From positions 310,001 to 374,000 of the forward strand of contig NZ_VYVA01000003.1 of assembly GCF_009193215.1 (NCBI RefSeq): a stretch of 64,000 nt of DNA, written 5' to 3'. The notes beneath the pieces were generated by a model that saw nothing but the letters and a program-made list of their open reading frames with translations, was not told the DNA's origin and ran no database searches. This document shows, piece by piece, positions 1 through 64,000 of the stretch. The position numbers and the translations under genes are program-made. Every line of letters starts with the position of its first letter. Positions within the stretch are counted from its first letter, which is position 1. This stretch comes from Flavicella marina. Its GTDB lineage: Bacteria; Bacteroidota; Bacteroidia; Flavobacteriales; Flavobacteriaceae.

Positions 1-1
1 A

Positions 2-340
2 TTTATTGGGGAGATTTATCAAAAACCACCCATTTTCTCTGCACTGAAAAAAGATGGGAAGCGTATGTATGAACTGGCAAGGGCAGGAGAAGAAGTAGAG
101 GTAACCGCAAGAAAAATTTCGATCTCAGAATTTGAGATTACGCATATAGATTTTCCGAAAGTTTCGTTTCGAGTTGTGTGTAGTAAAGGAACTTATATTC
201 GTTCTTTGGCATATGATTTTGGAAAAGCACTAGAGTCTGGCGCACATTTGTCAGCATTGCGACGCACAAAAATTGGTGAGTTTTCTGTAGAAGATGCTGC
301 AACACTTGAAGGGTATATTTCAGCATTAAAAGAAGACTAG
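2..340 (+). CDS. truB: tRNA pseudouridine(55) synthase TruB, C-terminal part
   Basis: This is the C-terminal 112 codons of the enzyme that makes pseudouridine 55 in the T-loop of tRNAs; the catalytic Asp region lies outside the window. The frame is open from base 2 and begins with the family's conserved stretch QKPPIFSALKKDGKRMYELA, followed by CSKGTYIRSLAYDFG, the typical substrate-binding segment near the end of the TruB fold. It ends at a TAG one base before the convergent gene. No terminator is visible after it. Confidence 0.95.
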   Translation, partial: FIGEIYQKPPIFSALKKDGKRMYELARAGEEVEVTARKISISEFEITHIDFPKVSFRVVCSKGTYIRSLAYDFGKALESGAHLSALRRTKIGEFSVEDAATLEGYISALKED

Positions 341-341
341 C

Positions 342-824
342 TTATTTAAAAAGATTTCCATACCAGCTTTCAGAAGCAGGTACTTCCCAGTAGTTTTCAA
401 ATTCAAATTTGTTGGTAATCGTATTGTCAAAAACAATGTTTTTTTTGTTAACCGCTTTGTCTTTGATCAATTTTTTAAATTCTTTTAAATCTTTGTATTG
501 TACATATTGACCTTGTTTGAAACAAGGATTCATTTTGTCCATCAATTCAGTTTCGTATTCGGTTTGAAGTGAAATAATAAAGTTGATCAACTCATTCGTT
601 GTTTCGGTGCTAATCGTTATTTCTGACGAAGCGAAAATTACAATAAAACGATTGTATTGAATGGTAAAAGTAGCTTCAAAGTTCTCCTTGTTTTTTGTCC
701 ATTTCGAAATAAACGCAGTGAGCTTTTCTTCTAGTTCTTCAATTTCGTGTTTGTATATTTTTTTTTCAGAGGGAAACACCCAGACTTTTGCATCCTCTGG
801 AAATGTTTTATAATCGGTCACCAT
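342..824 (-). CDS. conserved Bacteroidota protein of unknown function (often mislabelled ABC transporter ATPase)
   Basis: A 160-residue soluble protein. I start it at the ATG at 824 rather than at the in-frame TTG at 845, because MVTDYKTFPEDAKVWVF matches the way flavobacterial homologues begin. Recalled homologues carry an 'ABC transporter ATPase' label, but I see no Walker A, signature or Walker B motif, so that name is unsupported. Conserved-looking features are KMNPCFKQGQYVQYK in the middle and FENYWEVPASESWYGN at the end. There is no signal peptide or membrane segment. It converges on truB with a one-base gap. Function unknown. Confidence 0.8.
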   Translation of the reverse strand: MVTDYKTFPEDAKVWVFPSEKKIYKHEIEELEEKLTAFISKWTKNKENFEATFTIQYNRFIVIFASSEITISTETTNELINFIISLQTEYETELMDKMNPCFKQGQYVQYKDLKEFKKLIKDKAVNKKNIVFDNTITNKFEFENYWEVPASESWYGNLFK

Positions 825-912
825 AATTTCTTTGTTGAGGCGCAAAGATATTTCTTTTTTATCGAAATAATATTTTCCAATTTTCTTGGTTACCTTGCGC
901 TTGATTATTGTT

Positions 913-920
913 TATATTTG
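913..920 (+). promoter_or_regulatory. Bacteroidota -7 box (TATATTTG) for the lipoprotein gene
   Basis: TATATTTG fits the TAnnTTTG consensus and lies 10 bases before the ATG at 931. TTG triplets upstream are not at an ideal distance, so only the -7 part is claimed. Confidence 0.55.
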
Positions 921-930
921 CTGTTATCAA

Positions 931-1584
931 ATGAAAAAACACACACCATTGGTTTTAAGAAATCTTTTTGTTCTATGTTTAGTATGTATGCTGTCTGTGG
1001 TGGCATGTAAGAAAAAAGCGAAGCCATTAGTTGTTGTTGAAGAAGTACCTGCTGAAGGTTTGTCTTTATTTGACGAAAAAAGCACTTTTATTTTTAATGA
1101 AGATCTAGATGTCACTGTTGCGAAAGAAATTTCCGGTTGGGATGAATACAGTAGTCTGTCAAAATTCTTAAAAAAAAATTACTCGATAATTTCTCCATCA
1201 TTGGCTTTAGAGATGTCGAAAGAATTGGTTGATTTGACAAAAAAAATGAATGATTCTTTGCAGATAAAAGAATTGAATAATCGAGGTGTTTTTGCGCGAT
1301 TGTATACTTTTTATTCAGAGGCTTTGCGTTTGCAAGATATGTCTGAGATAAGCTCTATCAAAGCATCAGAAGTTGTAGATCAGGTTCAGAAAATTGCAAC
1401 TGTATACAATTCAATTAATTTAAAAATTAATTCGGTTTACATGCAGAAAAATTTTGATGAGAATGTCGATTTTGATGAGTCTATTTTCAACTTCAATGAA
1501 AACGGCGAAACTCCTTATTCAGTGCCTAAGAAAAGTAAACGAAAACCGGTCAATCAAAATAAGAAGCCAGCAATTCGTAAATAA
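931..1584 (+). CDS. lipoprotein of unknown function
   Basis: The open frame extends upstream to 886, but the ATG at 931 gives a proper lipoprotein signal peptide (MKKHTPLVLRNLF, hydrophobic core, lipobox VVAC with Cys26) and follows a -7 box, so I use it. The mature 192 residues are hydrophilic and mostly helical in character, with a basic tail (KKSKRKP). No domain is recognised. The last 35 bases overlap the end of convergent recX. Likely anchored in the outer or inner membrane; role unknown. Confidence 0.75.
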   Translation: MKKHTPLVLRNLFVLCLVCMLSVVACKKKAKPLVVVEEVPAEGLSLFDEKSTFIFNEDLDVTVAKEISGWDEYSSLSKFLKKNYSIISPSLALEMSKELVDLTKKMNDSLQIKELNNRGVFARLYTFYSEALRLQDMSEISSIKASEVVDQVQKIATVYNSINLKINSVYMQKNFDENVDFDESIFNFNENGETPYSVPKKSKRKPVNQNKKPAIRK

Positions 1585-2023
1585 GGTTGCTTTCAAAACC
1601 TTGACGCAATAAATAGTCGGTTATTTTTTTTCTTTTTTTATACGGATTTGTTTCAAAAACAGTTTCCATTTTTTTTTCAATCAAGTGTTCTAACGTAGCA
1701 AAATAGGCTTCGCCGTCTATTTCTTTCAAGGCTTGTTTGATATTGTATTCAGTGATGTTTCGTTGTTTTAACTCTCGAATGATTCTGTTTTTACCCCATT
1801 TTTTTATTCTAAATTTTCCGCGTGCGAAGCTTTGTGCAAATCGGGTTTCGTTTAAAAAATTCTCAGCTATCAAATGCGTAATTACAATTTCAATTATCTC
1901 TGGAATCAACCTCATTTTACTGAGTTTATCTTCTACTTCTTTATGACATCGATCTTGGTATACACAATAGTGTTCGAGAGCCCGTTTGGCTTCTTCTAGC
2001 GTATATGTTTTGACACTCTTCAT
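1550..2023 (-). CDS. recX: RecX family regulatory protein
   Basis: A 157-residue helical protein of the RecX family, which binds RecA filaments and tunes recombination and the SOS response. Tandem three-helix repeats are visible: ALEHYCVYQDRCHKEVEDKL near the N-terminus, then ENFLNETRFAQSFARGKF, the most typical RecX segment, and WGKNRIIRELKQRNI. Length and motifs fit the family. The ATG at 2023 is the only good start. recA is not in the window. The gene tail overlaps the tail of the lipoprotein gene, so the two transcripts are convergent. Confidence 0.88.
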   Translation of the reverse strand: MKSVKTYTLEEAKRALEHYCVYQDRCHKEVEDKLSKMRLIPEIIEIVITHLIAENFLNETRFAQSFARGKFRIKKWGKNRIIRELKQRNITEYNIKQALKEIDGEAYFATLEHLIEKKMETVFETNPYKKRKKITDYLLRQGFESNLIYELLASYFD

Positions 2024-2054
2024 TTAAAATCAAATGTATAAAATATTACTACAT

Positions 2055-2091
2055 AAAAAAGCGGTTGCATCTAAAATGCAACCGCTTTTTT
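2055..2091 (-). terminator. intrinsic terminator of the RND efflux operon
   Basis: A perfect 10-bp stem (GCGGTTGCAT at 2061-2070 with ATGCAACCGC at 2076-2085) and a 5-base loop, flanked by A- and T-runs on either side. It lies just after the stop of the RND gene on the minus strand, before the recX start. Confidence 0.9.
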
Positions 2092-2109
2092 ACTTGATAA
2101 ATCAGTTAA

Positions 2110-5100
2110 TTAAATAAGTGCCTTTTTATTGTGCCACCACATTTTTAATTGGGTAATCAATAAGAATAAAATAGGTACAATAATTAAGGTAAGGAAGGTA
2201 GCAATGACCAACCCATAAATTACGGTCCAGGCCAATGGTCCCCAGAAAATAACATTGTCTCCACCAAAATATACATGAGCATCAAATTCACTAAAGAATG
2301 TAAAGAAGTTGATGTTGAGTCCGATTGCCAATGGAATCAAACCTAAGATGGTTGTTATGGCCGTTAACAATACTGGACGTAATCTAGATTTACCTGCTCT
2401 TACAATACAATTAAACAAATCTTCAGCACTCAAATAGTCTTCATCGACAATACTTAATTCAATTTTCTTTCTATCGATAAGAAGCTGTGCATAATCTAAG
2501 AGAACCACACCGTTGTTTACTACAATACCAGCAAGTGAAATAATTCCCATCATGGTCATCATAATAACGAATGAACTTCCTGTAATAACGATCCCACCGA
2601 ATACTCCAATTAGACTTAAGAAAATAGCGATCATAATAATTGCTGGTTTCGAAACGGAATTGAATTGTAGAATCAAGATCAAAAATATCAATCCTAGACC
2701 AGAGAAAAAGGCACCCATCAAGAAATTCATCTGTTTTGTTTGCTCTTCAATCTGTCCAGTGTAATCTACTTTAATTCCTTTAGGAAGACCTTTGAAGTTT
2801 TCCATTTCTTCTTGGATTTTTGATACGATGGCTCCTGCATCGGTATAACCCGGAGAAAGAGCAGAATATACAGTAACTACACGTTTTTGGTCTTTGTGCT
2901 TGATGGCACTAAAACCAGAATTGTTCTTTTGCTTGGCTACTGCAGAAACAGGGATCTCTTTGATCTGACCTGTTGCCATATCTCTAAACGTAATTTTTTG
3001 ATTGAACAAAGCACTTTTGTTGTAACGATCTTCTTTGTTGAAACGAACGTAAATGTCGTAATCTTCACCATCGTTTTTATATACCCCAGCTTTGCTACCA
3101 AAAATTGCATTACGTAATTGTTGACCCACTTGACCTGCGCTTACACCCAATTCTCCAGCTTTTTTACGATCTACAACAACTTGCATTCCTGGTTTGTCTC
3201 TGTTTACGTCGATTTTTAATTCGTCAATACCTGCAATACTTCTTGTGTTGATAAAGTCACGCATTTTTTCAGCAGTTTCAATCAGCTCAGCATAATCTTT
3301 ACCTTCAATTTCAATATTAATAGGAGGCCCTGCAGGAGGTCCGTTTACATCTTTTTCAACAGAGATCAAGACTCCAGGGTAAATCCCAACCAAAGCAGTT
3401 TGTACTTTTTGTCTTAGAATTTCACTGTCTTCACCACGTCTGAATTTGTATTCGCGCATTGAAGCTGTAATTTTACCTTTGTGTGGCATCTCTGCAGCTG
3501 AACCACCATCAGTTTGCGGATTACCAGCTCCTTCACCCACTTGCGAAACCGTACTCTCAACTAAAAAGTTGTAATCACCGTCCATGTATTCATCTCCGTT
3601 CAGTACTTCAAAAACACGTTTTTCAATTCTTTTGGTAATGTCGTTTGTCTTTTCAATATCTGTACCCTGAGGGTATTCGATGTATACAATAATTTGGTTT
3701 GGTTTGTTGTCAGGGAAAAATTCAATTTTAGTTCTTTGTGTTGCTACTGAAGCTCCAAAAGAAATAAACGCCGCTATTAACAAAATAAAAGTACCGATAC
3801 TATACACACCACGTCTCCATCCTGTCAAGGCAAATTTCAATTGTTTTTCGTAGAAGTTTTCAAGTCTGGTAAGTATTTTATCTTGAAATGCGTTGGCAAG
3901 TTTACGCAATACCAAACGGTAGAACCAAAGCATTGCTGCAGTAAATACCATTAAGGTACCTAAAGCATTATAGCTCCCGCCTGTGAAATATATAAAGACA
4001 CCAATTACGGTCAAAATAGATGAGATTAACACCATTCTTTTGATCGGCATCTCTTTGTCTTCTACACTCATAAATTGAGATACCAATACAGAGTTGAAGA
4101 ATATGGCAACAAATAATGATGAACCTAAAACTACAGATAATGTAATTGGGAAATAAATCATGAACTGCCCCATTAAACCAGGCCACATTCCTAAAGGAAT
4201 AAATGCTGCTACAGTTGTTGCTGTTGATATGATAATTGGAAACGCAATTTCGCTGATTCCTTTTTTCGCCGCTTCTTTACGTGTCATCCCTTCTTCATCC
4301 ATCAATCGGTATACGTTTTCAACAACCACAATACCATTATCTACCAACATACCAAGTCCCATAATCAATCCGAAAAGAATCATGGTGTTCATAGTGTATC
4401 CTAACATTTCAAGGATCATCAATGACATAAACATCGACATTGGAATTGCAAATCCAACAAACAACGCGTTTTTGAATCCTAAGAAAAACATCAATACTGT
4501 TACCACTAAGATAATACCGAAGATGATGTTGTTAACCAGGTCATCAACTTGGCCAATGGTCTTCGAAGACTGATCGTTTGAGATAGTGATTTTTAAGTCA
4601 TTCGGGAAATAATCTGCTTGTGCTTTAGTCACAATTTCTCTCACCTGATCTGCAGCTGCAACCATGTTTTTTCCGGCTCTTTTCTTAACATCAAGCATCA
4701 CTACTTTTTCACCAAATTCTCTGGCATAAGTAGTTTTGTCTTTGTCTTTAAATGCAATTTTCGCAACATTTTTTAGATAAATCGGATTGTTACGTTCGTT
4801 TTTCACAACGAAATTACCTAGTTCATTCGGATCAGAAATCTCTCCGATAATTCGAATGGTACGTCTTTGTCCACTCGTAATTAAATTACCCGCAGACATG
4901 GTGGCATTTCCGTTGTTGATCGCAGAAACAATATCGTTAAAGCTTACCTTAGCAGCCATCATTTTATAAATGTCTACTGCAATTTCTACTTCTTTTTCTT
5001 GTGCACCACGAATGTCAACTTGTTTGATTTCGCTTAGGTCTTCTATCTCATCTTCTAAATACTCACCAAATTCTTTTAATTTGTAAACTGGGTAATCACC

Positions 5101-5577
5101 AGATAAGTTGATGTTCAGAATCGGCATCTCTTCAGACATACTTAGGTCAAACGCATTTGGTTCAACCTTCGCACCGTTAAACGTAGGCCAGTCTTCACTA
5201 GAAGTTTCGGTGTCTATTTCGTCTTTTACTTTTTGTTTCGCTTGATCTACTGTAATGTTTTCGTCGAACTCAACAATAATCATTGAATAATCTTCTTGCG
5301 ATGTAGAAGTGATTTCTACGACATTACTCACCGTTTTTAGTTTGTCTTCTAAAGGTGTTGTAATCAGTTTTTCGATATCTTCGGCAGTATTACCTGGGTA
5401 CAAAGAACTGATGTATATTTTGGTTTCCTTAATTTCAGGAAAACTTTCCCTTGGCATGTTGAAGTAGGCTGATGTTCCTAAAAAGAATATCATCACCATT
5501 GCAACATAGATGGTAGTTTTATTGTTGATCGCCCATGAGGACAAACCAAACTCTTTGTCAACTTTTTTCTCAGTCAT
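2110..5577 (-). CDS. RND efflux pump inner-membrane transporter (AcrB/HAE1 type)
   Basis: An 1155-residue proton-driven drug or metabolite exporter of the RND superfamily, close to the usual 1,000-1,150 residues. It has TM1 near residues 20-40, a large periplasmic loop, a TM cluster with the signature GLGMLVDNGIVVVENVYRLM, a second periplasmic loop and a second TM cluster ending at a short basic tail. The TM4 region has a single Asp (LVDN) rather than the Asp-Asp pair of E. coli AcrB. It is last in a tetR-tolC-adaptor-RND operon, 28 bases after the adaptor, and is followed by a strong terminator. The substrate cannot be told from sequence. Confidence 0.93.
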   Translation of the reverse strand: MTEKKVDKEFGLSSWAINNKTTIYVAMVMIFFLGTSAYFNMPRESFPEIKETKIYISSLYPGNTAEDIEKLITTPLEDKLKTVSNVVEITSTSQEDYSMIIVEFDENITVDQAKQKVKDEIDTETSSEDWPTFNGAKVEPNAFDLSMSEEMPILNINLSGDYPVYKLKEFGEYLEDEIEDLSEIKQVDIRGAQEKEVEIAVDIYKMMAAKVSFNDIVSAINNGNATMSAGNLITSGQRRTIRIIGEISDPNELGNFVVKNERNNPIYLKNVAKIAFKDKDKTTYAREFGEKVVMLDVKKRAGKNMVAAADQVREIVTKAQADYFPNDLKITISNDQSSKTIGQVDDLVNNIIFGIILVVTVLMFFLGFKNALFVGFAIPMSMFMSLMILEMLGYTMNTMILFGLIMGLGMLVDNGIVVVENVYRLMDEEGMTRKEAAKKGISEIAFPIIISTATTVAAFIPLGMWPGLMGQFMIYFPITLSVVLGSSLFVAIFFNSVLVSQFMSVEDKEMPIKRMVLISSILTVIGVFIYFTGGSYNALGTLMVFTAAMLWFYRLVLRKLANAFQDKILTRLENFYEKQLKFALTGWRRGVYSIGTFILLIAAFISFGASVATQRTKIEFFPDNKPNQIIVYIEYPQGTDIEKTNDITKRIEKRVFEVLNGDEYMDGDYNFLVESTVSQVGEGAGNPQTDGGSAAEMPHKGKITASMREYKFRRGEDSEILRQKVQTALVGIYPGVLISVEKDVNGPPAGPPINIEIEGKDYAELIETAEKMRDFINTRSIAGIDELKIDVNRDKPGMQVVVDRKKAGELGVSAGQVGQQLRNAIFGSKAGVYKNDGEDYDIYVRFNKEDRYNKSALFNQKITFRDMATGQIKEIPVSAVAKQKNNSGFSAIKHKDQKRVVTVYSALSPGYTDAGAIVSKIQEEMENFKGLPKGIKVDYTGQIEEQTKQMNFLMGAFFSGLGLIFLILILQFNSVSKPAIIMIAIFLSLIGVFGGIVITGSSFVIMMTMMGIISLAGIVVNNGVVLLDYAQLLIDRKKIELSIVDEDYLSAEDLFNCIVRAGKSRLRPVLLTAITTILGLIPLAIGLNINFFTFFSEFDAHVYFGGDNVIFWGPLAWTVIYGLVIATFLTLIIVPILFLLITQLKMWWHNKKALI

Positions 5578-5605
5578 CTTTAGGTTGTTTAAATTGATTT
5601 GTCAA

Positions 5606-6793
5606 TTATAGTTTTAACGCTTCGTTGCTTAAAATTTTTACCGACTGACCGTCTGTAACACTTCTTGCTCCTTCATCGATGATTTCTAAACCATTCGGAA
5701 ACTTTGTAATTACTTCGATTACATCACCCTGAGTTTTACCTGTTTCGATGATCTTTCTTTTCACAACAGCTTCACCATTTGTTTTTTTGTTGGTGGCGAT
5801 GTACACATATTGCTGCCCATTTGCATTTTCAGAAATGATGCTTTGAGGAATTAAAATTGCGTTTTCGTTTTTGTAGTCATTGATTTTCAAACGAGCCGTA
5901 AGGTTAGGTTTGATATCTTGATCAGGATTCGGTACGTTTATTTCAACTTTAAACGTTCTGTTGCTTGGGTTTACGTAGCTAGCAGCATGTCTAACAGAAG
6001 CCTGAACCGTTTTGTTTAGAATAGGGAAAAAGACTTCAACGTGTTTTCCTTTGGTTACAGAAGTAATATAACTCTCAGGAATCTCAGCATCTATGTACAT
6101 GTTTGTCAAATTCACAATTCGCAATAATTCAGATCCTTGTCCAGGAGCAATTACCATACCTTCTTCTTTAAAAACATCATCGATAATTCCAGAGAACGGA
6201 GCTGTAATTCTAGTCTTTTTTAGTTGTTTTTTTAATTGCTTGATGGCATTGATATTTGCGAAATAGTTGGTTTCTGCGCGTAGGTATTCTATTTCAGAAC
6301 CAATTTTTTGTTCCCATAAGCTCTTTTGTCTTTCGTATGTAGTCTTTGCCAATTTGGTTTGTGTTTCTAATTGTGCAATTTGATCGTCAATTCCGCCGTC
6401 ACTTAAAACAGCAAGCAATGCCCCTTTTGAAACTCTTTGACCTTCTACTACATGAATACTTTTGATGATCCCTGGAACTTCTGGGTATACCAACACATTT
6501 TTCTTAGTACTTACATTACCTTGGATGTCTAAATGATGGTTAAAAACAGTTTCTGTCGCTGTAATCGTTGTAACCAAAGGCAGTCTTTTTACAGTATCAT
6601 AAATGGCTATGGCATCTACTAGTGCTTCTAATTTTTGATTGATCTCTTTTTGGTTGGCTTCGATTTCTTTTTTCTTAGCTCTTAATTGAGAAATGTCTCC
6701 TGAATCGATAACAGCTTCAACTGTCGTCGTTGTTTTTTCAGCACAAGAAGTTAGGATAATTGTGCTAGCAATAATTGCGTAAATATATTTCAT
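5606..6793 (-). CDS. RND efflux periplasmic adaptor (HlyD/AcrA type), lipoprotein
   Basis: A 395-residue membrane fusion protein linking the RND pump to the TolC channel. A lipobox (ILTSC, Cys17) predicts a lipid anchor. A coiled coil follows at about residues 35-60, then a lipoyl-like half with GIIKSIHVVEGQRVSKGALLAVL, a helical hairpin (TKLAKTTYERQKSLWEQKI), the second lipoyl half with APFSGIIDDVFKEEGM, and beta-barrel and membrane-proximal domains. It lies between tolC (18 bases upstream) and the RND gene. Confidence 0.92.
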   Translation of the reverse strand: MKYIYAIIASTIILTSCAEKTTTTVEAVIDSGDISQLRAKKKEIEANQKEINQKLEALVDAIAIYDTVKRLPLVTTITATETVFNHHLDIQGNVSTKKNVLVYPEVPGIIKSIHVVEGQRVSKGALLAVLSDGGIDDQIAQLETQTKLAKTTYERQKSLWEQKIGSEIEYLRAETNYFANINAIKQLKKQLKKTRITAPFSGIIDDVFKEEGMVIAPGQGSELLRIVNLTNMYIDAEIPESYITSVTKGKHVEVFFPILNKTVQASVRHAASYVNPSNRTFKVEINVPNPDQDIKPNLTARLKINDYKNENAILIPQSIISENANGQQYVYIATNKKTNGEAVVKRKIIETGKTQGDVIEVITKFPNGLEIIDEGARSVTDGQSVKILSNEALKL

Positions 6794-6811
6794 GGTTTAT
6801 TTTTTTGGAAA

Positions 6812-8149
6812 TTATTTTATGTTTAATAAATTTTTCAGTTCTACTTTTTTGTTGATAACATCAATAATAGATTCGATGTATTGTTGTTGACTGTCGTACA
6901 ACTGAACTTGTACGGTTCTTAAGTCGATACTACTTGCAAGTCCTTCTCTAAATTTGATCGAATTTTTTCGTTCAATTTTTTCTGCTAAGGCTAAGTTTTG
7001 TTTTCTGTTTTCGTAAGTCTGAGCAGCAAGAATGTACTCGCTTTTTACTTTCTTTAAATCGAGTTGTAGTTGTTGTTCAACATCTTTCAAAGTGTTTTGC
7101 GATATTTCCCAATTTATTTTTGCTCTTCTTTTTTGCGAACGAATGTTGAAAGAAGTAAAAATTGGAATGGTAAGAGAAACACCTGCCGAAGTTGATGTTA
7201 ACCATGTTTGTTCGCTTTCAAACAAACCTCCAAACGATTCGTTTAATCCTTGTGCATTTGTGTTTAGAAATGCTGAGATAGAAGGCATGTATTTCGATTT
7301 TTCTAACTTGTATAGCAATTCTTTACTTTCTGTTTCGTTTACAGCTATTTTGTAATCTATGTTGTTGAAAATAGAATTTTGCGAGTATTCAGATTCAAGT
7401 GTTACATATTGATTGATCAAGTTTTCAAGATCGTCACTCAATGTAATCGCTATGGTAGAATCTATTCCAAGCAGTAGTTTTACATAACCATTTGAAACCT
7501 CAGATAAAACTTCGTAGTTACGCATCGAGTTTTCAAGATTTGTTAAGGTCAATTGCAATTGTTCAACGCTTTCTTCCTCTGCCAAACCATTTGCTACTAC
7601 AGCGCCAGCTTCTTTTAAGTTGTCTTCAATATTTTTGATGTTTTTTTCTAATATCAAAATACTTTCATCAGTCAATAATGAAGTCATATACGCGTTCACC
7701 ACAATTTCTTCGATTTCATTGTCTGTTTTTTCTTTGTAGTTTTTAGAAATGTCTAAAAATACTTTTGAAGCTTGTAAACCTACAATATAACTACCATCAA
7801 AAATTAATTGGGTAACTGTTAAACTCGGAGATAAACTGTTCTTCGGAAAAAAGAAGTTTACCGGATCTGCTGGGTTGTTTGGGTCTCCTTGAATCGGTGC
7901 TTTGATGTTGGCTTGGTAATCGATTTTACCATTCAACTGTGGCAAACCTACAGAGATGGCTTCCCATTTTTGTTCTTCCGCGGCTTGAATACTTGCCGTT
8001 GCATTCTGAATGTTTCGGTTGTGTACTTTGGCATATTCGACAGCTTCATTGAGGCTAAACGATGTTTTTTGAGGTTCTGTTGCAGGTTCTTGTGCAAATG
8101 AACTCAAAACAATTGCCAATAATAAATAAACGATGTTGTTTTTTTTCAT
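6812..8149 (-). CDS. TolC family outer-membrane efflux channel
   Basis: A 445-residue outer-membrane channel with a signal peptide (MKKNNIVYLLLAIVLSSFAQ). Two long helical hairpin repeats are typical of TolC: SLNEAVEYAKVHNRNIQNA opens the first and a matching GNAx-like region with LASSIDLRTVQVQLYDSQQQYIES ends the second. It starts only 2 bases after the tetR stop on the minus strand, so the regulator and pump are one transcript. It completes a three-part pump with the two following genes. Confidence 0.92.
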   Translation of the reverse strand: MKKNNIVYLLLAIVLSSFAQEPATEPQKTSFSLNEAVEYAKVHNRNIQNATASIQAAEEQKWEAISVGLPQLNGKIDYQANIKAPIQGDPNNPADPVNFFFPKNSLSPSLTVTQLIFDGSYIVGLQASKVFLDISKNYKEKTDNEIEEIVVNAYMTSLLTDESILILEKNIKNIEDNLKEAGAVVANGLAEEESVEQLQLTLTNLENSMRNYEVLSEVSNGYVKLLLGIDSTIAITLSDDLENLINQYVTLESEYSQNSIFNNIDYKIAVNETESKELLYKLEKSKYMPSISAFLNTNAQGLNESFGGLFESEQTWLTSTSAGVSLTIPIFTSFNIRSQKRRAKINWEISQNTLKDVEQQLQLDLKKVKSEYILAAQTYENRKQNLALAEKIERKNSIKFREGLASSIDLRTVQVQLYDSQQQYIESIIDVINKKVELKNLLNIK

Positions 8150-8151
8150 CT

Positions 8152-8754
8152 CTAATTGTATTGATTTTGTACTTTTTCTAGTGTTAGTATTCCTTTTTCG
8201 GTTGCGATACCACGAACATGGTATTCTAAATATTTTTCTAACAAATAATTCATAGAAAACAATTCGGTAGGAAAAGTGTCTATGTCTTTGATGCCCATCA
8301 TTCCTTGAAAATACACCCTTGAAATAAATGAGATGTCGATGTCACTTCTGAAATATGCATCTTTTACACCTCGGTTCAAGTTGTCGGTTACGCACTCTTG
8401 CATCACAGCAAATTGTTTGTTTCTTAATTCAGCATGAATTTTCGGGTAATATTTTTGAAGTTGAAATAGGGGTGATGATTTTTCGTCTTTTAAGTTTTCT
8501 AAAATGAATTTTTTGATTTGAAATAATTCTTCAATGGGGTTGTAGCTTAAATCACAAATACATTCTATTCCAGACGAAATACACTCGAACATACCAAAAG
8601 TGGTTTCTTGAACCAATTTCGTTTTGTTGCTAAAATGCGTGTAAATCGTTTTTTTAGAAATGCTCATTTTCTCAGCAATATCATCCATGGTAACGCTCTT
8701 AAATCCGTAGGTTAAGAACATTTCAGTTGCTGATGTTAATATTTCTTCTCTCAT
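8152..8754 (-). CDS. TetR family transcriptional regulator of the efflux operon
   Basis: A 200-residue repressor. The N-terminal helix-turn-helix is clear (VTMDDIAEKMSISKKTIYTHF, about residues 21-41). The C-terminal two-thirds is an unassigned helical ligand domain. It is the first gene of the tetR-tolC-adaptor-RND operon and is followed directly by tolC. The promoter region ahead of it carries a 9-bp inverted repeat overlapping the -33/-7 elements, which suggests autorepression of the whole operon. The ligand is unknown. Confidence 0.92.
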   Translation of the reverse strand: MREEILTSATEMFLTYGFKSVTMDDIAEKMSISKKTIYTHFSNKTKLVQETTFGMFECISSGIECICDLSYNPIEELFQIKKFILENLKDEKSSPLFQLQKYYPKIHAELRNKQFAVMQECVTDNLNRGVKDAYFRSDIDISFISRVYFQGMMGIKDIDTFPTELFSMNYLLEKYLEYHVRGIATEKGILTLEKVQNQYN

Positions 8755-8776
8755 CTATTCACTAAATTTAACGCTG

Positions 8777-8805
8777 CAAATGTAGTAAGGAAACTTTAAA
8801 TACAA
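8777..8805 (-). promoter_or_regulatory. promoter of the tetR-efflux operon
   Basis: Read on the minus strand, TTG (8803-8805) and TACATTTG (8777-8784) are separated by 18 bases. This matches the Bacteroidota TTG-N17-23-TAnnTTTG promoter. The -7 box is 22 bases before the tetR ATG. Confidence 0.7.
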
Positions 8806-8816
8806 AAAAAGTTTCC
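8789..8816. promoter_or_regulatory. candidate TetR operator (9-bp inverted repeat)
   Basis: GGAAACTTT (8789-8797) and AAAGTTTCC (8808-8816) form a perfect inverted repeat with a 10-base spacer, lying across the -33/-7 region of the tetR promoter. Position and symmetry fit a TetR dimer site that blocks RNA polymerase. Binding is inferred. Confidence 0.65.
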
Positions 8817-8909
8817 AAAGTTTTTTGTGACAAATATCATTTTTTCATTTTTTGAAAAAATTGATTGTAGTCGAATAGCTTTGTTTATTTTTACAAAAAA
8901 TCTAGAATT

Positions 8910-9881
8910 TTGAGAATAGAAGAATACAAAGAAGCCTTTTTAGCATATCTACAAAAACAGATAGCGGTTACCGAACCAAAAAATTTATATGAACCTATAT
9001 CGTATATCTTAGATTTAGGAGGAAAAAGATTGCGGCCAATTTTGGTGCTCATGGGAGCCAATGCTTTTGGAGGTGATCATGAAGATGCTTTAGATGCTGC
9101 TTTGGCAGTTGAGGTGTTTCATAATTTTACTTTGCTACATGATGATATTATGGACGATGCTCCTTTGCGCAGAAGTCAGGCTACCGTGCATGAAAAATGG
9201 GATGTAAATACAGCCATTTTGTCTGGAGATGCTATGTTGATTCTCGCGTATAAATTTCTTGAAAGTTATGACGGTGCTATCTATAAAAAATTAATGCAAT
9301 TATTCAATAAAACGGCATTAGAGGTTTGTGAAGGTCAGCAGTACGATATGGACTTTGAAACCAGAAATAATGTTTCTGTGGAAGAGTACATAAAAATGAT
9401 AGGATTGAAAACATCGGTCTTGGTTGCGGCGGCTTTGCAAATGGGTGGAATCATTGCAGGAGCTTCTGATGAAGACGCTAAAAAAATATATGATTTCGGT
9501 TTGAATTTAGGACTAGCATTTCAATTACAAGACGATTATTTAGATGCATTTGGTGATGCTGCTACTTTTGGAAAGCAAGTAGGTGGAGATATTATGGAGA
9601 ATAAAAAAACCTATTTGTATATCGAAGCATTGAAACATGCAGCTCCGGCTGAAAAAGAAGAATTAGAATATTGGTACGCACAAACACTTGTTGACAACGT
9701 TAAAAAAGTGTCACGCGTAAAAGAATTGTTTGTTGCAGTAGGGAGTGATCAGTTGACAAGAAATGCGATTGAAGCTTATACTAAAAAAGCATTTTCGATT
9801 TTAGAAACCATCGCTATACCAGAGGCTAATAGTTTGGTCTTAAAACAATTTGGTGAAAACCTAATGACTAGGTCGGTATAA
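8910..9881 (+). CDS. polyprenyl synthetase family protein (short-chain prenyl diphosphate synthase)
   Basis: A 323-residue trans-prenyltransferase that condenses isopentenyl diphosphate with allylic diphosphates. Both Asp-rich motifs are intact: DDIMD at residues 78-82 and DDYLD at 208-212, with GGKRLRP near residue 38. Phe73, five residues before the first motif, suggests a C15-C20 product, but this is inference. There is no in-frame ATG before residue 48, so the TTG at 8910 is the start; a TATTTTTA box lies at 8886-8893. It is divergent from the efflux operon and followed by a tRNA. Confidence 0.9.
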   Translation: MRIEEYKEAFLAYLQKQIAVTEPKNLYEPISYILDLGGKRLRPILVLMGANAFGGDHEDALDAALAVEVFHNFTLLHDDIMDDAPLRRSQATVHEKWDVNTAILSGDAMLILAYKFLESYDGAIYKKLMQLFNKTALEVCEGQQYDMDFETRNNVSVEEYIKMIGLKTSVLVAAALQMGGIIAGASDEDAKKIYDFGLNLGLAFQLQDDYLDAFGDAATFGKQVGGDIMENKKTYLYIEALKHAAPAEKEELEYWYAQTLVDNVKKVSRVKELFVAVGSDQLTRNAIEAYTKKAFSILETIAIPEANSLVLKQFGENLMTRSV

Positions 9882-9938
9882 AGAAATATTTTTTCTGTAA
9901 ATTTCTTTGCAAAAGTATACAGATTTGTAAAATAATGT

Positions 9939-9946
9939 TATTTTTG
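9939..9946 (+). promoter_or_regulatory. -7 box (TATTTTTG) of the CAT-anticodon tRNA
   Basis: TATTTTTG ends 11 bases before the first base of the tRNA, a suitable distance for a TAnnTTTG box. Confidence 0.55.
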
Positions 9947-9957
9947 CACACGTTTTA

Positions 9958-10031
9958 GGACTCATAGCTCAGTTGGTTAGAGCACCTGACTCATAATCAG
10001 GTGGTCCCAGGTTCGAGCCCTGGTGGGTCCA
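9958..10031 (+). tRNA. tRNA with CAT anticodon (elongator Met, or Ile2 if lysidine-modified)
   Basis: A 74-base cloverleaf. The acceptor stem GGACTCA pairs with TGGGTCC (one G-U) and the discriminator is A. The D arm is GCTC/GAGC, the anticodon stem CCTGA/TCAGG carries loop CTCATAA, and the T arm is CCAGG-TTCGAGC-CCTGG. The 3' CCA is not encoded. The anticodon is CAT; sequence alone does not let me separate elongator Met from lysidine-modified Ile2. The terminal stem rules against initiator Met, which lacks the first acceptor pair. Confidence 0.95.
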
Positions 10032-10043
10032 CTTTTAAAACAC

Positions 10044-10071
10044 AAAGCCTTTCATTTAAATGAAAGGCTTT
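10044..10071. terminator. bidirectional terminator after the tRNA and the small ORF
   Basis: A perfect 28-base palindrome built from AAAGCCTTTCATTT and its complement, followed by a T-run. It lies between the tRNA and the stop of the minus-strand small ORF and can serve both. Confidence 0.85.
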
Positions 10072-10074
10072 TTT

Positions 10075-10218
10075 TTATGCCGATACCAAGATTAACTGGT
10101 GTTTTGCTTTTCTAAATTTTGCTCTTCGAACGATCGCATCAAAAATACGTTTTGTAATAACGGTGTGTGCAGGTAATTTTGCTACTTCTTTTAGTAAATA
10201 GGTGCTGTCTGTGTACAT
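10075..10218 (-). CDS. small basic protein of unknown function (47 aa)
   Basis: A 47-residue reading frame from ATG at 10218 to TAA at 10075, ending 4 bases from a strong terminator palindrome. The protein starts MYTDSTYLLKEVAKLP, continues with a basic helix-prone part (FDAIVRRAKFRKAKHQ) and ends hydrophobic. Codon choice (AAA, GAA, TTA, ATT rich) matches the neighbours. No Shine-Dalgarno site is seen, as is usual here. I do not recognise the family. The size, charge and terminator support a real gene, but chance is not excluded. Confidence 0.5.
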   Translation of the reverse strand: MYTDSTYLLKEVAKLPAHTVITKRIFDAIVRRAKFRKAKHQLILVSA

Positions 10219-10337
10219 GGCTTTACAATTTAAGTGTTATCAATACTTAAAAGTAGCCCACAGATGTGTTACAATTAGAGAAATAAAGGTGAAGTGACAA
10301 AAAGTAACGTTAAAACAAACGAAACCTTCGTTGAACT

Positions 10338-10922
10338 TTATAAGTTGGTAAGGCGCGCAACATATTTACCAATCACATCGAATTCTAAATTAACTTCTGT
10401 ACCTGTTTCAAAAGTGTGAAAGTTCGTGTGTTCGTAGGTATAAGGTATGATGGCTACGCTAAAGCTGTTTTGTTCAGAATTCACAACGGTCAAACTGGTT
10501 CCGTTGATAGTAATCGATCCTTTTTCAATAGTGATGTTGTTTTTTGCAGCATCGTAATCAAAAGTAAAAAACCAGCTTCCGTTATCATTTTTAATGTCGG
10601 TACAGTGTCCTGTCTGGTCAACATGCCCTTGAACGATATGTCCATCCAAACGATCACCTAATTTCATGGCTCTTTCTAAGTTTACCTTGTCGCCAACTTT
10701 TAAAGAATTTAAATTGGTTTTTTGAAGCGTTTCTTTGATAGCTGTAACAGTGTACGTGTCTTCATCAATGGCAACTACCGTCAAACAAACTCCATTGTGA
10801 GCAACACTTTGATCAATTTTTAGCTCGTCGGTAAATTCTGAGGTAACAGAAATGTGTAAATTATCTGCTTCTTTAGTTATTTTGCTTACTGTACCTAGTT
10901 TTTCAATAATACCTGTGAACAT
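10338..10922 (-). CDS. ribE: riboflavin synthase, alpha subunit
   Basis: A 194-residue enzyme that dismutates two 6,7-dimethyl-8-ribityllumazines into riboflavin plus the pyrimidinedione. It has the classic start MFTGIIEKLG and two tandem lumazine-binding domains: the first to about residue 95 (AHNGVCLTVVAI), the second with GHIVQGHVDQTG and GTSLTVVNSE. Length is normal. It is divergent from pdxA, with 62 bases between the starts. No FMN riboswitch is seen in that gap. Other rib genes are not nearby. Confidence 0.95.
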   Translation of the reverse strand: MFTGIIEKLGTVSKITKEADNLHISVTSEFTDELKIDQSVAHNGVCLTVVAIDEDTYTVTAIKETLQKTNLNSLKVGDKVNLERAMKLGDRLDGHIVQGHVDQTGHCTDIKNDNGSWFFTFDYDAAKNNITIEKGSITINGTSLTVVNSEQNSFSVAIIPYTYEHTNFHTFETGTEVNLEFDVIGKYVARLTNL

Positions 10923-10943
10923 AAAATTGTCAATTTAAATGAT

Positions 10944-10951
10944 TACTTTTG
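10944..10951 (+). promoter_or_regulatory. -7 box (TACTTTTG) of pdxA
   Basis: This fits TAnnTTTG and lies 33 bases before the pdxA ATG. It sits only 6 bases from the oppositely directed box of riboflavin synthase, so the two promoters overlap. Confidence 0.5.
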
Positions 10952-10957
10952 ATGCTT

Positions 10958-10965
10958 CAAAAATA
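10958..10965 (-). promoter_or_regulatory. -7 box (TATTTTTG) of riboflavin synthase
   Basis: The minus-strand TATTTTTG fits the consensus and lies 35 bases before the riboflavin synthase ATG. It faces the pdxA box. Confidence 0.5.
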
Positions 10966-10984
10966 AGAATAATATAGTACTTGA

Positions 10985-12028
10985 ATGGAGAAAGAGAGAA
11001 AAATAAAAGTTGGAATTTCAGTGGGTGATATCAATGGAATCGGAATTGAAGTTATTTTAAAAACTTTTGCAGACAAGCGTATGTTAGATTTTTGCACTCC
11101 GATTATTTTTGCCAATGCGAAAGTGGTTTCTTTTCATAAAAAAACCTTCCATTCAGATGTACAGGTTCAAGGAGTAGCTTCTATAGATGCTGTTATAGAT
11201 GGTAAGATAAATTTAGTAAGCATTAGCAAAGAAGAAGTAAAGATAGAGTTAGGTGTTGCAACCAAAGAGTCGGGTGCTTTTGCCTTGAAGTCTTTAGAAG
11301 CAGCAACGACCGCATTGAGAGATAAAAAGGTGGATTTGTTGGTGACAGCTCCAATAAATAAAGATAGCATTCAGTCAGATGATTTTAAGTTTGCGGGACA
11401 TACAGAGTTCTTAGAAGATAAATTAGATGGTAAGAGTTTGATGATTTTGATGACGGATACCTTAAGAATGGGGTTGATCACAGGTCACATACCAGTTGCG
11501 GAAGTGTCGAAAACTATTTCAAAAGAATTGATTGAAGCTAAAGTTGAAACCATGTATGATACTTTGGTAAAAGATTTTGGAATCGACAAACCAAAAATAG
11601 CTGTTTTGGGCTTGAATCCGCATTGTGGAGATAATGGTGTGATTGGGAATGAAGATGAAGAGTTGATTCGACCGACATTAAAAGAGATTCAAGAGTCTGG
11701 AAAGTTAGTATATGGGCCTTATGCGGCGGATGGCTTTTTTGGTTCAGGTAACTATCAAGGTTTTGATGGTGTTTTGGCGATGTATCACGATCAAGGATTG
11801 GTTGCTTTCAAGACTTTGGCTTTTGGTAATGGTGTTAATTTTACTGCAGGTTTGTCTGAAGTACGTACTTCTCCAGATCACGGAACGGCGTTTGAAATTG
11901 CAGGAAAAAACAAGGCAGATGAGTCGTCTTTCAAAGAAGCTTTGTTTGCTGGCTTAAAAATAGTTAAGACGAGAAACGGTTACAAAACCCTCACAGAGGA
12001 TCAGTTAAAAGTGAGAAAAAAATATTAA
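10985..12028 (+). CDS. pdxA: 4-hydroxythreonine-4-phosphate dehydrogenase PdxA
   Basis: A 347-residue NAD-dependent, metal-requiring dehydrogenase of the DXP-dependent pyridoxal phosphate pathway. It begins with KVGISVGDINGIGIEV, the family N-terminus, and has metal-site histidines in FAGHTEFLED and AMYHDQGLVAFK, plus GLNPHCGDNG. Length is typical. It has a clear ATG with its own -7 box and no downstream partner in the pathway; a DUF177 gene with its own promoter follows. Confidence 0.95.
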   Translation: MEKERKIKVGISVGDINGIGIEVILKTFADKRMLDFCTPIIFANAKVVSFHKKTFHSDVQVQGVASIDAVIDGKINLVSISKEEVKIELGVATKESGAFALKSLEAATTALRDKKVDLLVTAPINKDSIQSDDFKFAGHTEFLEDKLDGKSLMILMTDTLRMGLITGHIPVAEVSKTISKELIEAKVETMYDTLVKDFGIDKPKIAVLGLNPHCGDNGVIGNEDEELIRPTLKEIQESGKLVYGPYAADGFFGSGNYQGFDGVLAMYHDQGLVAFKTLAFGNGVNFTAGLSEVRTSPDHGTAFEIAGKNKADESSFKEALFAGLKIVKTRNGYKTLTEDQLKVRKKY

Positions 12029-12073
12029 TGTGTAAAATTTTATTTCTTTTGTTTAATATAAAATGAAATTTTA

Positions 12074-12081
12074 TATCTTTG
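12074..12081 (+). promoter_or_regulatory. -7 box (TATCTTTG) of the DUF177-rpmF operon
   Basis: A strong TAnnTTTG match 22 bases before the chosen ATG of the DUF177 gene. Confidence 0.65.
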
Positions 12082-12103
12082 CACGCTCAAATTGATGTTC
12101 GTT

Positions 12104-12676
12104 ATGAAAGAGTTGAAAGAGTTTGACATTTCTTTTATTGGATTAAAGGAAGGAGAACACAAGTTTGAATATCAGATTGATAAAAAGTTCTTTGATGCAT
12201 TTGAATTCGATGAGTTTGATGATGCAAGTATAAAAGTTGGGTTGGTATTTGTGAAAAAAGCAACCATGCTTGAATTAGAGTTTTCTTCAGAAGGTACTAT
12301 TAATGTTCCTTGTGACCAGACCGGAGAGTCTTTTGACATGCCGATAGAAGGTAGTTTGTCATTGATTGTGAAATTTGGTGATGGTTATGATGATGGAAAC
12401 GAAGAGATTATATATGTACCTCATACAGAGCATAGAATCAATGTAGCGCATTCTATTTTTGAGATGTTGGTTTTGTCGGCACCGGCAAAAAGAATACATC
12501 CAAAAGTTTTAGATGGCACAATGCAATCTGAAGCACTGAATAAGTTAGAAGAACTAAAAGTAAAAAAGAGTACAAAAAACACAGAAGATACAACCGACCC
12601 GCGATGGGGAAAGTTGAAAGATTTATTAATAGATAAAACACAGCGTAATGGCACATCCAAAGAGAAAGATATCTAA
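12104..12676 (+). CDS. DUF177 (YceD-like) protein upstream of rpmF
   Basis: A 190-residue acidic protein of the YceD/DUF177 family, which sits before rpmF in most bacteria and is linked to 23S rRNA accumulation. I choose the ATG at 12104 ([17 protein letters not shown]) over the TTG at 12092 and ATG at 12095, because homologues begin this way and the -7 box is close. [17 protein letters not shown] is the conserved core and [11 protein letters not shown] the conserved end. It runs 29 bases into rpmF in another frame; the tail [12 protein letters not shown] looks like an extension past the usual stop. Confidence 0.9.
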
Positions 12677-12842
12677 ACAAAGAAGAGACAAAAGAAGAAC
12701 TCATTATAAAGCAGTAGCTCCTCAGGTAGCTGTTGATCCAACAACTGGAGAAGCACACTTGTACCACAGAGCTCACTGGCATGAAGGAAAACTTTACTAC
12801 AAAGGACAAATCGTAATTGATTCAGCTGAGTCAGAAGCATAG
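12648..12842 (+). CDS. rpmF: 50S ribosomal protein L32
   Basis: A 64-residue large-subunit protein starting [20 protein letters not shown] and containing [20 protein letters not shown], the L32 core. No cysteine is present, so this is the zinc-free (C-minus) form, with Asp where a Cys-type L32 would have its first pair. The start lies inside the DUF177 gene, which suggests translational coupling. A terminator follows at 12863-12891. Confidence 0.97.
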
Positions 12843-12862
12843 TCTTTTATTAGAATTATTAC

Positions 12863-12891
12863 AAAAAACCCTCTTGATTAGAGGGTTTTTT
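12863..12891 (+). terminator. intrinsic terminator after rpmF
   Basis: AAAAAACCCTCT and AGAGGGTTTTTT pair over 12 bp with a 5-base loop. The T-run is part of the right arm. Confidence 0.9.
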
Positions 12892-12978
12892 GGTGTTTTG
12901 GGGTGAAAAATGCAATTTAGCGTTGTTTTTTTGTTCCATGTAAAATAATTTTCATTAATTTGAACTCTAGATTTTTTT

Positions 12979-13000
12979 CTATTTTTTTTTGAAAAAATAG
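12979..13000. promoter_or_regulatory. inverted repeat before fabH
   Basis: CTATTTTTT (12979-12987) and AAAAAATAG (12992-13000) form a perfect 9-bp inverted repeat with a 4-base spacer, 20 bases before the fabH ATG. It could be an operator or a leader hairpin; its A/T richness makes chance a real possibility. Confidence 0.35.
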
Positions 13001-13020
13001 GCCAAATAAAATACATTATT

Positions 13021-14016
13021 ATGACTAAAATCACTGCAGCTATTACAGCAGTAGGAAAATATGTTCCTGATTATGCTCTTACCAATAAAGAGTTAGAATC
13101 TTTGGTTGAAACTAACGATGAGTGGATTTTTACCAGAACAGGGATCAAAGAAAGAAGAATTTTAAAAGATGAGGATAAGGCCACATCTTATTTGGCTATC
13201 AAAGCTGCAGAAGACTTAATCGCTAAAAGAAATTTAGATCCAGCAGAAATCGACATGGTTATTATCGGTACTGCAACTCCAGACATGAACGTTGCTTCTA
13301 CAGCTGTGCATGTTGCTACAGAAATAGGAGCGGTAAATGCTTTTGGTTATGATTTACAAGCTGCATGTTCAAGTTTCTTATATGCCATGTCAACGGCATC
13401 TGCTTATATAGAGTCTGGAAGGTATAAAAAGGTTTTGGTGATTGGAGCAGATAAAATGTCTTCGATTGTCGACTATACAGACAGAACTACATGTATTATT
13501 TTTGGTGATGGTGCTGGTGCAGCGCTTTTTGAGCCAAATGAAGAAGGATTAGGTTTTCAAGACGAATATTTAAGAGGTGACGCTGTTGGACGCGAATTCT
13601 TACGTATTGAAGCTGGAGGTTCTTTGAAACCAACATCGCAAGAGACTTTAGACAAACGTCAGCACTATATCAAGCAAGAAGGTAAAACAGTATTTAAATA
13701 TGCTGTTTCAAATATGGCTGATGCAAGTGAAAAAATATTGAAACGCAATAATCTTACCAATGAAGATATTGATTGGTTAGCGCCACATCAAGCAAATCAA
13801 CGAATTATTGAGGCAACAGCAAGACGTATCAATTTAGATATGGATAAGGTGTTGGTGAATATTCAACACTATGGAAATACGACTTCTGCTACATTACCAT
13901 TGTTGTTAGCAGATTACGAAGAAAAATTAAAAAAAGGAGATAATATTGTATTTGCTGCTTTCGGTGGTGGATTTACATGGGGAGCCCTTTATTTAAAGTG
14001 GGCTTATAACTCTTAA
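13021..14016 (+). CDS. fabH: 3-oxoacyl-[acyl-carrier-protein] synthase III (KAS III)
   Basis: A 331-residue condensing enzyme that starts fatty acid chains from acyl-CoA and malonyl-ACP. The Cys-His-Asn triad is complete: Cys116 in QAACSSFLYA, His256 in APHQANQR and Asn286 in HYGNTTSAT. Length is standard. It is separated from rpmF by a terminator and begins a fabH-accB-accC run that feeds acetyl-CoA carboxylation into initiation. A 9-bp inverted repeat just upstream might regulate it. Confidence 0.96.
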   Translation: MTKITAAITAVGKYVPDYALTNKELESLVETNDEWIFTRTGIKERRILKDEDKATSYLAIKAAEDLIAKRNLDPAEIDMVIIGTATPDMNVASTAVHVATEIGAVNAFGYDLQAACSSFLYAMSTASAYIESGRYKKVLVIGADKMSSIVDYTDRTTCIIFGDGAGAALFEPNEEGLGFQDEYLRGDAVGREFLRIEAGGSLKPTSQETLDKRQHYIKQEGKTVFKYAVSNMADASEKILKRNNLTNEDIDWLAPHQANQRIIEATARRINLDMDKVLVNIQHYGNTTSATLPLLLADYEEKLKKGDNIVFAAFGGGFTWGALYLKWAYNS

Positions 14017-14051
14017 TTATAAAACTAAACATTACTTACAATTAACATATT

Positions 14052-14543
14052 ATGGAATTAAAAGACATTCAAAATTTGATAAAATTTGTAGCCAAATCTG
14101 GTGCAAGTGAAGTAAAATTAGAAATGGAAGACATTAAGATTACTGTAAAAACGGGTGCTGGTAAAACAGAAACTACGATTGTACAGTCTCCTATGGCTCC
14201 AGCACAAATCCCGGTTGTATCACAAGTTGTACCTCCAACAGAAGCTCCAGCTGCACCTGCTGCTTCGGCACCAGCTGCTGAGTCTGCGGATGAAGATTCT
14301 AAATATGTAACAATTACCTCTCCAATTATCGGAACTTTCTACAGAAAACCATCTCCGGACAAATCTAATTTTGTAGAGATAGGTGATTCAGTTTCAGCTG
14401 ACTCAGTAGTTTGTGTAATTGAAGCAATGAAATTATTCAACGAAATCGAATCAGAAGTATCTGGAAAAATCGTTAAGATTTTGGTAGAAGATTCTTCTCC
14501 AGTTGAATTCGGTCAACCATTATTTTTAGTAGACCCATCTTAA
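14052..14543 (+). CDS. accB: biotin carboxyl carrier protein of acetyl-CoA carboxylase
   Basis: A 163-residue carrier. It has an N-terminal helical part, a Pro/Ala-rich linker at about residues 48-80 and a biotinyl domain from about 85 to the end. The biotin attachment site is EAMKLFNEIE with Lys127; the residue after Lys is Leu instead of the common Met, as in other flavobacteria. It sits 35 bases after fabH and 70 before accC, consistent with one transcript. Confidence 0.96.
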   Translation: MELKDIQNLIKFVAKSGASEVKLEMEDIKITVKTGAGKTETTIVQSPMAPAQIPVVSQVVPPTEAPAAPAASAPAAESADEDSKYVTITSPIIGTFYRKPSPDKSNFVEIGDSVSADSVVCVIEAMKLFNEIESEVSGKIVKILVEDSSPVEFGQPLFLVDPS

Positions 14544-14613
14544 TCTACAGAGCATAATTACTAACACTATTTTGTTTGTTTAGATACAGACGAACAGTAT
14601 AAAAAAAACTATT

Positions 14614-15954
14614 ATGTTTAAAAAAATATTAATTGCCAATAGAGGTGAAATAGCTTTGCGTGTTATCAGAACATGTAAAGAAATGGGGATTAAAACGGTA
14701 GCAGTTTATTCAACTGCTGATGCAGAAAGTTTGCATGTGAAATTTGCTGATGAAGCTGTTTGTATTGGACCACCATCAAGTACAGATTCGTATTTGAAAA
14801 TGTCAAATATTTTGGCTGCTGCTGAAATTACAAATGCTGATGCAATTCACCCAGGATATGGATTTTTATCTGAAAATTCTAAGTTTTCAAGTCTTTGTGA
14901 AGAGCACGATATCAAATTTATCGGAGCGAGTGCTGAGATGATTGATAGGATGGGAGATAAGGCAAATGCCAAATCTACCATGATTGCTGCTGGTGTGCCA
15001 TGTGTACCAGGTAGTGAGGGTGTGATTGAAGATTTTGCCGAATGTAAAAGATTGGCTGAAGAAGCAGGTTACCCTGTGATGTTAAAAGCTTCTGCCGGTG
15101 GTGGAGGTAAAGGTATGCGTGCCGTATGGAAAGAAGAAGAGCTGGAAGATGCTTGGGATTCTGCTAGATACGAATCAAAGGCAGCCTTTGGTAATGATGA
15201 TATGTACTTAGAGAAATTGATTCAAGAGCCAAGACATATTGAAATTCAAATTGTAGGAGATTCTTTTGGTAAAGCATGTCACTTGTCTGAAAGAGATTGT
15301 TCTGTACAAAGACGTCACCAAAAGTTAACTGAAGAAACACCTTCACCATTTATGACGGATGACCTTCGTGAAAGAATGGGGGAAGCTGCAGTTAAAGCTG
15401 CTGAGTATATCAAGTACGAAGGAGCAGGTACAGTTGAGTTTTTGGTTGATAAAGACAGAAACTTCTATTTCATGGAAATGAATACACGTATCCAGGTAGA
15501 GCACCCAATTACAGAAGAGGTGGTGAACTATGACTTGATTCGTGAGCAAATATTAGTAGCGGCAGGAGTGCCAATTTCGGGTAAGAATTATTTGCCAAAG
15601 ATGCACTCTATTGAATGTAGAATTAATGCTGAGGATCCGCATAGAGGATTTATGCCAGCTCCAGGAAAAATTACTACGTTCCACGCTCCAGGAGGACATG
15701 GAGTAAGATTAGATACGCACGTTTATGCTGGTTATACAATTCCACCAAACTACGATTCTATGGTTGCAAAGTTGATTACCACAGCGCAAACAAGAGAAGA
15801 AGCAATCAATAAAATGAAAAGAGCTTTAGATGAATTTGTGGTTGAAGGAGTAAAAACGACAATCCCTTTCCATAGACAATTGATGGATCACCCGGATTAT
15901 GTAGCAGGTAATTATACTACAAAATTCATGGAAGATTTTGAAATGGAGAAATAA
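14614..15954 (+). CDS. accC: biotin carboxylase subunit of acetyl-CoA carboxylase
   Basis: A 446-residue ATP-grasp enzyme that carboxylates biotin on AccB. It has [20 protein letters not shown] at the start, the Gly-rich ATP loop [14 protein letters not shown], and the catalytic [16 protein letters not shown] segment; its length is close to that of the E. coli enzyme. It is the last gene of the fabH-accB-accC run and is followed by a strong hairpin and T-run. The carboxyltransferase genes are not in the window. Confidence 0.96.
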
Positions 15955-16218
15955 GAAATTCGATAAGTTATTGAAAAAGAGGAAACAACATTGTTTCCTC
16001 TTTTTTTTGTTTCATAATGAACGTTGATGTGTGGGTTCAGTCTTCAATGTTAAATTAATTTTAAGAAAAATACGTTTTAAATGTTGTCTTGGTTGAAAAA
16101 CGGTATGATTCGTGATTAATGGATAGAAAAACACATGAATTAGTTAAATAAACACATAATTTTTTTTACAGATTCAACAATTTTTTGTTACTTGCTGAAC
16201 CTAAGAAGGCATGTCCAC
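15955..16218. other. 264-base intergenic region between accC and tRNA-Ser
   Basis: Apart from the accC terminator near its start, this A/T-rich stretch shows no credible reading frame in any frame and no clear promoter match. It must contain the tRNA-Ser promoter, which I could not place. Confidence 0.5.
15974..16005 (+). terminator. intrinsic terminator after accC
   Basis: GAGGAAACAA pairs with TTGTTTCCTC, extended by flanking A- and T-runs, with 8 T after the stem. Confidence 0.88.
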
Positions 16219-16305
16219 GGAGAGGTGGCCGAGCGGCTTAAGGCGCACGCTTGGAAAGCGTGTTTACAAGAAATTGTAACGGGGGTTCGAATCCCTTTCT
16301 CTCCG
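16219..16305 (+). tRNA. tRNA-Ser (GGA anticodon)
   Basis: An 87-base tRNA with a long variable arm. The acceptor GGAGAGG pairs with TCTCTCC (one G-U) and the discriminator is G. The anticodon stem CACGC/GCGTG carries loop TTGGAAA with anticodon GGA, reading UCC and UCU. The variable arm TTACAA-GAAA-TTGTAA forms a neat hairpin, and the T arm is GGGGG-TTCGAAT-CCCTT. No 3' CCA is encoded. Confidence 0.96.
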
Positions 16306-16368
16306 CAGTGTTTTTTTAGGTTAACTAGTTTAAAACCTTAATTATATTAATAAATTAATTTTATCACA

Positions 16369-17094
16369 ATGAAAAGAGTATTTACAATCCTTACAATTAC
16401 AGGTGCTATGTTTTTAGGAGCAACACAAAGTGCGTTTGCGCAGGCAGCAGAATCTGTAGAAACAGAAACATTTCACCAAATATTAAAACAACGTTTTATT
16501 GAAGGTGGTCCATTTTTTATGGGAATCGTTTTGGTAGCTTTAATTTTAGGTTTAGCAATTGCTATTGAAAGAATTATTTATTTAAACATGGCTACTACAA
16601 ATACTAAAAAATTAGTAGCTAGTATCGATGAAGCTTTAACTTCAGGTGGTGTTGATGCAGCAAAAGAAGTTTGTAGAAACACGAAAGGACCTGTAGCTTC
16701 AATCTTTTACCAAGGATTAGATAGAGCTGATGAAGGAATCGAAGCTGCTGAAAAAGCGGTAGTAGGTTACGGAGGAGTTCAAATGGGACTTTTAGAGAAA
16801 AACATTTCTTGGTTATCTTTATTTATCGCACTTGCACCGATGCTTGGGTTTATGGGAACTGTAATCGGGATGATTGGAGCCTTTGACTCGATTCAAGCAG
16901 CAGGGGATATTTCTCCAACAGTAGTAGCAGGAGGTATTAAAGTAGCCTTATTGACAACTGTATTTGGTTTGGTTGTAGCGATTATTCTTCAAGTATTTTA
17001 CAACTACATTATTTCTAAAGTAGATGGAATCGTAAATGATATGGAAGATGCTTCTATCTCATTAATTGACCTATTGGTAAAAAATAAAAAATAA
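16369..17094 (+). CDS. exbB: MotA/TolQ/ExbB family proton channel protein
   Basis: A 241-residue inner-membrane channel subunit that, with ExbD and TonB, passes proton-motive energy to outer-membrane receptors. It has a cleavable-looking N-terminal sequence (LGATQSAFAQAAES), as Bacteroidota ExbB proteins often do, then three membrane helices; the conserved channel segment is LAPMLGFMGTVIGMIGAF. It is first in a four-gene run, 5 bases before the next gene. No tonB is seen nearby. Confidence 0.93.
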   Translation: MKRVFTILTITGAMFLGATQSAFAQAAESVETETFHQILKQRFIEGGPFFMGIVLVALILGLAIAIERIIYLNMATTNTKKLVASIDEALTSGGVDAAKEVCRNTKGPVASIFYQGLDRADEGIEAAEKAVVGYGGVQMGLLEKNISWLSLFIALAPMLGFMGTVIGMIGAFDSIQAAGDISPTVVAGGIKVALLTTVFGLVVAIILQVFYNYIISKVDGIVNDMEDASISLIDLLVKNKK

Positions 17095-17099
17095 GAAGA

Positions 17100-17558
17100 A
17101 TGAATCAGAAATTAACAAATATATTAAAAGGTCTTGTTGGCTTGATAGCTATCGTTGCTGCTTATTTCTTTATTAAGATTGTAAGTACTGGAGATGAAGC
17201 TATCGTAGAAGGAGGAGGATCTTTAGGAATCGTAGGACCTATGGTTACTTTTTCTATAGGATTGTTTATATTGGTATTAGGACTTTCAGTTTTATTCTCA
17301 ATTATCAGTTTATTTAAAAAGCCAGAGGCATTAAAGAAAACTTTATTAGGATTGGTTGTTTTGGGAATTTTCTTAGGAGCAGCTTACGGGTTGGCACCAG
17401 ATGATGCTGTAACCAATGTAAACGGTGAAGTTTTAGAAGGTGGAGAACAAGGTGCAAACTCTAAATGGGTAAGTACAGGTATTTGGTATACTGTTTTACT
17501 AGGAGCAACTGCAATTGTTACGATCGTATTAGGTGGTGTGAAAAAAATCATTAAATAA
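17100..17558 (+). CDS. small four-helix membrane protein between exbB and exbD
   Basis: A 152-residue integral membrane protein with helices at about residues 10-30, 45-68, 82-98 and 128-148 and an exported-looking acidic loop (VNGEVLEGGEQGANS). I recall equivalents in the same place in other flavobacterial exb operons, but no assigned role. Spacing (5 bases before, 6 after) ties it to the exbB-exbD complex. It may be an accessory subunit of the motor; that is inference. Confidence 0.8.
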   Translation: MNQKLTNILKGLVGLIAIVAAYFFIKIVSTGDEAIVEGGGSLGIVGPMVTFSIGLFILVLGLSVLFSIISLFKKPEALKKTLLGLVVLGIFLGAAYGLAPDDAVTNVNGEVLEGGEQGANSKWVSTGIWYTVLLGATAIVTIVLGGVKKIIK

Positions 17559-17564
17559 GAATCT

Positions 17565-18200
17565 ATGGCAAGAAAAGAACTCCCTGAAATTAATGCAGGA
17601 TCGATGGCCGACATCGCGTTCTTGTTGCTGATATTTTTCTTGGTAACAACAACGATGGATGTTGATTCTGGAATTTCTCGTAAATTATCAGAAAAACCGC
17701 CAGAAAATTACACTCCGCCTGTAATTAAACAAAAGAACATTCTTGAAATCAACTTGAACCGTAACAATGAAATGTTGGTTGAAGATGAGAGAATGGAAAT
17801 TGAAGACTTAAAACAATACACAATCGACTTCTTGGATAACGGAGGAGGTGTTGGGAAACCAACTGAATACGGACCTGGAACGGCTTGTGACTATTGTAAT
17901 GGTAAAAAAGCAGATGATTCTTCTGATCACCCGAACAAAGCAATTATATCTGTACAAAGTGATAGAGGTACTTCTTATGGGATGTATATTACAGTTCAAA
18001 ATGAATTGTTAGCAGCATACACAGAATTGAGAAATCGTTATGCGAAAAAATACATTAAAGGTCAATATGCTGGTATGAGTTACGACGAATTATTGTTGCT
18101 TTCTGGTAATGATAAAGAAAACGAAGCTTTGAAAGCAGTGATTAAGAAAGTAAAAGAAGCTTATCCTCAGATTATATCTGATGCTGAACCAACTAAATAA
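17565..18200 (+). CDS. exbD: ExbD/TolR family biopolymer transporter (first copy)
   Basis: A 211-residue single-pass inner-membrane protein. The N-terminal helix follows the family start (INAGSMADIAFLLLIFFLVT) with the conserved Asp in MADIAF that carries protons. The periplasmic part is longer than in E. coli ExbD and includes an inserted CDYC motif (TACDYCNGKK, about residues 105-114) which could bind metal or form a disulfide. It pairs with a second ExbD 8 bases downstream, suggesting a heteromeric motor. Confidence 0.92.
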   Translation: MARKELPEINAGSMADIAFLLLIFFLVTTTMDVDSGISRKLSEKPPENYTPPVIKQKNILEINLNRNNEMLVEDERMEIEDLKQYTIDFLDNGGGVGKPTEYGPGTACDYCNGKKADDSSDHPNKAIISVQSDRGTSYGMYITVQNELLAAYTELRNRYAKKYIKGQYAGMSYDELLLLSGNDKENEALKAVIKKVKEAYPQIISDAEPTK

Positions 18201-18208
18201 TATAATAT

Positions 18209-18691
18209 ATGTCTAAATTCGGAAAAAAGAAAAAAGGGTTACCAGCTGTGAATACTGCTGCATTACCAGATATTGTATTTATGTTATTGTTCTTCTTTAT
18301 GGTTACAACAACAATGAGAGAAACCGATTTGTTGATCAAACCACCAAAGTTGCCTAATGCTTCTGAAGTAAAGAAATTAGAACATAAAAGTTTGGTAAGT
18401 ACAATATATGTTGGTAAAGCCAAGCCAGAAGATCAAGCCAAATATGGATCTGGAGATAAAATTCAGTTGAATGATAAAATTTCTCAAGTAAGTGAAATTC
18501 CTAATTTCATCTATTCAGAGCAAGAAAAACATAATCCTGAAGAGATTCCATATATGACTACTTCTATCAAGTCTGATATCAATTGTGGTGTTGGTACCAT
18601 TCACGATATTAGAATTGAATTAAGAGATATCAATGCTCTTAAAATCAGTTATTCTACTCGTAAGGGAGATTTATCTGAAAACATGAAATAA
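18209..18691 (+). CDS. exbD: ExbD/TolR family biopolymer transporter (second copy)
   Basis: A 160-residue single-pass protein starting with VNTAALPDIVFMLLFFFMVT, where the Asp of LPDIVF is the family's proton-carrying residue. The periplasmic domain is shorter than in the neighbour and has a single Cys. It is the last gene of the exbB - membrane protein - exbD - exbD run and is followed by a 13-bp hairpin terminator, so the operon ends here. Confidence 0.92.
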   Translation: MSKFGKKKKGLPAVNTAALPDIVFMLLFFFMVTTTMRETDLLIKPPKLPNASEVKKLEHKSLVSTIYVGKAKPEDQAKYGSGDKIQLNDKISQVSEIPNFIYSEQEKHNPEEIPYMTTSIKSDINCGVGTIHDIRIELRDINALKISYSTRKGDLSENMK

Positions 18692-18713
18692 TATTTATTA
18701 AATATTTTAAGTT

Positions 18714-18744
18714 AAAGGCATTCGTTTTACTAACGAATGCCTTT
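18714..18744 (+). terminator. intrinsic terminator after the exb operon
   Basis: AAAGGCATTCGTT pairs perfectly with AACGAATGCCTTT over a 5-base loop, ending in T residues. Confidence 0.9.
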
Positions 18745-18749
18745 TTGTT

Positions 18750-18757
18750 TATCTTTG
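18750..18757 (+). promoter_or_regulatory. -7 box (TATCTTTG) of the outer-membrane barrel gene
   Basis: This fits TAnnTTTG, lies directly after the exb terminator and 35 bases before the ATG at 18793. Confidence 0.5.
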
Positions 18758-18792
18758 TTTTAACGCTCTTCTAACCTGTATAGATTTACTGA

Positions 18793-19452
18793 ATGTTTCA
18801 AAAGTATTATTCGTATTTATTTTTCTTTCTATGTTTTATAGGATCTGCGCAAAAAGACTCTATTAGTATCGATCCTCGGTATTTAGAAGATCAGTTGTAT
18901 CTAGGGTTGACCTATAATATTTATGATAATACACCAGAGGGGTTTTTAAAAGATGGATTTGCTTATGGTATATCAACGGGTTTTATTCGTGATATTCCGT
19001 TTAATAAGCGAAGAAATTTTGGTGTTGGTTTGGGATTAGGGTATTCTTTTAACACATACATTCAGAATGTAGTGGTCACAGAATCAAATCAAGATGTATT
19101 TGCAACTGAAACTTTTGACCAAACATATACTATCAAAACAAATAGCATTGATATTCCTTTTCAAATACGTTGGAGGACATCAACCTTGCAAGATTATAAA
19201 TTTTGGAGGATATATACTGGAGTAAATTTTTCATATATACTTAATTCAAGTGCGATTGGTACAACCGACAATCAGATTGTTAATTTGACCAATGTTTTGC
19301 ATGTAAAGCCTTGGCAATATTCATTCGCCATTTCAGCTGGATATGGAACTTGGAATGTTTATTTTGATTATGCTTTGGTTCCTTTCTTCGAAGGTGATAA
19401 CGATTTGCGCATGAATACGATGCGTTTGGGATTGATGTTTTATATATTTTAA
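18793..19452 (+). CDS. outer-membrane beta-barrel protein, PorT-like family
   Basis: A 219-residue exported protein with a signal peptide (MFQKYYSYLFFFLCFIGSAQ) and alternating strands typical of an 8-10 stranded barrel, ending in Phe (GLMFYIF). It resembles the 'PorT family' of small Bacteroidota barrels by overall pattern, but I see no feature that proves a role in type IX secretion. It has its own promoter after the exb terminator and overlaps the last 4 bases of the convergent gene. Confidence 0.75.
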   Translation: MFQKYYSYLFFFLCFIGSAQKDSISIDPRYLEDQLYLGLTYNIYDNTPEGFLKDGFAYGISTGFIRDIPFNKRRNFGVGLGLGYSFNTYIQNVVVTESNQDVFATETFDQTYTIKTNSIDIPFQIRWRTSTLQDYKFWRIYTGVNFSYILNSSAIGTTDNQIVNLTNVLHVKPWQYSFAISAGYGTWNVYFDYALVPFFEGDNDLRMNTMRLGLMFYIF

Positions 19453-20054
19453 TGGAAATATATAAACAGTAATTGAGGTAGGAGTCCTACAATAAATCCA
19501 AGGTTTATTTCTTGTAAACTATGTGCTTTCAATTGTATTCTTGCAGTTGCAACTAGCCCACTAGCAATAAACAGTAATGCCGTTGCCATTAATAAATTGA
19601 CTTGCATGTAAATACTCATTATGAGCGTGAACGAAATAAAACTAGCCATGCCTAACATATGGATGCTAAGTTTTAATTTTTTCACGAATAACATGTAACA
19701 GATAGCAAGTGAAATTGCACAGCCGATAAATAAGTTCGACAAAAGAAATAAAGGATCTATTCTTCCCAGTGTTTTACCGAGTACATAAAATAATACTGTC
19801 ATAAATAGTATCGGTATTTTTCTCTCATCAATGTTTTTTACTTCAATTGATTGAATGAGTTTTTTCCTTTTTAAAATGATTAATAGGATTACAGGTGATA
19901 AATAGGTACCAATGCCAACGAGCAAAATGATTTTTAATTTGACACTATCGATGAGGTTGCTATTACCTATTACAAAAAAACTGAGCGTAGCTACAAGAGG
20001 AAGTAATATTGGATGAAATACGATGGAAATTAGTTTGTAAACGCGCTGCATCAT
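19449..20054 (-). CDS. integral membrane protein with degenerate PAP2-like motifs
   Basis: A 201-residue protein with about six membrane helices. The late segment ARIQLKAHSLQEINLGFIVG resembles the third motif of PAP2 phosphatases (Arg, His, Asp/Glu, Gly spacing), and SIHMLGMASF may stand in for the PSGH motif. The first motif (KxxxxxxRP) is weak, so phosphatase activity is doubtful. It starts 3 bases after rpoN ends and is probably co-transcribed with it. ATG codons at 20054 and 20051 are both possible. Confidence 0.7.
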   Translation of the reverse strand: MMQRVYKLISIVFHPILLPLVATLSFFVIGNSNLIDSVKLKIILLVGIGTYLSPVILLIILKRKKLIQSIEVKNIDERKIPILFMTVLFYVLGKTLGRIDPLFLLSNLFIGCAISLAICYMLFVKKLKLSIHMLGMASFISFTLIMSIYMQVNLLMATALLFIASGLVATARIQLKAHSLQEINLGFIVGLLPQLLFIYFH

Positions 20055-20057
20055 GGG

Positions 20058-21515
20058 TTAAATTTCTTTTCTTAAACGCGCTACAGGTAAGTCCAATTGC
20101 TCTCTATATTTAGCTACAGTTCTTCTTGCGATGATGTACCCTTTTTCTTTGAGTTTTTGCATTAGTTTGTCATCAGTCAAAGGTTTTCGTTTGTCTTCTT
20201 CGTCTATGACAGTTTTTAAGATGTTTTTTATTTCTTTGGTAGAAATATCTTCTCCTTGATCGTTTTTCATTGATTCAGAGAAGAAATCCTTTAGTAATTT
20301 GGTTCCGTAAGGTGTTGCAACATATTTGCTGTTTGCGACTCTAGAAACCGTTGAGATATCCATTTCTATTTTATCTGCGATATCTTTTAAAATCATCGGT
20401 TTTAGTTTTCTTTCATCACCCGAAACAAAATAGTCGTTTTGATAATCCATGATAGCATTCATGGTCAGTAGAAGCGTTTGTTGTCTTTGTTTTATTGCGT
20501 CGATAAACCACTTGGCAGCATCTAATTTTTGTTTTATAAATAAAACAGCATCTTTTTGAGACTTAGTTTTTTCTTTAGACTCTTGATACCCTTTTAGCAT
20601 ATTGTTGTATTCTCTAGAAACATTTAATTGAGGTGCGTTTCTTGAGTTTAAACTCAGTTCTAAATTTCCATCGATAATTTGAATCGTAAAATCTGGTACG
20701 ATCTGGTCAGTTATTTTTGACGTAACGGTATAGGTTCCTCCCGGTTTTGGGTTTAGTTTTTCTATTTCAGAGATCGCATCTTTTAATTCGGCTTCAGAAA
20801 TGCCGTATTTAGAAAGTAGTTTTTTGTAGTGTTTTTTTACAAAATGTTCAAAACTGTTGCTTAATATTTCTATAGCAAGATCTATGGATTTTGTTTTTGG
20901 TTTGTTTTCTAACTGAATGATCAAACATTCGTTTAAATCACGCGCACCAACACCAATAGGATCCATATTCTGTATGATCGCTATTAATATTTCTTCAACC
21001 TCATCTTCTGTGGTGTAAATATTTTGTGTGAAAGCGAGATCATCAACCAAGTCAAGTATATCTCTTCTTAAATAACCGCTTTCATCTAAGCTACCAACTA
21101 AAAATTCTGCAATTGAAAATTTATGATCGTTTAATGAAAATGTATTGAGTTGGCTTTTTAAATTCTGATGAAAACTCACGCCACCTGCATAGGGAATTTG
21201 GCTGTCTTCATCATCAGCACTGTAATTATTGCTTTGTAATTTGTACTGAGGTATCTCATCATCGCTTAGATACTCGTCAATGTTTATTTCGTCTGCATCA
21301 ATATTTTCATTGCCGGTATCTTCATATTCATTTTGAAATTCATCCTCATAAGAATCTTCCGTCTCTCTTTCAATATCTAATGCAGGATTTTCTTCAATTT
21401 CTTGTTTTAATTTTTGCTCAAAAGCCTGTGTAGGAAGTTGAATTAGCTTCATCAGCTGAATCTGCTGTGGAGATAATTTATGTGATAATTTTAATTGAAA
21501 ATTCTGTTTAAGCAT
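20058..21515 (-). CDS. rpoN: RNA polymerase sigma-54 factor
   Basis: A 485-residue alternative sigma factor that needs AAA+ activators. Region I is clear (LSPQQIQLMKLIQLPTQAF, ending EIEENPAL), followed by a strongly acidic region II (about residues 45-105) and the core-binding and DNA-binding parts. The RpoN box ARRTVAKYR lies at residues 463-471. Only 5 bases separate its -7 box from the ATG, so the mRNA probably has almost no leader. Confidence 0.96.
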   Translation of the reverse strand: MLKQNFQLKLSHKLSPQQIQLMKLIQLPTQAFEQKLKQEIEENPALDIERETEDSYEDEFQNEYEDTGNENIDADEINIDEYLSDDEIPQYKLQSNNYSADDEDSQIPYAGGVSFHQNLKSQLNTFSLNDHKFSIAEFLVGSLDESGYLRRDILDLVDDLAFTQNIYTTEDEVEEILIAIIQNMDPIGVGARDLNECLIIQLENKPKTKSIDLAIEILSNSFEHFVKKHYKKLLSKYGISEAELKDAISEIEKLNPKPGGTYTVTSKITDQIVPDFTIQIIDGNLELSLNSRNAPQLNVSREYNNMLKGYQESKEKTKSQKDAVLFIKQKLDAAKWFIDAIKQRQQTLLLTMNAIMDYQNDYFVSGDERKLKPMILKDIADKIEMDISTVSRVANSKYVATPYGTKLLKDFFSESMKNDQGEDISTKEIKNILKTVIDEEDKRKPLTDDKLMQKLKEKGYIIARRTVAKYREQLDLPVARLRKEI

Positions 21516-21520
21516 GTAAA

Positions 21521-21528
21521 CAAAGATA
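21521..21528 (-). promoter_or_regulatory. -7 box (TATCTTTG) of rpoN
   Basis: The minus-strand TATCTTTG lies 5 bases before the rpoN ATG, pointing to a leaderless or nearly leaderless transcript. Confidence 0.6.
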
Positions 21529-21659
21529 CTAATTAGGTTGGATTCTTACTATAAATGAATTTTAGTTTCGTTTATTGTTTTCAACAAAGACACAAATAAT
21601 TTTTAAAATTAACGAATGTTCATATTTATATCAAAAGGTATTTATTCAAATGAAGTTTT

Positions 21660-21667
21660 TATCTTTG
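21660..21667 (+). promoter_or_regulatory. -7 box (TATCTTTG) of the sterol-desaturase-type gene
   Basis: A strong TAnnTTTG match 21 bases before the GTG start; it supports that start. Confidence 0.6.
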
Positions 21668-21688
21668 CAAATGTAAAAAAATATAAAA

Positions 21689-22813
21689 GTGAAAGGGGAT
21701 AAGCATCTTTGGATAGCAGCGGCAATCGTTTTTTTTGTACTAGGTATTGAATATCTGTATGCACGCTCGAAAGGAAAAAAAATTTTTAGATTTCAAAATA
21801 CGATATCAAATTTATTGATGGGGGTTTTTGATAGAATTGCTGGTCTGTTTATGGTGCCATTGATTTTCTTCTATTATCAGTTTTTGTATGATTATGTGTC
21901 AATTTTCACGGTTCCAAATACGATTGCTTGGTTTATTTTTGCAGTGTTGATGTCCGATTTTATATGGTATTTTTATCATAAATCTGGACACAGAATTAAT
22001 TTGTTTTGGGGTGCGCACATCATACACCATCAAAGTGAAGATTATAATTATACCGTTGCATTAAATTTAACTCCTTTACAAGTATTTGTGAGAGTGTTGT
22101 TTTGGTCTTTAATGCCAATTCTAGGTTTTACTCCAGAGGTTGTTCTAGGAACGCATTTGGTGATTGGATTGTATCAGTTTTTGTTGCACACTACATTAAT
22201 TCCGAAATTAGGAATTATAGAGTATTTTTTCGTAACACCTTCGCATCATAGAGTGCATCACGGAAGTAATGAAGAGTATTTAGATAAAAATTATGGAGGT
22301 GTATTGATTATTTGGGATCGTATTTTCGGAACTTTTGCCGAAGAGAAGGCTGAAGTGGTATATGGAATTACAAAAGACATCAACTCAAGAGACTTTTTAA
22401 CTTCAGTGTTTCATTATTATAGGAATTTAGGTTACCAAATGAAACAACTACCATCAATAAAAGAAAAATTATTGTTATTGGTTAGTGGTCCGGATTGGGT
22501 ACCATCATCAGGAGAACTTTCTTTGATGCCTTTGTATATCGACAAAGGAACTTATAAATACACGAAATTTTCTGCCTTGACAAAAACGTATATCTTATTC
22601 AATACGATTGGATTGTTTGTAGTGATTTTAGTGTTCGCTTACTTTATGAGTCAATTGTCAATTTTAAATATGGCGGCTATTGGTGTGTTTGTTATGCTAA
22701 CACTTATCATCACAGGTCGACTTTTGGAAGGAACTAAAACTACGATACTAGAAATTGTGAGGTTGGTGCTCACTGGTTTTATTTTATATAATTTCTATTT
22801 CCTACAAATGTAA
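21689..22813 (+). CDS. sterol desaturase / fatty acid hydroxylase superfamily protein
   Basis: A 374-residue membrane di-iron oxygenase. The His clusters that bind iron are present: HKSGH at about residue 98, HIIHHQSEDYN at about 111 and SHHRVHH at about 188. Several membrane helices flank them, with an extra C-terminal membrane domain of about 100 residues. The start is GTG at 21689; an upstream ATG at 21671 is followed at once by a stop codon. The substrate (lipid or carotenoid) cannot be told. It is divergent from rpoN. Confidence 0.85.
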   Translation: MKGDKHLWIAAAIVFFVLGIEYLYARSKGKKIFRFQNTISNLLMGVFDRIAGLFMVPLIFFYYQFLYDYVSIFTVPNTIAWFIFAVLMSDFIWYFYHKSGHRINLFWGAHIIHHQSEDYNYTVALNLTPLQVFVRVLFWSLMPILGFTPEVVLGTHLVIGLYQFLLHTTLIPKLGIIEYFFVTPSHHRVHHGSNEEYLDKNYGGVLIIWDRIFGTFAEEKAEVVYGITKDINSRDFLTSVFHYYRNLGYQMKQLPSIKEKLLLLVSGPDWVPSSGELSLMPLYIDKGTYKYTKFSALTKTYILFNTIGLFVVILVFAYFMSQLSILNMAAIGVFVMLTLIITGRLLEGTKTTILEIVRLVLTGFILYNFYFLQM

Positions 22814-22924
22814 ATTTGTTCGGTTCTTATTTTTTCGCTTAAGAGAGTTGGCTTCAACTGGCGTCACACCTCTTGCTTCGAATGCTCCTATTGTATCATT
22901 TAGAGACCATCTTTACAGGTAAGA
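22814..22924. other. 111-base spacer with a GC-rich core
   Basis: The region between the desaturase-type gene and the convergent exporter has a core at about 22841-22887 with roughly half G+C, clearly above the surroundings. Short open frames exist on both strands but lack starts. No terminator hairpin is evident. It may be a repeat element or the remnant of a gene. Confidence 0.4.
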
Positions 22925-25261
22925 TTATCCTTTTTTTCTATTGTCTCTTGCCATTTTTCTTTCTAAAGAAAGTAACAGCGCAGGTAATAACAATAAGTTA
23001 GATACCATCGCAAAAAGAAGCGTTATCGAGACCAATCCACCCAAAGCTTTTGTTCCTCCAAAACTAGAAACTAAGAACACCAAAAACCCAAAGAATAGAA
23101 CGATAGAAGTATAAAACATACTCACTCCCGTTTCTCTTATAGCTTTGTAGACAGACTTTCTAATTTTCCAATTACTAGCAATCAATTCTTGTCGGTATTT
23201 TGCCAAGAAATGAATAGTGTCGTCAACAGATATCCCAAAGGCGATACTAAAAACTAAAATGGTTGATGGTTTGATTGGGATTCCTAAATACCCCATAATA
23301 CCACCAGTAACTAACAGTGGTAATAAGTTGGGAATTAATGAGATAAAAATCATTTTAAGCGATTTGAACATCCATCCCATAAAAATTGAAATCAACACTA
23401 TGGCAAGACCTAAAGAAATGATAAGGTTTTTTATCAAGTAATTGGTTCCCTTTAAAAACATAAGAGATTTACCTGTCAACATTACTTCATATTTGTTCGA
23501 GTCAAATTCTCTATCTACAAGTCGTTTGATGTCTTGTTGGATTTGTTCCATCTGATCGGTACCTACGTCTTGCATATAGGTTGTAATTCGCGCATAACGA
23601 CCATTTGGGTCTACTTTATTAAGTACCGCTCCAGAACCTGAATTTTGATCAGAGTTTTTAATGTAGTTTAGCAAGAATGCTTTTTCTTGAGAAGTAGGTA
23701 ATTGATAGTATTTAGGATTTCCGTTGTAAAAGGCCTGCTTCGAATATTTTACTAGGTCTACAATAGATGTAGCTCTAGATAGACCGGGTGTTTCTCCAAT
23801 CAATTTAGAGAGCTTGTCAACCTTTTTTAGAAAAGATAATTTGTAAACTCCTCCTTCTTTTTTAGTGTCGATCATAATTTCTAGAGGCATGATGCCTCCG
23901 AATTCTTGCTCAAAAAATACGATGTCTTTGTAGAAAGTTTTGCTTTTTGGCATGTCGTCGATCAAACTACCTGAAACTTTTATTTTGTAGACTCCAATGA
24001 TGCTTGTGATAACTACGATAAAAGCAACGGTATAAATCGTGTTTTTTCGATTTCGAACCATAAAAATCATCCAATCAACAATTCTCGAAATCCATCTTTG
24101 TTCTAAATGTTTTAAATGCTTTTTCTTCGGAAGTGGCATAAAACTATAGATCGAAGGAATAATTAAAATAGACAATACAAAAATTGCCATGATATTGATA
24201 GAGGCGATCACACCAAATTCTCTCAATAAAGAACTGTTGGTAAAGATAAAAGTTGCAAAACCAGCAGAGGTGGTAATGTTTGTCATCAATGTAGCATTTC
24301 CTACTTTTGATATTACACGGTGCAATGATTTTGTTTTATTGCTGTGTTTCTTTATCTCTTGTTGGTATTTGTTGATAATAAAAATAGCATTCGGTACTCC
24401 AATTACAATGATTAGTGGAGGGATCAACGCAGTCAATACTGTAATTTGAAAACGAAACAGTCCAATAAAACCAAAAGCCCAAATTACACCTATACTTACT
24501 ACGAGTAGTGTGATGAACGTAGCACGATATGATCGGAAAAACAGAAAGAAAATCAAAGCTGTTACAAACAATGCCAAGCCTACAAAAATGGCCATTTCAG
24601 ATTTGATATTTTCTGAATTCATCGAACGAATGTAGGGCATTCCAGAAACGTGTAAATCTACTTGATTGTCCTTTTCGAATTTGTAGATTAGCGGGTTAAA
24701 TCGTTCAAATATTAATTCTTTTCGAGCCCTTGTGTTTACAATTTCTTTGTCGACAAAAACCGCAATTTGCATGGTTTGAGTTTCCTTGTTAAACAACAAG
24801 TTGTCGTAAAATGGCATTTCGTTAAAAAGGTGATTTTTCAACGAGTCGACTTTTGCTTGTGTGTCTAAGTTCTCAATAGATATATCGGTGAGTTCAAACT
24901 TTTTTAATTCTTTGTTTTTTGTTAGTTCTTTTAAATCACCAATTGAAATAGAGTACTCGAATTCTGGAAAAGAATCTAATTGTTTTGCTAGGAGATTCCA
25001 ATTGTAAAATTTTTCTGGCGTGAAAAGGGTGCTGTCTTTTACTCCAACAACAATTAAGGTTCCTTCTTCTCCAAAAACATCTAGAAATTTATCGTATTTG
25101 ATGTTCTCGATATGGTCTTTCGGAAGTAAGTTTGCTTCGGTATAAGACAATTTTATGTACTTCATCTGTGTAGCAAGAAGAACCGTGATGATCGCAATTA
25201 CAGATAAAATTGCATATTGTTGTTTTAAAACAAAACGAGAAGTCTTTGACCAAAATTTCAT
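22925..25261 (-). CDS. MMPL/RND superfamily exporter
   Basis: A 778-residue membrane protein in two halves, each with one helix, a periplasmic loop and a cluster of five helices. This is the smaller hydrophobe-exporter type of RND protein rather than a drug pump. The second half has FGISVDDTIHFLAKYRQE, the family signature with paired Asp, and the first half GVPNAIFIINKYQQE. No adaptor or TolC gene is adjacent. It has its own -7 box at 25278-25285. Likely moves lipids or hopanoid-like molecules; substrate unknown. Confidence 0.87.
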   Translation of the reverse strand: MKFWSKTSRFVLKQQYAILSVIAIITVLLATQMKYIKLSYTEANLLPKDHIENIKYDKFLDVFGEEGTLIVVGVKDSTLFTPEKFYNWNLLAKQLDSFPEFEYSISIGDLKELTKNKELKKFELTDISIENLDTQAKVDSLKNHLFNEMPFYDNLLFNKETQTMQIAVFVDKEIVNTRARKELIFERFNPLIYKFEKDNQVDLHVSGMPYIRSMNSENIKSEMAIFVGLALFVTALIFFLFFRSYRATFITLLVVSIGVIWAFGFIGLFRFQITVLTALIPPLIIVIGVPNAIFIINKYQQEIKKHSNKTKSLHRVISKVGNATLMTNITTSAGFATFIFTNSSLLREFGVIASINIMAIFVLSILIIPSIYSFMPLPKKKHLKHLEQRWISRIVDWMIFMVRNRKNTIYTVAFIVVITSIIGVYKIKVSGSLIDDMPKSKTFYKDIVFFEQEFGGIMPLEIMIDTKKEGGVYKLSFLKKVDKLSKLIGETPGLSRATSIVDLVKYSKQAFYNGNPKYYQLPTSQEKAFLLNYIKNSDQNSGSGAVLNKVDPNGRYARITTYMQDVGTDQMEQIQQDIKRLVDREFDSNKYEVMLTGKSLMFLKGTNYLIKNLIISLGLAIVLISIFMGWMFKSLKMIFISLIPNLLPLLVTGGIMGYLGIPIKPSTILVFSIAFGISVDDTIHFLAKYRQELIASNWKIRKSVYKAIRETGVSMFYTSIVLFFGFLVFLVSSFGGTKALGGLVSITLLFAMVSNLLLLPALLLSLERKMARDNRKKG

Positions 25262-25277
25262 GAAAAAATAATTTTGT

Positions 25278-25285
25278 CAAAAGTA
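25278..25285 (-). promoter_or_regulatory. -7 box (TACTTTTG) of the MMPL exporter
   Basis: The minus-strand match to TAnnTTTG lies 16 bases before the ATG. Confidence 0.5.
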
Positions 25286-25340
25286 AGAAATCCAAACTAC
25301 TTACGTAGGGTATTATTGAAGGATAATGTTTGCTGAACTT

Positions 25341-26261
25341 TTAGGCGATTTCCTTTTTCTTGAAAATTACAGTTACTGTTGTGCCTTTGTTCGGCGCTGA
25401 GTCTATCTTAAAAGCCCCATTACAAATTTTTAAATATTGCAATATTGTTTTAATACCAAGTCCTGTTCCTTTTTCTTTATGAGTCCCTTCTGTCGAAAAC
25501 CATAAATTTTCATCGTAAATTTTTTCGATGTTTTCTGGTTGAATCCCAATTCCATCATCTTGAATGCTGGTGTAAATTTGGTTGTCAATCTCTTTGATTT
25601 GAATATGAATAGCTCCTCCAATATTTGTGAACTTTAAGGCATTTTCATACAAATTTCTCAGGATAAAAGAATATATTTCTTTATCGGAAAGAAGTTCTTC
25701 TACTTCGATTGATGTTGTAGTTGTAATTTCTTTTTGCTTTCCGATTGAAGCATATCTATCGATAATGGTATCAATAGTTTCTTTTGTTGAAAAAGGAGTA
25801 AGCTGCACCTCGCAGGTGTGTATTTGGTTTTTCGACCAACGTAAAAGGTCGTTTAAAAAAAGCAATAAATTATCGATTCGTGTTGCAACTTTGTCTAATT
25901 TGTTATGAATCTCAAAGGTGTCTTTGTTATTTGCATCCTCATAGATCATTTCAGAATACCCCTTTACGATTCCTAATGGACTTCGAATGTCATGCGCGAT
26001 AATAGACATGAGTTTCTTGTTGGTATTATTCAATCGTTCTAATTCTTCTTTTTGGGTTTTTATTTTTTGATGGTATTTTTTTGAATAAAGAGAAATAGGC
26101 AATGCAATTGCTATCGGGATAATGATTGCTTTTGCCAATCCAATTTCGAAGTTTTCGTCGTGAAGAAATGCGTAAGTAATACTAAATAATAGCACAGACA
26201 CAATAGTAGAGAAGCTTACTACACTAAATGGAGTGAAAAGTTTTTCACGTTTCAATTTCAT
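25341..26261 (-). CDS. sensor histidine kinase (orphan)
   Basis: A 306-residue kinase with two N-terminal membrane helices (about residues 12-32 and 40-58), no visible sensor domain between them, then a short coiled coil. The H box is LMSIIAHDIRSPLGIVKGY (His near residue 92), the N box is RNLYENALKFTN, and the G boxes are DDGIGIQPEN and GTGLGI. No response regulator is next to it. It has its own -7 box 9 bases upstream of the ATG. Confidence 0.92.
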   Translation of the reverse strand: MKLKREKLFTPFSVVSFSTIVSVLLFSITYAFLHDENFEIGLAKAIIIPIAIALPISLYSKKYHQKIKTQKEELERLNNTNKKLMSIIAHDIRSPLGIVKGYSEMIYEDANNKDTFEIHNKLDKVATRIDNLLLFLNDLLRWSKNQIHTCEVQLTPFSTKETIDTIIDRYASIGKQKEITTTTSIEVEELLSDKEIYSFILRNLYENALKFTNIGGAIHIQIKEIDNQIYTSIQDDGIGIQPENIEKIYDENLWFSTEGTHKEKGTGLGIKTILQYLKICNGAFKIDSAPNKGTTVTVIFKKKEIA

Positions 26262-26270
26262 CTTTTTTTA

Positions 26271-26278
26271 CAAAGATA
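26271..26278 (-). promoter_or_regulatory. -7 box (TATCTTTG) of the histidine kinase
   Basis: The minus-strand TATCTTTG lies 9 bases before the ATG, so the leader would be very short. Confidence 0.55.
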
Positions 26279-26310
26279 CGTAGGTAACGTTGTTATTTTA
26301 TTGACATATG

Positions 26311-27030
26311 TTAATTAACTTCAATAGGTGCACAAGTTGCTCCGTTGTTTTGAAGTTGTAAACTTGCATCTGAAGGGGAGAGGTATGGAATTCCTGCTCC
26401 TAAACCTCGAAGAATAAATAGCACTCCAATTAGAAAAACAAAATAAGGGATGGCTTTTTGAATGTTGTTTCTGAATTTTATAGAAAAAAGATGCTTGAAA
26501 TAAATAATCATCGTCATTAGTGGAATGGTTCCCACGCCATACAATAGCATGTATAAAAATCCTTGCTGAGGTGTTGCCATGGCAATAGCACCAACTACTG
26601 CCATATATACCATTCCACAGGGCAAGTATCCGTTTAAGAAGCCTATTACAAAGAGAGAAGAAAAACTGTTTTTTTTCAAGCGACTTCCTAACCCTGATTT
26701 TATTCTACCTACAATTTGATAAAGAGGAGTCGTTACTTCAATTTTTCGAATCCAGTTTTTGGGCAACAGTATATAACCGACAATAATAACTCCAATGATT
26801 ATCGATAACCTCTGTTGGAACCCAGATAAGAAAAGACCTTTTCCAAGAAAACCAAACAACAGACCAATGCTTCCATATGCAAGAATTCTACCAATATGAT
26901 AAAGTGAAATTTTTATAGTTTTGGAGGCTCTCGTGTCTTTGTGTACCGGCAAAACCATTGCAATCGGACCACACATGCCAATGCAATGAAAACTCCCTAG
27001 TAGTCCTAACAGAAATGCTGAATATAACAT
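26311..27030 (-). CDS. sulfite exporter TauE/SafE-like membrane protein of the cco cluster
   Basis: A 239-residue protein with about six membrane helices, beginning GLLGSFHCIGMCGPIAMVLP; the HCxGMCGP motif is typical of the family members found beside cbb3 oxidase genes, where a role in copper handling is proposed. Another conserved turn is GFLNGYLPCGMVY. It follows ccoH by 3 bases and is the last gene of the ccoG-ccoH run. Its exact role is not settled. Confidence 0.85.
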   Translation of the reverse strand: MLYSAFLLGLLGSFHCIGMCGPIAMVLPVHKDTRASKTIKISLYHIGRILAYGSIGLLFGFLGKGLFLSGFQQRLSIIIGVIIVGYILLPKNWIRKIEVTTPLYQIVGRIKSGLGSRLKKNSFSSLFVIGFLNGYLPCGMVYMAVVGAIAMATPQQGFLYMLLYGVGTIPLMTMIIYFKHLFSIKFRNNIQKAIPYFVFLIGVLFILRGLGAGIPYLSPSDASLQLQNNGATCAPIEVN

Positions 27031-27033
27031 GTA

Positions 27034-27489
27034 TTAATAATTAATACTGTGTTGAAATAAATAAGTTTCATCTGAAACATTCCACTCTATTTTTAAGTCC
27101 CAACGGCCACTGATTAATACCTCATCAGAGATAAATTGGCTGTGTGAATTTTTGAGTGAAATAGGGATGATTACATCGAGTATTTTATCTGATGGCCTGT
27201 ATAAATAGATGGTTCCTTTTATCTTTTCAGATGAAAAATTTGTTGGGAAATTGACTGTAATTCCTTTCTCGACTCTATCGACATTGATGTTCGTTTCTAG
27301 TTTTTTTGCATTGTTTAATTTATCAATGCGCTGTTGGTATTCTAACTCATCTTTATAATAATCCTTGGCAACCAAATCGTACTCATAATTGCTGTCTGTC
27401 GTTGTTTTGATTACAAAGTACAAGATAAAACCAATAAACAGTACAAATGCAATTACGATTCCCGTTCCCCAATTAATTTTTTTCATCAT
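27034..27489 (-). CDS. ccoH: FixH/CcoH-like cbb3 oxidase assembly protein
   Basis: A 151-residue single-pass membrane protein. The N-terminal helix lies at about residues 8-28 and is followed by YDLVAKDYYKDELEYQQRIDK, the family's conserved segment, and then a periplasmic beta domain. It assists maturation of cbb3-type cytochrome oxidase. It lies 25 bases after ccoG and 3 bases before the TauE/SafE-like gene. Confidence 0.88.
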   Translation of the reverse strand: MMKKINWGTGIVIAFVLFIGFILYFVIKTTTDSNYEYDLVAKDYYKDELEYQQRIDKLNNAKKLETNINVDRVEKGITVNFPTNFSSEKIKGTIYLYRPSDKILDVIIPISLKNSHSQFISDEVLISGRWDLKIEWNVSDETYLFQHSINY

Positions 27490-27514
27490 CTTCTTGTTTT
27501 TGCGAATGGTAAAG

Positions 27515-28933
27515 TTATCTAAAACTTCTTGGTCCCATAAAGTTTGTGGTGGTAGTTTCTATCAGTTTTCCTTTTGAAAAGACTCCTATTTTTAAATTCT
27601 CTTTTGAGTCTTTTAAATGTTGACGTGGAATCTCAATAAACAAAGACCCTCCATAAAAATTTTCTTTGTCGATATCAAAATCATCTTTTCCAATTAGCTG
27701 TATCGTCCCTTCATGTGAAATTAATTCAAAATGAATGTCTTCAATTCTTTGTGAGGTTTTATTTATCAATTTATAGGTGTATACATTGCTAATAATATTG
27801 TTTTCTTTGGTTTTGTAGAGTTCACCTGGTAAACGTAAAATAGTAGCTTCCACATCGTTTCTCAAAAATAACATGGTAACCAGTACTGCTATCAAAATAG
27901 AAAGCACAGCTGTATAGCCTTTAACTCTTAAATTAAATTCAAAGGGGGTGTTGTTTTCAATTCCATCTTCAGAGGCATATCGAATCAAACCTGTTGGCAA
28001 GTTTACGTTTTCCATCATCAAGTCACAAGCATCAATACAAGCGGTACAGTTTACGCATTCTAATTGTGTTCCGTTTCTGATGTCGATTCCCGTTGGGCAA
28101 ACATGTACACATTGTCCACAATCAATACAATCGCCTTTTCCTGTTGACTCTCTGTCTTCGTTTTTCTTAAATTTGGCTCTACCTTCTTCCTTTTCACCAC
28201 GTTTGTAATCGTATGCTACATTGATAGATTTGTTATCTAGTAATACACCTTGTAGTCTACCATAAGGACACGCAATGATACATACCTGTTCTCTAAACCA
28301 AGCGAAAATAAAATAGAATACCCCTGTGAAAATCAAAAGTAACGAAAGGCCTTTTACATGTTCTTTTGGTGGATCGGTAATAATTTCAATCAGGGCATCA
28401 CTACCGATAAAATATGCCAAGAATACATTAGAAATTACAAAAGAAATTAAGAAATAAACGAACCATTTAAGGAGTCGCTTTCTGATTTTTTCTGCATTCC
28501 ATTTTTGTTTGTCTAGTCGTATTTGTGCACCTCTATCACCGTCAATCAAATATTCTATTTTTCTGAAAACCATTTCCATAAAAATGGTTTGCGGACAGAT
28601 CCATCCACAAAATATTCTTCCATAGATTACGGTGAATAGAATGATAAAGACCACACCTATTATCATTGATATAACCATCAAATGAAAATCTTGTGGCCAA
28701 AAAGGAATTCCGAATATATTGAAACGTCTCTCAAGGATGTTGAACATCAAAAATTGATTGCCGTTAATTTTAATAAACGGCGAAACCAACAATAATGTTA
28801 ACAGAAGCCAACTTACATAAGTACGATACTTGTAATACCGACCTGTAGGTTTTTTGGGGTACACCCACTTACGACCACCGTCGTCTGTCATGGTACCTAA
28901 GGTATCTCTAAAAGCTTCTTGTTTTTGATCCAT
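27515..28933 (-). CDS. ccoG: cytochrome c oxidase accessory protein CcoG (FixG/RdxA)
   Basis: A 472-residue membrane ferredoxin-type protein thought to reduce copper for cbb3 oxidase assembly. It has several membrane helices, FCGWICPQTIFMEMVF, ACPYGRLQG and two 4Fe-4S motifs (CIDCGQCVHVCPTG and CVNCTACIDACD). The C-terminal part is an Ig-like periplasmic domain. It is separated from ccoP by 60 bases containing a terminator hairpin on this strand, so its expression may be lower than that of the structural genes. Confidence 0.95.
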   Translation of the reverse strand: MDQKQEAFRDTLGTMTDDGGRKWVYPKKPTGRYYKYRTYVSWLLLTLLLVSPFIKINGNQFLMFNILERRFNIFGIPFWPQDFHLMVISMIIGVVFIILFTVIYGRIFCGWICPQTIFMEMVFRKIEYLIDGDRGAQIRLDKQKWNAEKIRKRLLKWFVYFLISFVISNVFLAYFIGSDALIEIITDPPKEHVKGLSLLLIFTGVFYFIFAWFREQVCIIACPYGRLQGVLLDNKSINVAYDYKRGEKEEGRAKFKKNEDRESTGKGDCIDCGQCVHVCPTGIDIRNGTQLECVNCTACIDACDLMMENVNLPTGLIRYASEDGIENNTPFEFNLRVKGYTAVLSILIAVLVTMLFLRNDVEATILRLPGELYKTKENNIISNVYTYKLINKTSQRIEDIHFELISHEGTIQLIGKDDFDIDKENFYGGSLFIEIPRQHLKDSKENLKIGVFSKGKLIETTTTNFMGPRSFR

Positions 28934-28950
28934 ATAACTCTATAAAAACG

Positions 28951-28986
28951 AAAAAAAATCGTTGGTATTCAGTAACACCAACGATT
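28951..28986 (-). terminator. hairpin terminator between ccoP and ccoG
   Basis: AATCGTTGGT (28957-28966) pairs with ACCAACGATT (28977-28986). Read on the minus strand the stem is followed by a run of eight T. It would end or attenuate transcripts from ccoS-ccoNO-ccoQ-ccoP. Confidence 0.8.
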
Positions 28987-28993
28987 AAGAAAT

Positions 28994-29860
28994 TTATTCT
29001 CCTTCCCATTTGTCTCCTTCTGGAGCTTTTGCATTCTCTGGGTTGGTGCCTTGTAAACTTATAACGTAGTTTGCAATTTGTTGAATTTTTTCTGGGCTAA
29101 AACTGTTTTTCCAAGCAATCATCCCTTTTCCATCACGTCCTCCATTTGAAATGGTGTTGTATACATTTTTGATACCACCACCAAGAATCCAGTATTCATC
29201 TGTAAGGTTTGGTCCGATAGAACCACGTCCATCTACCATATGACAAGCGGCACAGTTTTGCTTGAATAATTTTTTTCCTTTACTCAAAGCGCCAGCATCT
29301 GCACTAGCTTCCATATTGCTTAGGTCAATAGTTTTTACTGTTTTTTTGTACGCTTCAACTTCAGCTTTTGCGATGGCAACTTGTTCTATGTATTCTTCTT
29401 GAGTAGATTGGCCACCTAGTAGTTCGTAGTACCCTAAATAAACTCCTGCAAATACAATCGTTGCATAGAACATATACAGCCACCATGGTGGTAGATCGTT
29501 GTCAAGCTCCTTGATACCATCGTAATCGTGTTCAAGAATAATGTCTTTCTCTTCACTTATAGGTTTGGTTTTTGAGAGTGCTTGTACTAAGCTTTTCCAA
29601 TCTTTTATTGAATTCGCTTCTTTTTTTGCATAATAAGCAGCTCTTTCTTCTTCAGAAATATGATCTGTGTAAAGGTTCTCTGAAGCGACTTTTATTTTTT
29701 CAATCACCACCAAAGCTAAAATCACGATTAAGTAAAATGCTGCAATTGAGGGGTGAGTAAATCCAAGTTCATCGCCAGGGGTCATGAGTTCGGTTATAAC
29801 GAATACTACCAAAAATATTGAGAATATTCTAAGAAACGGAGCTGGTAGTTTAGTTTTCAT
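28994..29860 (-). CDS. ccoP: cbb3-type cytochrome c oxidase subunit III (one haem)
   Basis: A 288-residue membrane-bound c-type cytochrome that passes electrons to the catalytic subunit. It has helices at about residues 12-27, 38-55 and 127-147, then one cytochrome c domain with CAACH (Cys203, Cys206, His207) and a distal Met in KGMIAWKN. Proteobacterial CcoP has two haem motifs; only one is present here, as is common in Bacteroidota. It overlaps ccoQ by 11 bases. Confidence 0.94.
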   Translation of the reverse strand: MKTKLPAPFLRIFSIFLVVFVITELMTPGDELGFTHPSIAAFYLIVILALVVIEKIKVASENLYTDHISEEERAAYYAKKEANSIKDWKSLVQALSKTKPISEEKDIILEHDYDGIKELDNDLPPWWLYMFYATIVFAGVYLGYYELLGGQSTQEEYIEQVAIAKAEVEAYKKTVKTIDLSNMEASADAGALSKGKKLFKQNCAACHMVDGRGSIGPNLTDEYWILGGGIKNVYNTISNGGRDGKGMIAWKNSFSPEKIQQIANYVISLQGTNPENAKAPEGDKWEGE

Positions 29861-30056
29861 ATAGATTGTTTTTTGTGTTTTGTAATGCGTCTTTTTCGAA
29901 AGGAATTTGACTTACTTTATCTAAATATTCTTTTTTTGAACTGAATACCCACCAAAACAAGGCAGTGAAGAATATAAAGAAAATCAAAAGTGATATGATA
30001 GGATATATTTCGATTCCTTCTATTTCAGTCATATGGTGTTTTATAAATTTCAACAT
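29850..30056 (-). CDS. ccoQ: CcoQ/FixQ-like subunit of cbb3 oxidase
   Basis: A 68-residue single-helix protein (helix at about residues 18-40, YPIISLLIFFIFFTALFWWV) typical of CcoQ, which stabilises the oxidase. The ATG at 30056 (MLKFIKHHM) is preferred over the second Met at residue 9 because homologues keep this N-terminus. It lies between ccoNO and ccoP and overlaps ccoP by 11 bases. Confidence 0.88.
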   Translation of the reverse strand: MLKFIKHHMTEIEGIEIYPIISLLIFFIFFTALFWWVFSSKKEYLDKVSQIPFEKDALQNTKNNLYEN

Positions 30057-30066
30057 GTTCTAAAAT

Positions 30067-32250
30067 TTATTTTTGTGAATCTTTTACTTTGATATCTGTC
30101 CCTAATCGTTGCAAATAAGCAATCAAAGCAACAATTTCTCTTTTGTGAATTGGTACAAACTCTTCACCTGCAGCTAAAGCAGCATTTTTCTCAGCTTCGT
30201 AATTTTCGACAAAAGAAGGGTCTTGGTGCAAGTTTTTTTCAACTTGTTGCGCTTGCGCCAATAAATTTGCTTGTGCTTCAGAAATTTCTTGTTCAGTGTA
30301 AGGAACTCCTAATGTGACCATAGCTTCCATTTTACTTTCTGTAGCTGAAGTATCAAGTGTGTTGTTTGTCAACCATTGATAACGTGGCATAATAGAACCT
30401 GGAGATGTAGACTGTGGATCGTACATATGGTTGAAATGCCAGCTATCTGAATATTTCAATCCCTCTCTATGTAAATCTGGCCCCGTACGTTTAGAACCCC
30501 ATAAGAATGGATGGTCGTACACAAATTCACCTGCTTTAGAGTATTCTCCATATCGTTCAACCTCAGAACGGAAAGGTCTTACCATTTGTGAGTGACAACT
30601 CACACAACCTTCTCTAATATATAAATCTCTACCTTCAAGCTCTAATGGTGTATATGGTTTTACACTTGTAATGGTAGGAATGTTTGAATCTATCATCAAG
30701 GTTGGAATGATTTGTACCGCTCCTCCGATTAAGATAGTAACAGTTGCCAATAACGTTAGCTTTACTGGTTTTCTTTCTAGAACCTCGTGCCAACCTTCAC
30801 CAGCCATTCTTGCTTTTCCAACTTTTTTCAATGCAGGTGCTTCAGCCAAATCATCTTCAACAGCAGATCCGGATTGGATTGTTTTTACAATGTTAAATAA
30901 CATTACAAAAGCACCGGCGATATACATAGAACCACCAATAGCACGCATCCAATACATTGGGATGATTTGTGTAACCGTTTCTAAGAAATTACCATACATT
31001 AAAGTACCATCTGGGTTGAATTGTTTCCACATAGAAGCTTGTACAAATCCTGCAACATACATTGGTAACGCATATAAAATGATTCCTAATGTACCGATCC
31101 AAAAGTGTGTGTTGGCAAGTTTCGTTGAGAATAATGTTGTCTTAAACATTCTTGGCACCAACCAATAAATCATACCAAAAGCTAAGAAACCATTCCATGC
31201 TAAGGCGCCTACGTGTACGTGAGCAACAATCCAATCTGTAAAGTGCGCTATTGCATTTACATTTTTTAAAGATAGCATAGGTCCTTCGAAAGTCGCCATA
31301 CCATATCCGGTAATCGCAACTACCATAAATTTTAAAACAGGGTCAGTACGAACTTTATCCCATGCACCACGCAAGGTTAACAACCCATTGATCATACCAC
31401 CCCAAGATGGAGCAATTAGCATTATTGAGAATGCAACACCTAAGTTTTGTGCCCAGTCTGGCAATGCAGTATATAATAAATGGTGTGGTCCTGCCCAGAT
31501 GTAAATAAAAATCAATGACCAGAAGTGAACTATAGACAATCGATAAGAGTATACTGGTCTGTTCGCCGCTTTCGGTACAAAATAGTACATCAGTCCTAAG
31601 AATGGTGTCGTTAAGAAAAAGGCAACAGCATTATGTCCATACCACCATTGTACTAATGCATCTTGAACTCCTGCATAAACAGAGTAACTTTTCATAAAAG
31701 AAATCGGAAGCTCTAAACTGTTAAATATGTGCAAAACAGCAACGGTAACAAACGTACCTAAATAGAACCAAATTGCCACATACATATGACGTTCTCTACG
31801 TTTGATAATTGTACCAATTAAGTTGGCACCAAATGCTACCCATACCAACGCGATCGCAATGTCAATTGGCCATTCTAATTCGGCATATTCTTTACTTGTA
31901 GTGTAACCTAAAGGAAGCGTAATGGCAGCAGCAACAATAATAGCTTGCCATCCCCAAAAATTGAATTTACTTAAAAAGTCACTCCACATTCTAGCTTTTA
32001 ATAGACGCTGAGAAGAATAGTAGACTCCGGCGTAAATCGCATTTCCGACAAAGGCAAATATCACTGCGTTTGTATGCAGAGGACGTAAACGACCAAAACT
32101 AAGCCAAGATATTCCGTTTGTCATGTTCGGAAAAAGAAACATAAGTGCTAAAAGCAGTCCGACGGTCATTCCAATAATACCCCAGAATATGGTAGCATAG
32201 ATGAAATTCTTGACAATTTTGTTATCGTAATAAAACTGTTGTACTTCCAT
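30067..32250 (-). CDS. ccoN: cbb3-type cytochrome c oxidase, fused subunits I and II (CcoN-CcoO)
   Basis: A 727-residue fusion. Residues 1-460 are the 12-helix catalytic subunit, with haem and copper ligands in WWYGHNAVAFF (His206), GPHHLLY (His256, His257) and IVAHVHVGAL. Residues 495 to the end carry one more helix and the CcoO cytochrome c domain with CVSCH (549-553) and a probable Met ligand in PGSIMPRYQWL. This is the oxygen-reducing proton pump with high oxygen affinity. It follows ccoS by 3 bases. Confidence 0.96.
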   Translation of the reverse strand: MEVQQFYYDNKIVKNFIYATIFWGIIGMTVGLLLALMFLFPNMTNGISWLSFGRLRPLHTNAVIFAFVGNAIYAGVYYSSQRLLKARMWSDFLSKFNFWGWQAIIVAAAITLPLGYTTSKEYAELEWPIDIAIALVWVAFGANLIGTIIKRRERHMYVAIWFYLGTFVTVAVLHIFNSLELPISFMKSYSVYAGVQDALVQWWYGHNAVAFFLTTPFLGLMYYFVPKAANRPVYSYRLSIVHFWSLIFIYIWAGPHHLLYTALPDWAQNLGVAFSIMLIAPSWGGMINGLLTLRGAWDKVRTDPVLKFMVVAITGYGMATFEGPMLSLKNVNAIAHFTDWIVAHVHVGALAWNGFLAFGMIYWLVPRMFKTTLFSTKLANTHFWIGTLGIILYALPMYVAGFVQASMWKQFNPDGTLMYGNFLETVTQIIPMYWMRAIGGSMYIAGAFVMLFNIVKTIQSGSAVEDDLAEAPALKKVGKARMAGEGWHEVLERKPVKLTLLATVTILIGGAVQIIPTLMIDSNIPTITSVKPYTPLELEGRDLYIREGCVSCHSQMVRPFRSEVERYGEYSKAGEFVYDHPFLWGSKRTGPDLHREGLKYSDSWHFNHMYDPQSTSPGSIMPRYQWLTNNTLDTSATESKMEAMVTLGVPYTEQEISEAQANLLAQAQQVEKNLHQDPSFVENYEAEKNAALAAGEEFVPIHKREIVALIAYLQRLGTDIKVKDSQK

Positions 32251-32253
32251 GAA

Positions 32254-32451
32254 TTAAGAATTTGTTAGTTGTTTTTTTGTATTAGAATTTTTTTGTGAAG
32301 ATTTTTGAACTGGTTTGTCATCAAATAAGATTCGAACCGAGGGAGTATAAGAATCATCGTATTGCCCAGATTTCACCGCTTTTATAAAGGCTGTAAAAAA
32401 AATCAAGGCTACAATAAGGCTGATAGTTATCAGTAAATAAATGATACTCAT
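32254..32451 (-). CDS. ccoS: cbb3 oxidase maturation protein CcoS
   Basis: A 65-residue single-helix protein. The helix (about residues 3-24) is followed by the conserved KSGQYDDSYTPSVRILFDD, which identifies CcoS. It is needed for cofactor insertion into the oxidase. It is first in the ccoS-NO-Q-P run, 3 bases before ccoNO. A -7 box lies 22 bases upstream and an FNR-like palindrome 52 bases upstream. Confidence 0.92.
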   Translation of the reverse strand: MSIIYLLITISLIVALIFFTAFIKAVKSGQYDDSYTPSVRILFDDKPVQKSSQKNSNTKKQLTNS

Positions 32452-32472
32452 ATTCGGGATTTATATAGATGA

Positions 32473-32480
32473 CAAAAGTA
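32473..32480 (-). promoter_or_regulatory. -7 box (TACTTTTG) of the ccoS-NO-Q-P operon
   Basis: The minus-strand match to TAnnTTTG lies 22 bases before the ccoS ATG. No TTG is found at the -33 position, which would fit a promoter that needs an activator. Confidence 0.6.
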
Positions 32481-32502
32481 TCGTGGGCACCGTTTAGTAA
32501 AA

Positions 32503-32516
32503 ATGATAAATATCAT
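32503..32516. promoter_or_regulatory. FNR-like palindrome ahead of ccoS
   Basis: ATGATaaatATCAT is a perfect palindrome of two 5-base arms around 4 bases, matching FNR's TTGAT-N4-ATCAA except at the outer bases. Its centre (32509.5) is about 41 bases upstream of the start predicted from the -7 box, the usual place for a class II Crp/Fnr activator. Confidence 0.6.
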
Positions 32517-32651
32517 GTTTTTACTTTATTTGAAGGTGCTAGTTTTCTTTTGTTAATTTTTTTAACATTTACCCAAATATAGAGAATAATAGTTTCTTTT
32601 CAAAGATGTAAATATTTCGTTTGCAATAACTTCAAGTTAAATGAAGAATTT

Positions 32652-35048
32652 TCAACGCTTGCGATTGTTTAATGGTGTAGAAATGATATTTGTAATCACT
32701 GTGACAAATACAACCACAGAAATAGAACTTAATGGCATTAATATCGCCGCAATTACTGGAGATAGTTGCCCGGTAGTTGCAAAATAAAGCCCTACAAAAT
32801 TGTATAAAAACGAAAGGATAAAGCTAGCTTTTATCGTTGTGATTGCCTTTTTTGAAATTTTTAGAAACAAAGGCATTTTATTCAAAACATCAGCGTCGAT
32901 AATGGCATCACAGGCAGGTGAAAAAACATTTACATTTTCAGAAACAGCAATACCCACATTACTTTGGGCAAGTGCTCCTGCATCGTTCAGTCCATCTCCA
33001 AACATGACAATTTTTTCTTGGTTTAGTTGTTGTTTTTCAATGTATTTTAGTTTGTCATCTGGTTTTTGATTGAAAACAAAACTAGTTTCAGAAGGAAGGT
33101 TTCGACTCAAAAATTCTTTTTCTCCTTCGTTATCGCCAGATAAAACTGTTAGTTTATAGTGTTTGCTTAGTTTTTTAAACATTGCGAACATTCCTTTGCG
33201 GTAGTTGTTTTTAAAGATGAATTTTCCTTTGTATTGATGGTCAATATTGATGTGCACAGCCGTTTCGTTGACTTTGTCTTGTTGGGGTGCTTTGGCAAAA
33301 CTAGCAGATCCAATCATAATTTGTTGGTTACCGATTTTTGCTGTAATTCCTTTTCCGATCTCTTCTTTGAAAGAAATTAGTGCTGGTGAGCTAGTTTTGG
33401 TTTTTAAAGCCGCGTATAGCGCTCTACTTAGTGGATGATTTGAGTTTCGTAAAACAGCCGTAATGTTGGTCTGTTCTGTTGCTTCTAATTCAGTTCCTAC
33501 AAAATTTATTTTTTGTTCTTCAGGTGAGGTGATTGTTCCTGTTTTGTCAAAAATAAGCGCATTGATTTGAGCTAAGTTTTCAATGACACTCGCGTTTTTT
33601 AGATAGAATTTATGTTTTCCAAAAATTCGTATAACGTTTCCTAATGTGAATGGAGCGGATAAGGCTAAGGCACACGGACATGCAATGATCAATACTGCAC
33701 TAACCACGTTAACAGCAATTGTTTTATCTATGAAAAACCAATAACCACCTGAGATCATTGCTATTGCAAGAATCGCATAGGTGAAATATTGACTGATACG
33801 ATCGGTTATATTTTTGAATTGTTCATTTTTGTCTTTGTTGAAGACATCATTGCTCCAAAGTTGAGTGAGATAACTTTGAGAAACTGTCTTTATGGCTTCA
33901 ATTTCTATAACGCCAGACAGTTGTTTTCCTCCAGCAAATATTTTGTCGCCCGAGTTTTTAACTACAGGGTTGGCTTCACCTGTAACAAAGCTATAGTCTA
34001 TAAGCGCATTTCCTGAAATCATGATTCCATCAATCGGAATGAGCTCTTGATTTCTTATCAATAAACGATCCCCTTTTTTTACATCATATATTTGAATCGA
34101 TGTTTCATTGTCGTTTTTGATGCGAGTTACGGCTATTGGAAAATATGAAGTATAGTCTCGTTCGAAAGACAAAAAGCTATAGGTTCTTTGTTGGAAGAAC
34201 TTTCCGAGAAGTAAGAAGAAAACTAATCCTGTTAAACTATCAAAATAACCTTGTCCTAGATCAAAGAATATTTCAATAACACTTCGAACAAACAATACCA
34301 AGATTCCTAATGATATCGGTACATCAATATTTAATATACGATGCTTTAAGCCCTTGTAAGCTGAAGAGAAATAATCTTGGGCAGAGTATAAAAGCACTGG
34401 AAGTGCCATGAAGAACATGATCCATCTAAAAAAAATTTTGTATTGATTGAGCCAGTATTCATCGACTTCAAAATATTCTGGAAATGACAAAAACATGATG
34501 TTTCCAAAAGCAAAACCCGCCACGCCTAATTTGTAAATAAGGTCTTTGTTCGTTTTTTTATTTTTGTCTTTTTTTGTGTTTTCAAGACTGATGTATGGTT
34601 CGTAACCGATAGAGCTTAATAACAGTACAATCTCTTTGAGGGATATGCTATTTTTATCAAATACAATACGTACCGTTTTTTTAGGAAAATTAACCTGTGA
34701 CGATTGTATTTTCTCATTCAAACGATGCAGGTTCTCTAAAACCCAGATACAAGAGCTACAGTGTATGTGTGGGATGTTTAATGTAATGATACTTGTTGTT
34801 TCAGTATCAAATTCAAGTAGTTTTTCGGCAATCGTTTGATTATCGAGGTAATCGTATTTCCCTTGAATGTTTTCAGGGATTTTACCTGGTGACTGTTCGA
34901 AATCGTAATAAGAAGTTAGTTCGTTCTCATTTAAGATTTCAAAAACAGTTTTACAACCATTGCAACAAAAGTTTTTCTCATCAAAAAAAACAGCAGTTCG
35001 GTCGGTACATTCGGTACCACAGTGATAACAATTTTCTGTTTTATTCAT
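32652..35048 (-). CDS. ccoI: heavy metal (copper) translocating P-type ATPase, CcoI-like
   Basis: A 798-residue P1B ATPase that loads copper for cbb3 oxidase assembly. The N-terminus has a Cys-rich region (CYHCGTEC, then FCCNGC), followed by a metal-binding domain with HCSSC. Next come eight membrane helices with the CPCAL transport motif, the phosphorylation site DKTGT and the hinge GDGLND. The length and the Cys-rich start fit the CcoI/FixI group. It sits 200 bases upstream of ccoS and is divergent from a Crp/Fnr regulator. Confidence 0.94.
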   Translation of the reverse strand: MNKTENCYHCGTECTDRTAVFFDEKNFCCNGCKTVFEILNENELTSYYDFEQSPGKIPENIQGKYDYLDNQTIAEKLLEFDTETTSIITLNIPHIHCSSCIWVLENLHRLNEKIQSSQVNFPKKTVRIVFDKNSISLKEIVLLLSSIGYEPYISLENTKKDKNKKTNKDLIYKLGVAGFAFGNIMFLSFPEYFEVDEYWLNQYKIFFRWIMFFMALPVLLYSAQDYFSSAYKGLKHRILNIDVPISLGILVLFVRSVIEIFFDLGQGYFDSLTGLVFFLLLGKFFQQRTYSFLSFERDYTSYFPIAVTRIKNDNETSIQIYDVKKGDRLLIRNQELIPIDGIMISGNALIDYSFVTGEANPVVKNSGDKIFAGGKQLSGVIEIEAIKTVSQSYLTQLWSNDVFNKDKNEQFKNITDRISQYFTYAILAIAMISGGYWFFIDKTIAVNVVSAVLIIACPCALALSAPFTLGNVIRIFGKHKFYLKNASVIENLAQINALIFDKTGTITSPEEQKINFVGTELEATEQTNITAVLRNSNHPLSRALYAALKTKTSSPALISFKEEIGKGITAKIGNQQIMIGSASFAKAPQQDKVNETAVHINIDHQYKGKFIFKNNYRKGMFAMFKKLSKHYKLTVLSGDNEGEKEFLSRNLPSETSFVFNQKPDDKLKYIEKQQLNQEKIVMFGDGLNDAGALAQSNVGIAVSENVNVFSPACDAIIDADVLNKMPLFLKISKKAITTIKASFILSFLYNFVGLYFATTGQLSPVIAAILMPLSSISVVVFVTVITNIISTPLNNRKR

Positions 35049-35140
35049 GACTTTTATCGCGATTTATTCGAATTAGAAACTTCTTTTTATTCTAGAAAGA
35101 ACAACGTATGATTCGTGTTTTTCTGATCAAATATCAGTTT

Positions 35141-35148
35141 CAAATTTA
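35141..35148 (-). promoter_or_regulatory. -7 box (TAAATTTG) of ccoI
   Basis: The minus-strand match to TAnnTTTG is 92 bases before the ccoI ATG. It overlaps by one base an imperfect FNR-like site. Confidence 0.45.
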
Positions 35149-35161
35149 TGACAAAAATCAT
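35148..35161. promoter_or_regulatory. imperfect FNR-like site near the ccoI promoter
   Basis: ATGACaaaaATCAT has one mismatch in symmetry. It lies directly upstream of the ccoI -7 box, where bound protein would more likely block than activate. Confidence 0.35.
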
Positions 35162-35181
35162 AAGAATCTCTTTTTACTAGA

Positions 35182-35195
35182 ATGATAATTATCAG
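35182..35195. promoter_or_regulatory. FNR-like palindrome between ccoI and the Crp/Fnr gene
   Basis: ATGATaattATCAG contains the perfect 12-base palindrome TGATAATTATCA (35183-35194). Its centre is about 29 bases before the predicted start of the regulator gene, which suggests autoregulation, and about 52 bases from the ccoI start. Confidence 0.5.
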
Positions 35196-35205
35196 TATTA
35201 ATGAT

Positions 35206-35213
35206 TATCTTTG
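35206..35213 (+). promoter_or_regulatory. -7 box (TATCTTTG) of the Crp/Fnr regulator gene
   Basis: A strong TAnnTTTG match 23 bases before the ATG at 35237. It overlaps the alternative upstream ATG at 35201, which rules that start out. Confidence 0.65.
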
Positions 35214-35236
35214 TTAGAGAAATAATTATTAATATT

Positions 35237-35923
35237 ATGGGCAACTGTCAGCAATGTATTATCAAAGAATTTAATTCACTAAGAGCGCTTTCAAATGAAG
35301 AATTGAAATGTGTGTCAAGTCATAAAAATGAGTTGAATTTCAAAAAGGGTGACGTTATTTTCAAAGAAGGAATGATGTTAAATGGTGTTTACTGCATTCG
35401 TGAGGGTAAGTGTAAGTTGACAAAATTAAGTCCGAATGGAAAAGAGCAGATTGTAAAGTTTATTAAAAACGGAGATATGTTAGGGTATCGTTCTGTTTTA
35501 GGAGAAGAGCCTGTTAATTTATCAGTGGTTGCTTTAGAAGATATGTCGGCTTGCTTTATTCCGAAAAAAGATATTTTCGATTCGATTCAGAAAAACAAAG
35601 ATTTTTCTAAAGATATGTTTAAAGTAGTGTGTCACGATTTAAAAGATGCAAACGCAACGATTGCTAATATGGCGCAGAAAACGGTTCGAGAGCGTCTGGC
35701 AGATACTTTGTTGTTTTTAGATGAGACATTCGGAGAAGACGAATTAGGTAATATCAATATCAAATTATCGCGTGAAGAAATAGCGAATGTTATTGGTACG
35801 GCTACGGAGTCTGCAATTCGTTTGTTATCTGATTTGAAGAAAGAAAATATTATTTCTTTGAGTGGGAAAAAAATAAAAATCGAAAACGCAACAGCTTTGA
35901 AAAAAATCGGAAATGGATTTTAA
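35237..35923 (+). CDS. Crp/Fnr family regulator, probable controller of the cco genes
   Basis: A 228-residue regulator. The ATG at 35237 is used because the in-frame ATG at 35201 lies in the promoter. A cyclic-nucleotide-like beta roll (about residues 20-140) is followed by a long helix and a winged HTH whose recognition helix TATESAIRLL keeps Glu and Arg at the FNR/CRP base-reading positions, as expected for TGA-N6-TCA. Cys4, Cys7 and Cys25 near the start might hold an iron-sulfur cluster, but the spacing differs from FNR. It is divergent from ccoI. Confidence 0.9.
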   Translation: MGNCQQCIIKEFNSLRALSNEELKCVSSHKNELNFKKGDVIFKEGMMLNGVYCIREGKCKLTKLSPNGKEQIVKFIKNGDMLGYRSVLGEEPVNLSVVALEDMSACFIPKKDIFDSIQKNKDFSKDMFKVVCHDLKDANATIANMAQKTVRERLADTLLFLDETFGEDELGNINIKLSREEIANVIGTATESAIRLLSDLKKENIISLSGKKIKIENATALKKIGNGF

Positions 35924-35942
35924 TTAGATAGATTTAAAATAA

Positions 35943-35972
35943 AAAAAACCTGCTAATATTAGCAGGTTTTTT
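35943..35972. terminator. bidirectional terminator between the Crp/Fnr gene and ppc
   Basis: A perfect 30-base palindrome centred on AACCTGCTAATATTAGCAGG with A- and T-runs at both ends. It serves two convergent genes. Confidence 0.9.
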
Positions 35973-35992
35973 TATTTGTGTTCAATTTACAA

Positions 35993-38584
35993 TTATGCAG
36001 AATTTCTACTTGCATTGGTGTTACCGAATAAAGATCGAGTAATGATTTTTTCAAAAGTCTCTAATCTTTCTTGGTCAGAAATGCCTTCTTTGTGCATGTT
36101 TTGAACTTCTTTTAAAGCATATTGTTGTAATGTTAATAATGGCAATACGATTGAGTCACGACATGCGATAGAAGCTTTTCCGTCAGGATAGTTTTCCATC
36201 AATTCTTTGTGACCTGTTAATTTTAGTAACAAACGCTTCGTTAATTCGTATTCATCATGAATCATATTCCAGAAAGGTCCGAACTCTTCATCTTTCGCCA
36301 TATAAGACGTCAATTCGAAGAACGATTTGCTCAATGACATTACACTGTTTTCTAATAAGGTTTTAAAGAAGTTAGAGTGGTTGTAAAAGTTCTGTACTTT
36401 GTCAAACTCTCCTGCATCTTCGTATTTCTTAAGTGCTGTACCTACACCATAGAAACCAGGTACGTTTTGTTTCAATTGAGACCAACTTCCCACAAAAGGA
36501 ATTGCTCTTAAGTCACCAAAATCTAATTGTGTTGACTTAGATCGTTTCGAAGGTCTTGAACCAATATTTGCTTTACCGTAATACTTTAATGTACTCATAC
36601 GTTCTAAATAAGGTATGAACATTGGGTGTTCTTTGAAGTCTACGTAAGCTTTGTAACTTGTTTCTGCTAAATCAACCATTACTTCACGGTCGTCATCTTG
36701 CATGGCACCGTTTTTAGGATCGTTAAAGATATCATTGATGATACCAGCTCCTAACATTTGTTCCATGTTGTATTGTGAAGAATCTAAGTTACCGAAATTA
36801 GAACTAATTGTTTGTCCTTGAATTGTTAATTGGATTTCTTGATTCTCAATATTAGGCCCTAAAGAAGCATAGAATTTAGAAGTTTTTCCACCACCACGTG
36901 CAGGAGGTCCTCCACGTCCGTCGAAGAAAATTACTTTAATTCCGAATTCTCTAGAAACTTTACTAAGTTCTTCTTTGGCTTTGTAAATTCCCCAGTTAGC
37001 CATTAAATACCCACCATCTTTAGTTCCGTCAGAGAAACCAAGCATGATGTTTTGTTTGTTGTTTCTTTTTTCAACGTGCGCGCGGTATTCAGGGTTGCTG
37101 TATAATTGACGCATTACTTGTGGTGCGATTTCTAAATCATCAATTGTTTCGAATAAAGGAGCGATGTCTACATGTAAACCGTCTTCAAAACCAGACAAGT
37201 TTAACATAGCAAAAGTTTCCATTACGTTCAAAGCAGTTTGGTTGTTACTAATAATGTAACGATTTGCTCCACGAGAACCATTTTCTTTTTGAATCGTACG
37301 AATAGCTTGCATAGAACTTAAGGTTCTTTGCGCCATTTCTTCGCTCAATTCATCTGGATTGATGTATCCTTTTACTTTCGCTAGTACTTCAATTTGTTCG
37401 TCTGGAGTTAATTCTAAATAATTCTCAGGGAATATAGTGTCTCCTTTTTCTTGCAATTCTTTTACGATGTTTGTGAAAACATTGTGGTGAACACGACTAT
37501 CTTGACGGATATCCATTGTTGCAAAATGATACCCAAATATTTTTACTTTATTGATAAATGTGTCAACTTCTTCTAAGAACAAACCATTGTATTGATCTTT
37601 GATTGTCTTTTTGATAGTCAACAATTTTTCTAGTAATGCTTCTTGAGAAATTTTGATAGGAGCATCTTCAGAAATACAACTGTCATACAAGCGAACTTCA
37701 ATATCGTGTATAATGTCGTAAACACCTTCAAAAGACAATCTTCTTTTGATTTCACGAGCATCACGGTAGTAATTTTTTAAGATAGTTTGACGTAACTTTC
37801 TAGCAACTTTCAATGTTGTTTCAGTAGTTACAAATGGGTTTCCATCTCTATCTCCACATGGCCAAAATCCTAAATTGATGATTTCATTGTCGATTGATTT
37901 CCCATCAAAAATTTGCGTCTGAATATAATCGTAAATTTTACTGATAGAATGGTAAAAAACATTTTCTAAGTACCAAATCAAACTAATAGCTTCGTCATAA
38001 GGAGTTGGCTTCGTTTGTGTAAAGAAAGTTGTTTTTCCTAATTGAGAAAGTAATTTTTTTATAAATGGTAAGTCTCCATTTTTGATAGCACCTTGTAAAT
38101 CTGTTAAGATCGTAAGTACCGTACCAGGGTAAAACTGAGTAGGGTGTGCTGTAAGAACTAAACGCGTTTTAAAATCTTCTAAAAATTTCTGTAAATCTTT
38201 TTTAACTCGTTTAGAAGTTGCTTCTTCTTTTATGTTACGTAAGGTACCAATACCATTCATGTTATTGACATCTGCAAAAGCAGAATCTTCAATAGCATCA
38301 AACAAAACTACTTGACGCTCGATGTATTGGATGAATTTGAATATTAAACTAATTCTCTCTTCTTCAGAACTCTCAGATTTGTAAGAATTGAAAAATCCTT
38401 CAACAATTTCAGTTGGTGTTTTTCCTTCGTTAAAACCTTCAACACAAGTTTCATTGAATAGAGGAAGTAATGTTCCCGTTTTACTTACCTCGTCAAAAGG
38501 TAAGGTCATAAAAACACTATTATATACTTGGTATTTGGCGAGAACGTTATTATTAAATCTTGATAATTTCGTGTGTTTCGACAT
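35993..38584 (-). CDS. ppc: phosphoenolpyruvate carboxylase
   Basis: An 863-residue enzyme that makes oxaloacetate from phosphoenolpyruvate and bicarbonate to refill the TCA cycle. I start it at the ATG at 38584 (MSKHTKLSRF); the frame extends to a TTG at 38605 that adds nothing conserved. Motifs are the catalytic-His loop LTAHPTQFYPG, FFDGRGGPPARGGGKT, and LGFSDGTKDGGYLMAN, a variant of the usual GYSDSGKDAG. Length is close to the E. coli enzyme. A terminator shared with the Crp/Fnr gene follows. Confidence 0.94.
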   Translation of the reverse strand: MSKHTKLSRFNNNVLAKYQVYNSVFMTLPFDEVSKTGTLLPLFNETCVEGFNEGKTPTEIVEGFFNSYKSESSEEERISLIFKFIQYIERQVVLFDAIEDSAFADVNNMNGIGTLRNIKEEATSKRVKKDLQKFLEDFKTRLVLTAHPTQFYPGTVLTILTDLQGAIKNGDLPFIKKLLSQLGKTTFFTQTKPTPYDEAISLIWYLENVFYHSISKIYDYIQTQIFDGKSIDNEIINLGFWPCGDRDGNPFVTTETTLKVARKLRQTILKNYYRDAREIKRRLSFEGVYDIIHDIEVRLYDSCISEDAPIKISQEALLEKLLTIKKTIKDQYNGLFLEEVDTFINKVKIFGYHFATMDIRQDSRVHHNVFTNIVKELQEKGDTIFPENYLELTPDEQIEVLAKVKGYINPDELSEEMAQRTLSSMQAIRTIQKENGSRGANRYIISNNQTALNVMETFAMLNLSGFEDGLHVDIAPLFETIDDLEIAPQVMRQLYSNPEYRAHVEKRNNKQNIMLGFSDGTKDGGYLMANWGIYKAKEELSKVSREFGIKVIFFDGRGGPPARGGGKTSKFYASLGPNIENQEIQLTIQGQTISSNFGNLDSSQYNMEQMLGAGIINDIFNDPKNGAMQDDDREVMVDLAETSYKAYVDFKEHPMFIPYLERMSTLKYYGKANIGSRPSKRSKSTQLDFGDLRAIPFVGSWSQLKQNVPGFYGVGTALKKYEDAGEFDKVQNFYNHSNFFKTLLENSVMSLSKSFFELTSYMAKDEEFGPFWNMIHDEYELTKRLLLKLTGHKELMENYPDGKASIACRDSIVLPLLTLQQYALKEVQNMHKEGISDQERLETFEKIITRSLFGNTNASRNSA

Positions 38585-38702
38585 AGTGGAATAATTTTCG
38601 TGCAAGATACAAAACGCTGTTTAAAAAATACTTTTTTATCTGATTTTTAAACAAAAATTAATGTTTTGAAAGAAAAAATAACAAGTCGTTAAAAGACAGG
38701 GA

Positions 38703-39278
38703 TTATCGTTCAAAAGAATGGATGTTTTTTGGGGTAATACAGTAGTCTAATGCAATGTCGTTTGAAGAGATGTCTTCTATTATGTCTTCGGGTTCGAAAA
38801 ATGAAAGTCCAATTTTTATGGCATTAGTTTCCGAAAGAAAATTGTCGTAAAACCCTTTACCATATCCAACGCGATTTCCTTGTTTGTCATATGCCAACAA
38901 GGGAACAAAAACTACATGTAGTTTGGAAATTGGAACCTCAATACCATCAATTGGTTCAGGGATTCCATATTTGTTCGTCTTCAATCTGGTATTCTCTGTT
39001 AACAAGTAGTTGGTTAGTGTGTTGTTTTCAAAATTTGATTTAGAAACGACTATTTCTTTGTTTTTGGCAAATAAGATGTTTAAGAAATGTTCTGTATTGA
39101 TTTCTTTTTGTTGCTCGATACTAAGAAAAAGATGAAAATATATTTTCTCTTCCGAAAGAATATCTTGTTTTAATTTTAAAAATTGATTGGCAATAGCAAT
39201 GCTTTGTTCTTCAATAGCAGCATCATTAAGGGATGCTCTTTTTATTTTGTACGCTTTTCGGGCTTCGGTCTTTAACAT
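38703..39278 (-). CDS. 5-formyltetrahydrofolate cyclo-ligase
   Basis: A 191-residue ATP-dependent enzyme that turns 5-formyl-THF into 5,10-methenyl-THF. The start LKTEARKAYKIKRASL and the C-terminal VPLLAYDKQGNRVGYGKGFYDNFL, with the Gly-rich GYGKGFYD motif, are diagnostic. Length is normal. It is divergent from uvrC, with 94 bases between the starts. Confidence 0.94.
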   Translation of the reverse strand: MLKTEARKAYKIKRASLNDAAIEEQSIAIANQFLKLKQDILSEEKIYFHLFLSIEQQKEINTEHFLNILFAKNKEIVVSKSNFENNTLTNYLLTENTRLKTNKYGIPEPIDGIEVPISKLHVVFVPLLAYDKQGNRVGYGKGFYDNFLSETNAIKIGLSFFEPEDIIEDISSNDIALDYCITPKNIHSFER

Positions 39279-39360
39279 GCTGTATTTTATAGATTGGCAA
39301 ATTAAAGAATAATAGGATTTCTTTTCAATAAAAATTTTAATTTCTTCATGTATTAATGGT

Positions 39361-39368
39361 TATTTTTG
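39361..39368 (+). promoter_or_regulatory. -7 box (TATTTTTG) of uvrC
   Basis: This fits TAnnTTTG and ends 4 bases before the uvrC ATG, so transcription would begin at or next to the start codon. Confidence 0.6.
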
Positions 39369-39372
39369 TGGG

Positions 39373-41166
39373 ATGACTGAGGCGTTAAAAATCCAACTCA
39401 AAACATTACCTAATTCTCCTGGGGTGTACCAATATTACGATAAAGATGATCAGTTGTTGTATATCGGTAAGGCCATCAATTTAAAAAAGCGAGTATCTTC
39501 TTATTTCAATAAAACACAAGAAAACGGAAAAACCAGAGTATTGGTTTCTAAAATACGAAGTGTCAAACATATTGTAGTAGCTACTGAGACAGATGCCCTG
39601 TTATTAGAGAATAACTTGATAAAAAAATATCAGCCTCGTTATAATGTGATGCTGAAAGACGATAAAACCTATCCTTGGATTTGTATTAAAAAAGAACGTT
39701 TTCCAAGAGTGTTTTTAACTCGTAGAGTAATTAAAGATGGTTCAGAATATTTCGGGCCTTATACAAGTGTAAAAACTGCAAAAGTATTGCTTGACTTGAT
39801 TCAAGAATTGTTTCAATTGCGCAGTTGTAACTTTGATTTGTCCAAAGAAAATGTTGCCACAAAAAAATACAAAGTCTGTTTGGACTACCATATAGGAAAC
39901 TGCAAAGGACCTTGTGAGGGGTTTCAAACTGAAAAAAATTACGATGAAAATATCAAAGCGATACGCAATATTGTCAAAGGTAATTTTAAATCTTCTTTGG
40001 ATAAGTTTAAAAAAATGATGCAATTGTTCTCTGAAAATTTAGAATTTGAAGAAGCGCAGAAAATCAAAGAAAAATTAGACTTGCTTGTGAATTATCAAGC
40101 AAGATCAACAGTGGTAAATCCAAGTATTAATAACGTTGATGTGTTTTCGATTATCTCAGATGAAAGTTTTGGGTATGTGAATTTTTTTAAGATTGCAAAC
40201 GGAGCTATCATCCAATCACATACAACAGAGATAAAGAAAAAATTGGACGAATCTGATAAAGAATTATTGGAATTGTCGATTGTAGAAATTCGACAACGAT
40301 TTAATTCGGTATCAAAAGAGATTTATGTTCCTTTTGAACTTGATTTGGGAAATGACATCAAAGTTACCGTGCCTAAATTAGGAGATAAAAAACGAATTGT
40401 TGAATTGTCTCAGCGAAATGCCAAATATTATAGACAAGAACGATTCAAGCAAATAAAAATTGTAGATCCAGATCGTCATGTCAAGCGGATCATGGCACAA
40501 ATGAAAAAAGATTTGCGACTGTCTGTTGAACCGAGGCATATCGAATGTTTTGATAATTCAAATATTCAAGGAACCAACCCAGTAGCAGCATGTGTTGTTT
40601 TTAAAAATGGGAAACCAAGCAAAAAAGATTACCGCCATTTTAATATTAAAACCGTAGAAGGCCCAGATGATTTTGCATCGATGGAAGAGGTGGTTTTTAG
40701 GAGGTACAAACGGTTGCTAGAAGAAGATGAACCCTTGCCACAGTTGATCGTTATTGATGGTGGAAAAGGACAATTATCCTCTGCATTGAAAAGTCTCGAT
40801 GTGTTGGGACTACGAGGGAAAATTGCAATTATCGGTATAGCAAAACGTCTGGAAGAAATTTATTATCCTGGGGATCCAATACCGATGTATCTCGATAAAA
40901 CTTCAGAAACCTTAAAGATTGTACAGTTCTTAAGAAATGAAGCACATAGGTTTGGAATTACACATCATAGAAATAAAAGAAGTAAAGGGGCAATTCAATC
41001 AGAACTAGAGCAGATTCCAGGCATAGGTAAACAAACCGTTGAGATCTTGTTGCAGTATTTTAAAAGTGTAAAAAGAGTAAAAGAAGCTAGTTTGGAAAAT
41101 TTATCCAATGTAGTGGGGCCAGCAAAAGCTAAAAAAATCTTGGATGAATTATCTTCAAATAAATAA
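39373..41166 (+). CDS. uvrC: excinuclease ABC subunit C
   Basis: A 597-residue nucleotide excision repair nuclease. The order is GIY-YIG domain (PGVYQYYDKDDQLLYIGKAI, residues 14-33), a Cys-rich stretch (CLDYHIGNCKGPC), a UVR helix pair, the RNase H-like nuclease (HIECFDNSNIQGTNPVAACV) and two helix-hairpin-helix motifs at the end (QIPGIGKQTVEILL). Length is standard. The ATG is 4 bases after the -7 box, implying a leaderless mRNA. The patatin gene follows with its own promoter. Confidence 0.96.
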   Translation: MTEALKIQLKTLPNSPGVYQYYDKDDQLLYIGKAINLKKRVSSYFNKTQENGKTRVLVSKIRSVKHIVVATETDALLLENNLIKKYQPRYNVMLKDDKTYPWICIKKERFPRVFLTRRVIKDGSEYFGPYTSVKTAKVLLDLIQELFQLRSCNFDLSKENVATKKYKVCLDYHIGNCKGPCEGFQTEKNYDENIKAIRNIVKGNFKSSLDKFKKMMQLFSENLEFEEAQKIKEKLDLLVNYQARSTVVNPSINNVDVFSIISDESFGYVNFFKIANGAIIQSHTTEIKKKLDESDKELLELSIVEIRQRFNSVSKEIYVPFELDLGNDIKVTVPKLGDKKRIVELSQRNAKYYRQERFKQIKIVDPDRHVKRIMAQMKKDLRLSVEPRHIECFDNSNIQGTNPVAACVVFKNGKPSKKDYRHFNIKTVEGPDDFASMEEVVFRRYKRLLEEDEPLPQLIVIDGGKGQLSSALKSLDVLGLRGKIAIIGIAKRLEEIYYPGDPIPMYLDKTSETLKIVQFLRNEAHRFGITHHRNKRSKGAIQSELEQIPGIGKQTVEILLQYFKSVKRVKEASLENLSNVVGPAKAKKILDELSSNK

Positions 41167-41198
41167 ACCTGAGATAAACGCCGAAACTAGAAGTTCAT

Positions 41199-41206
41199 TA
41201 TCTTTG
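41199..41206 (+). promoter_or_regulatory. -7 box (TATCTTTG) of the patatin gene
   Basis: A TAnnTTTG match 15 bases before the ATG at 41222; it supports that start over the earlier one at 41144. Confidence 0.6.
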
Positions 41207-41221
41207 GGTAAAAGTAAGACT

Positions 41222-43438
41222 ATGAACATAAGACCGTTACTACTTTTTATTATTTTATCGATAAATAGTGTTTTTTCTCAAGAAGCTAAAGACCAACAAG
41301 TACCTAAAGTTGGATTGGTGTTGAGTGGAGGTGGAGCAAAGGGATTTGCCCATATCGGTGTGTTAAAAGTGATAGAGCAAACAGGTGTAAAAATCGATTA
41401 TATTGCAGGAACCAGTATGGGAGCAGTAGTAGGTGGGTTGTATGCTTCTGGCTATTCTTCGAGAGAAATCGACTCTATTATCAACTCCTATAACTTTATG
41501 AATCTTCTTCAAGATGTAGTTCCGAGAAGTGAAACCGCTTTTTTTGAAAAAGAACATGGAGAAAAGCATTTGATCAGTTTTCCGATAACAGAAAATAAAA
41601 AAATCAATCTGCCAAAAGCTATCGCGAAAGGGCAATCGGTATATAATGAGATGAATGCTCTTTTTGAACATGTGCACACGGTTACAGATTTTAGTGAATT
41701 ACCAATACCATTCTTTTGTATGGCTACAGATATTGAAACAGGTGAGTCTGTTGTATTTGATAAAGGCCATCTGCCAGAAGCAATTCGAGCAAGTGCCTCT
41801 TTACCAACGTTACTAGAGCCTTTTGAAGTTGATGGAAGAACTTATCTAGATGGAGGTGTGATGAATAATTTCCCTGTTGATGAAATGAAAGCGAAAGGTG
41901 CAACTATTATAATAGGTGTGGATGTTCAGGGGAAATTAGAAAAAAAAGAAAATATTAAGTCGGTATTAGGAGTCTTGAATCAAATCATAGATTTTCAGAT
42001 GTATGCCAAAGATGATGAGAAGGTTCAAGAACTAACAGTACATATTAAACCGAATACTAAAGATTTTTCAATGACTACTTTCGATAGATCCGTTGAGATC
42101 ATCACAGAAGGGGAAATAGCTGCTGATGCACATAGAAAAGTATTAGATAGTATTGCTGTTTTACAACGAAAATTGAAGATTGATCAAAATCCCAAAATAG
42201 TAAAAGAACGTAAAAAACGAAAAGTTACCCAGATTTCTATCAACGAATTAAAACATTATTCCGGTGCATATATAAGAGGAAAAATGGATCTCGAATTTGG
42301 AGACTCTATTTCTTTTGCTGATTTAAACAAAAAAATAGACCGTTTGTCGACGGGAAATGATTTTCAGATGATTAAGTATAAATTTCATGAAATTAACGAT
42401 GAAGAGAGTGAACTGGAATTGGATGTTAAAGAGAATAAAATTTTGTCATTTGCAAGGTTAGGGTTGCATTATGATCCTTTGTATAAATCTAGTTTGTTAT
42501 TGAATTTCACCACAAAACATATGCTGATTAAGAATGATATTTTCTCAGTTGATTTTGTCGTGGGAGATAATATCAGGGCAAATCTTAACTATTTTGTAAA
42601 TAATGGTATTTATACGAGTTATGGATTAAGTTCTCGGTTTAATACTTTAAATACAAACGTGAAATTTCAAGGAAGTCAAGTCAATCAAATCACAAAAAAT
42701 TATCTAGACTTTACAAATTTGGCTTACATTCAAACTACTTTCAATAGAAAGTTTGCAGTAGGTTTGGGGTTAGAACATAAGTTGTGGGATGTTTCAACTA
42801 GGGCTTTTACAAATGAAAATGGAACTAATGAAAAGTTTTATTTTGAAAAAAGTAATTATTTCAATTCATTAGCCTACATCAAACTAGATTCTTACGATAA
42901 AAAGACATTTCCTAAAAATGGGTATTATGTGAATGGAGAAGTAAAATATTATATGGCTTCGACGGATTTTAATAATAACTTTTCTCCGTTTTGTCAGTTG
43001 AAGTTAAAACTATCTGCCGTTAAAACGGTGATTAATAAGTTTACATTTCATTTTACAGCTGAAGGAGGGACTACTTTTGAATCAAATACTTCGAATCAAT
43101 TTTTATATGCCCTTGGAGGGTATGGCGAAAATATGATTAACAATCATATTCCTTTTTTTGGGTATAGATATGAAGACAATGTAAATCATTCTTATTTGAA
43201 AGGTATGTTTGAAGTGAGATATGAAATACATAAAAAGCATAATATTGCGTTTATTTCGAACTATGGAAAGACAGATTTAGACATATTTAATGGTGGTCAA
43301 GTCTTTCAAGATGTATTATCAGGTTATGCTTTTGTGTATGGTTATGATTCGTTTTTAGGCCCTGTAAAGCTTGTAAGGGACTGGAGTCCAGATGTTAGTG
43401 TGTCTAATTGGTATCTGAGTGTTGGACTCTGGTTTTAG
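41222..43438 (+). CDS. patatin-like phospholipase with C-terminal outer-membrane barrel
   Basis: A 738-residue protein. The frame extends to 41144 inside uvrC, but the ATG at 41222 gives a signal peptide (ILSINSVFSQ, cut near residue 20) and follows a -7 box. The patatin domain has GGGAKG (36-41), the nucleophile elbow GTSMG with Ser65, and Asp210 in DGG, so the Ser-Asp dyad is complete. A POTRA-like segment (about 345-410) and a BamA-type barrel follow, ending in Phe. This is the layout of self-exported patatins such as PlpD. Confidence 0.93.
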   Translation: MNIRPLLLFIILSINSVFSQEAKDQQVPKVGLVLSGGGAKGFAHIGVLKVIEQTGVKIDYIAGTSMGAVVGGLYASGYSSREIDSIINSYNFMNLLQDVVPRSETAFFEKEHGEKHLISFPITENKKINLPKAIAKGQSVYNEMNALFEHVHTVTDFSELPIPFFCMATDIETGESVVFDKGHLPEAIRASASLPTLLEPFEVDGRTYLDGGVMNNFPVDEMKAKGATIIIGVDVQGKLEKKENIKSVLGVLNQIIDFQMYAKDDEKVQELTVHIKPNTKDFSMTTFDRSVEIITEGEIAADAHRKVLDSIAVLQRKLKIDQNPKIVKERKKRKVTQISINELKHYSGAYIRGKMDLEFGDSISFADLNKKIDRLSTGNDFQMIKYKFHEINDEESELELDVKENKILSFARLGLHYDPLYKSSLLLNFTTKHMLIKNDIFSVDFVVGDNIRANLNYFVNNGIYTSYGLSSRFNTLNTNVKFQGSQVNQITKNYLDFTNLAYIQTTFNRKFAVGLGLEHKLWDVSTRAFTNENGTNEKFYFEKSNYFNSLAYIKLDSYDKKTFPKNGYYVNGEVKYYMASTDFNNNFSPFCQLKLKLSAVKTVINKFTFHFTAEGGTTFESNTSNQFLYALGGYGENMINNHIPFFGYRYEDNVNHSYLKGMFEVRYEIHKKHNIAFISNYGKTDLDIFNGGQVFQDVLSGYAFVYGYDSFLGPVKLVRDWSPDVSVSNWYLSVGLWF

Positions 43439-43470
43439 CTCCAATGTTAAATTTTAGCTCCAATGTTAAA
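43433..43470. repeat. 19-bp tandem duplication across the patatin stop codon
   Basis: TTTTAGCTCCAATGTTAAA occurs twice back to back (43433-43451 and 43452-43470). The first copy includes the stop codon of the patatin gene, so the protein end is unaffected. Confidence 0.9.
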
Positions 43471-43510
43471 TTAATGTTATGTAATTGTGTTTTTAATGTA
43501 AATGTTTTTA

Positions 43511-43518
43511 TATATTTG
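43511..43518 (+). promoter_or_regulatory. -7 box (TATATTTG) of the small exported protein gene
   Basis: A TAnnTTTG match with a TTG at 43485-43487 (23-base spacer); the ATG follows 42 bases later. Confidence 0.55.
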
Positions 43519-43560
43519 TTGTATAGAAACAAAGTATTAACAACATCAAAGATATATATT

Positions 43561-43929
43561 ATGAAAAAGTTACTTATGACAGCGTTATTATTTACGTCAC
43601 TTGTTTTATCAGCTCAAAATGTTGTTGCAACCGAGACTCCAAAGCCAGTATATGAAGTTGAAGATGGATTAGTGAAGGTTACAAACTTTTATGAGACAGG
43701 TGAAATAAGAGAACAAGGATTTTACGACGCAGAAAAAAAATTAACTGGCGAATGGGTTCAGTTTGATAAAAACGGAAAGAAAACTATTGTTGCTAATTAT
43801 TACAAAGGGGCAAAGGTAGGAAAGTGGTTAGTATGGCAAGGAGACAAGCTTTTACAATTAGATTATGAGCAATCAAGGATTGCAAATGTTAGTGAGTGGA
43901 AAGACACGAGTACTCTAGCAGATAATTAA
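43561..43929 (+). CDS. exported YwqK/MORN-like repeat protein, unknown function
   Basis: A 122-residue secreted or periplasmic protein. The long open frame from 43408 is mostly noncoding; the ATG at 43561 gives a signal peptide (LLMTALLFTSLVLSAQ) and follows a -7 box. The mature part has about three repeats of the pattern 'tGeirEqGfYd..kltGeWvqfdknGkk', like YwqK and MORN repeats. Such proteins are often labelled as antitoxins or as a nucleotide adenylyltransferase without evidence. It ends before a strong terminator. Confidence 0.75.
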   Translation: MKKLLMTALLFTSLVLSAQNVVATETPKPVYEVEDGLVKVTNFYETGEIREQGFYDAEKKLTGEWVQFDKNGKKTIVANYYKGAKVGKWLVWQGDKLLQLDYEQSRIANVSEWKDTSTLADN

Positions 43930-43962
43930 GATCGTTGTATTAACTTTTTGTTAGCAAACCAG

Positions 43963-44004
43963 AACGCATTAAATGTATTGTTTACATTTAATGCGTTTTT
44001 TTTA
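43963..44004 (+). terminator. intrinsic terminator after the YwqK-like gene
   Basis: AACGCATTAAATGTA pairs perfectly over 15 bp with TACATTTAATGCGTT, with a 5-base loop and a T-run. Confidence 0.92.
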
Positions 44005-44097
44005 TTACCTTTGTTTCGGTAAGATTGATAGAGACAAAGAAGGGGAAAATGAAGAGCAATATGTCTTTAATCTACTTTCTTTTCATTGATTAAATTG

Positions 44098-44105
44098 TAT
44101 TTTTG
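44098..44105 (+). promoter_or_regulatory. -7 box (TATTTTTG) of the aminotransferase-galE operon
   Basis: A TAnnTTTG match 30 bases before the ATG at 44136. Confidence 0.6.
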
Positions 44106-44135
44106 TCAGGTTAATAAATCTAAAAATATCTTCAA

Positions 44136-45263
44136 ATGAGAAAACTTCAAATGGTTGACTTAAAGAGTCAATATGAAAAAATAAAAGAGCAGGTTGATAA
44201 TGCAGTAATCAATGTATTTGATTCTACGGCTTTTGTAAATGGTCCTGAAGTTAGACAGTTTCAAGAAGACTTAGAGAAATATTTAGATGTAAAACATGTG
44301 ATTCCTTGTGCAAATGGGACAGATGCCTTACAAATTGCAATGATGGGATTGGGCTTACAACCAGGAGATGAGGTAATCACTACAGATTTTACTTTTGCAG
44401 CCACTGTTGAAGTAATAGCATTGTTGAAATTAACACCTGTCTTGGTAGATTGTGATATCAATAATATGAATATTTCGATTGATGCCATCAAAAAAGCCAT
44501 TACTCCTAAAACCAAAGCTATTGTTCCTGTTCATTTGTTCGGTAGAGCTGTGGATATGGATGCGATTCAAGAGATCGCTGAAGCGCATAATTTATTTGTG
44601 ATTGAAGATAATGCACAGGCAATTGGAGGGGTGTATTCAGGAAAAAAAGGAAAGCAAAAATTAGGGACTATTGGTGATGTTGGAACAACATCATTCTTTC
44701 CATCTAAAAACCTTGGATGTTACGGAGATGGTGGAGCTATTTTTACAAATAACGACGAATTAGCACATACCATTCGAGGAATTGTAAATCATGGTATGTA
44801 CGAACGTTACCATCACGATGTAGTTGGTGTTAATTCAAGATTAGATAGTGTTCAGGCTGCTGTGTTAAGAATAAAATTACCGCATTTAGACACTTATAAC
44901 AAAGCACGTCAAAAGGCAGCAATGTATTATTCTAATGCACTTGGTGTGAATGAAAATATTATTGTTCCGGTAATTTGTGACGACTGCGATTGTCATGTAT
45001 TTCACCAATATGTAATTAGAATTACAAATGAAAAAAGAGATGGTTTGTTAGCACACTTACAAGAAAAACAAATTCCTTGTGCGATTTATTACCCAATTCC
45101 TTTGCATCGTCAAAAAGCTTATGTAGACGAAAGATACAATGAAGAGGATTTTGCAATTACCAATCAATTGTCAGATGAAGTTATTGCTTTACCAATGCAC
45201 ACCGAATTAGATTCAGATCAACAAGATTTTATTATAAATACAATACTTAACTATATAAATTAA
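44136..45263 (+). CDS. DegT/DnrJ/EryC1/StrS family sugar aminotransferase
   Basis: A 375-residue PLP enzyme that aminates nucleotide-linked keto-sugars. The PLP lysine is Lys191 in FFPSKNLGCYGDGGA, with ANGTDALQIA for phosphate binding and VIEDNAQAIGG for the ring-stacking region. An unusual CDDCDCH cluster lies at about residues 287-293. It is 4 bases upstream of galE, so the pair probably makes an amino sugar for surface polysaccharide or LPS. The exact sugar is unknown. Confidence 0.92.
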   Translation: MRKLQMVDLKSQYEKIKEQVDNAVINVFDSTAFVNGPEVRQFQEDLEKYLDVKHVIPCANGTDALQIAMMGLGLQPGDEVITTDFTFAATVEVIALLKLTPVLVDCDINNMNISIDAIKKAITPKTKAIVPVHLFGRAVDMDAIQEIAEAHNLFVIEDNAQAIGGVYSGKKGKQKLGTIGDVGTTSFFPSKNLGCYGDGGAIFTNNDELAHTIRGIVNHGMYERYHHDVVGVNSRLDSVQAAVLRIKLPHLDTYNKARQKAAMYYSNALGVNENIIVPVICDDCDCHVFHQYVIRITNEKRDGLLAHLQEKQIPCAIYYPIPLHRQKAYVDERYNEEDFAITNQLSDEVIALPMHTELDSDQQDFIINTILNYIN

Positions 45264-45267
45264 TAAC

Positions 45268-46278
45268 ATGGCTAAAATACTTGTCACAGGTGGACTTGGG
45301 TTTATCGGATCACACACCGTAGTAGAATTACAAAACAAAGGATATGATGTAGTTATCATTGATGACTTATCAAATACTACAATTGAAGTTTTAGATAATA
45401 TAACTGCAATTACTGGTATAAAACCTGAGTTTGCTCAAGTTGATTTAAGAATAAAAAGCGATGTAAAAGCTTTTTTTGACAAGTATGAAGTAGATGGGAT
45501 TATTCATTTCGCTGCATTTAAAGCAGTGGGAGAAAGTATGCACAAACCTTTAGACTATTACGAGAATAATCTGGGATCTTTGGTGTATTTATTGCAAGAA
45601 ATGAGAGATCGTAAATTGGATAATTTTATATTCTCTTCTTCTTGTACTGTTTATGGACAAGCAGATGAGCTGCCTATTACAGAAAAAGCACCTGTGAAAA
45701 CAGCAGAATCTGTATATGGTAATACCAAACAAATAGGAGAAGAAATTATCAAAGATGCGAGTTCTGCTCATGGAATCAATACTATTGCATTGCGTTATTT
45801 TAACCCAATCGGGGCGCATCCTTCAATCAAAATTGGAGAATTGCCATTAGGTGTACCTCAAAATTTAATTCCGTTTATCACTCAGACTGCAGCTGGTATG
45901 CGTGCAGAACTATCTGTTTTTGGAGATGATTATGATACTGTAGACGGAACAGCGGTTAGAGATTATATCCATGTAGTTGATTTGGCAAAAGCACATATTG
46001 CAGCCTTGCAGCGTTTGACTAATAAAAATAACAAAGAGTCTTTTGAGTACTTTAATGTTGGTACAGGTAAAGGAAGTTCGGTTTTAGAAATAATCAATGC
46101 TTTTGAAAAAGTAAATGATTTAAAATTAAATTATAAAATTGTAGAAAGAAGAGCAGGAGATATTACTGCAGCGTATGCAGATACCACCATTGCCAATAAA
46201 GAATTAAATTGGAAGACAGAATTGTCTCTAGAGGATGCATTGAGTTCTGCATGGAAGTGGCAACAAGCTCAGAAATAG
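45268..46278 (+). CDS. galE: UDP-glucose 4-epimerase
   Basis: A 336-residue short-chain dehydrogenase-type epimerase. It has the NAD motif GGLGFIGSHT (8-17), the catalytic Ser in SSSCTVYG and the YxxxK pair in YGNTK, plus RYFNPIGAHPS, typical of GalE. Length is standard. It is coupled to the upstream aminotransferase and followed by a strong terminator, forming a two-gene operon. Confidence 0.95.
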   Translation: MAKILVTGGLGFIGSHTVVELQNKGYDVVIIDDLSNTTIEVLDNITAITGIKPEFAQVDLRIKSDVKAFFDKYEVDGIIHFAAFKAVGESMHKPLDYYENNLGSLVYLLQEMRDRKLDNFIFSSSCTVYGQADELPITEKAPVKTAESVYGNTKQIGEEIIKDASSAHGINTIALRYFNPIGAHPSIKIGELPLGVPQNLIPFITQTAAGMRAELSVFGDDYDTVDGTAVRDYIHVVDLAKAHIAALQRLTNKNNKESFEYFNVGTGKGSSVLEIINAFEKVNDLKLNYKIVERRAGDITAAYADTTIANKELNWKTELSLEDALSSAWKWQQAQK

Positions 46279-46301
46279 TTTTAAAAAGAACTAGAAAAAA
46301 T

Positions 46302-46338
46302 AAAAGAGGCTGTTGTAAAAACAGCCTCTTTTTTTTGT
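46302..46338 (+). terminator. intrinsic terminator after galE
   Basis: AAAAGAGGCTGTT pairs with AACAGCCTCTTTT over a 5-base loop, with more T after it. Confidence 0.92.
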
Positions 46339-46442
46339 GTCGAAGCATTTTTGATGTTTCTGTTTATTTATTGTACATAGACAGTTTTAAATAGTAGAAC
46401 GATATGCATAGAAAAAAAATAGACAAACGTTCCTTTTGCGGA

Positions 46443-46470
46443 TTGGAGGGTTTTGTTTGAGGTATATTTG
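46443..46470 (+). promoter_or_regulatory. promoter of the GH16 gene
   Basis: TTG (46443-46445) and TATATTTG (46463-46470) are separated by 17 bases; the start codon lies 28 bases on. Confidence 0.6.
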
Positions 46471-46497
46471 TTGTCCGGATTAAATTAAAATAGAAGG

Positions 46498-47469
46498 ATG
46501 ATGAAAAAAAGTAATGTTTTTGAAAAGTTTTTATTAGGACTTTTGGTTTTTGTAACGGTTTTAATTAGCTGTGCAGGAAGTAATGAAGAAGAGGGGCAAG
46601 TAGGTGAAGAAAAAGAAACGGAAGAAGAGAAAGAAGAAGTCGTTGTAATAGATGTAAACGAAGCAGATGAAGCTTACCCTACTTTTGTGTCTTTTGACGA
46701 TACTACTCCAGAAGGTAAGTCATGGGTCAAAGTTGCTAATTTGTCTGATGAATTTAATGACGGATTCAATTCAGCTAAATGGATCAAAACAAATTGGAAT
46801 TACGGAGGTACTCCGGTCAATATGGTCAATAAAAACTCTGGGGTGTCTGATGGTAATTTATGGATCAAGGCAACATTAGATGCTACAAGTGAAACGCAAT
46901 GGTTTGAGACCTCTCGTGTTAGATCTATCGCCAAAATAAAATTCCCAATGTATACTGAATGTCGTATCAAAACAGCACATATATCAGCGTTTAATACTTT
47001 TTGGTTGAATAATGGAGATATCAACAATCGAGACGAAATAGATATTATTGAAAACAACTCGAAACCATCTGGACAAGCAACACCAAGTTTTAATTTAGAT
47101 GAGTATCCATGGCAAATGAATTCTCAATATTTTATTGTTAAAAACGGCGTGACTGAAAGAGCAAAAGGAAATTCGAGTAACAAAAATTTATCAGATGGAA
47201 ATACCTTGAAAGGTGTAAGATGGAACGAAGCATATCATGTAGTCGGTGCTTGGTGGAAAGATGCGCATACGGTTCAGTTTTATTTGGATGGAGAACCTTC
47301 TGGTAATGTTACAACTGTACAGGCCTTTACATTAGAGCAACATTTAATTTGGGATTTGTGGACTCAAGACTCTCCTTGGGTGGGTGGATTGGCAGTTAAA
47401 AATGATTTGCTAGATGAAAGTATCAATACAATGAAAATTGATTGGGTTCGAACCTGGAAATTAGAATAA
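46498..47469 (+). CDS. glycoside hydrolase family 16 lipoprotein (agarase/porphyranase-like)
   Basis: A 323-residue lipoprotein (lipobox LISC, Cys25) with a Glu/Lys-rich linker (about 29-58) and a GH16 domain from about 75 to the end. The catalytic motif is DEIDIIEN, with Glu180 as nucleophile, Asp182 and Glu185 as acid/base; the spacing fits the beta-bulge type found in agarases and porphyranases. Other shared features are NLSDEFNDGFNSAKW and the final MKIDWVRTWK. Red-algal galactan is the likely substrate, but this is inference. No SusCD pair is adjacent. Met1 or Met2 could be the start. Confidence 0.88.
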   Translation: MMKKSNVFEKFLLGLLVFVTVLISCAGSNEEEGQVGEEKETEEEKEEVVVIDVNEADEAYPTFVSFDDTTPEGKSWVKVANLSDEFNDGFNSAKWIKTNWNYGGTPVNMVNKNSGVSDGNLWIKATLDATSETQWFETSRVRSIAKIKFPMYTECRIKTAHISAFNTFWLNNGDINNRDEIDIIENNSKPSGQATPSFNLDEYPWQMNSQYFIVKNGVTERAKGNSSNKNLSDGNTLKGVRWNEAYHVVGAWWKDAHTVQFYLDGEPSGNVTTVQAFTLEQHLIWDLWTQDSPWVGGLAVKNDLLDESINTMKIDWVRTWKLE

Positions 47470-47482
47470 TTCGAAATAGTAT

Positions 47483-47516
47483 AACACTTTCTTAATCATA
47501 AGAAAGTGTTTTTTTT
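47483..47516 (+). terminator. intrinsic terminator after the GH16 gene
   Basis: AACACTTTCTTA pairs with TAAGAAAGTGTT over a 4-base loop, followed by T residues. Confidence 0.9.
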
Positions 47517-47542
47517 AACTCAAATTTATTATGATAATCCTT

Positions 47543-47550
47543 TATCTTTG
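47543..47550 (+). promoter_or_regulatory. -7 box (TATCTTTG) of the YyaL-like gene
   Basis: A TAnnTTTG match 16 bases before the ATG. Confidence 0.6.
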
Positions 47551-47566
47551 GTGAAAACCAAACCAC

Positions 47567-49669
47567 ATGTCTAAATCTTTACCGTTTTCATTTTTATTAA
47601 TTTTATTTTTGATAGGGTGCAAAAAGGAAGAACAAAAATCATATAAGTTTACCAATAGTTTAATCAAAGAAACGAGTCCGTATTTATTGCAACATGCACA
47701 TAACCCGGTGAATTGGTATGCTTGGAATGAAGAAACCTTAGAGAAAGCAAAGAAAGATAATAAATTATTGCTTATCTCAGTCGGTTATGCAGCTTGTCAC
47801 TGGTGTCATGTGATGGAACATGAAAGTTTTGAAGATGAAACTGTTGCAAAATTGATGAATACCCATTTTATCAATATAAAAATTGATAGAGAAGAGAGAC
47901 CAGACATCGATCAAGTGTATATGAATGCCGTTCAATTGATGACTGGAAGTGGTGGTTGGCCATTAAATTGTGTTGCGTTGCCAGATGGAAAACCTTTTTG
48001 GGGAGGCACTTATTTTACAAAAGATGATTGGATGAATACTTTGACTCAAATTATTGAAGTATACCAAAATAATCCTGAGAAAATAGTTGAATATGCCGCA
48101 AAACTTACCGAAGGTATCAAACAATCTGAATTGTTAGAATTCAATAGTTCACAACCCGTATTCTCAAATGATACTATCAAAAAAGCCATTGCAAAATGGA
48201 GTACTCGTTTCGATCGAGATTTAGGAGGCATGATGGGGGCTCCAAAATTTCCGATGCCTAATAACTATAACTTCTTAATGAGATTTGCTAAACAAAGTAA
48301 TGACTTAGCTTTGGAGAAATATGTTTTTAAGACGTTGGATAAAATGGCTTTAGGTGGGTTGTTTGACCATGTAAATGGCGGGTTTTCAAGATATTCTACT
48401 GATGAAAAATGGCATATTCCACACTTTGAAAAAATGCTGTACGACAATGCACAACTCGTAAGTTTATACAGTGATGCCTATTTAATTACCAAAAACGACC
48501 TTTATAAAGATGCTGTTCAGAAAACATTGAAGTTTATCTCTAGAGAATTGACCAGTAGAGAAGGAGCATTTTATTCATCGCTTGACGCAGATAGTAAGAA
48601 TGAAAACGACGAATTAGAAGAAGGTGCCTATTATATTTGGAAAGAGGATGAGTTAAGAAATTTGATTCATATCGATTTTGACTTGTTTGCAAAATATTAC
48701 AACATCAATTCATATGGTTTATGGGAAAACAATAGTTATCATTTGATTCGAAAGGAGTCTGCTAAAGAATTTGCGGTAAATAACAATATTTCTCTTGCTG
48801 AACTTTCTTTAAAAGTAGAAAAGTGGAATAAAATTTTATCTAAAGCGAGGGAAGAAAAAACACGTCCAAGATTAGACGATAAGACGCTGACTTCTTGGAA
48901 TGCATTGATGTTGAAGGGCTATATTGATGCGTATCGCGTATTTGGCAAAGAAGAGTACTTAGCCTGTGCAATAAGAAATGCTGAGTTCATAGAAGAAAAC
49001 CAATTTTTTGAAAAGAAACGACTGAATCATAATTACAAAAATGGGGTAAGTAATATCAATGGTTATTTAGAAGATTATGCCACAGTAATTGATGCATTTA
49101 TATCTTTGTATGAAGTGACTTTGGATCAAAAATGGTTGTTTCATTCAAAAGCGTTGGCGGATTATTGTTACCAGCATTTTTATGATCCAGATTCAAAAAT
49201 GTTCTTTTTTACCTCAGATTTGGATACCGAACTAATTACCAGAAAAATGGAGATTACAGACAATGTAATTCCGGCTTCAAATTCAATGATGGCCAAAAAC
49301 CTTTTTAAATTAAGCCATTATTACCACAACAATACCTATCGAAAAACAAGCGAACAAATGTTGCATAATGTTTCTAGTCAGTTTTCTGAATACCCTTCAG
49401 GTTATTCTAATTGGCTGGATTTGTATTTGAATTTTGCAGAAAATTTTTATGAAGTTGCGGTTGTAGGTGATCGCGCTTTAGATAAAATTTCAGAAATCAA
49501 TCAAACATACCTTCCGAATAAATTAATAGCAGGAAGTGTTGCTGAAAATGCCATGCCTCTTCTTCAAAATCGTTATGTAAAAAACAATACACTGATTTAT
49601 GTGTGTGTTGATGGAGCGTGTAATTTACCTACGGATGAGGTTCTTGTTGCCTTGAAACAAATGAAATAA
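47567..49669 (+). CDS. YyaL/SSP411-like thioredoxin-domain protein (DUF255), lipoprotein
   Basis: A 700-residue protein with a lipobox (LIGC, Cys18), unusual for a family mostly seen as cytosolic. The thioredoxin-like domain starts with [17 protein letters not shown] and has CHWCHVM as redox or metal motif; GGWPLN follows. The rest is an alpha/alpha-barrel like that of six-hairpin glycosidases, with [12 protein letters not shown] and [13 protein letters not shown]. The family's function is unsettled. It ends at a terminator shared with fabD. Confidence 0.9.
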
Positions 49670-49715
49670 TTCAACAAAAAAATCCTTTCTATTTAGAAAG
49701 GATTTTTTTGTTGAA
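49670..49715. terminator. long bidirectional terminator between the YyaL-like gene and fabD
   Basis: A perfect 21-bp inverted repeat around a 4-base loop, containing AATCCTTTCT/AGAAAGGATT and runs of A and T. It starts at the stop codon of the YyaL-like gene and ends 15 bases before the fabD stop. Confidence 0.92.
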
Positions 49716-49729
49716 TGTCTGTCTGTACA

Positions 49730-50611
49730 TTATGCTTCTGCACTACTTCTAGCTACAGAACGGTCTATTTTAGCAAACAAACCTTGTAATACTTTACCAG
49801 GTCCTACTTCGATAACTTCAGTTGCACCATCAGCAATCATTGCTTGAGCACATTGTGTCCACTTTACAGCTCCTGTTAATTGAGCAATCAAGTTCTCTTT
49901 TATCTCAGATGGATTTGTTACCGCTTTGGCAACAACATTTTGATATACAGGGCATGAAGGTTCGTTAAATTGAGTCGCTTCAATAGCAGCAGCAAGTTCT
50001 TCTCTTGCAGGAGCCATTAATGGTGAGTGAAACGCACCACCAACAGGTAATAATAAAGCTCTTCTAGCTCCTTTTTCTGTGGCTAATTCACAAGCAGCTT
50101 TTACGGCATCTAATTCACCAGAAATAACCAATTGTCCTGGGCAATTGTAGTTAGCAGCAACAACATCACCTTCTACAGCTGCACAAATTTCTTCTACAGC
50201 GGCATCCTCTAGTCCTAACACGGCTGCCATAGTTCCGGCTTGTAATTCACATGCTTTTTGCATCGCATCAGCACGTTTAGCAACTAGTTTCAAACCGTCT
50301 TCAAAAGAAAGTGTTCCATTGGCAACCAATGCAGATAGTTCACCTAAAGAATGACCAGCTACCATGTCTGGTGTAAAGTTGTCACCTAAAACTTTTGCTA
50401 AAATTACAGAATGTAAAAAGATAGCAGGTTGCGTTACGTTTGTTTGTTTTAAATCTTCAGCAGTTCCTTCAAACATAATTTTAGTGATATCGAATCCTAA
50501 AATTTCATTTGCTTGTTGGAATAATTTTTTTGCCAACTCAGAATTTTCGTACAAATCTTGTCCCATTCCAGAGAACTGAGCTCCTTGTCCAGGAAAAACA
50601 TATGCTTTCAT
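49730..50611 (-). CDS. fabD: malonyl-CoA:ACP transacylase
   Basis: A 293-residue enzyme that loads malonyl groups onto acyl carrier protein. The frame extends upstream to 50638, but MKAYVFPGQGAQFSGMG at 50611 is the conserved N-terminus. The active site is GHSLGELSA (Ser in GHSLG) with His in GGAFHSPLM and Arg in KRADAMQ. Length is normal. It is a single-gene unit, away from fabH-accBC. Confidence 0.95.
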   Translation of the reverse strand: MKAYVFPGQGAQFSGMGQDLYENSELAKKLFQQANEILGFDITKIMFEGTAEDLKQTNVTQPAIFLHSVILAKVLGDNFTPDMVAGHSLGELSALVANGTLSFEDGLKLVAKRADAMQKACELQAGTMAAVLGLEDAAVEEICAAVEGDVVAANYNCPGQLVISGELDAVKAACELATEKGARRALLLPVGGAFHSPLMAPAREELAAAIEATQFNEPSCPVYQNVVAKAVTNPSEIKENLIAQLTGAVKWTQCAQAMIADGATEVIEVGPGKVLQGLFAKIDRSVARSSAEA

Positions 50612-50635
50612 AAATGTTAATTTCAAATTTGATAG

Positions 50636-50664
50636 CAAAAATACACATTGTTTGTCAAAAACAA
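50636..50664 (-). promoter_or_regulatory. promoter of fabD
   Basis: On the minus strand, TTG (50662-50664) and TATTTTTG (50636-50643) are 18 bases apart, 24 bases before the ATG. Confidence 0.65.
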
Positions 50665-50721
50665 TATTTGTTAGACTACAATCTGTGTTTCTTTGAAAGC
50701 TTATAGCTTAGATGTTTTGTT

Positions 50722-50729
50722 TATATTCG
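50722..50729 (+). promoter_or_regulatory. probable -7 box (TATATTCG) of the queuosine precursor transporter gene
   Basis: A one-mismatch TAnnTTTG box ending 5 bases before the ATG; the leader would be near zero, leaving no room for a preQ1 riboswitch. Confidence 0.4.
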
Positions 50730-50734
50730 TAATT

Positions 50735-51427
50735 ATGAACGAAAAAGACAAGCATCTTGCATCCTCCATTTATATGGTTTTGGCAACTTTATTTATCACA
50801 TCGTTAGTGGTTTCAAATTTAATTTTTCAGAAGTTTTTTTATTGGAATCCGTTTGGGTGGTTTCAATTTGAAGTTTCTGTTGGAATATTACCTTATCCAA
50901 TTACTTTTTTAATTACTGATATTATTTCTGAAATTTATGGAAAGAAAAAGGCAAATCAAGTTGTTGTTACGGGTATTTTTGCATCGTTCTTTTCAGTACT
51001 TATTGTATTGATCGCAAATTATTCTCCTGCTACAGAATGGTCACCGGTAAACGATGGTTTGTTTACAAAAGTTTTTGGGTTGTCACCTGTGGCTGTAATG
51101 GCTTCAATGATGGCCTATCTTTTTGCACAGTTTATCGATATAAAAATTTTCCACTTTTGGAAAGAAAAAACGAATGGGAACCATTTATGGATGCGAAATA
51201 ATTTTTCTACCTTCAGTTCTCAATTTATTGATACGTTTACCGTAGTCTTACTATTGACTTTATTTGATGTGTTGTCTTGGGATGTTTTCGGTAGTTTGTT
51301 GTTAAGTGGTTTTTTGTTTAAAGTAATTGTTGCTGCATTCGATACTCCTTTGTTATATCTGGCGGTTTATTTCTTTAGAAAGAGATTTGGTTTGGCAAAA
51401 GGAGAAGAAATAAAAGAGTTTTTGTAA
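50735..51427 (+). CDS. queuosine precursor transporter (YhhQ/VUT family)
   Basis: A 230-residue protein with about six membrane helices, imported-precursor type. Signature segments are LPYPITFLITDIISEIYGKKKANQVV and, later, RNNFSTFSSQFIDTFTVV, typical of the family that takes up preQ1/preQ0. I use the ATG at 50735 (MNEKDKHLAS); the frame extends to a TTG at 50693 without conserved sequence. It is followed after 48 bases by DUF547 and the arsenosugar genes, possibly in one transcript. Confidence 0.9.
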   Translation: MNEKDKHLASSIYMVLATLFITSLVVSNLIFQKFFYWNPFGWFQFEVSVGILPYPITFLITDIISEIYGKKKANQVVVTGIFASFFSVLIVLIANYSPATEWSPVNDGLFTKVFGLSPVAVMASMMAYLFAQFIDIKIFHFWKEKTNGNHLWMRNNFSTFSSQFIDTFTVVLLLTLFDVLSWDVFGSLLLSGFLFKVIVAAFDTPLLYLAVYFFRKRFGLAKGEEIKEFL

Positions 51428-51475
51428 TGTAACCACAACTTCTGCTACTAAGAAAAAAAATTAAATCTAAAATTT

Positions 51476-52177
51476 ATGAAATTTAAAAGTATTGTTGTTG
51501 CGTTGATGTTTGTTGCCACTTCGTCATTTTCGCAAGTTGAAACTTTTGACAGTTTGTTAAAAAAGTATGTCACTTCTGATGGAGTTGTTGATTATAAAGG
51601 AATTTTGAGTGAAAAGGAATCATTGACAAGCTATATTAACTATTTGAAAAACACGAAGCCTGAAAAAACTTGGTCTGCTAATAAGACGAAGGCTTTTTGG
51701 ATCAATGCATACAATGCTTATACAATCAATTTAATTCTTGAAAACTATCCTATTTCGAGTATTATGAAAATAAAAAATGGAAAAGCATGGGATGTAAAAA
51801 TGGCTGAAGTCGGTGGTGTTACATATACATTAAATGAAATAGAGCATGAGCAGTTACGAGCTGTTTACAAAGATCCTAGAATTCATGTAGGTGTAAATTG
51901 TGCCTCATTTTCTTGTCCTCCATTGGCAAACTTCGCCTTTACAGAAACTAATGTAGAAAGTGAGCTAGAGCAGTTGATGAAAAGATTTGTAAATGATCCG
52001 AAAAGAAATGTCTTGACACCGAAAAAAGTATCACTTTCTAAAATTTTCGAATGGTATCAAGGAGATTTTGCTACAGAGGGTAAACTTATTGATTATATAA
52101 AAAAATATGCTACGATTGAGTTAGCGAAACAAACAAAAGTTCGTTATTTAGAGTACAACTGGAATTTAAACGAATAA
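51476..52177 (+). CDS. DUF547 domain protein, exported
   Basis: A 233-residue protein with a signal peptide (MKFKSIVVALMFVATSSFSQ) followed by the DUF547 domain. Conserved features are KTKAFWINAYNAYTINLIL and IHVGVNCASFSCPPL, with two Cys and a His that could form a catalytic or metal site; the fold has been linked to papain-like or transglutaminase-like enzymes. The function is unknown. It lies 27 bases before arsS, and I recall this pairing in other Bacteroidota, so a link with arsenosugar formation is possible. Confidence 0.85.
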   Translation: MKFKSIVVALMFVATSSFSQVETFDSLLKKYVTSDGVVDYKGILSEKESLTSYINYLKNTKPEKTWSANKTKAFWINAYNAYTINLILENYPISSIMKIKNGKAWDVKMAEVGGVTYTLNEIEHEQLRAVYKDPRIHVGVNCASFSCPPLANFAFTETNVESELEQLMKRFVNDPKRNVLTPKKVSLSKIFEWYQGDFATEGKLIDYIKKYATIELAKQTKVRYLEYNWNLNE

Positions 52178-52204
52178 TTTACCTCAAAGAAAGAATAGAA
52201 ATTT

Positions 52205-53302
52205 ATGGAAGCTTATACCCTTGCTGACCAAGAGAAACTGTATGCAAAAGTTCAAGAAACTTTAGCAAAAGCAAAAACGAATCCGATATCAGAAATTAGA
52301 AAAAAGAAATCTGAAGAAGATGTTTTGTTTTTAGAGCAATTGCCTGTTCAAGGGTTCTCTAAAAAATTACATCAATATTCAAAGTTGCCTTTTCAAGCGA
52401 ATGGATTGGATATTTTGCAAATCAATGTAGGGTATTTGTGTAATCAAGTTTGCAACCATTGTCATGTAAATGCTGGACCTTCTAGAAGAGAGTTGATGTC
52501 AGTTGAAACGATGAAGCACTGTTTAGCTGCGATAGATTTAGGTGGGTTTTCTACGGTAGACCTTACAGGTGGAGCACCTGAAATTCATCCTGATTTTAAA
52601 TGGTTTGTTCAAGAAATTGCCAAACGAAATGTAAAGATTATTGTTCGAAGTAATTTGACCATATTAACGTTTGCAAAAGAATATGAATATTTGCCTTTGT
52701 TTTTTAAAGAACATAAAATTGAAGTGGTAGCGTCGATGCCTTGTTATACTTTAGAAAATGTTGATAAACAAAGAGGTGAAGGAGTTTTTGATGCTTCAAT
52801 TAAAGGGTTACAGCTTTTAAATTCGATTGGGTATGGTAAAGAAAAAGATTTGAATTTGCATTTGGTGTACAATCCCGGAGGACCTTCGTTGCCAGGTTCT
52901 CAAGAAGGTCTTGAAAAAGACTATAAACGTATGTTGAAAGAAAATTTTGACATTGTGTTCAATCAATTGTATACCATTACAAACATGCCTATTAGTCGTT
53001 TTTTAAACGATTTAAAAACTCAGAATAAGGTTGAAGAGTATATGAACCTTTTGGTCGATAATTTTAATTTGTCGGCGGTTGAAAATGTAATGTGTCGCGA
53101 TACAATTTCTGTACGTTGGGATGGTACTATTTATGATTGTGATTTCAATCAAATGTTGCATTTACCTGTTTTGGATAAACAACTTCAAAACATCAAAGAT
53201 TTTAATGCAGAAAAGTTGAAGAATAGAACGATATCTCTTAAAAATCATTGTTATGGATGCACAGCAGGTGCTGGTTCTAGTTGTCAAGGAGTAATATCGT
53301 AA
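52205..53302 (+). CDS. arsS: arsenosugar biosynthesis radical SAM protein ArsS
   Basis: A 365-residue radical SAM enzyme. The 4Fe-4S cluster motif is CNQVCNHC (Cys79, 83, 86). The C-terminal DUF3641-type domain ends CYGCTAGAGSSCQG (Cys349, Cys352, Cys360); this position can be selenocysteine in relatives but is Cys here. The family joins the 5'-deoxyadenosyl group of SAM to dimethylated arsenic, giving a dimethylarsinoyl adenosine. It sits in the middle of a dense operon with arsM and a glycosyltransferase. Confidence 0.92.
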   Translation: MEAYTLADQEKLYAKVQETLAKAKTNPISEIRKKKSEEDVLFLEQLPVQGFSKKLHQYSKLPFQANGLDILQINVGYLCNQVCNHCHVNAGPSRRELMSVETMKHCLAAIDLGGFSTVDLTGGAPEIHPDFKWFVQEIAKRNVKIIVRSNLTILTFAKEYEYLPLFFKEHKIEVVASMPCYTLENVDKQRGEGVFDASIKGLQLLNSIGYGKEKDLNLHLVYNPGGPSLPGSQEGLEKDYKRMLKENFDIVFNQLYTITNMPISRFLNDLKTQNKVEEYMNLLVDNFNLSAVENVMCRDTISVRWDGTIYDCDFNQMLHLPVLDKQLQNIKDFNAEKLKNRTISLKNHCYGCTAGAGSSCQGVIS

Positions 53303-53308
53303 CATAGT

Positions 53309-53809
53309 ATGAAGAAGTTTAGCTGTATTTTAATTTTACTTATTGTGTCATTTTTTTCGAATGCTCAAACCAAGAAATTCAATAAATTGCTCAAACGAAA
53401 CCTCAAAGAGACTGTGCCCATTATAAAAGTTTCAGAAATTTCTTCCTTAGAGAATTATATTTTACTAGATACTCGTGAAAAAAAAGAATACGACACGAGT
53501 CATCTTAAAAATGCAGAATGTGTAGGTTTTGATTATTTTCAAATAGATAAAGTACTGCAAAAATACCCAGATAAGTCCCAACCCATTTTGGTGTATTGTT
53601 CCATAGGAATGCGCAGTGAAATGATTGGAGAAAAACTGTTACAATCTGGTTACATGCATGTCTACAATTTGTATGGTGGTATTTTTGAATGGAAAAATCA
53701 AGAAAAAGAAGTAGTTGATAAAAATAACGTACCCACGGAAAAAGTGCATACTTTTTCCAAAGAATGGAGCAAATGGTTGATCAAAGGCGAAAAAATTTAT
53801 GAAAAATAA
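53309..53809 (+). CDS. exported rhodanese-like domain protein
   Basis: A 166-residue protein with a signal peptide (CILILLIVSFFSNAQ) and one rhodanese domain. The domain has LDTREKKEYDTSHLKNAECVGF and the active Cys in VYCSIGMRSE, a full CxxGxR-type loop, so sulfur transfer or arsenate-reductase-like chemistry is possible. It starts 6 bases after arsS and overlaps the glycosyltransferase gene by 11 bases. Its export sets it apart from the cytosolic arsenosugar enzymes. Confidence 0.88.
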   Translation: MKKFSCILILLIVSFFSNAQTKKFNKLLKRNLKETVPIIKVSEISSLENYILLDTREKKEYDTSHLKNAECVGFDYFQIDKVLQKYPDKSQPILVYCSIGMRSEMIGEKLLQSGYMHVYNLYGGIFEWKNQEKEVVDKNNVPTEKVHTFSKEWSKWLIKGEKIYEK

Positions 53810-54404
53810 AAATTTGCTTATCATTTTTACTCGTAATCCTGAGTTAGGGAAAGTTAAAAGCAGACTTGCAAAAAGCATTGGTAACGAGAAAGCATTGCAG
53901 ATTTATAAAGAACTTCTAGCACACACACGCAAAATTTCTGAACATTTAGATGCAGACAAGCATTTGTATTATACCAATGAGATTTCAAATTCTGATGCTT
54001 GGGATGCAAGTATTTATGAGAAAAAAATTCAGGTTACTGGAGATTTAGGTATAAAAATGGGGAACGCGTTTGAATCGGCGTTTTTACTAGGGTATGAAAA
54101 AGTAATTATTATTGGATCTGATATATATGATTTGACCCAATCTCATATCGAATATGCTTTTTCATGTCTTGATAAAACAGATACAGTAATTGGACCCGCA
54201 CTAGATGGAGGCTATTATTTGTTAGGACTAAAAATGTATATACCTTCTGTTTTTAAAAATAAAAATTGGGGTTCGGATTCTGTTTTAAAAGATACGGTTG
54301 AAGATCTAGATACTAAATTTTCTATTTCGTTTCTTGAAACTTTAAACGATATTGATGTAATTTCTGATATAAAACACGACTCATATCTCGTAAATTATTT
54401 ATGA
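53799..54404 (+). CDS. TIGR04282-family arsenosugar biosynthesis glycosyltransferase
   Basis: A 201-residue GT-A fold enzyme. The N-terminus IIFTRNPELGKVKSRLAKSIG and the metal site IGSDIYDLT, then GPALDGGYYLLGLK, are the family's hallmarks. It is taken to add the aglycone or sugar part of arsenosugars after ArsS. It overlaps the rhodanese gene by 11 bases and ends 1 base before the DM13 gene. Confidence 0.9.
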   Translation: MKNKNLLIIFTRNPELGKVKSRLAKSIGNEKALQIYKELLAHTRKISEHLDADKHLYYTNEISNSDAWDASIYEKKIQVTGDLGIKMGNAFESAFLLGYEKVIIIGSDIYDLTQSHIEYAFSCLDKTDTVIGPALDGGYYLLGLKMYIPSVFKNKNWGSDSVLKDTVEDLDTKFSISFLETLNDIDVISDIKHDSYLVNYL

Positions 54405-54405
54405 T

Positions 54406-55113
54406 ATGAGAAACCTACTTATTTTATTTATTCTATCCGTTGCATTTTTGGATGGCTCGTATGCCCAATGTTCTAGAATCGCCCCCTTTTCAGGAGGACC
54501 TTTTGGTGACTATGCTATAAGTGGCAATGCAACTCTAAATTTTCTGTTGAACGGAACAAAGACCTTAAGTTTTGATAGCAATTTTGCAACGACTTCAGGC
54601 CCAGATTTACATGTGTATTTATCAAACGAAACAACTGTTTCAACACCAGGAGGCGTTTTGACAACCCCAAATACCGTTGAAGTTGGTTTGTTGCAAAGTG
54701 CTTCAGGAAGTCAGAGTTACGATTTGTCTGCGATTAGTCCGGCTATTGGATTAGATACCTATACCTATGTACATATTCATTGTAAAGCATATGATCATTA
54801 TTGGGGAGCAGGTACTTTTGGAGTAGCATCAGGAGTAGATTGCGCAACGCTATCTGTAGATGATGATGTTACGAATGTGCCTTTTTTAATATATCCTTCT
54901 GTGATCACCAATGATGAAGTTTCCATTCAATTGGTGAAGGATGAAGAAATCACTATACATTTTTATTCTGTGCTAGGTGAGTTGGTACAAAAACCATTAC
55001 TTTTAAATAATGAAATGAATCGAATTGATGTTTCTAAATTCCAAAAAGGAATTTATATTTTAAGAGTTACCTATAGAAACCAATTCAAAACCCAGAAAAT
55101 TATCGTTCAGTAA
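54406..55113 (+). CDS. DM13-domain protein with T9SS C-terminal sorting signal
   Basis: A 235-residue exported protein: signal peptide (ILSVAFLDGSYAQ), a DM13-like domain at about residues 25-140 (SGPDLHVYLS, then THVHIHCKAYDHYWGAGTF-type end, here YTYVHIHCKAYDHYW, with a Cys often linked to redox function), and a C-terminal type A sorting domain (IYPSVITNDEVSI ... GIYILRVTY ... KIIVQ). It would be secreted by the type IX system. It lies between the glycosyltransferase (1 base) and the phosphorylase (no gap), so it belongs to the operon. Its role there is unknown. Confidence 0.85.
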   Translation: MRNLLILFILSVAFLDGSYAQCSRIAPFSGGPFGDYAISGNATLNFLLNGTKTLSFDSNFATTSGPDLHVYLSNETTVSTPGGVLTTPNTVEVGLLQSASGSQSYDLSAISPAIGLDTYTYVHIHCKAYDHYWGAGTFGVASGVDCATLSVDDDVTNVPFLIYPSVITNDEVSIQLVKDEEITIHFYSVLGELVQKPLLLNNEMNRIDVSKFQKGIYILRVTYRNQFKTQKIIVQ

Positions 55114-55926
55114 ATGTTAGAACAAGTTAAAGAAACAGTTGCTTTTTTAAAAAATAAAGGATTTCTTGAAGCCGAAGTGGGTATCGTTTTGGGTACTGGT
55201 TTAGGAAAGTTAACCGAAGCAATTGAAATCATAGAAACAATATCTTATAAAGAAATACCAAATTTCCCTATTGCTACTGTAGAATCTCATGCCGGAAATT
55301 TGATCTATGGAACCCTTGGAGGAAAAAGGGTTGTTGCGATGCAAGGTCGGTTTCATTTATACGAGGGGTATTCATTTTCAGAAATCACATTTCCTATTAG
55401 AGTATTGAAGTTATTAGGTGTAGAAAATTTGTTAATTTCGAATGCGGCAGGAGCCATTAACTTAGACTATAAAAAAGGAGAGTTGATGTTGGTAGAAGAT
55501 CATATTAATTTACAAGGTGGATCTCCTTTGGCAGAGAAAAACATCGAAGAATTTGGTCCTAGATTTGTAGATATGATTGAGCCTTATTCGAAAGAACTGA
55601 ATCAAAAAATTAAAGCTTGCGCAGAAAAACTTAAAATCAAACTATTTGAAGGTGTATATGCTTCCGTAGTTGGTCCACAATTAGAAACTCGTGCAGAATA
55701 TCGTTATTTAAAAATTATAGGAGCAGATGCTGTTGGTATGTCTACTGTACCAGAAGTAATTGTAGCGAACCAGATGAATTTGCCTTGTATTGCTGTATCT
55801 GTGTTAACAGATGAATGTGATGCAGACAACTTAAAACCGATTAATATTCCTGAAATACTGGAATTAGCAGCAAAGGCAGAGCCAAAGCTAGTTTCGCTTT
55901 TTACTGAGTTGATAAAAACAATATAA
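55114..55926 (+). CDS. purine nucleoside phosphorylase of the arsenosugar operon
   Basis: A 270-residue trimeric-type phosphorylase. The phosphate loop is GTGLG (27-31), with RFHLYEGY (79-86), SNAAGAIN (109-116), PQLETRAEY (Glu191, matching human Glu201) and GMSTVPEV. At the position of human Asn243 it has Asp233 (LTDECD); Asp there widens the human enzyme towards adenosine. The start codon follows the DM13 stop directly. In this setting it may remove adenine from the ArsS product; a general purine salvage role is the alternative. Confidence 0.92.
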   Translation: MLEQVKETVAFLKNKGFLEAEVGIVLGTGLGKLTEAIEIIETISYKEIPNFPIATVESHAGNLIYGTLGGKRVVAMQGRFHLYEGYSFSEITFPIRVLKLLGVENLLISNAAGAINLDYKKGELMLVEDHINLQGGSPLAEKNIEEFGPRFVDMIEPYSKELNQKIKACAEKLKIKLFEGVYASVVGPQLETRAEYRYLKIIGADAVGMSTVPEVIVANQMNLPCIAVSVLTDECDADNLKPINIPEILELAAKAEPKLVSLFTELIKTI

Positions 55927-56001
55927 AACAGTCAGAAGTGTAAAGTCGTACTTGATGAATTGCGACGAATCACTTAAGACATTAGATTTAATAAAGAATA
56001 T

Positions 56002-56970
56002 ATGAGTTATTTAGATACTACACATAATGTTTACAAAGAAGCAGCATTAACACCAGATGTTGGTTTGTGTTGTACTACAAATCCGATATGGGAATTACCA
56101 GGTTTGAAAATTCCTAAAATCATGCAAGAAATGAATTATGGTTGTGGAAGCACAGTGAATGCAAGAGATTTGACAAATTCCCCAAAGATACTGTATGTCG
56201 GTGTTGGAGGAGGAATGGAGTTGTTGCAATTTTCGTATTTCTCACGTCAGAAATCAGGTGTGATTGGAGTCGATGTAGTTGACGAAATGTTAGAAGCATC
56301 TCGAAAGAATTTTTTAGAGGCAGAAAAACAAAATTCATGGTTCAAAAGTGAGTTTGTAGACTTGGTAAAAGGTGATGCGCTAAACTTGAATGTAGAAGAT
56401 AGTAGCATTGACGTAGCAGCACAAAACTGTTTGTTCAATATTTTTAAAGCTGACGATTTAAAAAAAGCCATTTCAGAAATGTATCGAGTATTGAAACCAC
56501 ATGGTCGATTGGTTATGAGTGATCCAACATGTGAACAGCCCATGAATGATACACTAAGAAACGATGAACGATTGCGTGCACTTTGTTTGAGCGGAAGCTT
56601 ACCGATAGCTGAATACGTAAAAATGTTAACAGATGCAGGTTTTGGTACAATTGAAATAAGAGCAAGAAAACCTTATCGAATACTAGATCCTAAAAACTAT
56701 CCTGCAGATGAATTGATTTATATTGAATCGATTGAAGTGGCTGCAATAAAAGATCCAATGCCAGAAGATGGTCCTTGTATATTTACTGGAAAGGCGGCTA
56801 TTTATTATGGAGATGAAGACTTTTTTGATGATGGAAAAGGACACACACTTTTGAAAAATCAACCGCTAGCTATTTGCGATAAAACTGCTGGAGCATTGAA
56901 GTCTTTAGGTCGAGATGATATTTATTTTAGTGAATCTACTTTTCATTATGATGGTGGAGGATGTTGTTAA
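56002..56970 (+). CDS. arsM: arsenite methyltransferase ArsM (arsenosugar type)
   Basis: A 322-residue SAM-dependent methyltransferase. Cysteines expected to bind arsenic are Cys23-Cys24 (GLCCTTNP), Cys48 (YGCGST) and the pair that ends the protein (GGGCC). The SAM site is YVGVGGGMELLQF, with GVDVVDEML after it. The C-terminal extension after the methyltransferase fold is typical of the arsenosugar-associated form. It lies 75 bases after the phosphorylase and 9 bases before a Crp/Fnr gene. Confidence 0.93.
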   Translation: MSYLDTTHNVYKEAALTPDVGLCCTTNPIWELPGLKIPKIMQEMNYGCGSTVNARDLTNSPKILYVGVGGGMELLQFSYFSRQKSGVIGVDVVDEMLEASRKNFLEAEKQNSWFKSEFVDLVKGDALNLNVEDSSIDVAAQNCLFNIFKADDLKKAISEMYRVLKPHGRLVMSDPTCEQPMNDTLRNDERLRALCLSGSLPIAEYVKMLTDAGFGTIEIRARKPYRILDPKNYPADELIYIESIEVAAIKDPMPEDGPCIFTGKAAIYYGDEDFFDDGKGHTLLKNQPLAICDKTAGALKSLGRDDIYFSESTFHYDGGGCC

Positions 56971-56979
56971 GAAATTTTA

Positions 56980-57540
56980 ATGATTAGAGAATTTTTTAAA
57001 TCCTTTGGTGTTTTTTCGGAAGAAGAAATTGATGAAATCGAATCTTATTTTACAAAAAGATCCATCAAGAAAAATGAAGTTTTTTTACAAGAAGGCACAA
57101 AATGTACTGAAATAGCGTTTGTTGTAAAAGGTATTTATAGATCGTATTATACAGGTTCTGATGGAGTGGAAACTACTTATTGTTTTTGTTTTCCAGGGAG
57201 TTTAATGTCTTCTTATTCTGCTTTTATAAGTGGAGAACCAAGCTCGGAAACGCTTCAGGCCTTGACCGATGCAGAGATTTTAGTCGTGAAGAAAACTGAT
57301 TTAGATCAATTGAGTGAAAATTCGTTTAAATGGATGCATGTTTTAAAAACAATTGCAGAGCAGCAATATGTAGCTCTAGAACAAAGAATATTTCAGTTAC
57401 AACGAGAAGGAGCTAGTGAAAAATACAATACATTGCTAGAACGGCAACCTATTTACATTCAAAAAATTCCTTTGCATTATTTAGCTTCTTATTTGGGAAT
57501 ATCTCAAAGGCATTTGAGTAGAATTCGTAAAGGAGTTTGA
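56980..57540 (+). CDS. Crp/Fnr family regulator linked to the arsenosugar operon
   Basis: A 186-residue regulator with a cyclic-nucleotide-type beta roll (about residues 10-125) and a C-terminal HTH (YLASYLGISQRHLSRIRK) that ends soon after the recognition helix, as in many Bacteroidota members. It follows arsM by 9 bases and so shares its transcript. It may regulate this operon or the oxidoreductase downstream. No DNA site for it was identified. Confidence 0.85.
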   Translation: MIREFFKSFGVFSEEEIDEIESYFTKRSIKKNEVFLQEGTKCTEIAFVVKGIYRSYYTGSDGVETTYCFCFPGSLMSSYSAFISGEPSSETLQALTDAEILVVKKTDLDQLSENSFKWMHVLKTIAEQQYVALEQRIFQLQREGASEKYNTLLERQPIYIQKIPLHYLASYLGISQRHLSRIRKGV

Positions 57541-57603
57541 TTTATAGACAAATGTCCTCTTTGACAAAAGTTCAGGGTTTTATTTTTGAGAAAAAATATA
57601 ACA

Positions 57604-58188
57604 ATGAAGAAAATACTTTTGATCAATGGACACCCAAACAAAGAATCTTTTAATTACGGAATTTTTAAGGCTTTTAAGGAAGGAGCTACTTCTCAACATA
57701 CACAGATAAAGGAAATTCAAATAGGAGAACTAAATTTTGATCCTAATTTGGCTTTTGGTTATCAGCAAAGAACTGAGTTAGAACCGGATTTGAAAATGGC
57801 TTGGAAAAAAATAAAATGGGCTGATCATTTGGTTTGGATGCACCCAGTATGGTGGGGCGGATTACCTGCCATTACTAAGGGATTTATAGATCGTTTGTTT
57901 TTACCCGGTATGGCTTTTCAATACAAAGAGAATTCGATTTGGTGGGATAAATTACTTACAGGAAAAACCGCGCAAATAATTACAACCTTAGATCAGCCAA
58001 AATGGTTTTATAGATTTATCAATAAAAGACCAAGTGTGAATCAATTAAAGAAAAACACATTAGAGTTTTGCGGAGTCAAAAATATCAAAGTGCATTATAT
58101 TGAAATGATCAAGAATTCTGATGAAAAGAAAAGAGCATTGTGGTTATCAAAAATCGAAAAGTTAGGGAGAAAACATATTAATGTTTAA
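57604..58188 (+). CDS. NAD(P)H-dependent oxidoreductase, flavodoxin-fold quinone reductase type
   Basis: A 194-residue flavoprotein of the MdaB/KefF-like group. It begins KKILLINGHPNKESFNYG, the FMN or FAD phosphate site, and has HPVWWGGLPAITKGFIDRLFLPGMAF, the family's flavin-binding core. I use the ATG at 57604; a TTG-type start at 57586 adds only six residues. It is 63 bases after the Crp/Fnr gene and 25 before a desaturase-type gene. The substrate, perhaps a quinone, is unknown. Confidence 0.9.
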   Translation: MKKILLINGHPNKESFNYGIFKAFKEGATSQHTQIKEIQIGELNFDPNLAFGYQQRTELEPDLKMAWKKIKWADHLVWMHPVWWGGLPAITKGFIDRLFLPGMAFQYKENSIWWDKLLTGKTAQIITTLDQPKWFYRFINKRPSVNQLKKNTLEFCGVKNIKVHYIEMIKNSDEKKRALWLSKIEKLGRKHINV

Positions 58189-58213
58189 ATTTAGTCAAAA
58201 TATAATGGGATAA

Positions 58214-59092
58214 ATGAGTTCGATTTGGGGCATTTTTAAAGATTCGTTTTTAGGGTATTGGAATTATCTTGTCCATGAAATTTTGAATCCGTCTTGGGAT
58301 AATTATTTCTATGCGCTGATTTTTATATCGGTTGTTGTATGGATGTTAGAAATTTTCTTTCCGTGGAGAAAAAAACAAGGTATATTCAGAAAAGACTTTT
58401 GGTTGGATTTGTTTTACATGTTTTTCAACTTTTTTATTTTTAATCTAATTGTCTTTATAGCGTTATCTTCAGCAACTGAAAAATTGTTTTTAAACTTTTT
58501 GTCATTTTTTTCTTTAGAGCTAACTACTTTACAACTTGTGAATCTCAATGAATATCCTTTGTTGTTGCGATTGTTTTTGTTTTTTGTAATTACAGATTTT
58601 GTACAATGGGGAACGCATGTACTGCTGCATAGCACACCTTGGTTGTGGAATTTTCATAAAGTACATCATTCTGTAAAAGAAATGGGATTCGCTGCACATT
58701 TACGATATCATTGGATGGAAACACTTGTGTATCGAACTACTTTATACATCCCTTTAGCAATTATTGGAGGGTTTCAAGTAGATGATGTGATTTTTGTGCA
58801 TTTAATAGCATTGACTATCGGTCATCTCAATCATGCTAATGTCAAGTTGCATTACGGACCACTTAAATATATTTTGAATAACCCTGAAATGCATATTTGG
58901 CATCATGCGAAAGCATTGCCTTCTGACCATAGCAACGGAGTGAATTTTGGAATTTCTTTGAGTATTTGGGACTATTTTTTTAAAACAAATTACCAACCTA
59001 AAAGTGGGAGGGATATTGAACTTGGTTTTGAGGGTGATGAAAATTTTCCGAAAGACTTTGTGCACCAAGAGATGTATCCAATAAAAACTTAA
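58214..59092 (+). CDS. sterol desaturase family protein (second copy in window)
   Basis: A 292-residue membrane di-iron protein, shorter than the 374-residue relative at 21689. His clusters are HVLLHSTPWLWNFHKVHH (about residues 137-154), HLRYHWMET and MHIWHHAK with further His in NHANVKLHYGP. Three to four membrane helices lie before the first cluster. It follows the oxidoreductase by 25 bases and may receive electrons from it; that is inference. Substrate unknown. Confidence 0.85.
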   Translation: MSSIWGIFKDSFLGYWNYLVHEILNPSWDNYFYALIFISVVVWMLEIFFPWRKKQGIFRKDFWLDLFYMFFNFFIFNLIVFIALSSATEKLFLNFLSFFSLELTTLQLVNLNEYPLLLRLFLFFVITDFVQWGTHVLLHSTPWLWNFHKVHHSVKEMGFAAHLRYHWMETLVYRTTLYIPLAIIGGFQVDDVIFVHLIALTIGHLNHANVKLHYGPLKYILNNPEMHIWHHAKALPSDHSNGVNFGISLSIWDYFFKTNYQPKSGRDIELGFEGDENFPKDFVHQEMYPIKT

Positions 59093-59218
59093 AACAGTGA
59101 TTTTTGAGCTTGAAAGATGTATTTTTTTTAAATATTTACGAACTAGCTAGCGTTTAAAATAAATTATATTAAATTTACGCAAATAAGTAAAAATACATAT
59201 ACTAAAACTATAAAAACT

Positions 59219-60022
59219 ATGAGGAAAGCTTTTACCGCCCTAAGTCTATTATTTGTTGCGTGTACCATGTTCTTGACATCTTGCGCTGATCAACCAAAAA
59301 AACAGAAAGCCTTAGACAGAATTTTAGCTACAAAAACACTAATTGTTGGTACAACTGCAAATCAATTCCCTTTTACTTTCAAAGATGAAAGTGGGAAACT
59401 AGATGGGATAGATATTCGCATAGCAAATTATCTAGCAAATGATTTAGGAGTTGCTGTTAAATATGAAGTGATGGATTTCGATAAATTAATTCCTTCTGTA
59501 GAGAATGGTTCAGTTGATATTGTTTTTTCAGGAGTATCTATTACTACAGAAAGAAATGCTAGAGTGGCATTTCCAGGAGTCTACTATAAAAGTGGTAAAT
59601 CTATTTTATCTAAAAGTAAAACCCTTTCTAAAGGTAAAGCTGAGGATGTAAATAAAGAATCAGTTACGCTAGTAACTGTTAATGGAACTACAAGTGAGGA
59701 ATTTGTGAAAAATAGATTTCCAAATGCAAAACTATTATTGGTTGAAAACAATACGTTAGCCCTTGAGTTATTAGGAGCTGATAAAGCAGATGGTTTGGTA
59801 GCAGATTTCAATACTTGTGAAACAATGGCGTTTTTATATGAGAATAGTTTCTTGTACTATAAAAACATTTCTAAATCTACTGAAAAAGAGTTTATTAGTC
59901 CTGTTGTAGCAGCAGGAGATAACCATTTTATCAACTTAATTTCAAATTATATAGATAGAATCAATGCTATTGATAAGTCTGAAGCTATCGATAACTTATG
60001 GTATCAATATGCGAAGTTCTAA
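59219..60022 (+). CDS. solute-binding lipoprotein of ABC transporter type 3 (orphan)
   Basis: A 267-residue lipoprotein (lipobox LTSC, Cys22) with the two-lobe fold of amino-acid binding proteins: TLIVGTTANQFPFTFKDESGKLDGIDIRIANYL, then VENGSVDIVFSGVSITTERNARVAFPGVYYKSG. It resembles the soluble receptors for polar amino acids. No permease or ATPase gene is adjacent, so it may act alone, as a receptor, or with a distant transporter. A terminator follows. Confidence 0.88.
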   Translation: MRKAFTALSLLFVACTMFLTSCADQPKKQKALDRILATKTLIVGTTANQFPFTFKDESGKLDGIDIRIANYLANDLGVAVKYEVMDFDKLIPSVENGSVDIVFSGVSITTERNARVAFPGVYYKSGKSILSKSKTLSKGKAEDVNKESVTLVTVNGTTSEEFVKNRFPNAKLLLVENNTLALELLGADKADGLVADFNTCETMAFLYENSFLYYKNISKSTEKEFISPVVAAGDNHFINLISNYIDRINAIDKSEAIDNLWYQYAKF

Positions 60023-60037
60023 AAAGAATTTCTCAAT

Positions 60038-60067
60038 AAAAAAGCTCCTTTATAAGGAGCTTTTTTT
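60038..60067. terminator. bidirectional terminator between the solute-binding gene and the barrel gene
   Basis: AAAAAAGCTCCTT pairs with AAGGAGCTTTTTT around 3 bases, with A- and T-runs at both ends; the two neighbouring genes converge on it. Confidence 0.9.
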
Positions 60068-60081
60068 ATGTCTTATTTTTA

Positions 60082-61347
60082 TTAAAAATACTGGCCTATT
60101 CCAAACACCATTCCATGTGTGTTTTCTGTAAGACCAAAGCCATAGTCGATTCTAAATACAGCATTCACAATTTTTTTGTGGATAAATCGTACTCCAAGCC
60201 CTGAAAAAACAACAATATTATCTTGATTGATAAAGTCATTGATACTTCCTCCAGGTGTACGCCAAGATCCTGAATCCACAAAAGCGTTTCCTTGTAAGCA
60301 AAAGATTGAAGTATCGATTAATGAATGTCTGTACTCTGCATTCCAAACAATAGACCCAGTACCACGGTCGATTATATTTCCAACACCTCTAATATTTACG
60401 TTGTTATCCAAGGCAAAAGGTGCGAATGGAGAATCATTGTTTGTCGCAAGTCCGACTCTTAATCTCGTAGCAAAATTACCGCGTTCTTTGATGCGTTTAT
60501 AGTAAAGAATATCATTCCATCCAATCAAAAAGTTTGGCGAAGATACGTTGGTTTCAGAAGTCACATATTGAAAATTAAAAATGTCTTTGAATCCAGAAAC
60601 ATATTGATAATGGTACTTTAAATTATCGTGTTGGAAAATAAATTTATAAAGTATTTTGTCTTCGATTAAATCAAATACAGGAGGTAGATTATCCCCTTCT
60701 TTTGGTACGTATTGATAATTTTCTCTAAAAATATTTACCCCTGCACTGAATCGATTTTTACCGTCTATTTCATACAGAGCTAAAACTTCATATGAGACAT
60801 TGTTGTATTTATAATCCACGGCACCTTGTTCGAAAAAAACCGGTTCTAAAGAAGTGAAATTTTGATAGCTAAGTCCGAGTCCGAATTTTCGTGAAAAAAG
60901 ATAGGGTGCTTGAAAACTTATTCGGTACGAATCGTAAATGTCTTTTTGGTAAAATCCACCTATGACCATTCCATTTCCCAAGAAATTATAATCTGAAAGC
61001 CCAATGCGATATGCGACTTCTTCGTTGTTTGAAGTATACACATTAAACAATGGAATTATGGTGAAGTTCTCTTCCACTGTATATTCAATTTTACATCTGT
61101 TGTTGGTTTGTGGAATTATTTTTGATGTTGCATTTGCGACTGCTGGCAATCGAATTAAGAATACAAGGTCTTGCTCTATTTGTGCAGAATCCAAAACCTG
61201 ATTTTTTTTTACAGAAACAATTTTTTCTAAAAATTTCGTGTCTGTTTTTTTGTTTCCGACAAATGAAACTTCGCTAATTGTTGTGGTTTGTGATGTTACA
61301 GGTAAACTTAAAAATCCAATGAGTAAAAGGAATAAAATTCTATTCAT
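60082..61347 (-). CDS. outer-membrane protein with POTRA-like domain and BamA/TamA-type barrel
   Basis: A 421-residue protein with a signal peptide (LLLIGFLSLPVTSQ). One POTRA-like domain (about residues 24-95: ISEVSFVGNKKTDTKFLEKI) is followed by a barrel that ends in Phe (GMVFGIGQYF). This is the pattern of short Omp85 proteins that insert or secrete other proteins. It overlaps the upstream glycosidase gene by 8 bases, so the two are translated together. Confidence 0.8.
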   Translation of the reverse strand: MNRILFLLLIGFLSLPVTSQTTTISEVSFVGNKKTDTKFLEKIVSVKKNQVLDSAQIEQDLVFLIRLPAVANATSKIIPQTNNRCKIEYTVEENFTIIPLFNVYTSNNEEVAYRIGLSDYNFLGNGMVIGGFYQKDIYDSYRISFQAPYLFSRKFGLGLSYQNFTSLEPVFFEQGAVDYKYNNVSYEVLALYEIDGKNRFSAGVNIFRENYQYVPKEGDNLPPVFDLIEDKILYKFIFQHDNLKYHYQYVSGFKDIFNFQYVTSETNVSSPNFLIGWNDILYYKRIKERGNFATRLRVGLATNNDSPFAPFALDNNVNIRGVGNIIDRGTGSIVWNAEYRHSLIDTSIFCLQGNAFVDSGSWRTPGGSINDFINQDNIVVFSGLGVRFIHKKIVNAVFRIDYGFGLTENTHGMVFGIGQYF

Positions 61348-62359
61348 ATGATTGATTGCTTTTGTAAAATTCTCTTACAAAATGTTCAGAGTTTTTGTTT
61401 TGTACCGTATAGCCATGATGGTTCAATCCACCAGATGTTTCGTGTTTATCAAACCATTTCCATAGAAAACCACCCTCGAACCATTGTTCATCCCAAAAAG
61501 TTGTATAAAGTGCTTTAAGTGCATTTATTTGTGCTGTTGGGTTGTGAGGTGAAGGGGTGTCAGATACCCAGGGTTCTTTTGTTGAATAATCTGCACTTCT
61601 ATAACCATATTCGGTAAAGATAATTTTTTTTTGGTGTTTTTTACTGAAGCTTTTTAGTTCGTTTTTAACGGGAAGCCATTTCCTAAGTAATTCGTTTACT
61701 TCAGGCGTTTGCTTTGTTGATAAAGGGAAGTATGCATCTATACCAATGCAATCTAGTGCATCCCAAAAAGTTGGAGTTTTATATGAATCCCAGTTTGCAG
61801 CATAAGTAAGTTGTCCTTTGTAAACCTTTTTAATTTCAATAATGAGCTGCTCCCAAAATATTGGTCGGTGTTTAACGAAAAGTTTTAATTCAGTTCCTAT
61901 ACAAAGCATGTCAATGGATTCCTTTTCTGCTAGGTTTGCATAAAAAACTAAAAAATCACGATAGTTTTGTTCAAATGATTTCCAATCACGCTCGCTTTTC
62001 ATTTCAATGAAACCCGTGAAAACACCTTTTTTTACCCATATTTGAGGTTTGAGCATTCTTTTGATGTGATGCTGATGAAAGAGATCTGAGGTTAATTGAA
62101 TGCCTTCTGCAGTTTCTCCTTTCCACTGCCACTTGTTATTGAAGCTAAGGTCGGGTTTTGTTGCAGAAGGCATAAAGCCAAAGGGCATGAGCGCCACCCA
62201 ATTGGCATGCATGTTTTTGACAGAAAGTACGTCTTTCGTGTTTGGTATTTTATTTGATGCAACGAAGCTTAGTCCATTGATTTTTAAAATGTTTTTTTGT
62301 TGCCCCGTCATGTGAAAACTCATGAATAGAATAACTATAAAAACACTTCGATAACTCAT
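61340..62359 (-). CDS. glycoside hydrolase, TIM-barrel type (GH113-like)
   Basis: A 339-residue exported protein with a signal peptide (FIVILFMSFHMTGQ). The TIM-barrel markers are MLCIGTELKLF (probable acid/base Glu), DCIGIDAYFPLS and IIFTEYGYRS (probable nucleophile Glu), followed by GGFLWKWFDKH, like GH113 beta-mannanases and related proteins. The actual substrate is unknown. It lies 3 bases after an outer-membrane protein gene and overlaps the POTRA-barrel gene. Confidence 0.8.
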   Translation of the reverse strand: MSYRSVFIVILFMSFHMTGQQKNILKINGLSFVASNKIPNTKDVLSVKNMHANWVALMPFGFMPSATKPDLSFNNKWQWKGETAEGIQLTSDLFHQHHIKRMLKPQIWVKKGVFTGFIEMKSERDWKSFEQNYRDFLVFYANLAEKESIDMLCIGTELKLFVKHRPIFWEQLIIEIKKVYKGQLTYAANWDSYKTPTFWDALDCIGIDAYFPLSTKQTPEVNELLRKWLPVKNELKSFSKKHQKKIIFTEYGYRSADYSTKEPWVSDTPSPHNPTAQINALKALYTTFWDEQWFEGGFLWKWFDKHETSGGLNHHGYTVQNKNSEHFVREFYKSNQSYE

Positions 62360-62362
62360 TTG

Positions 62363-63244
62363 TTAATTTGATATAAATCGCAGGCCTAAGTTAAGGGTTT
62401 CTCCAAAACCTGTATCACTTCCTCTTACAAAATTTGTGTAAGATAGTTCTAAGTTTAAAGTTTTGGTTACTTGGTATTTTCCTCCAATACCCAATTGCGT
62501 ATATTCTTGGCTAAATTTATTTCCTAAATCGATCAATATATATTGTTGAGTTTGCAGGTATACTGTAGATTTTGATGTTGGAAAGTAACTAACAAATGCA
62601 CTTACAGGTACTCCTAAGCTATTGTTTGCAAATCCTCCTTCCGAGGTTCCGTTGTCATCATAGGTGTCTTCTTCACCAAAGTTGAACTGAGTATCGATTT
62701 CTGTAAACAACTGCCATTTTCCACTTGGAAAAGTATAATCGTAAAAGAATTTTGTCTCCCATACATAACTCTTTTTGTCTAGGTATACTCCATTTTCTGT
62801 TTCATGATCAACCAACGGAATAAACACTCCTGTTCGAATTGAAAAATTACCAACATTTTTTAAGGGTTGAAAACTTATACTTGGAGCTATAGAGGTAAAA
62901 CCAGCTCTAGAACCACCTTCTTCATTAGCGAAATTCAAAGGAGAAAACCAACCTTTTCCTCCAATGTTATTTGATTTTACGTTAAAAACTAATCCAATAT
63001 TGAATCTTGAGTTTTCACTAACTCCATAAAAAGTTTCGAAGGTTGCTGTAAAGAAGTTTTCTCTAGGATGGTCTCCTCTGAAGGTGTCTTCGGTTTGACT
63101 GTAAAAGTTATTAAACCATTTTACATCCACTTGTCCTTTGCGTAATAGTTTTGAAGGCGTGTAGGTTTGAATATTGCTTTCTTGTGCATAAGTAACGCAC
63201 GAAATAAAAAGCGTTAACAATATAATTTTTGAAATTCGAGTCAT
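62363..63244 (-). CDS. outer-membrane protein of unknown family
   Basis: A 293-residue protein with a signal peptide (IILLTLFISCVTYAQ) and many amphipathic strands, ending LGLRFISN, which fits a barrel of about 12 strands. Features such as FTSIAPSISFQPL and YTQLGIGGKYQVTKTLNLELSYTNF are common in Bacteroidota outer-membrane proteins but do not define a function. It is the first gene of a three-gene run with the glycosidase and POTRA-barrel genes, suggesting a surface unit. Confidence 0.75.
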   Translation of the reverse strand: MTRISKIILLTLFISCVTYAQESNIQTYTPSKLLRKGQVDVKWFNNFYSQTEDTFRGDHPRENFFTATFETFYGVSENSRFNIGLVFNVKSNNIGGKGWFSPLNFANEEGGSRAGFTSIAPSISFQPLKNVGNFSIRTGVFIPLVDHETENGVYLDKKSYVWETKFFYDYTFPSGKWQLFTEIDTQFNFGEEDTYDDNGTSEGGFANNSLGVPVSAFVSYFPTSKSTVYLQTQQYILIDLGNKFSQEYTQLGIGGKYQVTKTLNLELSYTNFVRGSDTGFGETLNLGLRFISN

Positions 63245-63449
63245 CGTTAATTTTAATTAAGTTCTTCCTAAAAGTGTTTCATTTGAAGATTTCCTTACAA
63301 GATTGGTTTTATTTATATTGATTCTAAATTGATGCTCGTGATTCTATTTCTTTTAAGTTTTTAAAATTTGTTTCGACCTACGGAAAGTAAAATCTTAATT
63401 TAGAGAACGAACCAGTTTATCATATTCTAATTTAAGCAAACCTAACTTT

Positions 63450-64000
63450 ATGAAACATATAGTAATTATTGGAAATGGAGTTTCGGGAGTGACAGCAGCA
63501 CGTCACATCAGAAAATTAAGTGACCATAGGGTCACAATTATTTCTGCTGAAACCAAGTATTTTTTTTCTAGGACAGCTTTGATGTATGTCTTTATGGGAC
63601 ATATGAAATTTGAAAACACGCAACCCTACGAAAATTGGTTTTGGAAAAAAAATCGAATTGATTTGGTAGAGGGTTTGGTTGAATTTATTGATACTGAAGG
63701 GTGTAAAGTGGTATTGAGAAACGGTACGGAAATACTTTTCGACGATTTAATTTTAGCTACGGGCTCTAGGCCAAATAAATTTGGTTGGCCTGGTCAGGAT
63801 TTAAAAGGAGTGCAAGGAATGTATTCTAAACAAGATTTAGAAACCTTAGAAGAAAATGCTAAGGACTGTAAACGAGCTGTGATTGTTGGTGGAGGTTTGA
63901 TCGGTATTGAAATGGCTGAAATGCTGCATTCAAGAAATATACCCGTTACTTTTCTAGTTAGAGAAACAAGTTTTTGGAATGGGGTTTTACCAAAAGAGCA
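63450..64000 (+). CDS. FAD-dependent NAD(P) oxidoreductase, N-terminal part
   Basis: The first 183 codons of a pyridine nucleotide-disulfide type oxidoreductase, cut by the window end. It starts at the ATG at 63450 with KHIVIIGNGVSGVTAARHI (FAD dinucleotide fold), then LILATGSRPNKFGWPG, then the NAD fold VIVGGGLIGIEMAEML. This resembles ferredoxin/rubredoxin reductases and NirB-like subunits. Conserved residues are intact. It is divergent from the outer-membrane protein gene. Confidence 0.9.
   Translation, partial: MKHIVIIGNGVSGVTAARHIRKLSDHRVTIISAETKYFFSRTALMYVFMGHMKFENTQPYENWFWKKNRIDLVEGLVEFIDTEGCKVVLRNGTEILFDDLILATGSRPNKFGWPGQDLKGVQGMYSKQDLETLEENAKDCKRAVIVGGGLIGIEMAEMLHSRNIPVTFLVRETSFWNGVLPKE

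Follow-up and report, generated by a model that had tools for sequence, protein, structure and literature searches.

The cbb3 oxidase operon and the ccoS promoter

The window analysed here, a stretch of 64,000 nucleotides from Flavicella marina, contains a gene cluster on the minus strand for a cbb3 oxidase, an enzyme that allows flavobacteria to respire at low oxygen. The first gene of the operon is ccoS (FixS; 32254..32451; Pfam PF03597, TIGR00847). It is followed by a ccoN-ccoO fusion encoding the catalytic subunits (30067..32250; PF00115, PF02433; NF011053) and by ccoQ, ccoP, ccoG, a FixH-type ccoH and a membrane gene of the DsbD_2 family (26311..30056; Pfam and NCBIfam), where the ccoQ match falls under the Pfam cut-off and the ccoP match under the NCBIfam cut-off. 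On the other side of ccoS, domain matches identify a heavy-metal P-type ATPase (32652..35048, minus strand), here called ccoI because it neighbours ccoS and fnr. The latter gene (35237..35923, plus strand) encodes an FNR-like regulator, hereafter the 35237 protein.

Class II activators of the Crp/Fnr family bind near -41.5, and the class II promoters of E. coli FNR carry TTGAT-N4-ATCAA near this position. A palindromic operator, TGAT-ATTT-ATCA (TGATATTTATCA; 32504..32515, minus strand), is located 5' of ccoS, where the window sequence contains the 14-mer ATGATaaatATCAT at 32503-32516. The -7 box of the promoter, TACTTTTG (32473..32480, minus strand), lies 23 bp past the palindrome on the minus strand, and no TTG is present in these 23 bp of the window sequence. 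Read in the direction of the operon, the order is AAAACATGATATTTATCATTTTTACTAAACGGTGCCCACGATACTTTTG, then the ccoS start at 32451. In F. psychrophilum, the TAnnTTTG box spans -12 to -5 (PMC9723704). If the ccoS box is put in the same position, the predicted transcription start is 32468 and the computed centre of the palindrome is -41.5, which is the class II position. The spacing of 23 bp and the missing TTG show that the earlier note was right in placing the palindrome about 41 bases before the predicted start and in describing a promoter without a -33 TTG.

Within the window by itself, the 14-mer is weak evidence: one match is found for 0.28 expected, and at least one occurs in 28 of 100 shuffles. 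Since this single match is near chance, the evidence for the operator rests on its conservation. A further sequence, TGATAGTTATCA, occurs at 32421-32432, inside the beginning of ccoS and downstream of the predicted start.

Conservation of the operator and of its spacing

Conservation was assessed in a family set of 61 loci, comprising 60 fetched loci, one per genus, and the window. After removal of seven loci with no ccoS or no ccoI match, the palindrome TGAY-N4-RTCA is found 5' of ccoS in 53 of the remaining 54, the sole locus in which it was not found being L076. The base preceding TGA is A in 42 of the 53 palindromes, C in 10 and G in one, so the half-site is mostly ATGAY and differs from the TTGAT of the E. 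coli box. TAnnTTTG follows 22-24 bp past the palindrome in 42/54 loci, at exactly 23 bp in 40 of them, and nine further loci have TAnnTTTA in the same place; L040 and L035 deviate. The class II spacing proposed for ccoS is thus kept across the family.

The palindrome is also present upstream in 30 of 32 further family ccoN loci, as against 0/32 for the reversed control. Palindrome and box (TAnnTTTG or TAnnTTTA) occur together in 26 of the 27 loci of one ccoN set (the miss being G040) and in four of five in another (G089). A broader scan took the best 80 of at least 589 ccoN loci, one of which was too short. Among the 79 named loci left, the 800 bp upstream of ccoN contain the palindrome in 70, compared with one for the reversed pattern, and 43 broad-scan loci have a box 22-24 bp past it when a slightly wider box pattern is used. 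The palindrome-bearing records include Flavobacterium, Tenacibaculum, Winogradskyella, Pedobacter, Chitinophaga and Cyclobacteriaceae. The search for a TGA/TCA palindrome upstream of ccoS and ccoN in relatives, which had been suggested as a check, therefore finds it conserved in all three samples.

Six of the broad-scan loci (L287, L296, L297, L306, L322 and L326) carry two palindromes exactly 22 bp apart upstream of ccoN, about two helical turns, which suggests tandem dimers in other Bacteroidota.

The gene order is conserved as well. An fnr gene divergent to ccoI, then ccoS and ccoN, is found in 52 of the 60 fetched loci; two are cut by contig ends and six differ. Among these six is G002, from the same genus as the window, where the ccoS-side site is still present at the distant ccoN. 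Close linkage of this Fnr is mainly a feature of the family, and the Fnr lies inside the fetched flank in only part of the 80 broad-scan loci.

The divergent ccoI/fnr gap

A second operator, TGAT-AATT-ATCA (35183..35194), is located in the gap between ccoI and fnr. It stands 23 bp from a putative ccoI -7 box, GATTTTTG (35152..35159, minus strand), whose first base departs from TAnnTTTG, and 11 bp from a putative fnr -7 box, TATCTTTG (35206..35213, plus strand), with respect to which its centre would be at about -29.5. A third palindrome, TGACAAAAATCA (TGAC-N4-ATCA; 35149..35160), lies over the putative ccoI box.

Gaps could be compared in 57 of the 61 loci, four being dropped for lack of a ccoI match or for a gap that was negative or longer than 700 bp. 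The palindrome is present in 55 of the 57; only the gap of the window has two, and the other 54 have one. On the ccoI side, a TTTG box is found at 23 bp in 48/55 gaps. On the fnr side, a TAnnTTT box lies at 9 bp in 34/55 and at 10-11 bp in eight (11 in the window), while six gaps have such a box at 23 bp, one of these having another at 9. Judged by these spacings, ccoI would be activated from a single operator that, in most gaps, would also overlie the fnr promoter. The gap operator of G077, G102, G011, G018 and G001 would activate both ccoI and fnr.

An FNR-like protein with a changed set of cysteines

The 35237 protein contains a Crp/Fnr sensor domain and a Crp-type helix-turn-helix (PF00027, PF13545). 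Its best NCBIfam family is NF008365 (Fnr), with a score of 96.5 bits that stays below the cut-off of 228. The AlphaFold model has a mean pLDDT of 85, but of only 60 over residues 1-10, where C4 and C7 are located. In a Foldseek comparison, the model aligns with A. fischeri holo-FNR (5e44) with a TM of 0.83, the best match being P. gingivalis 2gau. An ortholog profile run against the PDB gives seven matches under 1e-30, among them A. fischeri FNR, again after 2gau.

E. coli FNR contacts DNA through Glu209 and Arg213 of its recognition helix. The equivalent residues of the 35237 protein, E191 and R195 in the recognition helix TESAIR, are invariant in all 61 family orthologs, as are four cysteines, C4, C7, C53 and C106. 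In the alignment, C4, C7 and C106 match C20, C23 and C122 of E. coli FNR, and C53 falls at A70. None of the 61 orthologs has a cysteine aligned with E. coli C29, and the canonical four-cysteine set is thus lacking; 35 of them have a cysteine at position 29, where the protein of the window has a histidine. The same four cysteines are present in all 28 proteins of a phylum sample, three of which also have a cysteine within nine residues after CxxC. This sample consists of the 28 new loci among 30 fetched of 42 matches, G032 and G001 being also in the family set.

We refer to this arrangement as type B and to a second group of FNR-like proteins as type A. The type A set (n=20) consists of 18 of the 35-39% matches (plus one of 32%) and two proteins from the genome of the window. 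The type A recognition helix, which reads TEEQVIR in the two proteins from the genome of the window, is related to TESAIR. An N-terminal CxxCx4C is present in 16 of the 20 (three were read without the N-terminus and one is without the motif), position 53 is Phe in 20/20 and position 106 is Cys in 19/20. This reciprocal pattern suggests that in type B the fourth Fe–S ligand has moved to the beta-roll, with C53 taking its place. In the model, C53 and C106 are on strands 50-56 and 103-109. Oxygen might be sensed via the relocated ligand. Proteins with these cysteines would escape a search built on the usual FNR set of four.

The system thus resembles that of E. coli FNR in the Crp/Fnr fold, the Glu and Arg of the recognition helix, the C20, C23 and C122 equivalents, the -41.5 spacing and the hemN- and nrf-type targets described below. 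It differs from it in the absence of a C29 equivalent and the invariant C53, in an operator that reads TGAY-N4-RTCA and not TTGAT-N4-ATCAA, in the TAnnTTTG box, and in having a cbb3 oxidase as target.

A candidate regulon

Genomes were scanned with a composite of operator and box, TGAYNNNNRTCA-N22-24-TANNTTTG, using the reversed pattern as the control. Across 119 family genomes, the composite gives 1077 matches and the reversed pattern 75. The excess is seen in the 68 genomes with a close Fnr, defined as an ortholog match at E <= 1e-60 (748 against 48), and in the 51 genomes without one (329 against 27).

The genome of the window has 10 composites and one reversed match; this ratio suggests that roughly a tenth of the list may have arisen by chance. 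The composites precede ccoS, hemN (TIGR00538), nrfH followed by nrfA, bioB, a pta-like gene (an assignment just under the cut-off and from a cut sequence), a SulP/BicA-like transporter (under the cut-off), a thioredoxin and a CitMHS-type transporter. The remaining two lie before an unassigned protein and at a place without an ORF. Promoters of the same geometry as that of ccoS include hemN, nrfHA and the pta-like gene, which are FNR-like targets.

The hemN site is well conserved: among the best 30 of 82 matches by E-value, including that of the genome of the window, 28 loci have the composite and none has the reversed control. For nrfH, all 19 matches were taken, and the composite is present in three and the palindrome in eight; nrfH was therefore rejected as a conserved target.

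In the open-licence literature, with subscription papers mostly outside its scope, we found no described FNR-type operator or regulon for flavobacteria. According to PMC8510549, the Crp/Fnr homologs of its Flavobacteriales MAG lie near MalR and not FNR. The promoter grammar and the candidate FNR-like regulon given here can be tested in these bacteria.

Elsewhere in the window, TGACAAATATCA occurs at 8828-8839, in the gap between a minus-strand gene at 8152-8754, which looks like a TetR-type regulator, and a plus-strand ORF at 9051, and is without a -7 box at 22-24 bp.

Proposed mechanism and alternative readings

We consider it very probable that the ccoS palindrome is the class II operator of a Crp/Fnr-family activator, here most likely the 35237 protein, that switches on the cbb3 operon at low oxygen. 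The sequence, its spacing and conservation, the gene linkage and the candidate regulon are shown directly; from them we infer that this protein binds and activates, that oxygen is the signal, and that there is an Fe–S cluster and autorepression. At low oxygen, the protein would dimerise on TGAY-N4-RTCA at -41.5, and the dimer would recruit RNA polymerase to a promoter without a -33 element, switching on ccoS-ccoNO-ccoQ-ccoP-ccoG-ccoH. At the ccoI/fnr operator, the same protein would activate ccoI from -41.5. In the majority of the genera read, the operator centre falls at about -27.5 to -29.5 of fnr, so that the bound protein would overlap the promoter and should hold back its own gene; autoregulation would then probably be negative.

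In alpha-proteobacteria, FnrL and FixK2 control ccoNOQP. The scheme proposed here would be similar, with a Crp/Fnr protein controlling a cbb3 operon at low oxygen, and differs in the Bacteroidota protein subgroup and promoter box and in a regulator gene that is divergent from ccoI.

The earlier note had read the operon as activated by the Crp/Fnr protein encoded beside ccoI. The family-wide class II spacing, the linkage in 52/60 loci, the Glu and Arg kept in 61/61 orthologs and the FNR-like targets support this reading, and we regard the predicted activation of the ccoS operon by the neighbouring Fnr as well supported. In PMC9723704, the cbb3 oxidase of F. psychrophilum is strongly up under oxygen limitation, as are heme enzymes; the main text of that paper makes no mention of Fnr. 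Weighing against the 35237 protein are its departure from the canonical cysteine set, its score under the NCBIfam Fnr cut-off, the retention of the site in 26/28 genomes with ccoN that lack this Fnr, the two FNR-like paralogs, which could compete with it, and the composite at only 3/19 nrfH loci. The third palindrome, over the ccoI box, has no explanation in this model.

The site could be real and yet serve mainly another Crp/Fnr protein, such as one of the two type A paralogs, with the linked Fnr in a minor role. The genome of the window has 11 cNMP-binding matches, including the two type A genes (G000:C13:23957 and C13:37595; L115 3921-4625 and 17559-18263), both encoding an N-terminal CxxCx4C and one of them located about 9 kb away from the site at hemN; the type A helix is a related one, and the sites are kept in genomes without type B. 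We nevertheless regard this as unlikely, given that it is type B, not type A, that is linked to the operon in 52/60 loci, that the two type A genes here adjoin a nirB-like gene and an NMT1-family substrate-binding gene, and that the palindrome is upstream of none of the 20 type A genes. The latter count covers the 350 bp before the place aligned with residue 1, where TGAY-N4-RTCA was found in 0/20, and self-regulation of the type A genes via this palindrome was rejected on the same count.

An opposite sign, with an aerobic repressor acting on the cbb3 operon through this operator, appears very improbable. Geometry alone leaves the sign unproven, and the third palindrome does overlap the ccoI box here, but the -7 box is not covered by a palindrome centred at -41.5, the lack of a -33 TTG is as in activator-dependent promoters, and the cbb3 oxidase rises under oxygen limitation in F. 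psychrophilum (PMC9723704). Least credible of all, and rejected, is a weak RNA hairpin, formed by the inverted repeat and a T run, that ends the ccoI message or shapes the ccoS leader: the location between ccoI and ccoS and the T that predominates at positions three to six past the palindrome would suit it, but the Y and R stem positions vary independently (17 TA, 14 CG, 11 CA, 11 TG; Fisher p 0.28), pairing among the four central bases is poor, the box stands at a fixed distance, and the same motif also precedes hemN and other unlinked genes.

A probable exchange of the regulator in genomes without the Fnr

Activation by the 35237 protein would apply to genomes that have it. Of the 51 family genomes without a close Fnr, 28 have ccoN (23/29 in one search and 5/22 in the other), and 26 of these 28 keep both site and box, so another protein must serve the site there. 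A candidate is REC-Crp, a receiver fused to a Crp/Fnr domain, whose helix TESLIR is close to TESAIR. It is found in 26 of the 28 Fnr-less genomes with ccoN and in one of the 23 without ccoN (Fisher p 4e-11, uncorrected for the relatedness of the genomes). One of the two exceptions is G020, where a more distantly related protein sharing the four cysteines (L191) is encoded on the contig that carries ccoN, about 7 kb off; in the other, G048, an 82% complete genome, no REC-Crp was found. REC-Crp is also present in 25 of the 68 genomes having the Fnr, which shows that the two are not mutually exclusive; it was not found in the genome of the window.

With the site kept in 26/28 and REC-Crp carried by 26/28 of these genomes, the regulator seems exchangeable over a single promoter design, and these genomes are probably a natural example of one regulator replacing another at conserved sites. 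The breadth of the promoter rule, the candidate regulon, the changed cysteine set and this apparent swap of regulator over the same sites are additions to the earlier note.

In the three loci read (G027, G101 and G036), REC-Crp adjoins a PAS histidine kinase and precedes universal-stress-type genes. The PAS domain was compared for G101, where the heme domains of FixL and DosP are the best solved relatives and the histidine of their H-x-x-Y motif has an aligned His in this PAS. The pairing of such a kinase with REC-Crp is reminiscent of FixL-FixJ and DosP. It differs from them in the fusion of the receiver to a Crp/Fnr domain, and heme binding is here only putative, the kinase being known from three genomes and the PAS comparison from one.

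It is quite possible, if somewhat short of probable, that Bacteroidota have a second form of FNR, in which one Fe–S ligand, C29 of the N-terminal loop in E. coli, has been relocated to C53 in the beta-roll (A70 in E. coli), and that some Flavobacteriaceae lineages have exchanged it for a FixL-like heme kinase and REC-Crp acting on the same -41.5 operators. The promoter grammar would then have been kept and the oxygen-sensing chemistry swapped.

The universal-stress-type genes beside the PAS kinase and REC-Crp themselves carry TGAY-N4-RTCA operators with the same spacing (L112, L113 and L114).
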